Below, piece after piece: positions 1-40,106 of a stretch of DNA of 40,106 bases. A model generated the notes under the pieces. That model had not been told where the DNA came from and did no database searches. It worked only from the letters and a program-made list of their open reading frames with translations. The position numbers and the translations under genes were made by a program. The DNA comes from Deltaproteobacteria bacterium (GTDB lineage Bacteria; Bdellovibrionota_F; JAHFAK01). The stretch spans positions 4,748 to 44,853 of the forward strand of contig JAHFAK010000003.1 of the NCBI GenBank assembly GCA_023250585.1. The letters run 5' to 3'. Each line of letters starts with the position of its first letter. The first letter of the stretch is position 1.

Positions 1-1470
1 CTGGATTGCGCTGTAGTACTTGATTCTGAACATGTCTCACGAAAACATGCACTTCTTATTTTCAGAGGACGTGAAGCAACGATTAGAGATTTAGGAAGCT
101 CAAACGGAACGATTAAAAATGGGGTCCGTATTCTTGAAGCAGAACTTTTAGAAGACGATGTTGTAGTTATCGGTGATTATATTGTCAGACACATGTCTAT
201 CAATGATAAAGCTTTACAATCATTAAAGAAGCCTCAACTCGCTAAGGAAAATAATAAGCCAACAAAAAATTCTCAAAGTTCGATCGGTACGTTCTTTCAA
301 AAATTTGTATTTATTGAATGGAAATTTCGTATTCTTTTTTTATTAGGAATATACGTATTTTTTTCTTATTTTGTACTTACTGACTTTCTGATTGAAAAGA
401 CTTCGGAAGAACTTTTTAAAGAAGCATATACACGTGCCCAAGTTCTTGTAAAATATTTGGCAGAACGAAATGCGCTCGAACTCAAATTAAATAATGATAT
501 TTTGCTCGATACCGAAAGTGTGCTGCAAGAAAGCGGTGTCGTTGAGGCTTCAATCGCGGATAAAAGCTTACGTGTCCGCGCACCATTGGCTTACAGCAGT
601 AGTATTCTCAATGATCAAACATCGCGTGAGGCCCTCATTGAAAGTAAAGTCATAACTGATTTTCCAAAAAATATAGATGTATTATTGCGAACTATTTCTC
701 ATGAGTCTAAGTATGACTTTGCATATTCTATTCGAGTTTGGAATGATGAAACAGGAGGGTTTGAAACAATCGGTATTGCAAAAATTGTTTTTAGTCCTCA
801 AGAAGTTATCCAATCTCATTTCAATATAGAAGAAATGAGGAAGAAGGCAATTATTATTCTTCTTATTCCTTTATTTTTGATTTTTCTTGGGATTTATTTT
901 TCAACTATTCTGCCCATACGAAAACTACGTCAGAGTGTTGAAAATGCTGCGTATACTGATACAAAAGAAATTTCACAACCATGTGCCTTTGATGAGCTGC
1001 AGAAACTTGCAGAAAGTATTCAGAGCTCTATAACGACACGATCCTTTGCTCCCCAGACTTCATCTTTAGCAGGTGCTCAAGAAGGTTTTGGAATAACTCA
1101 AGAAGATGCTCAATCTGATGCGCGAAAGAATATATGGCACGCAGTGATTAATAAACTCGAGGAAGGAATTATTATTGTAGATAATCAAAAGGTTATTGAA
1201 GAAGTAAACCATCGTGCCGTAGAGATGCTGAAACTGATTCATAATGGCGGAGTTGGAGAGCCCATAAATACCATTATTACTGATCAAGACGTCATTTTCG
1301 CAATGAATGATCTGATAGAAAAGATACAGAGCAATCAAGAGGAATCACCTTCTTTTGTTGTTAATTATGGAGGGCCAGGAAGAAGATTGCACATTAAAGC
1401 GTTCACTATAGATAAGGATACGAAAGGCACATACATTTTCTTGTTTAATTTTACTGATTATGGAACATAA
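1..1470 (+). CDS. FHA-domain membrane protein with C-terminal PAS-like region (5' partial)
   Basis: Frame is open from base 1 (LDCAVVLDSEHVSRKHALLIF...DLGSSNGTIKNG, an FHA signature) and runs through the ORF-track ATG at 193. TM segment near aa 50-70 and 225-240 of the listed ORF; GIIIVDNQKVIEEVN PAS-like stretch. Confidence 0.85.
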   Translation: MDCAVVLDSEHVSRKHALLIFRGREATIRDLGSSNGTIKNGVRILEAELLEDDVVVIGDYIVRHMSINDKALQSLKKPQLAKENNKPTKNSQSSIGTFFQKFVFIEWKFRILFLLGIYVFFSYFVLTDFLIEKTSEELFKEAYTRAQVLVKYLAERNALELKLNNDILLDTESVLQESGVVEASIADKSLRVRAPLAYSSSILNDQTSREALIESKVITDFPKNIDVLLRTISHESKYDFAYSIRVWNDETGGFETIGIAKIVFSPQEVIQSHFNIEEMRKKAIIILLIPLFLIFLGIYFSTILPIRKLRQSVENAAYTDTKEISQPCAFDELQKLAESIQSSITTRSFAPQTSSLAGAQEGFGITQEDAQSDARKNIWHAVINKLEEGIIIVDNQKVIEEVNHRAVEMLKLIHNGGVGEPINTIITDQDVIFAMNDLIEKIQSNQEESPSFVVNYGGPGRRLHIKAFTIDKDTKGTYIFLFNFTDYGT

Positions 1471-2434
1471 AAAATGTATCATAAAAATTTTGAGTGGTGA
1501 AGCAAAGGGAAAGCTCTATAAACTTGTTGGTTCGCGAATTAGTATTGGAAGAGCTACCAATGCCGATATTATTCTGCAAGATACCAATGCTTCACGCATT
1601 CATGCCTATTTTGAAATTAAAAAAGATAGCGCGGTTATTTATGACAATCAGAGTATGAATGGAATTTTTGTCAATAAACGCTCAGTCAAAGAGCAAGAGC
1701 TTGTGAGTGGTGATAAGATTCTTATAGGAGATACACTCTTGGAGTTTTTAATTGTTGATACAAAAACAGTGTTTGAAGAAAAAAGTATTACGATTAAACA
1801 TACACCGAGCGAAGATAATAATCTTCTCAATCCAAAACCACTGGCAGTTATTCAAAAGATACAATCCTATCTGACAAATCTGCGATCATTACCTGGCGGG
1901 CGACGAAAAATAATTATTGCCGTTCTTTTTGCCAGTGCTTTTTTTATCTATGTCATCCAAAATAATAACACTCACAAAGAGTCAGATCGGGATAAAGAAG
2001 CAGCTCAAAAAGAACAATCAGAAAAAGTAATACCAGGATTAGAAGCAGACGAAAAAAAAGTCGTTACTGAAGTTCCCCAATTTCACAATCCTCTCGAGAA
2101 AAAAAAGCATATCAATGAACTCTATACCGAGGCGCGCGTTTTTCATGATGTGGGAAAATATTATGAAGCCTTAAATCTCCTCGAAAAGATTTTAGAGGTT
2201 GATTCTCAGCATAGCCTTGCAATTATTAAACGAAATAAATGGACAGCCGAACGAGATTCAATCGCGCAAAAGCTCCTGGATGAAGGAGTACGTGCCTATA
2301 ATAACAAGTATTACGATTTAGCGAGCAGTTATTTTCAAAAGGTTCTCGATTTTATTCGTATACGGAATCATGAGCTTTATAGAAAAGCAGAAAATGGTAT
2401 TCTGCGTGTGGAGCAGGCACAAAATTCAGAGTAA
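1460..2434 (+). CDS. FHA domain protein with TM helix and C-terminal TPR-like repeats
   Basis: SRISIGRATNADIILQDTNASRIHAYFE...DNQSMNGIFVN FHA motif; TM IIIAVLFASAFFIYVI; overlaps upstream gene by 11 bp. Confidence 0.85.
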   Translation: MEHKKCIIKILSGEAKGKLYKLVGSRISIGRATNADIILQDTNASRIHAYFEIKKDSAVIYDNQSMNGIFVNKRSVKEQELVSGDKILIGDTLLEFLIVDTKTVFEEKSITIKHTPSEDNNLLNPKPLAVIQKIQSYLTNLRSLPGGRRKIIIAVLFASAFFIYVIQNNNTHKESDRDKEAAQKEQSEKVIPGLEADEKKVVTEVPQFHNPLEKKKHINELYTEARVFHDVGKYYEALNLLEKILEVDSQHSLAIIKRNKWTAERDSIAQKLLDEGVRAYNNKYYDLASSYFQKVLDFIRIRNHELYRKAENGILRVEQAQNSE

Positions 2435-2439
2435 AAGTT

Positions 2440-4158
2440 ATGAAGCAAGACGATAATAATAAATCATTTATTACTAAAATTGTGCAGTTTATTAATGAAG
2501 AGATTTATGATTTTTCTGGTAGAAAGAATAAGACTTCAGAATCTCACAATTCAATAACTGATGAAAGAAAAGAAAAGAGTATTGCAGAAGAAAAACCATT
2601 TAAGGAAATGAGCGAGTTACCTGAGAAGCATGACGAAATTGGTGGTCGAGTTATTTCATTACATAAAACTCACGAATCAAATCTTTCCTTTAAATTAGAC
2701 AAAGAAAACGATCATACAAAAGTCTTTGATGCTCTCGTTAATCCACATTTAATCCTTATCAAAGGATTTTTATCTGAGCGAAAGTTCCCTCTCTTAGAAG
2801 CTGAAACCACATTGGGAAGATCAAATGCAAATACTATTGTTCTTTCTGATAAAAGCGTCTCACGCAATCATGCAAAGATTGTAAAAAAGGCAGAGCAGTT
2901 TTATATATATGATCTTGAGAGCACGAATGGTGTTATAATTAACGGCGAACAGGTTAAAGAAGCACAATTGAAAAACAACGATACTGTTGTGATTGGTGAA
3001 TTTAGCTTTGAGTTTATTGAACCAAGCCAGAAGCGTGTTTCGCATATTCCCCAAGTAATTGAAGTCAGAAAAGATGATCCTGAAATAATAGCTATTGGTG
3101 AGCAACCACCACAAGGATTTTTGTATCGCTTAATTCCTCCTGAAAAACGATGGAGAATTATTTTAATCATAGGGTTTTTTTCGCTTGTCAGTTTATTTAT
3201 TGTTATGAATCAAAAAAGTAAAAAAACTCTGTCTTCTGATACGAATATTAAAGATGAAGATCCACATTCACGAGAAAAGGAAAAACGTTTTCAATTCACG
3301 GTGGCACAAGGAAAGGATCTATTAGAAAAAGAACACTATGAAGAGGCGCTTCAGGCTTTTATTGTTGCATTAAAACTCGATCCAACTAATCCAGATGTCC
3401 TTCGTTATAAAAAGAAAGCAGCGGCGGCAATAGAATTACAGAAAGAAATTTCTGCAGAAAAAGAAGCATTAAAAACTGAAGAACAACGGGAAGCGCGTGT
3501 TGAAAAAATGGAACGAGAAGGGATGAATTTTTATAATCAATACAGTTATGCTAAAGCGCAAGAGGTATTTGAAAAGCTGCTTAAAGAAGATCCAGACAAT
3601 AGTATTGCAAACAAATATATCCAATTAATTAAAGAGATCACGAGTAGTGCGTATAAAGAAAAGTTGAAGATTAAGGAAGAGCAGGAATTAGTAAAAGAGC
3701 AAATAGAATTAGCGCAGGGATTATACGAAAAAGGCGATATTTATAAGGCCCTCACTGAAATGCGTAAGGTGTTTAACTTTGATGTTGATCTGTCTCAGTA
3801 CCGCGATAAAATTCAAGCGCGTATTGAAACATGGGAAAAGGAATTGAAAGAAAAACTCAAAGAGAAGTTAGAGCATGCAAAAACTCTATGGGAAAATGGA
3901 GAAAAAAAAGAAGCACGAACGTTGTTACAAGAAATTCTAAAGGAATATCCTGATTACCCTGATGCACGCGAGGAATATCATCGTATACAAGCATCACTCA
4001 CTGAAGAAGCTTTTAAATATTACAATGAAGGTCGTATTTATGAATATAATGATGACATGAAAGCTGCTATTGAGAATTATGAAAAAGTCATAAATTTACT
4101 TGACCGTAACGACGAATATTATAAAAAGGCGGAGGAACAACTCAGAAAGATTAGATAA
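2440..4158 (+). CDS. FHA domain protein with TM helix and TPR repeats
   Basis: TTLGRSNANTIVLSDKSVSRNHAKI...LESTNGVIING; TM IILIIGFFSLVSLFIV; YEEALQAFIVALKLDPTNPDVL TPR. Confidence 0.87.
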   Translation: MKQDDNNKSFITKIVQFINEEIYDFSGRKNKTSESHNSITDERKEKSIAEEKPFKEMSELPEKHDEIGGRVISLHKTHESNLSFKLDKENDHTKVFDALVNPHLILIKGFLSERKFPLLEAETTLGRSNANTIVLSDKSVSRNHAKIVKKAEQFYIYDLESTNGVIINGEQVKEAQLKNNDTVVIGEFSFEFIEPSQKRVSHIPQVIEVRKDDPEIIAIGEQPPQGFLYRLIPPEKRWRIILIIGFFSLVSLFIVMNQKSKKTLSSDTNIKDEDPHSREKEKRFQFTVAQGKDLLEKEHYEEALQAFIVALKLDPTNPDVLRYKKKAAAAIELQKEISAEKEALKTEEQREARVEKMEREGMNFYNQYSYAKAQEVFEKLLKEDPDNSIANKYIQLIKEITSSAYKEKLKIKEEQELVKEQIELAQGLYEKGDIYKALTEMRKVFNFDVDLSQYRDKIQARIETWEKELKEKLKEKLEHAKTLWENGEKKEARTLLQEILKEYPDYPDAREEYHRIQASLTEEAFKYYNEGRIYEYNDDMKAAIENYEKVINLLDRNDEYYKKAEEQLRKIR

Positions 4159-4161
4159 CAG

Positions 4162-4252
4162 GTGTTGATGATAAGAATGTGCTGAAGTGCTGATGTTAAG
4201 AAAAAAATCTTCTCCTAACATCAGCACCTCAGCACATTCTTATCATCAACAC
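4162..4252. repeat. Long hairpin, 37-nt arms with 36/37 complementarity
   Basis: gtgttgatgataagaatgtgctgaagtgctgatgtta (4162-4198) pairs with taacatcagcacctcagcacattcttatcatcaacac (4216-4252). Confidence 0.9.
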
Positions 4253-4269
4253 AATCTTACCATACAATT

Positions 4270-5058
4270 ATGAAGATATTTCATGCATCAATGAGCGATA
4301 TTGGTAGAACACGAAAAATCAATGAAGATAGCCTTTACGTATCCAAACGAGATGGCATTTATTTAATTGCAGATGGAATGGGCGGTCATCTTGCCGGTGA
4401 AGTGGCGAGTAAAATTGCAGTTGAAACCATCGGTAGCTTTTTGAAATCAACTCGCGGCGATAAAGAAATTACCTGGCCTTTTCAGCGTGATGAAGCCCTA
4501 ACGTACGATGCAAATCGCTTTATTGTTTCAGTTAAATTAGCCAACAAAAAGATCTTTAATCATGGCCGTGAACGTAATCTCCCTGGTATGGGGACCACAA
4601 TTGTAGGAGTGCTCTGTAATAATAGTGGTACTGTCAATATGTGTCATGTTGGAGATAGCCGAATTTATCGCATTAGAAATGGAAAAATTGAACGAATGAC
4701 AGAAGATCATTCACTGCTTAATGATACGATTAAACGAGAACGAATGACGGCAGAAGAAATAGAAAAATTTCCTTATAAAAATGTCATCACTCGCGCACTA
4801 GGTATTGAAGAAGTCGTTACCGTTGATTTGCGTTTGGAGGAAGCACAGGACGAAGATTTATATATTCTTTGTTCCGATGGACTTTCCAATTTTATGAGCG
4901 AGCAAGAAATAGCGCAAACAATTATAAAAAATAAAAGCAATGTCCAAAAATCCTGCAAAGAACTTGTCAAAAAAACCAATGCCAAAGGCGGACTTGATAA
5001 CATTTCAGTTATAATCATTCGATTTAGCGAAGGCCAGAAGCCAAGAAAAAAAGAGTAG
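4270..5058 (+). CDS. PP2C-family Ser/Thr protein phosphatase
   Basis: RKINEDSLYV, IADGMGGHLAGEVAS, HVGDSRIYRIRNG, LCSDGLSNF, GGLDNISVIII motifs. Confidence 0.93.
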   Translation: MKIFHASMSDIGRTRKINEDSLYVSKRDGIYLIADGMGGHLAGEVASKIAVETIGSFLKSTRGDKEITWPFQRDEALTYDANRFIVSVKLANKKIFNHGRERNLPGMGTTIVGVLCNNSGTVNMCHVGDSRIYRIRNGKIERMTEDHSLLNDTIKRERMTAEEIEKFPYKNVITRALGIEEVVTVDLRLEEAQDEDLYILCSDGLSNFMSEQEIAQTIIKNKSNVQKSCKELVKKTNAKGGLDNISVIIIRFSEGQKPRKKE

Positions 5059-5063
5059 ATGTG

Positions 5064-5741
5064 CTAGGTTTTTACATTCCATATTTCTCTCAGTGCTTTT
5101 TTAATAATAGTCGGTGATAGAGGCACATTGGTAAGAAATTCTCGATGGCTTGTAGAATTCCTATAGGCTGGACTCTTTGAAGGTAAGAGAAGGTATTTTT
5201 CAATAAGCTCAATATTCATTCCATAAAGAAATGTTCCGTGAAAAAGAAGTGCATTCCGTCCACGCTTCTGAGCATTGCCTGAAAATTTTTTACCTCGCCA
5301 GACAAGATCGGTGAAGCCTTTTACCTCTATTGGTTCATTGAGAATTAATTGTAAAGCTTCTTTATGTTTTTGCATGATATATGTATTGGTTCGTGTAATA
5401 TTTTGATACTCTTCTTTTCCATCAATTTTTATGATCAGGCTATAATTTAAACAACCAGGACCTTGCAGCACAGTTCCTCCACCGGATGAACGTCGTAAGA
5501 TAGGAATTGTATCGTTTTTGCATGCTTCGATATTAACTTCTAGCTTTGCTTGATTGGCCCGTCCAAGAACAATGAAATATGTTGATGATTCCCAGAAACG
5601 AAGAATTTCTTTTAGAGAATGTGATTCGCATTCTTCAAGTAATACATCATCATAGGCAAGATTTTCAGATGGTGTTTCAAAAGATTGATCAATAGAGCTC
5701 AGCATGGAAAATTGACTACAATTACGTTTGACCTCTGTCAA
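5064..5741 (-). CDS. lplA: Lipoate-protein ligase A family (BPL/LplA/LipB fold)
   Basis: LRRSSGGGTVLQGPGCLNYSL and GKKFSGNAQKRGRNALLFHGTFLYG motifs; divergent from aceE. Confidence 0.85.
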   Translation of the reverse strand: MTEVKRNCSQFSMLSSIDQSFETPSENLAYDDVLLEECESHSLKEILRFWESSTYFIVLGRANQAKLEVNIEACKNDTIPILRRSSGGGTVLQGPGCLNYSLIIKIDGKEEYQNITRTNTYIMQKHKEALQLILNEPIEVKGFTDLVWRGKKFSGNAQKRGRNALLFHGTFLYGMNIELIEKYLLLPSKSPAYRNSTSHREFLTNVPLSPTIIKKALREIWNVKT

Positions 5742-5762
5742 TGAATTCTATAGATTACCGTC

Positions 5763-8450
5763 GTGGAAAAGAAGGATACAAAATCTCCAATAAATCAAAA
5801 TTCTCGTCAATGGTTTGACTCGCTTGAATTTTTTTTAGAGGGAGTTTTACAGAATTGGCAGCCAAATCAGATTGCACGTCTTTTAGAAACTTTGACAGAA
5901 CATTTGCGAAATACGGGACATACTGTTCCAACCCTTGCACAGACTCTCTACATCAATACTATCCCTAAAGAAGAAGAGCCTCCTTATCCTGGAAATCGGG
6001 AGATAGAGCGAAAAATTAAAAGCTACATTCGATGGAATGCAATGGCAATGGTTGTAAAAGCAAACCGTTTGCATAAAGATATCGGCGGACATATTTCGAC
6101 GTATGCATCCTGTGCAACACTGTATGAAGTTGCGTTTAATCATTTTTTTAGGGGAGATAATAATGGCGAAAGAGTGGCTGATCTTGTATATTTCCAGGGT
6201 CACGCTTCACCAGGCATTTATGCGCGAGCATATTTAGAAGGACGAATGAAGGCTCCACGATTACATGCATTCCGTCAGGATTTATCTCCGACAGGTGGAT
6301 TATCTTCCTATCCGCATCCTTATTTAATGCCTGACTTCTGGCAGTTTCCAACGGTTTCCATGGGACTATCTCCGCTTACTTCGATTTATCAAGCTCGCTT
6401 CATTCGCTATATGAAAGCTCGGGGTATATTAAAGAAAGAAGAGCCGCGGGTCTGGTGTTTTATCGGTGATGGTGAATCTGATGAACCAGAATCTTTGGGC
6501 GCTATTTCTTTAGCTGGCAGAGAAAATCTCGATAATTTAATTTGGGTTCTCAATTGCAATCTGCAACGACTCGATGGTCCCGTTCGCGGCAATGGAAAAA
6601 TTATTCAAGAACTTGAAGGAATGTTTCGTGGTGCTGGTTGGAACGTAATCAAAGTTATTTGGGGTTCTGATTGGGATGAATTACTCGCTCGTGATCAATC
6701 AGGGCTTTTGATAAAACGGATGGAAGAAGTTGTCGATGGAGAGTATCAAAAATATAGTGTTGCTCCAGGAAGCTACACACGTAAACATTTTTTTGGAAAA
6801 TATCCTGAACTTTTAGAACTCGTTAATCATTTGAGTGATGACCAAATTGCGCATCTTGGGCGAGGCGGACATGATGCACAAAAAGTCTATGCTGCGTATA
6901 AAAAGGCGTGTGAACTTACTGGACGACCAACGGTAATTTTAGCAAAAACTATCAAAGGCTATGGCCTTGGCGAAGCAGGCGAAGGAAGAAATATTACGCA
7001 TCAACAAAAAAAGCTCAATGAAAAGGAATTGCGTGAGTTTAAAGTTCGTTTCAATATTCCTATTCCGGATGAAGAAGTCGTTGACGCACCTTTTTATCGT
7101 CCCAAAGAAGATAGCGAAGAATACCGTTACCTTGTTGAACGGCGCAAGGCTTTGGGTGGTTTTCTTCCGGAAAGAAAAGTTTCTGCTCCTGCGGTTGAAA
7201 TTCCATCACTCGATTGTTTTCAAGAATTTTTAAAAGGGACAGGCAAGCTTGAGCAAGCAACGACCATGACATTTGTAAGAATTTTAACAAAACTCATGGG
7301 CGATAAAAATATAGGTTCACAGATTGTCCCTATTATACCTGATGAAGCACGAACATTTGGGATGGATACGCTTTTCCGACAATTCGGTATTTATGCTTCA
7401 GAAGGCCAACTATATGATCCTGTCGATAAAGACAATTTTCTGTATTACCAGGAATTAAAAGACGGACAAATACTCGAAGAAGGAATTACCGAAGCTGGCG
7501 CTCTTTCTTCATTCATTGCCGCAGGTACTTCCTATGCAAATTTTGGTGTTACGATGATGCCATTTTTTATTTTCTATTCTATGTTTGGTTTTCAACGTGT
7601 GGGCGATTTGATTTGGCAAGCTGCTGATAATCGTACTAAAGGATTTTTGCTTGGCGCAACTGCAGGCAGAACAACACTTTCGGGTGAAGGATTACAACAT
7701 CAAGATGGCCACAGCCATTTAATGGCAAGTACCATACCGACACTTCTTGCCTATGATCCTGCGTTTGCCTACGAAGTGGCAGTGATTGTGCACGATGGTA
7801 TGAAACGCATGTACCAAAACAATGAAGAAATTTTTTATTATATAACATTGTATAATGAAAAATTTGTTATGCCTGCAATGCGAGAAGAACAAGGAATAGA
7901 AGAGGGGATTCTCAAAGGCCTCTATAAATATAAAACAGGGGAAGAGAAAAAAAAACATACCGTTCATATCCTTGCCAGTGGCCCGATTATGCAAGAAGCA
8001 CTCACCGCACAAGAAATTCTTGGAAACACTTATAACGTAAGTGCAGATGTATGGAGTGCAACAAGTTATAAACGGCTGAGGGCAGATGCATTAAAAGTAG
8101 AACGATGGAACATGCTTCATCCTGAACAAAATCCGAAGAAATCATACATTGAAACACTTTTTGAAAGAGAAAAAGGTTCTTTTGTCGCGGTATCTGATTA
8201 TATAAAATTAGTCCCTGATCAGATTGCGCGTTGGGTTCCTGGTGGTTTATTTACCTTGGGTACTGATGGATTTGGTCGTAGCGACACACGAAGTAATTTA
8301 CGTCGCTTTTTTGAAATAGACACTCAGTCGATTGTTATTGCCTCATTATATAGTTTATACAAAAAGGGAGAAATTACTGCAAAAGTTGTGACAGAGGCAA
8401 TTTCGGATTTAAAAGTTGATCCGGAAAAAGGATTTCCTGAGTTGTTGTGA
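5763..8450 (+). CDS. aceE: Pyruvate dehydrogenase E1 component, homodimeric type
   Basis: 895 aa; GHISTYASCATLYEVAFNHFFRG, FIGDGESDEPESLGAISLAGRENLDNLIWVLNCNLQRLDGPVRGNGKIIQELEG; GTG start. Confidence 0.96.
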   Translation: MEKKDTKSPINQNSRQWFDSLEFFLEGVLQNWQPNQIARLLETLTEHLRNTGHTVPTLAQTLYINTIPKEEEPPYPGNREIERKIKSYIRWNAMAMVVKANRLHKDIGGHISTYASCATLYEVAFNHFFRGDNNGERVADLVYFQGHASPGIYARAYLEGRMKAPRLHAFRQDLSPTGGLSSYPHPYLMPDFWQFPTVSMGLSPLTSIYQARFIRYMKARGILKKEEPRVWCFIGDGESDEPESLGAISLAGRENLDNLIWVLNCNLQRLDGPVRGNGKIIQELEGMFRGAGWNVIKVIWGSDWDELLARDQSGLLIKRMEEVVDGEYQKYSVAPGSYTRKHFFGKYPELLELVNHLSDDQIAHLGRGGHDAQKVYAAYKKACELTGRPTVILAKTIKGYGLGEAGEGRNITHQQKKLNEKELREFKVRFNIPIPDEEVVDAPFYRPKEDSEEYRYLVERRKALGGFLPERKVSAPAVEIPSLDCFQEFLKGTGKLEQATTMTFVRILTKLMGDKNIGSQIVPIIPDEARTFGMDTLFRQFGIYASEGQLYDPVDKDNFLYYQELKDGQILEEGITEAGALSSFIAAGTSYANFGVTMMPFFIFYSMFGFQRVGDLIWQAADNRTKGFLLGATAGRTTLSGEGLQHQDGHSHLMASTIPTLLAYDPAFAYEVAVIVHDGMKRMYQNNEEIFYYITLYNEKFVMPAMREEQGIEEGILKGLYKYKTGEEKKKHTVHILASGPIMQEALTAQEILGNTYNVSADVWSATSYKRLRADALKVERWNMLHPEQNPKKSYIETLFEREKGSFVAVSDYIKLVPDQIARWVPGGLFTLGTDGFGRSDTRSNLRRFFEIDTQSIVIASLYSLYKKGEITAKVVTEAISDLKVDPEKGFPELL

Positions 8451-8519
8451 GAGTTTGTCATTTCCTCAATTGATTTCTTTCTCGCATTCTCTCTATCATC
8501 AATAACGAGTATATTTATA

Positions 8520-8962
8520 GGAATGGCTCAGTTAATGGGAAAAATGAAGATGGATCCCGTGGTCAAGCCACGGGATGACAAACGGGAAATACTCTCAAAT
8601 TGTCATCCCGCGGCTTGACCGCGGGATCCAGTTCCATAGAGAACATGCCTACTTCCTAATAACCGAGAAGGTGTGAAAAAATCAAGAGAGAGCTCCATTT
8701 TCTGAAAAAGAGCGATAGGAAACTGAAATGTCCCATTCGACTGTCATTGCGAAAACCTGAAGGGTTTGAAGCAATCTCTTCTTACATATCCAAAGATTGC
8801 GGAGTTTATCCCGAATCTGCTTGAGATTGCTTCGTCGGACAAAAAAACGTGTCCTCCTCGCAATGACACGTGAGGGATCACACTCGAAATGACAACGTGC
8901 GGTCTTCTGTCATTTCGAACAAAGTGAGAAATATGATTCTTTCACACCTTCCGAGGCATTAC
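8520..8962. mobile_element. Composite MITE-like element M1 (modules A+B) with perfect 8-bp TSD TATTTATA
   Basis: Ends GGAATGGCTCAG / GTAATGCCTCGG (rc of right end); TATTTATA at 8512-8519 and 8963-8970; modules repeated elsewhere in window. Confidence 0.85.
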
Positions 8963-9005
8963 TATTTATATTGATTTTAATGACTTTTTAAGATTCTATT
9001 TTAGT

Positions 9006-9260
9006 ATGACTCAATCAACTTCTTGGAATGAAATTTGTCGGCAATTTCCTAATGAATGGATTGTTGTTGTTCAGTATAGGAGTCAAGGCTCTGTAGCTGT
9101 CGATGGAATAGTCATTGCTCATGGACATAATAAATCAGTATTTCGTGGAGAAGTTGCCAAAGCAATTAAAAAATATGGACGTGCCGCGGTTCGTTATACG
9201 GGCGATCTTGTCCAAGAATCAGAACTTCCTCTGTTATGGCAAATATTTCATACACATTAG
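9006..9260 (+). CDS. Small DUF5678-like protein
   Basis: WNEICRQFPNEWIVVVQYRSQGSVAVDGIVIAHG...VRYTGDLV; overlaps next ORF. Confidence 0.6.
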   Translation: MTQSTSWNEICRQFPNEWIVVVQYRSQGSVAVDGIVIAHGHNKSVFRGEVAKAIKKYGRAAVRYTGDLVQESELPLLWQIFHTH

Positions 9261-9616
9261 ATAAACGGCTTATTATTGTGCAATCTATTCTGCAAGGAAA
9301 ATATGGAGAATATGATGCGGATCTTATTTTAGATACTGGGGCTTCATTGACAATTATTGATCCAAGCGTTATCGAGGAATTGGGATATACTGCTGATGAC
9401 AAAAGTGCACCCTCGATAGTTAAATCTCCAATAGGTAAAGAAAAAGGTTTTAGAATACATCTTCATGCGCTAGAATGTCTTGGTCAAAGAATTGAGAACT
9501 TTGAGATAGCTTGTCATTCCTTGGGCCTTCAACATGTTGATGGATTATTGGGGATGAATTTTTTAGAAAAGTATAATTTTTGTATCTATCCAGATAAACA
9601 AATAATAAAGATTTAA
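9236..9616 (+). CDS. Retropepsin-like aspartic protease
   Basis: ADLILDTGASLTIIDPSVIEELGY (DTGA catalytic motif) and DGLLGMNFLEKY. Confidence 0.8.
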   Translation: MANISYTLDKRLIIVQSILQGKYGEYDADLILDTGASLTIIDPSVIEELGYTADDKSAPSIVKSPIGKEKGFRIHLHALECLGQRIENFEIACHSLGLQHVDGLLGMNFLEKYNFCIYPDKQIIKI

Positions 9617-9620
9617 CATT

Positions 9621-10865
9621 ATGGACATAAAAGTACCCCATTTAGCAGAAAATATTACCGGTGGAATCGTAGCTGCAGTTTTAGTCAAAGAAGGTGATTC
9701 AGTAAAAAAAGACCAAACGGTTGTTGAATTGGATACCGAAAAGGCGGTAGCTGCAGTACCTACAAAAGAAGCTGGCATCGTCGAAAAAATTTTGGTAAAC
9801 GTGGGAGATAATGTTCGTGTTGGACAAACATTAATTAAAATAAAAACGACAAGCGCGGGTAAACAAAAAGATACAGCAGAAGTTTCAGAAGATAAAGAAA
9901 AACCTAAACCTCAAAGAAATAACCAACAAATAAGCGAGAGAGGTTCTTCATATAAATATCACTCGTCAACTGATTCTGTTCCGCCTACTGCTCCTCATGT
10001 GCGAAAAATTGCGCAAGATTTAGGTATTGACCTTACGATGATTCAAGGAAGTGAACGTGGCGGCAGAATTATTCTCAGCGATTTAAAACGTTATATTCAG
10101 CATATTCAAAATATTTCTGAAGGAAGAGACAATATCCCCAAGGTGGCTGATGCAGTCAGTATACCTGATTTTTCTGCATGGGGCTCTGTTAAAAAAGAAA
10201 AAGCAGGAACAGTTCGACAAAAAATTGCAGAAAAAATGACGCTTTCGTGGACAACAATTCCTCACGTAACACAATTCGATGAAGCAGATATTACCAATCT
10301 TTTAGCACTTCGAAAAAAAGAATTGTCTGGGTTTGAATTACAAGGCGTTCGTCCAACAGTAACAGGGTATCTTATTAAAATTCTCGTCCCACTTTTGAAA
10401 AAGCATCGGAAATTCAATGCAAGTTATAATGTAGCCGCTCAAGAAATACTATATAAAGAGTACCTCAATTTAGGAATAGCAGTGGATACTGAACAGGGTC
10501 TTATTGTTCCTGTTATTAAAAATATTGATACCATGGATCTTGTGAAGCTATCAAAAGAACTTGAGTCAATTGCTGATAAGGCACGTAAGAGAGCAGTATC
10601 GCTTGAAGATATTCAAGGAGCATCATTCACCATTTCAAATCAGGGAGGAATAGGGGGCATGCATTTTACTCCCATAATTAATCCTCCAGAAGTCGCAATT
10701 TTAGGAATAGGAAAAGCAAAAGAAATGCCCATAGTTTTTGAAGGTAAGATTGTTCCGAGAATGATTCTTCCTCTGTGTCTTTCATATGATCATCGTTTAA
10801 TCGATGGTGCTGATACCGCTCGCTTTATGAAAGATTTAGTGGAAGCACTTGAACATATTACGTAG
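9621..10865 (+). CDS. aceF: Dihydrolipoamide acyltransferase (E2), single lipoyl domain
   Basis: Lipoyl motif VVELDTEKAVAAVP; E3-binding APHVRKIAQDLGIDLTMIQGSERGGRI; catalytic LSYDHRLIDGADTARFMKDL. Confidence 0.95.
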   Translation: MDIKVPHLAENITGGIVAAVLVKEGDSVKKDQTVVELDTEKAVAAVPTKEAGIVEKILVNVGDNVRVGQTLIKIKTTSAGKQKDTAEVSEDKEKPKPQRNNQQISERGSSYKYHSSTDSVPPTAPHVRKIAQDLGIDLTMIQGSERGGRIILSDLKRYIQHIQNISEGRDNIPKVADAVSIPDFSAWGSVKKEKAGTVRQKIAEKMTLSWTTIPHVTQFDEADITNLLALRKKELSGFELQGVRPTVTGYLIKILVPLLKKHRKFNASYNVAAQEILYKEYLNLGIAVDTEQGLIVPVIKNIDTMDLVKLSKELESIADKARKRAVSLEDIQGASFTISNQGGIGGMHFTPIINPPEVAILGIGKAKEMPIVFEGKIVPRMILPLCLSYDHRLIDGADTARFMKDLVEALEHIT

Positions 10866-11016
10866 GAGAGGTTGGATAACAGCTCAGTAAATGGGAAAAA
10901 TGAAGATGGATCCCGTGGTCAAGCCACGGGATGACAAACGGGAAACACTCTCAAATTGTCATCCCGCGACTTGATCGCGGGATCCAGTTCCATAGAAAAA
11001 CTATCCCACCTCTCCT
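10864..11016. mobile_element. Degenerate module-A element M2 with arms pairing to the flank
   Basis: agctcagtaaatgggaaaaatgaagatggatcccgtggtc... matches M1/M4; right TIR is missing and replaced by tatcccacctctcct, near-complement of aggagaggttggata at 10864-10878. Confidence 0.75.
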
Positions 11017-11043
11017 AAAACATAATTTTATAAAGGATATATT

Positions 11044-12444
11044 ATGCAAAAGACGAAAACCGATATTGTTGTTGTTGGGGCTGGACCTGGCGGATATGCT
11101 GCAGCATTTTATGGTCGTGATAAAGGCAAAAAAATCACCTTGATTGATAAATCAGAACGGCTTGGAGGTGTATGCTTAAATCATGGGTGTATTCCATCAA
11201 AGGCTTTATTGCATGCAACCAAATTAATTAAAGAAGCGAAAGAATCAGGCTTTCGCGGCATTCATTTTGGTGAACCAAAAATTAATTTAGATGAAATGAG
11301 AACGTGGAAAAATGGAATCCTTCGAAAACTCGAGAGTGGAATTCGTCAGCTTGCAAAAAAAAGAGAAGTGGAAGTGATTAATGGCCGTGGTTACTTTGAA
11401 GACTCAAAAACAATACGTGTCGAAACGAACGCCGGCCAGCAATTTATTGAATTTGATAAAGCAATTATAGCAGTTGGTTCAAAGCCTACGCTTCCTAAGA
11501 CTTTTGATTTAGGAAATCCTCGTATCATGACGTCAACCGAGGCGCTTGAAATTGAGGAAATTCCCGAAAATATTTTGATTGTCGGTGGTGGATATATTGG
11601 AATGGAATTAGGAACCGTCTATTCGACATTAGGTTCACAGGTCGTTGTTGTTGAAGCTCTTAATTCAATTCTTATGGGAGCCGATGCTGATCTTGTTCGC
11701 TATGTAATGATGTACGCCAAAAAGAATTTTAAAGAAGTTCGTCTCAATACTGAAGTTGAAAAATTAGCAACGAGCGGTAAAAAAATTAAAGTTACTTTTA
11801 AAAAAAATGGCGAAACATTTGATGAAATCTTTGATCGTGTTCTTGTTTCAATAGGGCGAAAACCAAATGATGATGATTTAGGGCTCGAAAATACGCATGT
11901 TACTCTGGATGAAAGAAAATTTATTACCGTGAATGAAAAGCAACAAACTAGAGATCAAAATATTTATGCAATTGGTGATATTGTTGGCGGCATGATGCTT
12001 GCACACAAAGCTTCTCGCGAAGCGCGAATTGCGATTGAAGCTATTACCGGTGAAAATTCACCGCATACAAATATTATTCCCGCCGTTGTCTTTACTGATC
12101 CAGAAATCGCATGGGCTGGTCTTACCGAAGACGAAGCAAAACAAAAAAACATACAGATTTCTGTTGCTCGATTCCCCTGGGGTGCTTCAGGCCGTGCACT
12201 TACTTTTGATAGAACTGATGGCATGACTAAATTAATTATTGAGCCAGAAACAGAACGAATATTAGGAGTAGGCATTGCAGGTCATGGTGCTGGTGAACTT
12301 ATTGCAGAAGGAGTCGTTGCCATTGAAATGGGTGCGACGGCATATGATCTTGCACATTCAATTCATCCTCATCCAACATTATCAGAGACACTCATGGAAT
12401 GCGCCGAAGCCTTCTACGGCCATGCGACGCATGTGGCGAAGTAA
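11044..12444 (+). CDS. lpdA: Dihydrolipoyl dehydrogenase (E3)
   Basis: VVGAGPGGYAAAFYG, GGVCLNHGCIPSKALLH (redox CxxxxC), HPHPTLSETLMECAEAFYGHATHVAK. Confidence 0.96.
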   Translation: MQKTKTDIVVVGAGPGGYAAAFYGRDKGKKITLIDKSERLGGVCLNHGCIPSKALLHATKLIKEAKESGFRGIHFGEPKINLDEMRTWKNGILRKLESGIRQLAKKREVEVINGRGYFEDSKTIRVETNAGQQFIEFDKAIIAVGSKPTLPKTFDLGNPRIMTSTEALEIEEIPENILIVGGGYIGMELGTVYSTLGSQVVVVEALNSILMGADADLVRYVMMYAKKNFKEVRLNTEVEKLATSGKKIKVTFKKNGETFDEIFDRVLVSIGRKPNDDDLGLENTHVTLDERKFITVNEKQQTRDQNIYAIGDIVGGMMLAHKASREARIAIEAITGENSPHTNIIPAVVFTDPEIAWAGLTEDEAKQKNIQISVARFPWGASGRALTFDRTDGMTKLIIEPETERILGVGIAGHGAGELIAEGVVAIEMGATAYDLAHSIHPHPTLSETLMECAEAFYGHATHVAK

Positions 12445-12737
12445 TATTTGGAATTAGCATCTTTCATGCCTGAGACAAAAATTCCCCCATAGACGAAGTA
12501 ACAAAAGGTGATTTTGCATAACAGTTATTTATTTATGGGTTACTTTGTATCAAAAAATCATTTAAATTACCTAGACTTTATGTTAGAATAGAAGCAAAAT
12601 TACCTATACTTTGTGTTTTACTTCTGGTAAAATATATATAAGGTAATAAAATTATTGAAATAAAAGATGACTTATTTTTATGCAAATCGATCGCATCTGC
12701 AATTTTCCTTCTCGAGGGTTTTATAATTCGATAAATA

Positions 12738-12794
12738 AACCAAGATTTTCACAGGTTCTTTGGATAATTCTATCCAAAGAACCAACACTTGGTT
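12738..12794. terminator. Strong hairpin, probable terminator or structured boundary
   Basis: ggttctttggata-attc-tatccaaagaacc (13-bp perfect stem) nested in outer aaccaag...cttggtt. Confidence 0.5.
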
Positions 12795-12819
12795 GTTTTA
12801 CCCCGCTTGGCATAGCTTT

Positions 12820-13139
12820 TTAAAAGGTGACTATTTTGTCGCCTTCTTTGATAATTTCGTACATATCCTTTAACGTTGAAGTTGGACACGTTTCAGAACT
12901 TTCTTGATTACGACTTTTGATACATGTTCCACAGGCATAAATTTTTCCACCAGATTTCAAAAATATATTAGCCTGGATAATTGTGTTAAACTTTTCTGTG
13001 CTCATTTTCTGATATTCAACTCCTTTTCCCATAAAGAAAATAGTGACTCATCTTTCTGAACCAAACTAAAATTTGCATAGCGAAGAGTGTTCCAACATGT
13101 TTCGGCATCATTGCTAGAAATAATAATGCTAATCTTCAT
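12820..13139 (-). pseudogene. DsrE/DsrF-family protein, frameshifted
   Basis: N-terminal frame MKISIIISSNDAETCWNTLRYANFSLVQKDE and C-terminal frame VTIFFMGKGVEYQ...GKIYACGTCIKSRN...TLKDMYEIIKEGDKIVTF are adjacent but 1 nt out of phase near 13049. Confidence 0.75.
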
Positions 13140-13149
13140 TTGTTATCAC

Positions 13150-13611
13150 TTATCTTTCGTCTGATGATTTAACGATCTCGGTTACTTTTGCCATAAATTC
13201 AGGATAGATAGTCTTGCTCTCTTTAATGAAATTCTTTATGTTATCCCAGCGCATATCTAGATATTCATGAGCTAAGAAATTGCGGAGCTTAGCAAATCGT
13301 GAGAGTTGATTGCCAAAGTCTTCGCTAAAATTTGGGAGTAAGCCAATGTGCAAAAGAATTTCTCGATAGGTTTGAGGGATTGGCTGATCATGGATACGTA
13401 AGAGGAGTTTTGCAATATCAATCGAAGAGTTAATGATATTTTCAATCCACCGTTCAAGATTTCTACGGAGGTCACGATCAGTCATATACTCTTTCCAGGT
13501 TACTGGTGAAAAACGATCGTAGTCCTTGTATTCATCTTTCAAGAACAATAGATGCTTGGTTAGAATATTTTTATCGTCATCTCTAGGCAACTTTTCTCCT
13601 CCAAAATTCAA
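13150..13611 (-). CDS. hepT: HepT-like HEPN domain toxin (DUF86)
   Basis: RNFLAHEYLDM (RX4HXY) motif; overlaps the upstream MNT gene. Confidence 0.85.
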   Translation of the reverse strand: MNFGGEKLPRDDDKNILTKHLLFLKDEYKDYDRFSPVTWKEYMTDRDLRRNLERWIENIINSSIDIAKLLLRIHDQPIPQTYREILLHIGLLPNFSEDFGNQLSRFAKLRNFLAHEYLDMRWDNIKNFIKESKTIYPEFMAKVTEIVKSSDER

Positions 13612-13999
13612 GTACCTGTTCTCGGTAGTCAGTCGCTTCCATGGTTACACGAAGCATGTATTCGAGAAAGATTCTCTTATCTTTAATAATGATTGGCGTT
13701 CCATTGCGTACTATAGTATCGGCTGTAAATGCTGGGATTCGATTTAAAATTAAAAGATCAACATTGGTTCCTAAAAGTTTCTCAAGTAGAAGCCAGATAG
13801 TATCTTCATCAGGATAATGAAGATCTGCTTCCCATTCGATTCCTCTGCCTTGTGGCTTGAAATAAATTCCTATATCAATATCAGAACTCTCGTGGGTATT
13901 TTCATTATCAGCAGAACCAAATAAGATTGCAAAACTAATCTCTCGTTTATTGCGAAAGAAATTTTCGAGTTTCTGAATAATTTCATTTTTTGAAAGCAT
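13583..13999 (-). CDS. mntA: MntA-like nucleotidyltransferase antitoxin
   Basis: FGSADNENTHESSDIDIGIYF (GSX10DxD) motif, directly followed by HepT. Confidence 0.87.
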   Translation of the reverse strand: MLSKNEIIQKLENFFRNKREISFAILFGSADNENTHESSDIDIGIYFKPQGRGIEWEADLHYPDEDTIWLLLEKLLGTNVDLLILNRIPAFTADTIVRNGTPIIIKDKRIFLEYMLRVTMEATDYREQVLEFWRRKVA

Positions 14000-14103
14000 A
14001 TTAAGGAGTATACTTGAGATTATTGTAATGGTCCAGGATATTAAGTGAAATGAATATTTTTCTCTTAGGCATTGCGCACAAATAACATGTTATTATTATA
14101 TTC

Positions 14104-14295
14104 ATGAGAACAATTAAAGTATGTATAGCGGGTATTACAGGAAAAGTAGGATCAAGTCTTTTACGAGCAATTCAACAAGAAAAAGTTCTAGAAGTGACTG
14201 GGGCTGTTTCGCTGTCTCGAAAGAATGCGTTTTTACGAGACGTTAACGATAGCTATAGCCTCCGCAAAACACAATGTCCGGTTTTGAAGAAATAA
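14104..14295 (+). pseudogene. Truncated N-terminus of a DapB-like (dihydrodipicolinate reductase) gene
   Basis: IKVCIAGITGKVGSSLLRAIQQEKVLEVTGAVS resembles a DapB Rossmann start, then stops at 63 aa. Confidence 0.5.
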
Positions 14296-14490
14296 ACGCA
14301 AAGCTCCAATTTACGAAAAAGTATTAGCGAAGAGATATATATTTAAAAATAAAAATGGAGAGTTTCTTTCGCTTTTCTATTATATATATTGTTTCTATCC
14401 GCCTTCGCAGAGTAGCATGGCATATGCCATGGGGCTCCATATTGTTTTGCAGGAAAAATAGAGGAATATGTTGAATTTTTAATTTTACAA

Positions 14491-15300
14491 TTATCTTCTC
14501 GGAACAGGTAAAAGAAAAGAACTTTTCTGAGATTTGTCAATTCTTATGAGTGGGTCACTTTTATCTTTAGTTTGATTCTGAAAATATCTAAACGGAGCAG
14601 CAATTCCATTTTTCTGTAATAGAGCCACCCATTCTTCTTCCTCAAAGACTTCAAGATATTCTCTAGGAAGCTGTATCAACATCATACCATTATTATTTGA
14701 TAAGAGTTTATAAGCTCGTTTCATCATTATAAAAAAGATTTGTAGAAATCCTTGAACTCCTCCATAATAAGCAATACCAGCCATTGGCCGAAAAGTAATG
14801 AGGTCAACGGGCATTGCATTTTTCTTTCTCAATTCTTCTTCTAATATTTTCCACGTTTTCTTCTGAAATAAATCACCGGGGACAACTGACCAATGATCGT
14901 GTTGGTATAGATCCCAAGATTTATTCATTGTCTCATGATCATTGAGGTCTAAAAGTCTTGCTCCCGTTAAAGTATCTGCCAAGTTACTCTTCTCTTTTAA
15001 GAAGACAGCCGATCCAAACAAATCCAAAATATGGGTACTCTTACCTTGAGCTTTTCTCATCAGAAGCCATTCTTCAATGCTCCTTTCGTCGAGTAATGGT
15101 TGAAAATCAGAATTATAGCTCCTTGAATGATATCCATCAGCTGCCCAATGATCATTTTCTTGTTGGGTAAGAAAGGTAATTTGTTTAAGTCCCGTTCTTA
15201 TCTTTTTAAAGAGAGGTGAACATTCATGAGAGTTGGCAATTGATGTATAGTAAAATAAAAGAAGATAAATGTAGATCAAATAAATTGGTACTTTATTCAT
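14491..15300 (-). CDS. Exported hypothetical protein, weakly resembling a SAM-methyltransferase fold
   Basis: N-terminal hydrophobic signal (MNKVPIYLIYIYLLLFYYTSIANS); ILDLFGSAVFL...ARLLDLND...DLITFRPMAG spacing. Confidence 0.6.
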   Translation of the reverse strand: MNKVPIYLIYIYLLLFYYTSIANSHECSPLFKKIRTGLKQITFLTQQENDHWAADGYHSRSYNSDFQPLLDERSIEEWLLMRKAQGKSTHILDLFGSAVFLKEKSNLADTLTGARLLDLNDHETMNKSWDLYQHDHWSVVPGDLFQKKTWKILEEELRKKNAMPVDLITFRPMAGIAYYGGVQGFLQIFFIMMKRAYKLLSNNNGMMLIQLPREYLEVFEEEEWVALLQKNGIAAPFRYFQNQTKDKSDPLIRIDKSQKSSFLLPVPRR

Positions 15301-15408
15301 TAATCGGTGTATGTAATATAATTATTGCAAAATGTCAATATTTATTGAAAAAGAAGCTAAGCCACTAATCCAAAAGAAAATACCAAAACGGGCAGGACAC
15401 AATTATCC

Positions 15409-15448
15409 TTACACTACAATTTATTGATTTTTTAATTTTGTAGTGTAA
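15409..15448. promoter_or_regulatory. Inverted repeat TTACACTACAA...TTGTAGTGTAA upstream of the TA-like pair
   Basis: Perfect 11-nt arms 15409-15419 and 15438-15448; immediately upstream of the ORF at 15460. Confidence 0.7.
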
Positions 15449-15459
15449 TAATAGTATAT

Positions 15460-15756
15460 ATGCGAATTCTTAAAGGAATTTTAAAGGAAAGTAAGGAATA
15501 TTATCAGAAGATCGAACATGAGATACTTAAACGACTGAAATCTCTTCCAAAGGGAAGTATAAAAAGACGTACGATTAAAGGCCATATTTACTACTACGTG
15601 CAATTCAGAAAAGGTACTAAAATTATTCAGATATATTTAGGAAAAGTAAAACCAATGGAACTAGAACGAAAGATCGTAGAGCGAGAGAAATTAAAAAGGG
15701 AATTAAAAGAGACTCGCCAATCATTAAAGTTATTAAACAAGGTGAAAAATGCATGA
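15460..15756 (+). CDS. Small basic protein, DUF6788-like, putative antitoxin partner
   Basis: LPKGSIKRRTIKGHIYYYVQFRKGTKIIQIYLGK; 4-bp overlap with next gene. Confidence 0.65.
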   Translation: MRILKGILKESKEYYQKIEHEILKRLKSLPKGSIKRRTIKGHIYYYVQFRKGTKIIQIYLGKVKPMELERKIVEREKLKRELKETRQSLKLLNKVKNA

Positions 15757-16433
15757 TTTTGTTAGTAGAAAAGATAGTACGTATTATAGATAAAAATAAA
15801 TGGTGGGATGAAGGAATTGAGATCATAGGTAGCTGGTGTTTTTATTTTTATCAAGAGTGTTTGGGTTTAGAGAGTTACCCGTTGCGAACTCAAGATATAG
15901 ATTTTTTGGTGCCGAATAGGATTAAGAATACATCGAATATCGATTTAATTGAAGAAATCGAAAAACTTGGATTTAGACATTCATTCAATCGAGATGGCTC
16001 GATCTATTTATGGAATAGTGAATTGAAAATTGAATTCATTACACCAGATCGAGGAAGAGGAACTGATAAAGCAATCGCAATCAAAAATTCAACTATACGG
16101 GCTATTCCTCTACGTTTTGTAGACTTACTTTTAGAAAATCCGGTTAGAGTGAAATATAAGAAGATACATATATTGCTTCCAAGTCCTGAAAATTTCTTGT
16201 TTCATAAATTACTCATATCCGACAGAAGAAAAGAAGTAGAAAAAAGAGAAAAGGACTTTATTCAAGCAATCTATACATATTCAATAACCGATAATAAGAA
16301 ATTGTCTTCCGTATATGATAATTTACCAAAACCTTGGCAGAAGAAAATAGTAAAAGTTTTGAAGGAAGGAAAAGAAAGATTTGTTTTAGTTGAAAATGAA
16401 ATAGAGGAAATATTAAATACACTACAAAAATGA
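15753..16433 (+). CDS. Nucleotidyltransferase-like protein (putative TA partner)
   Basis: IIGSWCFYFYQECLG...RTQDIDFLVP resembles the G-S...DxD NTase core. Confidence 0.7.
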   Translation: MILLVEKIVRIIDKNKWWDEGIEIIGSWCFYFYQECLGLESYPLRTQDIDFLVPNRIKNTSNIDLIEEIEKLGFRHSFNRDGSIYLWNSELKIEFITPDRGRGTDKAIAIKNSTIRAIPLRFVDLLLENPVRVKYKKIHILLPSPENFLFHKLLISDRRKEVEKREKDFIQAIYTYSITDNKKLSSVYDNLPKPWQKKIVKVLKEGKERFVLVENEIEEILNTLQK

Positions 16434-16456
16434 TACAATCGATTATTGTAGTGTAT
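16417..16456. terminator. Inverted repeat ATACACTACAA...TTGTAGTGTAT downstream of the TA-like pair
   Basis: Arms 16417-16427 and 16446-16456; same arm sequence as the upstream repeat at 15409-15448. Confidence 0.6.
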
Positions 16457-16486
16457 AGTGAGGTTGATTTAATAAGATCACAATAC

Positions 16487-16540
16487 CTCATGGAATGCGC
16501 GGAAATCTTTTACGGCCATGCGACGCATGTGGCGCGATAA
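16487..16540 (+). pseudogene. Orphan copy of the lpd 3' end (LMECAEIFYGHATHVAR*)
   Basis: 47/54 nt identical to 12391-12444, with a 24-nt identical block tacggccatgcgacgcatgtggcg. Confidence 0.9.
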
Positions 16541-16627
16541 GCTTCTGATGTGAGACTTTGGTGCCGCACTCTTTAGTGGCGTAGTAGCTCATGTATTGAA
16601 TTCTCATAGGCTTTTAATTGAATATTT

Positions 16628-16643
16628 TGGCATGAAAATTGCA
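16628..16643 (+). promoter_or_regulatory. Sigma-54 -24/-12 promoter TGGCATGAAAATTGCA
   Basis: Matches TGGCAC-N5-TTGCW with GG and GC at proper spacing; upstream of the 16681 gene. Confidence 0.75.
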
Positions 16644-16680
16644 ATTATACCTTTTTATAATGAACATTCCTCATCAAAGA

Positions 16681-17997
16681 ATGACATATAAACATGGCCG
16701 AAGTCTTTTGCTAACAAAAGCTTTGCTTATTTTTCTTCTTCTTTCGCAGCAAGAACTTGTATACGCATATACCCCTAAATATAATACGACTATTCATATA
16801 TTTTTGAAAATGGAAGAAGAGGCTGGATTTGATGTTACAACTCCTGATGAAGAAGGTAGAACTGTGTATGAGCTTGTCGATCAAATCATTGATAGAGCAA
16901 TTAAAACAATAGGGATACAAGAACCTAAAAAGATATACACTGAATATGAGAAAGTGGGAATATTAACAAAGATTCATTCTATTCTAAAAGATGATTTTAA
17001 GGTAATATATGACAACTCAATTGTTCCTGATACGAGAGAATTATTGAGTAAAGGATTAAGCATAAAAAAGTTAGTGTGTGTAGATTATTCTTTTATATAT
17101 AAAGGAATAGGTGAAATAATCAAAATTCCCTTGTATGTAGTCTCAGCTCCCGAGCATGCTTTTATTAGGTGGGATAGCGATGGCAAACATGACGCTTTGA
17201 ATACAGCGAGTAGTATCAAAGGGGATATTAATTGGGAAACCACCGCAGGAAAAATATATTCGGATGACTTTTACATAAAACTACTCAATATACCACCAGA
17301 ATCTATTAACAACAAAGTATATTTATATTCCTTAAACGAAAAACAAACACTATCATTACAATATTTGAATTTGGGTATTGTTTATAATGATCTTGGGAGA
17401 AGAGAAGAAGCAATCACCGTATATACAAAGGCAATTGAGTTAAATCCAAAGTATGCAGGTGCATATAATAATTTGGGTAATGTTTATGATGATCTTGGGA
17501 AAAAGGAAGAAGCAGTTGGAGCGTATAAAAAGGTAATTGAATTAAATCCAAAGGATGCAAGTGCATATAGTAATTTGGGTAATCTTTATGATGATCTTGG
17601 GAAAAAGGAAGAAGCAGTTGGAGCGTATAAAAAGGCAATTGAATTAAATCCAAAGGATGCAGATGCATATTATAATTTGGGTACTGTTTATCAAGCTCTT
17701 TGGAGAACAGAAGAAGCAATAGGAGCATATAAAAAGACAATTGAGTTAAATCCAAAGCATGTAAATGCATATAATAATTTGGGTACTGTTTATCAAGCTC
17801 TTTGGAGAACAGAAGAAGCAGTTGGAGCGTATAAAAAGGCAATTGAGTTAAATCCAAAGCATGCAAATGCATATTATAATTTGGGTAATGTTTATCAAGC
17901 TCTTGGGAGAACAGAAGAAGCCAATAAGAATTTTCGAAAAGCTGAAAAATTAAAAAAACCACCATTTGTACAAGCACTCTTGTGTAGAATTTTTTAA
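16681..17997 (+). CDS. Exported transglutaminase-like/TPR protein
   Basis: Signal-like N-terminus; CVDYSFIYKGIGEIIKIPLYVVSAPEHAFIRW...INWETT; six or so C-terminal TPRs. The ORF-track TTG start (16639) lies inside the promoter. Confidence 0.8.
   Translation: MTYKHGRSLLLTKALLIFLLLSQQELVYAYTPKYNTTIHIFLKMEEEAGFDVTTPDEEGRTVYELVDQIIDRAIKTIGIQEPKKIYTEYEKVGILTKIHSILKDDFKVIYDNSIVPDTRELLSKGLSIKKLVCVDYSFIYKGIGEIIKIPLYVVSAPEHAFIRWDSDGKHDALNTASSIKGDINWETTAGKIYSDDFYIKLLNIPPESINNKVYLYSLNEKQTLSLQYLNLGIVYNDLGRREEAITVYTKAIELNPKYAGAYNNLGNVYDDLGKKEEAVGAYKKVIELNPKDASAYSNLGNLYDDLGKKEEAVGAYKKAIELNPKDADAYYNLGTVYQALWRTEEAIGAYKKTIELNPKHVNAYNNLGTVYQALWRTEEAVGAYKKAIELNPKHANAYYNLGNVYQALGRTEEANKNFRKAEKLKKPPFVQALLCRIF
17430..17935 (+). 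repeat. Near-identical ~102-bp tandem units encoding TPRs
   Basis: Recurrent (gga)agaagcagttggagcgtataaaaaggcaattga(a/g)ttaaatccaaag.atgca..tgcatat..taatttgggta. Confidence 0.85.
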
Positions 17998-18403
17998 AGA
18001 AGAAATAGACACGTATTATTATGTGGCTGTTGTGTACCATGAGATAGGCCATTTCGTATTTAAGAATGTTTTATCGAGAGGATTAAGAATACAATGGGCT
18101 GAAGTGAGGGACGAAGAAGTATTCCCAATTATACTCGATGATATGTATGGTAAACAGTTTCTGTGGGAAGAAGAATTTTGTATCTTTTTTTCATTTTATT
18201 ATCTTGAGAAATATATGAGGAGAAGTAATATGAAAGAGAAAGCAGAAAAAATCAAAAAAAAGCTTGCACATCTTCCAAAACGACAGAGCATTCTTAATGA
18301 TCTAGAGAAAAATGTAATGCATAAAACTAAAGATGAAAACAAGAGATCAAAGGAATGTTCCGAAAAGGTATTAAAAAGAGCTTGGAGATTTTTTACTGGA
18401 TAG
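17966..18403 (+). pseudogene. 5'-truncated HExxH metallopeptidase-like fragment
   Basis: YYVAVVYHEIGHFVFKNVLSRG...WEEEFC; its first codons overlap the 3' end of the TPR gene in another frame. Confidence 0.5.
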
Positions 18404-18412
18404 TACCAGCTT

Positions 18413-18443
18413 TCCGAAACCCTGATGGAATGCGCGGAAAGCC
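18413..18443 (+). pseudogene. Second orphan lpd 3'-end fragment (SETLMECAE)
   Basis: tccgaaaccctgatggaatgcgcggaa encodes SETLMECAE identically to lpd 12382-12408, with only synonymous changes. Confidence 0.8.
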
Positions 18444-18571
18444 TATTTTTTTATTTTGATCAAATGCTTGGAGATTAATGAGAATATCCATAGCCAAATT
18501 TGACTAATAAGTATAACATATGAATTACCTTATTGTTTTGCAGGAAAAATAGATGGGATATAGATAAATAG

Positions 18572-18981
18572 GTACCAGCTCAGTAAATGGGAGTGATTAA
18601 GTAATTTCTCTATGGAACTGGATCCCGCGGTCAAGCCGCGGGATGACAATTCGAGAGTGTTTTCCGTTTGTCATCCCGTGGCTTGACCACGGGATCCATC
18701 TTCATTTTCCCATTAACTGAGAAGGTGTGAAAAAATCAAGGGAGAGCTCCATTTTCTGAAAAAGAGCGATAGGAAACTGAAATGTCCCATTCGACTGTCA
18801 TTGCGAAAACCTGAAGGGTTTGAAGCAATCTTTATTTGCTTGAGATTGCTTCGTCGGGCAAGAAAACGTGCCCTCCTCGCAATGACAGGTAAGAGACCAC
18901 CCTCGAAATGACAACGTGCGGTCTTCTGTCATTGCGAACGAAGTGAGAAATATGATTCTTTCACACCTTCTGAGCTATTAC
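18572..18981. mobile_element. Composite MITE-like element M3 (A inverted + B), TSD ATAAATAG/ATGAATAG
   Basis: Ends GTACCAGCTCAG / GTAATAGCTCAG; 7/8 TSD at 18564-18571 and 18982-18989; shares modules A and B with M1. Confidence 0.82.
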
Positions 18982-19040
18982 ATGAATAGTACAATTCCAC
19001 TTGCATTCTAATAATGCTATGATACGTATTAATATTCACT

Positions 19041-19592
19041 ATGTCTGATGAATTAAAAGTGTTAAAAATTGTAGTTGAGCGGTTGAATAAAGAGCAGATT
19101 AACTATATGCTGACCGGCTCGATGGCTTACAATTTTTATACCAAACCCAGGATGACAAGAGATATTGATATTATTCTTCAGTTGAAAGAAAGTGATATAC
19201 AAAACTTTTATACACTCTTTAAAGATGATTTTCATATACATCCAGATTCCGTGAGAGAAGCAGTTAAAGATGAAAGAATGTTTAACATTATTCATAACGA
19301 ATTAATTGTTAAAGTGGATTGTATTATCATTAAACACAAGAATGTTTATAGAAGTCTTGAATTTCAGCGAAAGAAAAATGTAGATTTTGATGGAATCAAT
19401 ACGTGGATTGTCTCCCAAGAAGATCTTATTATCTCAAAACTGTGGTGGGCGAAGGATGATAGTGATTCCGAATATCAGCTGAGAGATGTACGCTCACTAT
19501 TACAAATGAAAGATGAGCTAGATTTAGATTATCTTGAACATTGGATTAAAGAATTAAAACTAGAAGCAATATATCATAAAGTAAAACTATGA
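19041..19592 (+). CDS. Nucleotidyltransferase (AbiEii/DUF6036-like), putative toxin of a TA pair
   Basis: YMLTGSMAYNFYTKPRMTRDIDIILQL motif. Confidence 0.78.
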   Translation: MSDELKVLKIVVERLNKEQINYMLTGSMAYNFYTKPRMTRDIDIILQLKESDIQNFYTLFKDDFHIHPDSVREAVKDERMFNIIHNELIVKVDCIIIKHKNVYRSLEFQRKKNVDFDGINTWIVSQEDLIISKLWWAKDDSDSEYQLRDVRSLLQMKDELDLDYLEHWIKELKLEAIYHKVKL

Positions 19593-19834
19593 ATGATACT
19601 TCCCTTGAAATAGATGCACTCATGCAGAAATTATTTATGCAAAAGACGGGCATTGAGCGAATGAAGATTGGTTGCGATATGTTTGATACAGCAAAACGTA
19701 TTGTTATAAGTTCAATTCGGGCAAAATATCCTAATCTTTCTTCACGAGAATTACGACAAAAAGTATTTTTGCGTTTCTATGGCGATGAATTTTCTGAAGA
19801 GGAGAGAGAATGCATTTTAGAAAGTATTAAATAA
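19589..19834 (+). CDS. Small partner protein of the NTase
   Basis: 4-bp ATGA overlap with upstream NTase; short charged helical protein. Confidence 0.65.
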   Translation: MNDTSLEIDALMQKLFMQKTGIERMKIGCDMFDTAKRIVISSIRAKYPNLSSRELRQKVFLRFYGDEFSEEERECILESIK

Positions 19835-19903
19835 TAACAAAAGAGATTCAATATGGACAAACAAATGTATGTAAATTTACCCGTGGTGTCTTCGTATACG
19901 TGC

Positions 19904-20040
19904 CTATTTCGAAGTATACTTTTGTAAACGTCGATAGCGTGTTACAAGAAAAGCCTCTGAGAGTATAGCACTCGCAAGTAATTGAACATCAATCCATCCT
20001 AAGCCTTTTCCATAACGTGAGTAGTCGCGACAATTTAGTC
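19904..20040 (-). pseudogene. C-terminal remnant of a VapC-like PIN-domain toxin
   Basis: RYGKGLGWIDVQLLASAILSEAFLVTRYRRLQKYTSK resembles the PIN G.GWID..LLASA motif; no N-terminal half present. Confidence 0.6.
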
Positions 20041-20104
20041 GCAGTTCCTTGCAGTATAGTATATATAACCATTGGAATTTAATTAGTTTTTTATTATATA
20101 ATTC

Positions 20105-20120
20105 TGGCATGCTTTTTGCA
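20105..20120 (+). promoter_or_regulatory. Sigma-54 promoter TGGCATGCTTTTTGCA
   Basis: Consensus -24/-12; lies inside the over-extended ORF 20049..20978. Confidence 0.8.
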
Positions 20121-20163
20121 AACTTAGATTTTCAAGAATATAAATTTACAACAGGAGTTTTCA

Positions 20164-20978
20164 TGAAATTACTATCTTACTTTGTTATGGTATTACTTTT
20201 AATATCATATGCATTTGCAGGAGATTCCAAAGAGAAACCTTCAGTGAGCGATAATCAGATGGAGGTACGAAAGATCAATGATCGTTTTACGCTTCCACTG
20301 CTGTTAAATAAAACTTCGCTCTTTACACAAAATCAAGTTTGCGAAGATGCAAAAAGGCGATTTGTCGGGAAGAAATATGCCCTCATTGCATTTAGATCAG
20401 GGGGCTGTGATGGGTGTAAAAATCTTTTGAGTGATCTTTCCGATCGATGTAATATATATATTAATGATAATTTTGCAGTCTATCACACGTGGTTATGGTC
20501 CGATGACTTAACAGCCATCGATCCGCAAGGGGAATGGGGCCCTCATTTACTTATTATGAAGCTTGATGATTGTAGGATGAGTGAAGAAGGTTTTTACCCT
20601 TATAAATCTCCTTTTGCTGATGACCCAAATGATATAAGAGATACAACCTGGTTTTCCAATGCTCGAGAACGAATTCCTGTCTTAGCTTATACCATTGCTC
20701 ATCGAACTGATTTTGAAGATGCTCAAGTTTTTAATAAAAAAGATTTTGAATATTTCAAAAGAACTGCCTTTCGATGCCCCAATAGAGAAAAAGCACCAGT
20801 GGCTGATATGACGTTTGATGAAATAAAGATTCGATCCGTCGTACAGCTTTTATATATTCAGGGTGAAATAACAAAGGATGAATTAGAAAAAGTTACTACA
20901 GCGGAGGATGTTTTTTTTAATAAACATCAATTAGGATGGCCTGATATGAAAGAACTCTTAGAGCTTTTAGACTTGTAG
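20164..20978 (+). CDS. Exported protein with CxxC (GGCDGCKNL), possibly thioredoxin-like
   Basis: aggagt RBS then MKLLSYFVMVLLLISYAFAG signal peptide; start chosen downstream of the sigma-54 site. Confidence 0.7.
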
Positions 20979-21107
20979 AGCAGTTGAAAAAATAATATGT
21001 CATCGTATCATTCCATAATGGATGTATTTGCAACAAACTCTTAAAAAGTAATTGTACAAAAATCATAAATTTCTTTTTATATCAAAGCGTTATTTTATCG
21101 TATACTT

Positions 21108-21123
21108 TGGCATGTTTTTTGCT
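21108..21123 (+). promoter_or_regulatory. Sigma-54 promoter TGGCATGTTTTTTGCT
   Basis: Consensus -24/-12 about 50 bp upstream of ATG 21173. Confidence 0.8.
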
Positions 21124-21172
21124 TTTCTTCATTTCGAATCTTTAACTATTAATAATTAAAAGGAGATTTGTT

Positions 21173-21658
21173 ATGAAGAAACAGACGTGTATTTTTCTTA
21201 TGCTTACCTTAGTAATTTTTACCCATGCCTTTGCAGGAGAGAAAAAATTATCCAAAAGAAAAGAGCAGGTCGTTACGACCCTTATGGAAAACCAAGAGCT
21301 TGTTTTTGAAATTTTAAAAGCATTTTTTACAAACCCTACGGTGCAAGCGGAATTGAAACAAAAAGGAGTCGAGAGTAAATTCTTTGCACAAACATCTCAG
21401 TATGAAGAGGAGATTAGGGCAGTGCAAGCAGCATTAGCAAAAACTACGTTACAGCAGGATATTATTGATGCGATTGTTGCAAGTGATGATCTTTCAAAGA
21501 TGTTACAAGAAGCAATAAAGACGAGGACCGTGAAAGAAGTTGCGAAAAATTCGCCCGTTGTGCAATCAGTCGTTACAACCTTACTTACGGATGAAGAGCT
21601 ACGTAATAGTCTGGTGAATTTATTCATTGCTGTGGTTCAAAATAATAAAAGTAAATAG
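21173..21658 (+). CDS. Exported hypothetical protein
   Basis: aaaggaga RBS; MKKQTCIFLMLTLVIFTHAFAG signal peptide; no recognised domain. Confidence 0.75.
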   Translation: MKKQTCIFLMLTLVIFTHAFAGEKKLSKRKEQVVTTLMENQELVFEILKAFFTNPTVQAELKQKGVESKFFAQTSQYEEEIRAVQAALAKTTLQQDIIDAIVASDDLSKMLQEAIKTRTVKEVAKNSPVVQSVVTTLLTDEELRNSLVNLFIAVVQNNKSK

Positions 21659-21674
21659 TTCGACAGCTTATAGA

Positions 21675-24053
21675 TCAGATGCTTACAGGTTGTAAAAGCT
21701 GGATCTCTTCTCGAATGATTTCATAATACAAACTTTCTTTGTCCTTAACATACGGGATCACGAGTAATTCTTTAGCTCGTGTCATTGCAACATAGAGCAG
21801 GCGAATCATTTCGTGGGTGTCTTTTTTCTTTTCGTGTTCGAGTGCTTCATCGTAATTATATGTTTTGAGAGAAGCTAATTTAATTGCCATGTGTTTTTGT
21901 AGACGATCAACAATAACTCGCGGTGAATATTTTCGTTCAGAAAAGAGATTTGCAAGAATGACTACTTTAAATTCCAGGCCTTTTGCTTTATGGATCGTGA
22001 GGAAACTAACCGCATCTTTTATTTCTTCATCGAGCGGGAGTTCATCAAAGGAGTAATGTTTTGTATTAATAAGCCAATCAGTAAATTCATTGAGAGAAAT
22101 AGGGTATTGTGCGCTCAGAATATAGGCTTTACGAATAAGTTTTTCGAGATTGTATGCTTTCTTTTTATGAAATTTCTGAGATACATATAAACTATGAATA
22201 TGAGTTTGATCAAAAATAGTTCGTAAAAATTGCGGAACTGTTTGTTCATCTTTGAACTCATATAATTTTTTTAAACAGGTAAATACTTCTGCAAGATGAG
22301 GATCTTGAGAAATAGGAATATCTAAAAATGAATGATATTCTGAAAGATTGCCTAATAAAAAAAGTTGTTCATCCGAGACAGCAAAAAGATCACTTTTGAG
22401 TGTTCCAATCAGTGCAATTTTGTCCGATGGGTTTTTAAAAAGAGAAAGTAAGTTGATAATGCTCTTAATTTCTTCACGTGTGTAAAATTCTTTTTCTAAA
22501 AAACGATGCGGAATATTTTCTCGGCGAAATATATCCTGATAAACAAAAATATCAGATGTTTGTGGGAAAATGACGGCAATGTCTTCATAGGTAATAGAAT
22601 GTTCAATTGAAAGTTTTTTAATAAGCGAAGAAATGGTGAGCGCTTCATTTTCTCGTTGATCTTTAAGTGATAAAGCTTCTGCTTCAAGTATCTGAATTGC
22701 TTTGGGGAAATAATTTTGTTCTTTATGGTATGGTTCAAGCGGAATATAATTTGGTTGGGTAGCCACTTTAGAATCTTTTTTCATCTGCGCGCTAAAAGTA
22801 CGATTAATAAAATCAATAAGCGCTGAAACCGAGCGAAAATTTTGTCGGATGGAAAGAATGTTTGTTTCATTAAAATAGCGATCTTTAATGGCTTCATACA
22901 TTTCGATATCAGCTTTTCTGAAACGATAAATCGATTGCTTTGGATCTCCGACAATAAAGAGTTTTCCTCCTTGAAGTTCTATATCGTTGAGTTGACTTGT
23001 TTTGTTATATTTTTCACAGATATACAGGACAATTTCCATTTGTAATGGGTCAGTGTCTTGAAATTCATCGATCAAAAAATATTCAAATTTATTTTTCCAA
23101 TAATTTCTGAGCGTAGGATTATCGCGAAGAATACCACGAAGCTCGATCAAAAGATCATCAAAATCCATAAAGTGTCGTTTCTTTTTCTGTTCTCCAAAAA
23201 AAATAAAAAATTCAGTGATTTTAGAAATGAGATCAACCGTAAGATTGTGAAAAAATACTTTTTGGTAATGAGCAATGTTTATTTTTAATTCTGACATTAA
23301 TTGTTTGAAATACGCACATGATTCTTTAGAGTCCCAATTTTTGGCGTTTCCCGCATGTGCTTTTTTGAGATGAAGTCGTTCGAATGATTTATTGAGAAGA
23401 CAGGTTTTAATCGTTAAAAATTCTTGATATCCTAAATCGGCTGTGTCACGTAAATGTTCATTGGTGTTATTTTGTATTTTTTCTGATAAGGCCATAGCCG
23501 TTTCATACAAAGCATCAAACGAAAAATGTATTTTTTGTGGCAAACTTTCAGAGATTATATCGCGATATCGGTATAATTCCTGGGTGAGAGAATAAAACAT
23601 ATTGAGTGATATACCATAGCGCATAGCCGTAAAAAAAATACTCTCTTTTTCAGTTAACATGACTCGCAGCCAATTATTCCATTGTTTTAGGAAAAAGAAA
23701 CTTCCCTGTGTTTCATCAAGAAGAATAAAATCAGGATTAAGCCCGGCTTCAAAAGCTTTTTCTTTCAATAATTGATGAGCAAAAGCGTGTATAGTTCCAA
23801 TAAACATTCTATGAAAAGGAAGGGCCATATCTTCTAACTTCTGATAAAGGCGATTCTGTATTTCTTTTGCTGCTTTTTCAGTAAATGTTAACGCAACTAT
23901 TTTTTCGGGAGCTGTTTTCTTTTGAGTGAGAAGGGCTGCAATGCGATCAATCAAAAGAGAAGTTTTACCGGTACCAGCGCCTGCTTCAACAAGTAATGAG
24001 GTAGTGAGATCTTGGCGGATACGATCTCTTGCTTTTTGATCCTGTGGTAGCAT
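21675..24053 (-). CDS. UvrD/AddA-family superfamily I helicase
   Basis: VEAGAGTGKTSLLIDRI, DEFQDTDPLQ, VGDPKQSIYRFRKAD, TIHKAKGLEFKVVIL, LLYVAMTRAKELL. Confidence 0.93.
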   Translation of the reverse strand: MLPQDQKARDRIRQDLTTSLLVEAGAGTGKTSLLIDRIAALLTQKKTAPEKIVALTFTEKAAKEIQNRLYQKLEDMALPFHRMFIGTIHAFAHQLLKEKAFEAGLNPDFILLDETQGSFFFLKQWNNWLRVMLTEKESIFFTAMRYGISLNMFYSLTQELYRYRDIISESLPQKIHFSFDALYETAMALSEKIQNNTNEHLRDTADLGYQEFLTIKTCLLNKSFERLHLKKAHAGNAKNWDSKESCAYFKQLMSELKINIAHYQKVFFHNLTVDLISKITEFFIFFGEQKKKRHFMDFDDLLIELRGILRDNPTLRNYWKNKFEYFLIDEFQDTDPLQMEIVLYICEKYNKTSQLNDIELQGGKLFIVGDPKQSIYRFRKADIEMYEAIKDRYFNETNILSIRQNFRSVSALIDFINRTFSAQMKKDSKVATQPNYIPLEPYHKEQNYFPKAIQILEAEALSLKDQRENEALTISSLIKKLSIEHSITYEDIAVIFPQTSDIFVYQDIFRRENIPHRFLEKEFYTREEIKSIINLLSLFKNPSDKIALIGTLKSDLFAVSDEQLFLLGNLSEYHSFLDIPISQDPHLAEVFTCLKKLYEFKDEQTVPQFLRTIFDQTHIHSLYVSQKFHKKKAYNLEKLIRKAYILSAQYPISLNEFTDWLINTKHYSFDELPLDEEIKDAVSFLTIHKAKGLEFKVVILANLFSERKYSPRVIVDRLQKHMAIKLASLKTYNYDEALEHEKKKDTHEMIRLLYVAMTRAKELLVIPYVKDKESLYYEIIREEIQLLQPVSI

Positions 24054-24060
24054 ATGTTGT

Positions 24061-24217
24061 GTATAGCTCAGTTAATGGGAAAAATGAAGATGGATCCCGT
24101 GGTCAAGCCACGGGATGACAAACGGGAAACACTCTCAAATTGTCATCCCGCGGCTTGACCGCGGGATCCAGTTCCATAGAAAAATTACTTAATCACTCCC
24201 ATTAACTGAGGGATTAC
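24061..24217. mobile_element. MITE-like element M4 (module A only)
   Basis: Perfect inner 14-bp TIR ctcagttaatggga/tcccattaactgag; outer right end GTAATC; imperfect TSD tatgttgt/tctgttat (6/8). Confidence 0.75.
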
Positions 24218-24287
24218 TCTGTTATCTTTATTTTACTTTCTTTTAATTCTATACTATAGTGTTTTTAACTATTAAGGAAAGATATTT

Positions 24288-24710
24288 ATGGGATTTAGTA
24301 CTGACTCAGATAAAAATCGAGAACTTTCAGAAATAAATGTAACGCCACTTGTTGATGTTATGCTTGTGCTTTTGATTATATTCATGGTTACGGCGCCACT
24401 CATTCAACATGGAGTCAAAGTTGATTTACCTAAAGCAAACACAACACCAATGGAAACAAAGGAAGAAGAGCTGATTCTTACCATCGATAAAAATAAAAAA
24501 CTTTTTATTCTTGAACATCAATATACGTTTGATGAATTCACCAAAAAAATTGCTGCAATTTATAAGACCCGTACAAAAAAACAAATCTTTCTCAACGGCG
24601 ATAGGACACTTCCTTATGAATACGTCATTCAAGTTATGGCAGTATTAAAGAATGCTGGATTTGATGCTGTCGGACTTGTTACGGAACCTTTGATTGTTGA
24701 GAAGAAATGA
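24288..24710 (+). CDS. tolR: ExbD/TolR family protein
   Basis: EINVTPLVDVMLVLLIIFMVTAPLIQHGVKVDLPKA. Confidence 0.93.
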   Translation: MGFSTDSDKNRELSEINVTPLVDVMLVLLIIFMVTAPLIQHGVKVDLPKANTTPMETKEEELILTIDKNKKLFILEHQYTFDEFTKKIAAIYKTRTKKQIFLNGDRTLPYEYVIQVMAVLKNAGFDAVGLVTEPLIVEKK

Positions 24711-25603
24711 TACCGTACAATAAACACTCAGAACATACCAAAATATTACGAGAGAATTTAATCTTAGCGTTGATTATTTCTCTCTCGATGCATATTGGTT
24801 TATTTCTCATTTTTTTTATGTGGAATCCGTATGATCATAATCGCGTGAGTGCCTATACCCCTCGAGCAATCAAAGGGTATCTTATTGAGGATAGTTCTTT
24901 TTTAAAAAAAAACGTAGGAGTTGAAAAACCTAAGGATGCATTACCTGCTCCTAAAGTTGAAATACCACCACCACCTCCAAAACAAGAAGAAAAAACGGTG
25001 ACAATTCCCGAGAAAAAAACAAAAGAGATTTCTGTGCCTAAAGAAATCAAAGAGGCAAAAAAAGAACCGGTAAAGAAAGCACCGAAAAAAGAAGAAAAAA
25101 TTGTCGTAGAACCTGATGCAATTGAAAAATTAAAAGAACTTCAAAATCTCTTTAACACCGGCGAAGAAAATACGCGTATCCCGCGAAAGGATAATTTTAG
25201 TGCAAGTGATTCACAAAAAAAGGGTAGAGGCATTCCCGATGCTGATGCAGAAGGGGTCATCCCATCCAGCGAACTTGAATTTCTTATCGCAGAATATGCT
25301 CATAATTTGAAAAATTATATCGTTTCTCGTTGGCTTGTTACTAATTTAAAAGCGTTGAAAGCAAATCCACAAGCTATTGCGTATGTATATGTAACCATTG
25401 ATCGGAAGGGTAACTTACTCGATATACGATTAAAACAAACTTCGGGTATTCGTTCATTCGATGAAGATTGTATCAATACCATAAAACAAGCAGAGCCACT
25501 TATTCCTCCACCGGAAAAGCTTATTCCTGTGGTAGTCGGACGTGAAATACAGTTTGAATGTCCAGCCGAGGATGTATTAAAAAGCATGGGGAGTGATGAA
25601 TGA
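24707..25603 (+). CDS. TonB/TolA-like energy transducer
   Basis: N-terminal TM, Pro/Lys/Glu-rich spacer, C-terminal YVYVTIDRKGNLLDIRLKQTSGIRSFDEDCINTIKQAEPLIPPP. Confidence 0.85.
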   Translation: MIPYNKHSEHTKILRENLILALIISLSMHIGLFLIFFMWNPYDHNRVSAYTPRAIKGYLIEDSSFLKKNVGVEKPKDALPAPKVEIPPPPPKQEEKTVTIPEKKTKEISVPKEIKEAKKEPVKKAPKKEEKIVVEPDAIEKLKELQNLFNTGEENTRIPRKDNFSASDSQKKGRGIPDADAEGVIPSSELEFLIAEYAHNLKNYIVSRWLVTNLKALKANPQAIAYVYVTIDRKGNLLDIRLKQTSGIRSFDEDCINTIKQAEPLIPPPEKLIPVVVGREIQFECPAEDVLKSMGSDE

Positions 25604-27072
25604 AACGAATTATTTTGTGCAGTTTATTTTTAGTAAGTTTATTGCCATTAGTCAAAGCCGATGAGCCATTAGTTATTCGCCTTTCTGATTATGCAAAGAA
25701 AAAAATTCCTATAGCCATTACTGAGTTTCAAGATACGGGTGAAACACGAGAAGGTTTAAGCGATGCTGACCGTATTAATCTTTCACTGCTTTCAAGTTTA
25801 CATACCATTGTTATCAAAGATTTAGAGCTTACTAATTGGTTTAAAATTATTGCTGAAGAAGCATTTATTGCTGATCTCAAAAAAGAAGGCTATGGCGAAT
25901 CTGATATTAAATGGAATGATTGGAAAGCAATCGAGTCTACGCATTTAGTAAAAGGCACCTATGAATTTGACACCAAAACGAGAGATCTCATAATTACCGC
26001 ATATCTTTATAGTATTCCGGGCAAAAAAATTCTTTTTAAGAGAAGCTTTACGGGAAAATTTTATGGAAGCCTGCCGAGTGTTAGGAAATTTGCGCATAAA
26101 ATTGCTAATCGCATAGTCGAGCAAGTCACCGGTGAAATGGGTATTTTTGATACGAGAATTGCATTTATTGAACGTAAGCTTGAGATGAAAAGCGATATTG
26201 AGCGAATAAAGAAACCAGCAAAAGTGCTTGATACACTTAAACAGCAAGGTTCTACTGAAGGCAAAGATTCAAGAAATAAGGAATACATTTTCTCCAAAGA
26301 AATTATGATTATGGACTTTGATGGAGGAAACATCTCTCCACTGACAAGTAATCGAACACTTTCTATTTCTCCACATTGGTCACGAGATGGATCGCTTATC
26401 GTCTACACTGCCCGCAATAAAAAAAATGGACGATGGGATATGTATGTATATGATATTTTAAAATGGCAATCACAAAGACTTACATCCTTTGAACATTGGG
26501 ATGTTTTTTCTCCAAACTTTTCACCCCAGGAAGATTTGATCGCTGCAACAATTAGTAAAAATGATAGCGATATCTATATTTTAAATAAAGAAGGTAAAGT
26601 TTTAAATCAAATCACCTCTCAGTGGAATATTGATATTTCCCCATCATGGAGTCCTGATGGAAAGAAAATTGCCTTTAGTTCGGCAAGGACGGGTAAACCT
26701 CAAATTTATATCATGAATTGGGATGGCTCCAATATAGAACGAATTACGTTTGAAGGTCGGCATAACGATGAACCGGCCTGGAGTCCCAAAGGTGATAAAA
26801 TTGCATATCGTGGACAAGACATCGACGGAGAATCCGATATTTTAATTTATGATTTAAAAGCAAAAAAGAGTGAACGCATGACCTATGATACGAAAGACAA
26901 TGAATATCCAACGTGGTCGCCGGATGGACGATTCATTGCATTTCATTCATCAAGAACAGGCATGAATCAAATTTTTATTATTAATGCTACGGGGCAAGCA
27001 GGTAGCGAACGCAAGGTAACCAACTGTAAATATGATTGCATGAGCCCTAATTGGTCGCCGCGACTGAAGTAG
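25600..27072 (+). CDS. tolB: Tol-Pal system protein TolB
   Basis: Repeated SPSWSPDGKKIAFSSARTGKPQIYIM beta-propeller motifs; operon context. Confidence 0.94.
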   Translation: MKRIILCSLFLVSLLPLVKADEPLVIRLSDYAKKKIPIAITEFQDTGETREGLSDADRINLSLLSSLHTIVIKDLELTNWFKIIAEEAFIADLKKEGYGESDIKWNDWKAIESTHLVKGTYEFDTKTRDLIITAYLYSIPGKKILFKRSFTGKFYGSLPSVRKFAHKIANRIVEQVTGEMGIFDTRIAFIERKLEMKSDIERIKKPAKVLDTLKQQGSTEGKDSRNKEYIFSKEIMIMDFDGGNISPLTSNRTLSISPHWSRDGSLIVYTARNKKNGRWDMYVYDILKWQSQRLTSFEHWDVFSPNFSPQEDLIAATISKNDSDIYILNKEGKVLNQITSQWNIDISPSWSPDGKKIAFSSARTGKPQIYIMNWDGSNIERITFEGRHNDEPAWSPKGDKIAYRGQDIDGESDILIYDLKAKKSERMTYDTKDNEYPTWSPDGRFIAFHSSRTGMNQIFIINATGQAGSERKVTNCKYDCMSPNWSPRLK

Positions 27073-27491
27073 GTTAGCGGTTTGCGGTGAGCGGTTAGCG
27101 AAAGAATATGATAATAAAAGGATTTCAGGACTTAGAAGTTTGGAAAAAGGCTATAGTGCTTGTGAAAAATATTTATTTGATTACTCAAACTTTTCCAAAA
27201 GAAGAAACATATGGTATGACTTCTCAAATTCGGAGGGCAGCAGTCTCAATCCCTTCAAATATTGCTGAAGGTAAGGCAAGACAATCAAAGAAAGAATATG
27301 TCCAGTTTTTATTTATTGCACTTGGTTCAACAGCTGAAGTACAGACTCAAATAATCATTGCAAAAGAATTACAGTATATTACTGAAAAAAATAGGTTAGA
27401 TATTTTAGAAAATTTAGATCATATTGCAAGAATGTTGCGGAGATTAATACAAGAACTTAATCGCTCACCGCTTACCGAAAACCGCTAACCT
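27071..27491. mobile_element. Inverted-repeat-bounded S23/four-helix-bundle element
   Basis: aggttagcggtttgcggtgagcggttagcg (27071-27100) vs rc of 27462-27491, 27/30 identical. Confidence 0.75.
27108..27488 (+). CDS. Four-helix bundle protein (23S rRNA intervening-sequence / S23 family)
   Basis: DLEVWKKAIVLVKNIY...SQIRRAAVSIPSNIAEGKARQSKKEYVQFLFIALGSTAEVQTQI. Confidence 0.92.
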   Translation: MIIKGFQDLEVWKKAIVLVKNIYLITQTFPKEETYGMTSQIRRAAVSIPSNIAEGKARQSKKEYVQFLFIALGSTAEVQTQIIIAKELQYITEKNRLDILENLDHIARMLRRLIQELNRSPLTENR

Positions 27492-27513
27492 CTATCACTT
27501 TGGAGGAAAAATT

Positions 27514-28272
27514 ATGTTTTTACGAAGATCATTCTTTATTACATTACTTTTCGTATGTGCATTTGCAGTATCGTGCACTCATGTGCCTACCGATGAAATG
27601 GAAGAAGCCCGGCTTGCATTGAAAGATGCAGCGAAAAAAGGTGCGCCAACATATGCAAGTAAAGAATATGAAAGTGCACAAGAAGAATATGATAAAGCCA
27701 ATAATTCTATCGCGGAGCAAAATTATGAAAAAGCTTACAAGCATGCTAAAAATGCCACTGAGCTTGCCTATCTTGCGCGTCGTATAGCAGAAGAAAAAGC
27801 AAAACAAGACAAAGCGGGCGCAGAGGAAAAAGTAAGCCTTCGCGAAGATGAGCAAGCTAAGAAGCCTGTTGGGAATGATACTCTGAGTGAAGGGGAAGGA
27901 GTCTTGTCTGCCGAAGCAGCAGAAATTCTTTCTCACAGCGAATGTAAGGATATTAAAACCATCTATTTTGATTTTGATCAATTTTCCTTGCGTCCTGATG
28001 CTATTCAAGCAGTTCAAGTTAATCTTGCCTGCATTAAGCTCGGTGAATTTACCTTCAGTCTTGAAGGGCACTGTGATGAGCGTGGAAGCAATGAATATAA
28101 TTTAGCATTAGGAAAAAGAAGGGCAGAATCGGTCAGGGATTATTTAATCCAAATGGGCATTAATCAAAAACGTATAGAAACGGTAAGTTTTGGTGAAGAA
28201 AAACCAGTTGCACTCGGTAAAAATGAAACGGCCTGGGCACAAAATAGACGGGTAGAATTCATAATAAAATAG
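27514..28272 (+). CDS. pal: Peptidoglycan-associated lipoprotein (OmpA C-terminal domain)
   Basis: Lipobox AVSC; IYFDFDQFSLRPDA...LEGHCDERGSNEYNLALGKRRAESVRDYL; extra N-terminal helical repeat region. Confidence 0.93.
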   Translation: MFLRRSFFITLLFVCAFAVSCTHVPTDEMEEARLALKDAAKKGAPTYASKEYESAQEEYDKANNSIAEQNYEKAYKHAKNATELAYLARRIAEEKAKQDKAGAEEKVSLREDEQAKKPVGNDTLSEGEGVLSAEAAEILSHSECKDIKTIYFDFDQFSLRPDAIQAVQVNLACIKLGEFTFSLEGHCDERGSNEYNLALGKRRAESVRDYLIQMGINQKRIETVSFGEEKPVALGKNETAWAQNRRVEFIIK

Positions 28273-28275
28273 TAA

Positions 28276-28545
28276 TTATCGTGTTTCAAAAGTATTAAAT
28301 TCGTTTTTATATAACTCCCATGTACAATTAATTCCGCCAACTCGAGCCATTGGCGGACCACTTTTACACCATTCAATGAGTTCTGTGAGTTTTTCTTCTT
28401 CCCCTTCAGCAATAATTTTTACCGATCCGTCAGATTGATTGATGACCCATCCAGTAACTGAAAGACTTAGTGCTTTTTTTACGGTTGAAACACGAAAGAA
28501 TACGCCCTGTACTTTTCCATGAACAATAATCATGACTCGCTTCAT
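28276..28545 (-). CDS. acyP: Acylphosphatase
   Basis: MKRVMIIVHGKVQGVFFRVSTVKKA...GWVINQSDGSVKIIAEG. Confidence 0.92.
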   Translation of the reverse strand: MKRVMIIVHGKVQGVFFRVSTVKKALSLSVTGWVINQSDGSVKIIAEGEEEKLTELIEWCKSGPPMARVGGINCTWELYKNEFNTFETR

Positions 28546-28606
28546 ATATACTTTATACTCGACTATTGAAATAATTTCCATTATTTTTAATATTTACTAC
28601 AGCAAT

Positions 28607-28688
28607 GCGAGGGTGGCGAAACTGGCAGACGCACTGGACTTAGGATCCAGCGGGGTGACCCATGGGGGTTCGACTCCCCCCTCTCGCA
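28607..28688 (+). tRNA. tRNA-Leu (anticodon UAG)
   Basis: GCGAGGG...anticodon arm ctgga-cttagga-tccag, GGGGTTCGACTCCCC T-arm, acceptor stem closes at CTCTCGC; A discriminator. Confidence 0.93.
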
Positions 28689-28932
28689 TGTTAGGTTCTA
28701 GATGCTTGATTTTGGGGGTTAGAGAGAATGTAACAATCTTTATAACTCATCTAATCTATTAGTAAAAATTTCATAGGTTTTTACTTTTTGCATTATTATC
28801 CTTTAAAAATACCCAAAAAAGGGGCGTTCATGTCCCAAAAACGATCTGAAAAGAGAGGGTTGACAGAGGCTTACCTACGGGAATATAAGTATTTTCAAGG
28901 GCTTAAGTGAGATCATAGAATAATAGTGAATT

Positions 28933-28948
28933 TGGCACGTAAATTGCT
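28933..28948 (+). promoter_or_regulatory. Sigma-54 promoter TGGCACGTAAATTGCT
   Basis: Near-perfect consensus 53 bp upstream of ATG 29001. Confidence 0.85.
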
Positions 28949-29000
28949 TTATTTAATACATGAGTAGTAATACTTTTAGTATTTAGTATAAGGAGTATGT

Positions 29001-30188
29001 ATGAAATTACATCTTCATTTAGCAGTCATTATTTTAATTCTTGTCGGTATGTTGCTTTCGAGCTGTAAGAATCAGAGTTCGACTCGTCGGACAGGCACAG
29101 GAATAGGCTCGCAAATTGCAGCCGAACTCCAAAAAGAGAAGCTTGCCCTTGAAGCTCGTCGTCAGGATATCGATAGACTCAATCAACGCGATCAACGAGA
29201 AGCAGGCATAGTACAGAGTAAATTACTCAACGATCATCAAGAAACAATGCAACAACAGAATAATGAAAATGAATCTGCTCAACGATCATCAAATGATAAG
29301 TTGAGTATTTTAGCCATGCAAAATAACCTTAATGGAAGAAAATTTGATACAGAAATTGGTCTTATTAAAGATGGAGCCTCTACTCTTATACAACATGGTC
29401 CTAAGTGGGTAGAAGCTTTTAAAGGTACGGGAGATAAAGAACGTGCAGCAAAAGCTGAAGGAGAAGCAGCTGCAGGTGAAAGATTTCTTAAGGAGAGTCT
29501 TGCAAAAGGTGGTGCTGGAACTGCTACTGGTGGGGGATCAGCAGGAACGGCCCCAGCTGGTGGGGGTGGTCAATCTTCTGGTGCAGCTGCTCAGGCTAAA
29601 GAGTGGGCAAGCGCATTTTCTGAAATAAACAAGGTATTTGCTGGTGGTTCTGGATCTTCGGTATCTCCTACAAGACTTCAGGGAAGCGGAGCTTACCAAA
29701 ATTGTCATCCTATTGAGGGTAATGATAGTTTAGTTCTATGTGAAACAATTTCTGGTAGTGGTGCTTCTTCCGATACTGGATCTTCTTCTTCCGGTTCATT
29801 GTTACCAGGTGGTCCCATTAAATCTGGAACTTCAAGTACAAATTTAAGAACTACATTTGGCGGTGTGGTAGGTACAGCTGGGCAACTTTCTATCAATTGG
29901 AGTGAAGTACCTATTACTCTCCGGCTAAAAATTCAAGATAAGTACGCAGAGCTTATTAAAACAGCCGCAGGGCAGGAAGTTACGATTGATTTTAATGGAG
30001 GAAAGGTAACAGGATATGTGGAATCAGACACTAATATTGTGCTTATTAATCCTTCGGATGGTAAAACAGTTCCATCAGTATTTGTTACTCTTAATCCAAC
30101 GGAATATGAAAAGATTAAAAATAATACAGGCGAATATATTCAAGAGTTAAGAAAACAAGGCTTCAAAACTGGTGCTGAGGCAAAATAA
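29001..30188 (+). CDS. Lipoprotein with low-complexity Gly/Ser-rich centre
   Basis: MKLHLHLAVIILILVGMLLSSC lipobox; GGAGTATGGGSAGTAPAGGGG. Confidence 0.75.
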   Translation: MKLHLHLAVIILILVGMLLSSCKNQSSTRRTGTGIGSQIAAELQKEKLALEARRQDIDRLNQRDQREAGIVQSKLLNDHQETMQQQNNENESAQRSSNDKLSILAMQNNLNGRKFDTEIGLIKDGASTLIQHGPKWVEAFKGTGDKERAAKAEGEAAAGERFLKESLAKGGAGTATGGGSAGTAPAGGGGQSSGAAAQAKEWASAFSEINKVFAGGSGSSVSPTRLQGSGAYQNCHPIEGNDSLVLCETISGSGASSDTGSSSSGSLLPGGPIKSGTSSTNLRTTFGGVVGTAGQLSINWSEVPITLRLKIQDKYAELIKTAAGQEVTIDFNGGKVTGYVESDTNIVLINPSDGKTVPSVFVTLNPTEYEKIKNNTGEYIQELRKQGFKTGAEAK

Positions 30189-30360
30189 TAAGCCAAGGGA
30201 TTAGACTAGGAGCCAGTCTTTTCATTTAGAAATCCGAAAATACAAACAGAGCATCTATTTTTTAATTAATCGATCTTATTTCATGTTGCTGTATCATTTG
30301 ACAGTCTTACACTTCAACCGCATAATTTAATTAATATAAAGTAAATCAAAAGGAACTTTT

Positions 30361-30623
30361 ATGCCTCAAATTAGCTACTTTTTTGGAATAGTTATCTGAT
30401 GTATTATAATGAGCATAATCCTCCTCACATTCACGCAGTATATAGTGGATATAAGGCAAGCTATGAAATTAAGACTGGAAAAAGAATGACAGGGAATATG
30501 TCAAAAACAGCAGAAAAATTAATAAAACAGTGGGTAAGTATGAGAGAAAAAGAATTACTCAATGTGTGGCAATTAGCAAGGACACAGGTCAGTCCTTTAC
30601 CAAACGTTGAACCATTGGAATAG
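30361..30623 (+). pseudogene. DUF4160-like protein, split by frameshift (main ORF 30399-30623)
   Basis: MPQISYFFGIVI* (30361-30399) then MYYNEHNPPHIHAVYSG in another frame; together they resemble a DUF4160 N-terminus. Confidence 0.65.
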
Positions 30624-30634
30624 GAGCACGATCT

Positions 30635-30883
30635 ATGAAGGTGTATGATGAAATTATTAAAATCAAACAAACAGGGAATTTCAAATTGCTCTTTATCTTT
30701 AATGATGAAACACAAAGAGAGATAGATTTTTATAGATATTTACTGAATAACGCAGGAGTGTTTAAGCCTTTGAGAAGTAAGAAAGAATTTCAGAAATATA
30801 AAGTCGATATGGCAGGCGGTATTTCATGGGATTGTGGAGCTGATTTGAGTGCAGAAACAATTAAACAAAGTAAGAAATTTTAA
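30635..30883 (+). CDS. DUF2442-like partner protein
   Basis: DETQREIDFYRYL...FKPLRSKKEFQKYKVDMAGGISWDCGADLSAETI. Confidence 0.75.
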   Translation: MKVYDEIIKIKQTGNFKLLFIFNDETQREIDFYRYLLNNAGVFKPLRSKKEFQKYKVDMAGGISWDCGADLSAETIKQSKKF

Positions 30884-30974
30884 AAATACGGAAACTCAAA
30901 CGGATATTCGGGAATAATCAATTCTTTTAGAAAAAGAGTCAGCTCTCATTTTCATCGAAACATATTATCATATC

Positions 30975-31082
30975 GTAATGGCTCAGTTAATGGGAAAAAT
31001 GAAGATGGATCCCGTGGTCAAGCCACGGGATCCATCTTCATAGAAAAATTACTTAATCCCCCCATTTAACTGAGCTGGTACA
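30975..31082. mobile_element. MITE-like element M5 (collapsed module A), TSD ATCATATC
   Basis: atcatatc at 30967-30974 and 31083-31090; ends GTAATGGCTCAG / GTACCAGCTCAG (1 nt extra on right). Confidence 0.78.
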
Positions 31083-31138
31083 ATCATATCATATTTATTT
31101 CTTTAAATTGTACTTGTTATTTGATATACTATTAATTA

Positions 31139-31549
31139 ATGGAGTATAAAGAAGTTCGGAAGCTTGTGGATTATTGGATAATAACGGCACAACATGATTA
31201 TGAAACGATGCTTTCTCTTTTTAGAATTAAACGATATTCCGACTGTTTGTTTTATGGACATATAGTTATTGAGAAGATTCTCAAGGCACATGTTGTTTCA
31301 GAGACAAAGCAGCATGCTCCTTATATTCATGACCTGGTACGTTTACAAGAAGTTGCTCAGCTTAATCTTTCTGAACATGAGTTAGATTTTTTAGATGCTA
31401 TGAATGATTATAACATTCGAGCGAGATATCCTGAGATAAAGCTTGAATTTTATAAAAGATGTACTCGTGAATATACAAAAAACAAATTAGACTCAATTAA
31501 GAAACTATATAAAAATTTATGTCAAGAGCTCGAGCAAAAAAAATTGTAA
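31139..31549 (+). CDS. HEPN domain protein
   Basis: YWIITAQHDYETMLSLFRIKRYSDCLFYGHIVIEKILKAHVV; overlaps the MNT gene. Confidence 0.82.
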   Translation: MEYKEVRKLVDYWIITAQHDYETMLSLFRIKRYSDCLFYGHIVIEKILKAHVVSETKQHAPYIHDLVRLQEVAQLNLSEHELDFLDAMNDYNIRARYPEIKLEFYKRCTREYTKNKLDSIKKLYKNLCQELEQKKL

Positions 31550-31833
31550 AAAAATATGCCGAAGCATTAAAGAGAGAACACTATTCTTTCTTTGCTCTTT
31601 ATTTGTTTGGCTCTACTTTAGAGAATAAAGATAATCCATGGAGTGATATCGATGTTGCTGTTATTTCGGACAAACTCAAACGCAATATTGATCGCAATAG
31701 GCTACTGCTTTGGAAAATACGGAGAAAAGTTGATACACGAATAGAACCTCATGGATTTACCGTTGATGATTTTATTCAGAATGCTAATCCTATGATTTAT
31801 GAAATAAAAAAGAAAGGCATTAAAGTAGTATAA
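31519..31833 (+). CDS. MNT-type nucleotidyltransferase
   Basis: YLFGSTLENKDNPWSDIDVAVIS motif. Confidence 0.87.
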   Translation: MSRARAKKIVKKYAEALKREHYSFFALYLFGSTLENKDNPWSDIDVAVISDKLKRNIDRNRLLLWKIRRKVDTRIEPHGFTVDDFIQNANPMIYEIKKKGIKVV

Positions 31834-31900
31834 TGCAAGACTTCTCCCATCTTTGGTAATGAAAACTAGTTCCACTATAGTTTTCACATTAATCGTATGT

Positions 31901-32470
31901 TCATGCAAAATCAAATCTTTTGAGCTCTTCATAGATTGGCCCTGTGTTGGTGAGTGTACTTTGCAGTAAAGAGAATGATCGAATTGTCTGTGCGCCAAAT
32001 GTGGTATTTTCAATTTCTTTGAGTTTATTACTCAGCGCAGGAATATTTTTTAAGACTTTTACTCGACCAATGGTAAGATGAGGCAAGAATTCTTTTGATT
32101 CTTTTTTAATAGGAAAATCGTTAAGCTTTCTTTTTAATGTTTCACTGAGGCTTTGAAATAGCCTTTTCTCATCATTAATTCCAATCCAAATAATGCTTGG
32201 CTTTTGTAAATTGGGAAAAGCGCCAACGCTGTGAAGCTTTATATCAAATGGTTGATAGGAGAGGGCAACATCAGTGAGAACATCAAAGAGTGATGTAACA
32301 ATATCCTCCGTGATATTCCCAAAAAATTGCAATGTAAAATGAAGATTTTCTTTTTTGGTCCAATGAATATTAGTAAATGAGATTAATTCATTTTCTATAA
32401 AATTATTGATAGTATTTTTTATTACATCATCAAGTGAAACCGAAAGAAATGCTCTTATCTTAGTTTCCAT
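31901..32470 (-). CDS. thpR: RNA 2',3'-cyclic phosphodiesterase
   Basis: HFTLQFFGNI and HLTIGRVK (two HxTx motifs). Confidence 0.9.
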   Translation of the reverse strand: METKIRAFLSVSLDDVIKNTINNFIENELISFTNIHWTKKENLHFTLQFFGNITEDIVTSLFDVLTDVALSYQPFDIKLHSVGAFPNLQKPSIIWIGINDEKRLFQSLSETLKRKLNDFPIKKESKEFLPHLTIGRVKVLKNIPALSNKLKEIENTTFGAQTIRSFSLLQSTLTNTGPIYEELKRFDFA

Positions 32471-34857
32471 CCTTGTTGTTCTAATGTTTGAATAATAATG
32501 GTTTGAACTTTCTTAATCTCTTCATCTTCAAGCGTTTTTGACTGCGATTGCAAAGTGACTTTAAATGAAGAACTTTTTTCATTTTCACCAAGCTGAGTAC
32601 CTTCGTAGTGAGCGATAAGCCTTACATTATCAATAAGTTCATTATTAACGGCTCTGATGATTTTTTCAATTTCTTGAACTTTTGTTGTTTTCGAACTCAC
32701 AATAGAAAATTCTAAATCGCTTGATGGGTATTTAGGAAGAGATATAAAGTTTTTTTGTGCCGTAGACAAATTTTTTAATTTTTCCATGTTAATCGTTGCA
32801 ATAAATGTCATGCCCCGTATATCAAACTGTTGCGCAAGTGATAATGAAAGTTCGCCAAAATATCCGAGTGTTGTTTCTCCACTCATAATGCATGCACTCT
32901 TTTTGCTATGTAACCACTTCAGAGGTTTTGATGCTTCTTCAATACTTACCGGTATTTTGAGGATATGAGCCAATGTTTCGATATCTTCTTTAAATGCATA
33001 AAAAAGCGAAGAAGAAGTTTTAGAATCAAAAGGATCCACAGTGCTGTAATTAACAATCATTGCAAGCTCAGTATGTTCATCATGATTCATCCCCTGTTTT
33101 GAGAAGACGTTACAGAGTTCAAAGATTTTTAATTCATGCATATGTTTTGCATTTTTAGGAATCATATCAAGTAAATTAGGAATGAGCGACGGCTTCAAAT
33201 ATTCTTCTTCATGCGAAAGTGGATTTTGAAGCTTAACCAATTCATCTTTGTTAATACTGCACACATCGATGTTTTTATTTTTGATAAATGAATGAGTAAG
33301 AATTTCAGAATAATGCAAAGTAGTTGCTAGAATTGTTTTGATTGTACGTGTAAGTGTTACACCGCGAGGATTTTGTGGAATATACATTGGAACGAGGGGA
33401 GCTTGTGGCTCAATCTTATTGTACCCATATATTCTACCAATTTCTTCGACAATGTCTTCTTTGATGCGAATATCTTTTGTTGCGCGAAAGCTTGGCACTG
33501 AAACCATGAGCGTATCTTTTGTTGTCTCGACTTTGAAATCGAGGCGTTCAAGGATTTCCTGTGCAGTTTCGAGTGAAAGAACACTACCTATTTTTTTTTG
33601 GACAAAATCGATTGGCACATGAATAGTGACATGCTTGTCTTGCACTCGTGATATATCAAATACGTTGCTTGCAATAGCGGAGTTAGTATCTATTGTTTGA
33701 AGTAATTCAGTAATACGCGCAATCGCTTGAGTTGTTAGATTTGGATCGAGTGCTTTTTCAAATCTCATTGATGATTCGGTTCGTAGCTCAAAATGAGTTG
33801 AAGTTTTACGGATTGATGTTGGATGAAAATGTGCGGATTCAATAATGATAGCTGTTGTAGCTTTGTCCACTTCTGTAATTTTTCCTCCCATCACACCGGC
33901 AATTGCGATTGGGTGAGTATTATGTGCAATGACTAAATTTGTTTTTGCAAGTGTTCGTTTCGTTCCATCAAGAGTTTCAATCGTTTCATTCTCTTTTGCA
34001 TCGCGAATCACAATCGTTGTATCTTTAATTTTATGATAATCAAATGCATGCGTTGGTTGGCCTAACTCAAGAAGGATATAATTAGTTACATCAACGACGG
34101 AATTAATGGCGCGAAACCCGAGCGTATTCAATCGAAATTTTAACCACAAAGGGGATGATGTAATATGGATATTATCAAGAATGAGTGCAGAATATCGCGG
34201 ACATGCTTCGGCATTTTCTACTCGGATAGTAAGCGGTAATTCATGGTGTGCTGAAGATTTTAATTGTTTAGAACTATCTAATTTTTTTAATTCTTTTCCA
34301 TAAATAGCTGCAATTTCTCGCGCAAATCCGTAATGCCCCCATAAATCAGGTCGATGCGTAATGCTTTTATTGTCAATCTCAAGAACGTAATCGGAAAAAT
34401 TTCCAAATGTATACAATTTTTTCCCCAGAGGTGTTTGGCTATCAAGAATCATAATTCCTTCAGTTTCTTCATCTAAAATGCCTAATTCTTTTCCCGAACA
34501 CAACATGCCGTTGCTTTCTAAACCACGAATTATTGTTTTTTTAATCTTGAAATTTTCGGGAAGAACAGCGCCATCGAGTGCAAGAAAAACTTTGTCGCCT
34601 TCACGATGATTTTTTGCTCCGCACACTATCTTAAGTGTTTCACTTCCCGTATCGACTGTGCAATAGGTGAGTTTATCAGCATTTGGATGTCGTTCGATTT
34701 TTTGAATCTGAGCGGTAATGACCTTATCATTGATATCGAGTTTATATACCCGAACATTCTCTACTTCAGCAACTTTCTCCGTAAGAATTTTTTTTAATTC
34801 CTCCGGACTCGCGGTAAAATCAACAAATTCTTTGAGCCAATTATATGAAAGTAGCAT
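32455..34857 (-). CDS. pheT: Phenylalanyl-tRNA synthetase beta subunit
   Basis: MLLSYNWLKEFVDF; tRNA-binding domain; MRFEKALDP; follows pheS. Confidence 0.95.
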   Translation of the reverse strand: MLLSYNWLKEFVDFTASPEELKKILTEKVAEVENVRVYKLDINDKVITAQIQKIERHPNADKLTYCTVDTGSETLKIVCGAKNHREGDKVFLALDGAVLPENFKIKKTIIRGLESNGMLCSGKELGILDEETEGIMILDSQTPLGKKLYTFGNFSDYVLEIDNKSITHRPDLWGHYGFAREIAAIYGKELKKLDSSKQLKSSAHHELPLTIRVENAEACPRYSALILDNIHITSSPLWLKFRLNTLGFRAINSVVDVTNYILLELGQPTHAFDYHKIKDTTIVIRDAKENETIETLDGTKRTLAKTNLVIAHNTHPIAIAGVMGGKITEVDKATTAIIIESAHFHPTSIRKTSTHFELRTESSMRFEKALDPNLTTQAIARITELLQTIDTNSAIASNVFDISRVQDKHVTIHVPIDFVQKKIGSVLSLETAQEILERLDFKVETTKDTLMVSVPSFRATKDIRIKEDIVEEIGRIYGYNKIEPQAPLVPMYIPQNPRGVTLTRTIKTILATTLHYSEILTHSFIKNKNIDVCSINKDELVKLQNPLSHEEEYLKPSLIPNLLDMIPKNAKHMHELKIFELCNVFSKQGMNHDEHTELAMIVNYSTVDPFDSKTSSSLFYAFKEDIETLAHILKIPVSIEEASKPLKWLHSKKSACIMSGETTLGYFGELSLSLAQQFDIRGMTFIATINMEKLKNLSTAQKNFISLPKYPSSDLEFSIVSSKTTKVQEIEKIIRAVNNELIDNVRLIAHYEGTQLGENEKSSSFKVTLQSQSKTLEDEEIKKVQTIIIQTLEQQGWKLR

Positions 34858-34879
34858 TCTTTCTCCTAAGACGTTTTTA

Positions 34880-34996
34880 GCGAGGGAGTGTACATGTTCT
34901 CTTTTTTATGCCTATCGACGTCGCTTCCATAATACTATTAAGAACAGGAAAGCGCGCTCGATAGGCATAAAAAAGAGAACATGTACACTCCCTCGC
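34880..34996. repeat. Long hairpin H1: perfect 39-bp stem around 39-nt core
   Basis: 34880-34918 is the exact reverse complement of 34958-34996; core cgtcgcttccataatactattaagaacaggaaagcgcgc. Confidence 0.95.
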
Positions 34997-35003
34997 ATGA
35001 AAC

Positions 35004-36023
35004 CTAAAATTGTGTTACAAATCGTAAATCTCCTCCGAGAAAATAACGGATATCATTTATGCGATGTTTGAGCATAACGAGTCGTTCGAGGCCCATGCCA
35101 AAAGCAAAACCGGAGAAAACTTCGGGGTCAATATTCACGTACTTGAGTACATCAGGATGCACAAGCCCACAACCCATAAGTTCAATAAATCCTCCATGCT
35201 TACAGATGGAGCAACCTTTTTTATCACAAAATATACAGCTAATTTCGAGTTCTAATCCTGGTTCAACAAAAGGAAAATATCCGGGTCTTAAACGAATTTC
35301 TATGTCTTTATGAAGAATCGCCGAAAGAAATGTTTTCATGGTATAAATAAGATGTGAGATCGATATATTTTTGTCGATCATGAGACCTTCGAGCTGATAA
35401 AAAGTATTTTCGTGAGAAGCATCCGTAGCTTCATAACGAAAAACACGGCCAGGAACGATGACTCGAAAAGGAGGTTTTAGACTTTGCATTGCCCTAATTT
35501 GTACTGGTGATGTATGCGTTCGCAACACATGGTTTTTATCAATCCAAAAAGTATCTTGCATATCGCGAGCGGGATGGTCTTGGGGAATATTTAATGCCGT
35601 AAAATTATATTCTTCTTTTTCGAGATACGGGCCTTCCCACACATGAAATCCCATATTTTTAAATATATCTTCAAGCTCATATTGAAGTGACGTGAGAGGA
35701 TTTAAATGCCCGGTAATTTTTGGTTCGAGAGTATAGGCCGAAATATCAATCCATTCTTTTTCTTGTTCTGCGAATTTTTTATTTTGTAATTTTTTGCTCT
35801 GTTCTTCAATTAAATTGGCGATATAGATTTTTATTTCATTTCCTAATTTACCGACAATAGGCTTATCTTCTGGTTTTAAGTCTTTTACATTGCGTAAAAT
35901 ACTGGTAAGAATTCCATTTCTACCAAGATACTTAATTTCAATTTCACGAAGTGTTGTCTCGCTTTGAGATTGAGTGATTTCAGTGTGAGCTTCTTCTTTT
36001 ATAGTGCGTAATTTTTCTTCCAT
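35004..36023 (-). CDS. pheS: Phenylalanyl-tRNA synthetase alpha subunit
   Basis: HPARDMQDTFWI, RTHTSPVQIRAMQ, GRVFRYEATDASHENTFYQLEG, GFAFGMGLERLVMLKH. Confidence 0.96.
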   Translation of the reverse strand: MEEKLRTIKEEAHTEITQSQSETTLREIEIKYLGRNGILTSILRNVKDLKPEDKPIVGKLGNEIKIYIANLIEEQSKKLQNKKFAEQEKEWIDISAYTLEPKITGHLNPLTSLQYELEDIFKNMGFHVWEGPYLEKEEYNFTALNIPQDHPARDMQDTFWIDKNHVLRTHTSPVQIRAMQSLKPPFRVIVPGRVFRYEATDASHENTFYQLEGLMIDKNISISHLIYTMKTFLSAILHKDIEIRLRPGYFPFVEPGLELEISCIFCDKKGCSICKHGGFIELMGCGLVHPDVLKYVNIDPEVFSGFAFGMGLERLVMLKHRINDIRYFLGGDLRFVTQF

Positions 36024-36095
36024 TATTTTTAAACCTTGTTTAATAAAGTGATTTTTGTAATATATAATTCATAACTAATCAACAAGGATTATAGT

Positions 36096-36530
36096 GTGAG
36101 ATTGAGCATATTTTTGTTTTCTATACTTCTGATTTTTTCATGCGGTGATCAGAACCAAGTACGGACGTTTACGAATAATATTATCTTTGCTCCTGATCCT
36201 ATTACGAAAACAACGGTTGATTCTTCAACGGTGTCATGTACCTATACAATTAGTTTTCAAGAGATTCGAGGAAAGAGTTTGGAAATAGTGTATGCTCGAG
36301 AATCAGTAGGTACCGAAACTACCTTAATCAATGATGCTGTATTTCAAGAAGATACTCTTTCAGATATTTTTCCCGATAGAATGGTCCTTCCTGGTCAAGT
36401 CATTACGCTGAATCGTACGACAACATTTCCAAACCCATCAGCAGAGCCTGATACGATTACCTGGCTTATAACTGGAGTTGATAACTATGGAAATTTTGAA
36501 AATTTTGTTGGTGAAACACAATGTGAGTAA
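36096..36530 (+). CDS. Small lipoprotein, unknown function
   Basis: GTG start; MRLSIFLFSILLIFSCGDQ lipobox. Confidence 0.7.
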   Translation: MRLSIFLFSILLIFSCGDQNQVRTFTNNIIFAPDPITKTTVDSSTVSCTYTISFQEIRGKSLEIVYARESVGTETTLINDAVFQEDTLSDIFPDRMVLPGQVITLNRTTTFPNPSAEPDTITWLITGVDNYGNFENFVGETQCE

Positions 36531-36606
36531 ATCGCATATTTGACTGACCTAGTACAAAGGACCATAATTATAGCCATTTTTATAACTTTAATCGAAAGGA
36601 GTTTTT

Positions 36607-37389
36607 ATGACCACGTTTAAGAACAATACCTTTTGTTGGGTAGACACTGGAACAACAAATCTGAAAAAGGCGAAAGATTTTTATGGCAAACTTTTTTCCT
36701 GGACCTTTAAAGACAGCGATATGGGAGATATGGGTGTTTATGCCCATGCACAACTCAATGGAAAAGATGTTGGAGGTCTTTATGAGCTTACGACTGAAAT
36801 GAAAGATAAACATAAAGTTCCTTCACATTGGATGAGTTATGTAATGGTTGATAATGTTGATACCTACACAAAAAAAGCAAAAGACCTTGGCGCTACTCCC
36901 TGTGGTGAAGCATGGAATGTTGGTGATTTTGGAAGAATGTGCGTTATTACTGACCAAACAAAAGCAACATTGGCTTTGTGGCAATCAACAGGAAAACACG
37001 AAGGCGAAATGGCTGTCATGGGTACGCCAGGAACTTTTTGTTGGAATGAATTATTAACAAGTAATACCGATGTTGCGGGAAAATTTTATACTAATCTTTT
37101 TAAATGGACTCCAAAAGTACAAACATTTGGCACAGAAAAATATACAACATTTATGATCGGTGAAACAATGGTTGGTGGCATGATGCAAAAACAAGATAAA
37201 AATATGCCGTCGTTTTGGAATGTTTATTTCAGCGTTACTGATTGTGATGCTACCGTGAAGAAGGCAAAAGATTTGGGTGCAAAAATATTCATGGGTCCAG
37301 AAAATATTCCTACTGTTGGACGATTTGCTGTATTACAAGATACCTGCGGTGCTACGTTTTCAGTAATTACATTAGAAAAGAAAATGTAG
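36607..37389 (+). CDS. VOC/glyoxalase family protein, two domains
   Basis: FCWVDTGTTNLKKAKDFYGKLFSWTFKD and FCWNELLTSNTDVAGKFYTNLFKWTPK. Confidence 0.88.
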   Translation: MTTFKNNTFCWVDTGTTNLKKAKDFYGKLFSWTFKDSDMGDMGVYAHAQLNGKDVGGLYELTTEMKDKHKVPSHWMSYVMVDNVDTYTKKAKDLGATPCGEAWNVGDFGRMCVITDQTKATLALWQSTGKHEGEMAVMGTPGTFCWNELLTSNTDVAGKFYTNLFKWTPKVQTFGTEKYTTFMIGETMVGGMMQKQDKNMPSFWNVYFSVTDCDATVKKAKDLGAKIFMGPENIPTVGRFAVLQDTCGATFSVITLEKKM

Positions 37390-37413
37390 GAATTCTGTTC
37401 ATTTCCAAGATCT

Positions 37414-37456
37414 GTCATTCCCGCGAAGGCGGGGATCCCGTCTTCGCGGGAATGAC
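37414..37456. repeat. Solo REP-type palindrome
   Basis: gtcattcccgcgaag...cttcgcgggaatgac, 15-bp perfect stem. Confidence 0.85.
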
Positions 37457-37485
37457 ATTCTTTGTATTGATTATTATAGTATCTC

Positions 37486-38175
37486 TTACAACAAAAACGG
37501 TACTAATTTCCTGTAATCTTCATACGCTGGATTCTTCGATAATTCGCGTTCTTCAATGATACATACTCGAATATACGTAAAAATAAGAATTGGCGCAAAG
37601 AAGAGGGTAATGAGTGTTGGCCAACCAAATAACCATCCCAGAACAACAAGAATGAAGCCGGTATATTGCGGATGTCTTGAATAGTTATAAATTCCTTGAG
37701 AGACCAGTGTATGTGTTGTGAGATTTTTATAAAGAGTGATCCATCCAATAATTACGAGTGTAGTACCAATAAGCATAAGTATACTTCCATAAATCATAGG
37801 AATGGTCATCCCAATTGCAACCCCAAGAAAATTAAACACGATGGGAGTAGAAGGTAAAGCTATATTTTCTGTGCTCATGAATCGTCCGACAAAATAAACC
37901 GTTAAAGGAATTCCATACATTTCAATAAAGAGTGAAATAAAAAAGGCACCCACTAATGAAAATTCCGTCCAGTTTATTTTTCGTCTAAAAAAAAGAGGAA
38001 TGAGGAATGAACAAAAGAGAACAATATTGATAATGACCATTGGCCACTCGTTTTGAATCACTGAGTGCAAAAGATTTCCTGAAAGATGAAATGTGAAGTG
38101 ATGATAAAATGAATCGAAGAATACAAACGGAATTACAAAAAATATACACGCAAGTAAACGGAATATCCACTTCAT
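37486..38175 (-). CDS. Isoprenylcysteine methyltransferase/PEMT-like membrane protein
   Basis: SQGIYNYSRHPQYTGFILVVLGWL...EERELSKNPAYEDYRKLVP. Confidence 0.82.
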   Translation of the reverse strand: MKWIFRLLACIFFVIPFVFFDSFYHHFTFHLSGNLLHSVIQNEWPMVIINIVLFCSFLIPLFFRRKINWTEFSLVGAFFISLFIEMYGIPLTVYFVGRFMSTENIALPSTPIVFNFLGVAIGMTIPMIYGSILMLIGTTLVIIGWITLYKNLTTHTLVSQGIYNYSRHPQYTGFILVVLGWLFGWPTLITLFFAPILIFTYIRVCIIEERELSKNPAYEDYRKLVPFLL

Positions 38176-38178
38176 GGT

Positions 38179-38338
38179 GTAATGCCTCAGTTATAAGGGT
38201 GTGCGTATGTTCTCACAAAGAATTTTTATCGACGTCGCTTCCATAAAACTATTAAGAACGGGTAAGCGCGCTCGATAAAAATTCTTTGTGAGAACATACG
38301 CACACCCTAACTTCCCCATTAACTCACTGAACGGTACC
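38179..38338. mobile_element. MITE-like element M6 with perfect TSD TTCATGGT, containing hairpin H2
   Basis: ttcatggt at 38171-38178 and 38339-38346; ends GTAATGCCTCAG / GGTACCGTTCAG; inner perfect 37-bp stem 38196-38232/38272-38308. Confidence 0.9.
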
Positions 38339-38339
38339 T

Positions 38340-40058
38340 TCATGGTATTTCTTTTAAAACCGTTAAGAACTCATCGGGCTCAACAGCTCCACTAATAGTT
38401 TTGTTTTCAAGAAATGCACCAGAAGAATCAAAAAAAAGATAGGTGGGTACTCCGCGGAGTGCATATTTTTCAGCGAGCTCTTGATTGACACTATTATCAT
38501 CAAAGGTAAGATCGACTTTAATTTTAGTAAATCGCTCAAGTTCAGTTACTACATGGTTATCCTGAAAAGTTGTTTCTTCCATAATTTTACAGGGAAAACA
38601 CCACTCAGCATAAAAATCAACAATCATTGGTTTTTTTTCTTTCTGAGATTCTTCGATAATTCCTGGCTGATAGCGGATCCATGTTACTTTTTGTGGGATA
38701 CCATGCCATCTATATGAGAAGAAGCAAAAAACAATAAGCACCAGCGCAATAATTCTTTTGATAAATTTAAAAAATTCAAGATGATTGCCTGTTCTATCAA
38801 TAAACCCCAAGTAAATCGCACTTATAAAAAGCAGCAAGAGGAGTGCCTTTATGTAAAGTGTTCCTCCGAGAATAGGCTGAATAATATAGAGAGCCATTGC
38901 TATAAGAATAATTCCAAGGAATTTTTTTACCCATATCAGCCATTCGCCAGATTTCGGTAGGGATTTTATTGATCCTGAGAATAGTGCAAGTACTAAATAG
39001 GGCAGGGCTAAGCCTAAAGAAAATACAAAGAAAATAATAAATCCTAAAGTGCGTGATCCTAAATGAGATACAAATGCAAGAAGTCCTAGAATAAAGGGCC
39101 CTACGCAGGGTGCGGCAACGAGGCCTAATGTTGCACCCATGAAAAATGAACCGACGATTCCTTTTTTGCCTTCTTTTGGTAAAAGTTTAATAGGAATTTT
39201 TATTTCAAACAAGCCAAACATCGAAAGTGCGAGAAGAACAATGAAAAATGCAATAGCGATCAGAACAATCTTTTGTTGTAAAAGCATGCCAAACATATTT
39301 CCCGTCACTGCCGCAAAAAAGCCCAAGAAAGAATACGTGAGACAAATACCTAATGCATACGCAGTTCCTAAAAAAAATAGTCGAGAAAAACGTGACTCTG
39401 CCTGTTTAACAAAAAATCCTATTGTTATAGGAACCATAGGGTAAACACACGGGGTAAGATTAAGAAGTAAGCCAGCAATAAATAATAATAAAAATGCGAG
39501 AAAGTAATTTCCACCTAAAAAGAGATGTTGAAATTTTTGATTGTATTCATTTCCTTGCATTCCTGGTTCAGGAGCTTCTGTAATTGTTATCTGAGAGCTT
39601 AGATCAATGTGTTTCGTTTGTGGCTTTAAACATGAAATATCATTACATGCTTGATAATTAATAGTTAGTATACAGGATGGGTTTGTGACTTCTTTAACAA
39701 ATCCTTCTGCAGTTATAGTTACTATTCCAGTATACAGTGATAATTCTTTTGAAAATGTTTTTAATTTTTTAGTAATAGGCTCAGGATATTTTATATTTTT
39801 TATATCGATTTGTGGGCATTCTTCAAAGCTGATCGTTGTAGGAATGAGAAAATTAGTGTTTGGTTCATGAGAATTAATGTGCCAAGGAGAATCAATGGTC
39901 AGTGTAGTTTTTATTGAGACATTATTTGCTTCATGAGTCAGTTCAGAATTAATATGCACAGGATTTTCTTGCGCAAAACTAAGGGAAAAAAGAATGAAGT
40001 TAAAAATAATTAGTATACCTGTCGTTATATGTAAAAGACGAGTTATAAATTGCTGCAT
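38340..40058 (-). CDS. dsbD: Thiol:disulfide interchange protein DsbD
   Basis: LNLTPCVYPMVPITIGFF, LVAAPCVGPFILGL, C-terminal thioredoxin YAEWCFPCKIMEE; signal peptide. Confidence 0.95.
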   Translation of the reverse strand: MQQFITRLLHITTGILIIFNFILFSLSFAQENPVHINSELTHEANNVSIKTTLTIDSPWHINSHEPNTNFLIPTTISFEECPQIDIKNIKYPEPITKKLKTFSKELSLYTGIVTITAEGFVKEVTNPSCILTINYQACNDISCLKPQTKHIDLSSQITITEAPEPGMQGNEYNQKFQHLFLGGNYFLAFLLLFIAGLLLNLTPCVYPMVPITIGFFVKQAESRFSRLFFLGTAYALGICLTYSFLGFFAAVTGNMFGMLLQQKIVLIAIAFFIVLLALSMFGLFEIKIPIKLLPKEGKKGIVGSFFMGATLGLVAAPCVGPFILGLLAFVSHLGSRTLGFIIFFVFSLGLALPYLVLALFSGSIKSLPKSGEWLIWVKKFLGIILIAMALYIIQPILGGTLYIKALLLLLFISAIYLGFIDRTGNHLEFFKFIKRIIALVLIVFCFFSYRWHGIPQKVTWIRYQPGIIEESQKEKKPMIVDFYAEWCFPCKIMEETTFQDNHVVTELERFTKIKVDLTFDDNSVNQELAEKYALRGVPTYLFFDSSGAFLENKTISGAVEPDEFLTVLKEIP

Positions 40059-40106
40059 AAAAAAATTCTAGAAGGTAGAGCGATGATTGTCAAAGTATAA
40101 CACATG

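Follow-up and report, generated by a model that had tools for sequence, protein, structure and literature searches.

The window, by which we mean the whole 40,106-nt stretch analysed here (assembly GCA_023250585.1, JAHFAK010000003.1:4,748-44,853, forward strand; contig C117), has a G+C content of 36% and carries six copies of a short repeated element, each on the + strand. It belongs to a 2.24-Mb draft assembly of 164 contigs, many of which have these repeats at their ends. The original prediction had placed copies at six sites and had given flanking 8-mers that match at 8/8, 8/8, 8/8, 7/8 and 6/8 positions. Direct reading bears out these matches, and all six sites exist; that near 10864, however, is not a complete copy, having no right terminus and no duplication. 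For any single, predefined pair of ends, an 8/8 match would arise by chance with a probability of about 3e-5. All six copies are intergenic, in a window whose intergenic share outside the elements is only 11%.

Copy 1 (8520-8962) is a composite with termini GGAATGGCTCAG and, as reverse complement, GTAATGCCTCGG, and it lies between two identical copies of TATTTATA (8512-8519 and 8963-8970; 8/8). It joins a B-type left half to an A-type right arm, and a further segment, module C (8668-8950, + strand; ends AAGGTGTGAAA / TTTCACACCTT), sits inside its right terminus with the mutated pentamer CCGAG on both sides (8663-8667 and 8951-8955). A retropepsin-like aspartyl protease ORF (PF13650; 9236-9616) adjoins this copy and is flanked by the pyruvate dehydrogenase E1 and E2 genes. 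Copy 2 (10876-11001) is a partial B-type element that begins at 10876 with ATAACAGCTCAG (a ATAACAGCTCAGTAAATGGG terminus). It is bracketed by a 16-bp inverted repeat, TAGGAGAGGTTGGATA at 10863-10878 and TATCCCACCTCTCCTA at 11002-11017, as if its arms had extended into the flanks. Copy 3 (18572-18981) combines B with a module C (18722-18969, + strand) that has CTGAG on either side and an RNA-fold z of -5.8; its duplication is ATAAATAG (18564-18571) / ATGAATAG (18982-18989), a 7/8 match. Copy 4 (24061-24217) is a complete 157-bp B-type element folding into one long hairpin (z = -13.0), between TATGTTGT (24053-24060) and TCTGTTAT (24218-24225; 6/8). Copy 5 (30975-31081) is a 107-bp deletion derivative of B with ATCATATC on both sides (30967-30974 and 31083-31090; 8/8); an extra A at 31082 separates its final TAC from the right 8-mer. 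Copy 6 (38179-38338) is a 160-bp A-type element, a long perfect hairpin with the conserved loop (MFE -77.8 kcal/mol, z = -14.7), flanked by TTCATGGT at 38171-38178 and 38339-38346 (8/8). An A-type hairpin at 34873-35003, which we call A', has perfect arms without GTA termini and without a duplication.

Three other features of the window deserve mention. An unrelated, near-perfect inverted repeat of 43 bp with a 5-nt loop occupies 4162-4252, with a gene on either side. An ORF at 17259-18023 contains six tandem repeats of 102 bp (34 residues). An imperfect 54-bp inverted repeat (27048-27101 / 27461-27514) surrounds a small ORF (27108-27488), and the two together possibly constitute another element.

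The terminus of these elements is the 12-bp sequence GTANNNNCTCAG, which usually continues TWAATGGG(G) and is present at both ends. The predicted form, GTAATGNCTCAG, thus needs correction, whereas the predicted start at GTA holds genome-wide. Across 116 ends, the first three positions are G (91%), T (95%) and A (97%). Position 4 is A in 79%, positions 4 to 7 are loose, and positions 5 to 7 read T/C, A/C/G and G/C; the first seven bases are most often GTAACAG, GTAATCC, GTAATGG, GTAATGC, GTACCAG and GTAATAG. Thereafter come [C/T]TCAG, T, W, A and a run of GGG. Within the window, the 12-mer alone is not significant (12 seen with up to 2 mismatches, 8 expected). Significance derives from the duplications and from the longer terminus GTANNRNCTCAGTWAATGGG, which at up to 3 mismatches has at least 144 matches genome-wide versus 9 for the reversed pattern. 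A second arm type, GTANNVNYTCAGTTATNAGGG, has 64 matches in the genome versus none in the control.

Genome-wide, we curated at least 58 elements with defined termini, typically 107-443 bp long, with a modal length of 156-158 bp; most have 8/8 or 7/8 duplications. Because agreement of the flanks had been used in that curation, the analysis was repeated blind to them: each left terminus was matched to the closest right terminus at a distance of 70-450 bp, giving 76 pairs. Perfect flanking repeats numbered 21 at length 8, 4 at length 9 and at most 5 at each of the other lengths from 2 to 15. At least 7 of 8 flanking positions matched in 35 of the 76 pairs, versus a mean of 0.6 (maximum 4) over 1000 rounds of partner shuffling. 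The target duplication is thus 8 bp, occasionally 9, and is AT-rich with no fixed motif. It is from these duplications, not from strain comparison or empty-site alleles, that insertion is inferred. Copies lie outside ORFs in 46 of 54 cases tested; 7 of the remaining 8 were examined, and each lies either at the end of a gene or in a 5' extension of a reading frame. Seemingly interrupted ORFs were accordingly rejected as such, and no disrupted gene is claimed.

The full sequences of the 58 elements contain no transposase gene, in agreement with what had been claimed for the window. The elements are thus shorter than 600 bp, lack a transposase gene, and have terminal inverted repeats and a duplication of constant length, as is characteristic of MITEs. 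The predicted non-autonomous family with 8-bp duplications is therefore found throughout the genome, with 8-bp repeats at its flanks and ends that align at GTA. We conclude with considerable confidence that these are miniature, non-autonomous DNA transposons of a large family, presumably mobilised in trans and with exchangeable interiors. Long palindromes, intergenic placement and high copy number would also befit REP/REPIN-type elements moved by a RAYT (an HUH tyrosine enzyme), or hairpins that spread through recombination and not by transposition, and the A' hairpins, lacking termini and duplications, point the same way. Yet a sharp 8-bp duplication is unexpected from HUH single-strand transposition or from recombination, the elements have defined termini and sizes, and the GTAG/CGTC tag that defines REPs (PMC3733652) is absent. 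The duplications count against such an origin for the GTA-bounded units, the A' hairpins excepted, and we consider it most improbable.

Between their common termini, the elements are mosaic. Class A (34 copies) is a long hairpin with the loop TATCGACGTCGCTTCC...GGAAAGCGCGCTCGATA; class B (21 copies), GGATCCCGTGGTCAAGCCACGGGATGAC...GTCATCCCGCGGCTTGACCGCGGGATCC, also folds into one long hairpin. A/B fusions exist, copy 1 of the window being one. Module C, mostly 240-283 bp long, is found added to A or B, and in three cases (L160, L167, L176) it is joined to A arms at a short common sequence. Its position is narrowly defined: of the 24 places in the genome that match its end, 22 have a CTCAG-type pentamer from a GTA terminus next to C on one side or both, and the two at C76 have none. 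When C lies in a mutated terminus, the same mutated pentamer is found on both sides (CTCGG/CTCGG in copy 1; CGGAG/CGGAG at C99). This pattern is most simply explained if module C is a second miniature element that entered the terminus at CTCAG and probably duplicated 5 bp. Recombination at CTCAG could also have placed it there. At L168 and L178, C lies directly between two GTA termini with no recognisable 8-bp duplication.

The stems of class A present a different problem. Over 36 copies, divergence between the two 32-bp arms of one copy is 1.0%. Comparing a given arm from copy to copy gives 36% (28% when restricted to GTA-bounded copies), and the loop gives 10%. Nearly all changes in the stem between copies are paired; they are exact Watson-Crick swaps over the 32 bp, with hardly any G-U or mismatched intermediate. 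The loop is inverted in two copies (C66:6243 and C87:3086), and in our reading it occurs in both orientations relative to unequal outer arms. Homogenisation of arms together with inversion of the spacer is a signature of template switching between inverted repeats (PMC8604942), a process that PMC7202029 describes in E. coli. We therefore prefer the view that DNA-polymerase template switching keeps the arms of a copy identical and also flips the loop.

Selection could instead maintain the perfect stems for the sake of a structure in RNA or DNA, such as a regulatory RNA, a terminator or an RNase III site. The great stability of the fold (z to -14.7), the paired changes and the proximity of copies to genes are consistent with this idea. 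It would, however, have to accommodate the near-absence of G-U and mismatched intermediates, which is our reason for preferring template switching, and the inverted loops, which homogenisation predicts and selection on RNA does not. A search of Rfam gave tRNA as its only match, no family matching the elements. We thus regard selection on the structure as improbable.

Four A' hairpins, without termini or duplications, are known: that in the window and those at C117:49448, C113:42077 and C22:33150. The three outside the window share the loop but have very different stems, each of them perfect or nearly so. It is conceivable, though highly unlikely, that stems are remade during transposition itself, a single strand snapping back and one arm being copied from the other. 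If this were true, each new copy would from the outset have a perfect stem of its own, enclosing the conserved loop, the GTANNNNCTCAG tips would be an exchangeable shell open to any hairpin, and the route of transposition would combine staggered-cut integration with hairpin-primed synthesis. Under the preferred template switching, arms that differ roughly 30-fold less within copies than between them, in dozens of palindromes of one genome, constitute a natural data set for the process.

An important question is which transposase moved these elements. The original prediction had suggested IS66-type mobilisation, and the part of it that concerns the GTA(A) ends and 8-bp duplication stands. As positive controls, we used ten plasmid loci with an IS66 transposase. 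In eight, GTAAGCG is at both ends, accompanied in seven by a perfect 8-bp duplication; in the other two it is at the sole end found. The same kind of finder thus recovers known IS66 termini and perfect duplications in seven plasmid loci. ISPpa5a and ISPpa7 likewise have GTA(A) ends and 8-bp duplications (PMC3281130). An IS66 TnpC is present in class-mate G001, a larger genome of another family and the sole one of the same class among 20 relatives, and one Solidesulfovibrio IS66 end, GTAAGCGCTCAATAAGG, bears a faint likeness to GTANNNNCTCAGTTAATGG. These similarities favour an origin as internal deletion derivatives of IS66, moved by its TnpC.

Other observations run counter to that origin. Profile searches of the 164-contig draft found neither TnpC (PF03050) nor TnpB (PF05717). 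A 12-bit PF03050 match at C113 was rejected as a different ORF, and a TnpB match at C122 as an out-of-frame reading of a gene resembling feoB. GTAAGCG, present at one end or more in 10 of 10 controls, is absent from the 116 element termini, among which the nearest form, GTAAGCC, occurs once. Further, the IS66 copy of G001 has a candidate right end, GTAAGCGC, that does not resemble the GTANNNNTTCAG repeats also present in G001. IS66 is the best-fitting named family by its ends and duplication length; we hold membership, and with it mobilisation by IS66 TnpC, to be a tentative proposition, somewhat short of probable. GTA ends and an 8-bp duplication are insufficient for an assignment to IS66.

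The alternative is some other DDE transposase that makes 8-bp duplications (IS256, ISL3, IS1595, IS6/IS26, IS21 or an undescribed type), to which we give about an even chance. Such duplications are not specific to IS66, and a terminus of three fixed bases, four loose ones and CTCAG fits no named family tested. On the other side, IS256, ISL3, IS1595, IS6/IS26 and IS21 are not known for GTA ends. The assembly-wide profile searches, which covered PF03050, PF05717, PF01609 and PF00665 only and thus left room for such an enzyme, found no rve-type transposase (PF00665) and two DDE_Tnp_1 genes (PF01609), with unrelated or no detectable ends. The gene at C116 (L156:880-2643) encodes an intact, IS1634-like DDE transposase of 587 aa; it was rejected as the mobiliser for its terminal inverted repeat, CTAGCGTGAGTTTATT, which is unrelated to the elements. 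The transposase at C103 was rejected too, being broken into frames and having no GTA ends.

The full-length insertion sequence proposed as parent was thus not recovered by these four profiles, and no autonomous copy or transposase with the elements' termini was found; in an assembly fragmented at repeats, this absence is weak evidence. It is plausible that the parent has been lost from the genome, and plausible too that a multi-copy parent collapsed in the short-read draft.

The ends themselves have relatives elsewhere. G001 has its own repeats with GTANNNNTTCAGTRAATGGG ends (GTANNNNTTCAG-ended and GTANNNNTTCAGTRAATGGGGGATTTCAGTTT-ended; loci L153, L154, L095, L092 and L147), including a 177-bp unit with ends GTAGCCCTTCAG / GTATGCCTTCAG and a 6/8 duplication. 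The interiors are not common to the two genomes. From the related ends, the termini therefore seem older than this species. The exact terminus pattern has five scattered single hits in GTDB r220, near chance, in a collection from which the window's own genome is apparently absent. Viral contigs gave no match to the terminus or the A loop, and plasmids none to A, B or C.

We propose the following mechanism. A transposase acting in trans would recognise the two termini and move everything between them, its 8-bp staggered cut leaving the duplication. If only the termini are recognised, the interior can vary freely, so that hairpins A and B and their fusions could be carried between the same ends. 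Module C, as a second miniature element, would have entered the CTCAG of those ends, probably with its 5-bp duplication, and template switching within the palindrome would homogenise the arms of each copy and flip the loop. The transposase may have been lost, may be unassembled or may belong to a family outside those searched. Of the named families, an IS66-like enzyme ranks first as a single candidate, though a doubtful one. Hairpins with no relation to one another are enclosed by one and the same pair of short tips, which are also almost the only place where module C lands. This is a new and unusually mosaic MITE family, which we do not assign to IS66.

Known systems share parts of this design. 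IS66 elements resemble those described here in their GTA(A) ends and, in the plasmid controls, exact 8-bp duplications; the present elements differ in having no GTAAGCG, no protein-coding content and no IS66 gene in the assembly. MITECca01 of Cardinium (PMC9769881) is likewise a lineage-restricted, high-copy MITE, of about 240 bp, but its parental IS982-family element is present with the same ends, whereas no parent was found here. Maize Ac/Ds (PMC3260210) also places heterogeneous interiors inside the same short terminal repeats; its transposase is a eukaryotic hAT enzyme, and the analogy is one of architecture only. The closest in architecture, by its published description, is QMITE2 of Coxiella burnetii (PMC5896051), an intergenic element of 150-190 bp with terminal inverted repeats, 7-9-bp direct repeats unique to each copy and a very stable hairpin. 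Its small forms consist of the hairpin alone, with neither terminal repeats nor duplications, comparable to A', and it is a specific landing site for IS1111 (PMC5896051), much as the termini here are for module C. QMITE2, however, has a GTAG REP and one type of interior, whereas the family described here carries several interiors in one shell.

Follow-up and report, generated by a model that had tools for sequence, protein, structure and literature searches.

On the minus strand of the DNA analyzed here, a stretch of 40,106 nucleotides (hereafter, the window), dsbD, the gene for a thiol:disulfide interchange protein of 572 amino acids (38340..40058), lies upstream of a gene for a membrane methyltransferase of the ICMT/PEMT type (37486..38175; 229 amino acids). 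The DsbD protein matches the Pfam domains DsbD_TM (1e-45) and Thioredoxin_2, and because the latter match reaches residue 568 of 572, its C-terminus is intact; the downstream product matches both PEMT (2.5e-8) and ICMT (2.9e-8). The stop codon of dsbD (TGA, 38342-38340) and the start codon of the methyltransferase gene (ATG, 38175-38173) are now 164 nt apart, and the space between them is occupied by a MITE-like inserted element of 159 bp (38179..38337, assigned to neither strand), with the ends GTAATGCC...ACGGTAC, the limits of which were drawn from alignments of its copies in the same genome and from their boundaries. Within the element, a left arm (38196..38232) and a right arm (38272..38308), both given on the plus strand, form a perfect stem of 37 bp, embedded in a pair of 45-nt arms that match at 93%, and this structure folds much better than shuffled sequences (z = -10.4).

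The element is flanked by two copies of a direct repeat, CTTCATGGT on the plus strand and ACCATGAAG on the minus strand. The copy on the methyltransferase side (38170..38178) contains the start codon of that gene, and the copy on the dsbD side (38338..38346) contains the stop codon of dsbD together with an ATG that overlaps it. A preliminary description of this junction had given the gene ends as GAA ATA CCA TGA for dsbD and ATG AAG TGG for the next gene on the minus strand, and had reported the 37-bp hairpin, all of which we found as described; it had also reported a flanking repeat of 8 bp, TTCATGGT, which is indeed perfect and correctly placed (38171-38178 and 38339-38346), but the true identity runs one base further, to 9 bp. 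The repeat is either a 9-bp unit or an 8-bp unit extended by one chance base, with the right end of the element reading GGTAC. In the window, CTTCATGGT occurs only at these two places on either strand, and two occurrences anywhere are seen in 4 of 100 shuffles. When the element and one repeat are removed, the sequence becomes ...ATACCATGAAGTGG, that is, an ATGA overlap between stop and start, and the reconstructed empty site, AAAGAAATACCATGAAGTGG, is identical in the 8-bp and the 9-bp register.

The source genome (2.24 Mb; a draft in 164 contigs, 97% complete) contains at least 34 full-length copies of the same element. The typical copy is 157 bp long, begins with GTAA and ends with TTAC, and has terminal inverted repeats of about 15-25 bp, its ends, which are inverted in orientation, reading GTAACAGCTCAGTTA or GTAATCCCTCAGTTA. 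Of some 30 further copies, most are bordered by their own, differing direct repeats of 8 bp, in a few cases 9 bp, which are mostly identical at 7 or 8 of the 8 positions. The element has three of the features by which MITEs are recognized: it is shorter than 600 bp, present in many copies and bounded by terminal inverted repeats; its target duplication is of fixed length, 8 bp (some 9) across the roughly 30 copies; and it carries no transposase gene of its own, only chance reading frames, with no Pfam match for the 50-amino-acid frame of the focal copy. Because other copies carry their own, different repeats beside the same ends, the repeat at the dsbD/methyltransferase junction is identified as a target-site duplication. 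In other genomes that we searched, DNA of the element was absent except for a single 24-bp match.

In two copies (L017:1489-1645, at C87:3086, and L002:1491-1647, on C61), the frame of the upstream gene terminates inside the element, so that the element supplies the stop codon. In the window, a second long hairpin (34873-35003) lies in the gap that separates the stop codon of pheS, at 35004, from the start of pheT, at 34857, and has in common with the focal element its 53-bp core, which is found at many places in the genome, although the outer arms differ and there are no GTAA ends. A different hairpin interior, beginning ATGAAGATGGATCCCG, is present in the window at 8544-8637, 10900-10993, 18612-18705 and 24084-24177, as well as at L074:415-570 and L079:1370-1525; in the latter two loci, it is borne by the same GTAA...CTCAGTTA ends, which the end sequence of the window copy at 24067-24210 also matches. 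It seems, then, that one set of ends carries two unrelated hairpin interiors.

A second copy of the focal element is situated between the genes for RNase PH (rph) and RdgB/Ham1 (rdgB), both identified by Pfam matches (C50:4122, locus L011). Here, the duplication is TTCATAGA, or TCTATGAA on the minus strand, and removal of the element again restores an ATGA, in which the end of rph and the beginning of rdgB overlap; the N-terminus of RdgB, MKKILFATENRGK, begins at the ATG of the restored overlap. Among 19 distant genomes in which rph and rdgB are adjacent, 9 have a 4-bp overlap at this junction, and on that account an overlapping ancestor of the rph/rdgB pair is plausible. As an independent event, this insertion provides the strongest support for the reading that the element entered a stop/start overlap. 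The preliminary description had proposed that a MITE lies between dsbD and the methyltransferase gene and that it was inserted in an ATGA overlap with a duplication that regenerated both the stop and the start codon. Both proposals have held up: the element recurs with its own target duplications, and the anatomy of the junction, the approximately 30 copies with duplications of their own and the rph/rdgB case all point the same way. That the element was inserted in the ATGA overlap of dsbD and the methyltransferase gene, an event with a counterpart at rph/rdgB in the same genome, is thus well supported.

Could the two genes never have overlapped, with the element being an old spacer and the 9-bp repeats a coincidence? 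A chance match of this length is rare but possible, and the empty site itself was not observed. However, the repeat abuts the exact ends that are set by the other copies, whose repeats have the same length, and the pattern is repeated at rph/rdgB, where other genomes do show the overlap, so that we consider coincidence very improbable. An assembly artefact, whereby copies of the element joined two unrelated contigs, would be conceivable in a draft of this kind, with its 164 contigs and several copies located 100-130 bp from contig ends; yet a false join is not expected to yield matching duplications on both sides, nor to unite two genes of the same strand with an ATGA empty site, and we regard this explanation as extremely unlikely. 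Protein searches of 59 genomes and of genome contigs recovered dsbD next to this methyltransferase gene in none of them; the genomes searched included no close relative, the nearest belonging to the same class, a scan of viral contigs with the joined-site pattern was empty, and so was a scan with the core pattern. Because no genome searched pairs the two genes, the empty site at this junction is deduced from its anatomy and from the rph/rdgB case.

Whether the element is found at overlaps and stop codons more often than by chance was assessed against 380 kb sampled from the genome, with simple ORF calls at three ORF thresholds and with all positions at which an 8-bp duplication leaves every called gene whole counted as allowed. 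The sample contains 29 ATGA overlaps (35 with GTGA and TTGA included) in 233 co-directional gene pairs; overlaps make up about 0.3-0.6% of the allowed positions, and positions spanning a stop codon, 3-5%. Among the 26-27 insertions that spare genes, 0.09-0.16 would be expected in ATGA overlaps, and 2 are found there (p 0.004-0.011). A further 8 have a stop codon within the duplication, where 0.9-1.3 are expected (p 1e-6 to 3e-5), and no insertion has a start codon there by itself. These eight copies, 6-9 times the expectation, are on C42 (L012), C22 (L015), C6 (L007), C7 (L009), C81 (L013), C58 (L010), C19 (L026) and C56 (L030); the copy in L012 directly precedes a recA-like gene.

Judging from these counts, the excess at overlaps and stops may be due to target preference, to the removal by selection of insertions that damage genes, or to the two together. 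That the element prefers stop codons or DNA resembling ATGA as targets, instead of surviving there by selection, is compatible with the presence of a stop codon within the duplication in 10 of 27 gene-sparing insertions, where about 1.2 are expected, and with the fact that NNNATGAA is present, in the same register, at both ATGA insertions and at one other copy. The 31 duplications, however, are rich in A+T (70%) but otherwise show no strong base preference, and the counts per position are weak. Moreover, the removal of gene-harming insertions by selection would, on its own, drive the survivors toward gene ends; in that case, however, insertions into free intergenic DNA should be equally frequent. 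On balance, target preference in place of selection appears somewhat unlikely.

The consequences for translation are less straightforward than the anatomy. The preliminary description held that the insertion turned a coupled junction into two separate units, and this part of it is not borne out in that form. The regenerated copy on the dsbD side retains the old ATG, which continues to overlap with the stop codon of dsbD. From this ATG, a frame of 50 codons runs through the element on the minus strand (38191..38343) to a TAA located 15 nt short of the methyltransferase start codon, with which it is in frame. In addition, the end of the element that faces the methyltransferase gene reads TAACTGAGGCATTAC-ACC-ATG and contains a GAGG (38185..38188, minus strand) 9 nt before the ATG, which is the commonest spacing of GAGG among the genes of the sampled genome; the reconstructed empty site has no GAGG-like motif. 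This GAGG is Shine-Dalgarno-like; a search of the genome for 16S rRNA, from which the anti-Shine-Dalgarno would be read, found none.

A conserved leader peptide was considered for the 50-codon frame and rejected: long frames are common by chance in copies of the element, with a median longest open run of 44.5 codons per copy, and in the rph/rdgB case, the frame from the regenerated ATG is only Met-Lys-stop. The frame is probably accidental, but could nonetheless carry ribosomes. The same end of the element faces rdgB, and in the same register as it faces the methyltransferase gene; however, the GAGG is predicted to be unpaired in the focal mRNA (0.95-0.98) and paired in the rph/rdgB mRNA. For this reason, the takeover of methyltransferase initiation by the GAGG-bearing end is put forward here as a hypothesis, and a general rule by which the element supplies a Shine-Dalgarno sequence is weakened.

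Ancestral coupling of dsbD and the methyltransferase gene is itself something that we infer from the overlap, and with both the 50-codon frame and the GAGG in place, the sequence does not separate its loss from its retention or replacement. A break of the coupling that left each of the two genes to be expressed on its own, with functional effects of the hairpin such as processing by RNase III, would fit the 164 nt that now part stop from start and the perfect 37-bp stem between them, and it has a precedent in the Correia elements, where RNase III cleaves MITE-bearing transcripts (PMC10969869). Set against this are the old ATG on the dsbD stop, the 50-codon frame that would bring ribosomes within 15 nt of the methyltransferase ATG, and the lack of any terminator-like site on the minus, coding strand of the junction. 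We therefore view uncoupling as possible but doubtful.

The arms of the hairpin present another facet of the element. In an alignment (A2) of the focal arms (38196-38308) with those of 28 other copies, 103 cells are changed on both sides and 98.2% of all cells pair; double changes affect 18 of the 37 stem pairs, and one-sided changes to a G-T wobble amount to zero across the 29 copies. Had selection acted on the RNA, G-U intermediates should remain among the copies, which makes arm-to-arm copying in DNA the likelier cause; the pattern suggests correction of one arm by the other in DNA rather than selection on the RNA. In two copies (L010:1040-1196 and the L017 copy at C87:3086), the usually asymmetric core, CGACGTCGCTT/AAGCGCGCTCG, has been made symmetric, in opposite directions, as expected under templated correction.

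Among known elements, IS66 offers the closest parallel to the ends and the duplication. The terminal inverted repeat of IS66 begins with GTAAGCG and is accompanied by an 8-bp direct repeat (PMC11946415); the element described here likewise begins with GTAA and duplicates 8 bp, but its ends read GTAACAG, GTAATCC or GTAATGC, not the GTAAGCG consensus. The IS66 DDE transposase and TnpB (PF03050, PF05717) have no match in the genome, at its 97% completeness; searches of it with PF03050, PF05717 and PF01609 yielded no autonomous parent with matching ends, and the two DDE_Tnp_1 loci that it does contain lack the ends of the element. By its ends and duplication length, then, the element works like an IS66-type MITE and can be called IS66-like, as a putative rather than a settled member of that family.

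In terms of genomic setting, Chunjie (2008), as cited in PMC10969869, is a multi-copy MITE that lies in an operon without disrupting its genes, and in these respects, as far as that citation goes, it resembles our element, differing in size (178-235 bp). The Correia elements of Neisseria, likened here by description, are also short inverted-repeat elements that place a hairpin within a polycistronic mRNA; RNase III cleavage has been demonstrated for them and is a possibility for the focal element. QMITE2 of Coxiella burnetii and MITEAba12 of Acinetobacter insert at the 3' ends of genes, where they modify a stop codon or provide one (PMC5896051, PMC6382973), thereby changing the protein, in contrast to the focal element, the duplication of which preserves both proteins. 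Our literature search, which covered open-licence papers, yielded no published example of a stop/start overlap being duplicated, and the focal insertion is a new and instructive example of an already known type of element.

The scenario that we favor, and consider highly probable as a whole, is that a non-autonomous MITE-like element of about 157 bp (GTAA...TTAC, with an 8-9-bp duplication) inserted such that the duplicated target covered the ATGA shared by dsbD and the methyltransferase gene. As can be read directly from the DNA, each gene received a complete copy of the target, which left stop and start intact and the proteins unchanged. Only about five positions in and around the overlap would spare both genes, and an insertion at one of them would survive as a near-neutral event. 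Translation of the methyltransferase would then, most likely, initiate from the element's own end, possibly assisted by ribosomes that reinitiate at the old ATG, translate the 50 codons across the element and terminate 15 nt ahead of the gene. The broader habit of the element in this genome is that of lying across stop codons. A bolder proposal is that the family as such colonizes stops and overlaps, with the duplication saving the genes, the GAGG end taking over initiation and the arms being kept identical by DNA copying; we think it distinctly unlikely in this full form, but if it were true, the family would turn coupled junctions into element-driven ones.

How overlapping genes gain a spacer is ordinarily a puzzle, since an insertion at an overlap will in most cases break a gene. 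The insertion described here would represent a one-step, damage-free route by which overlapping, presumably coupled bacterial genes acquire one: tiny mobile elements can separate overlapping genes without breaking either. With two independent cases and a general excess at stop codons, the route is more than an isolated oddity and can be tested as a way in which operons evolve.
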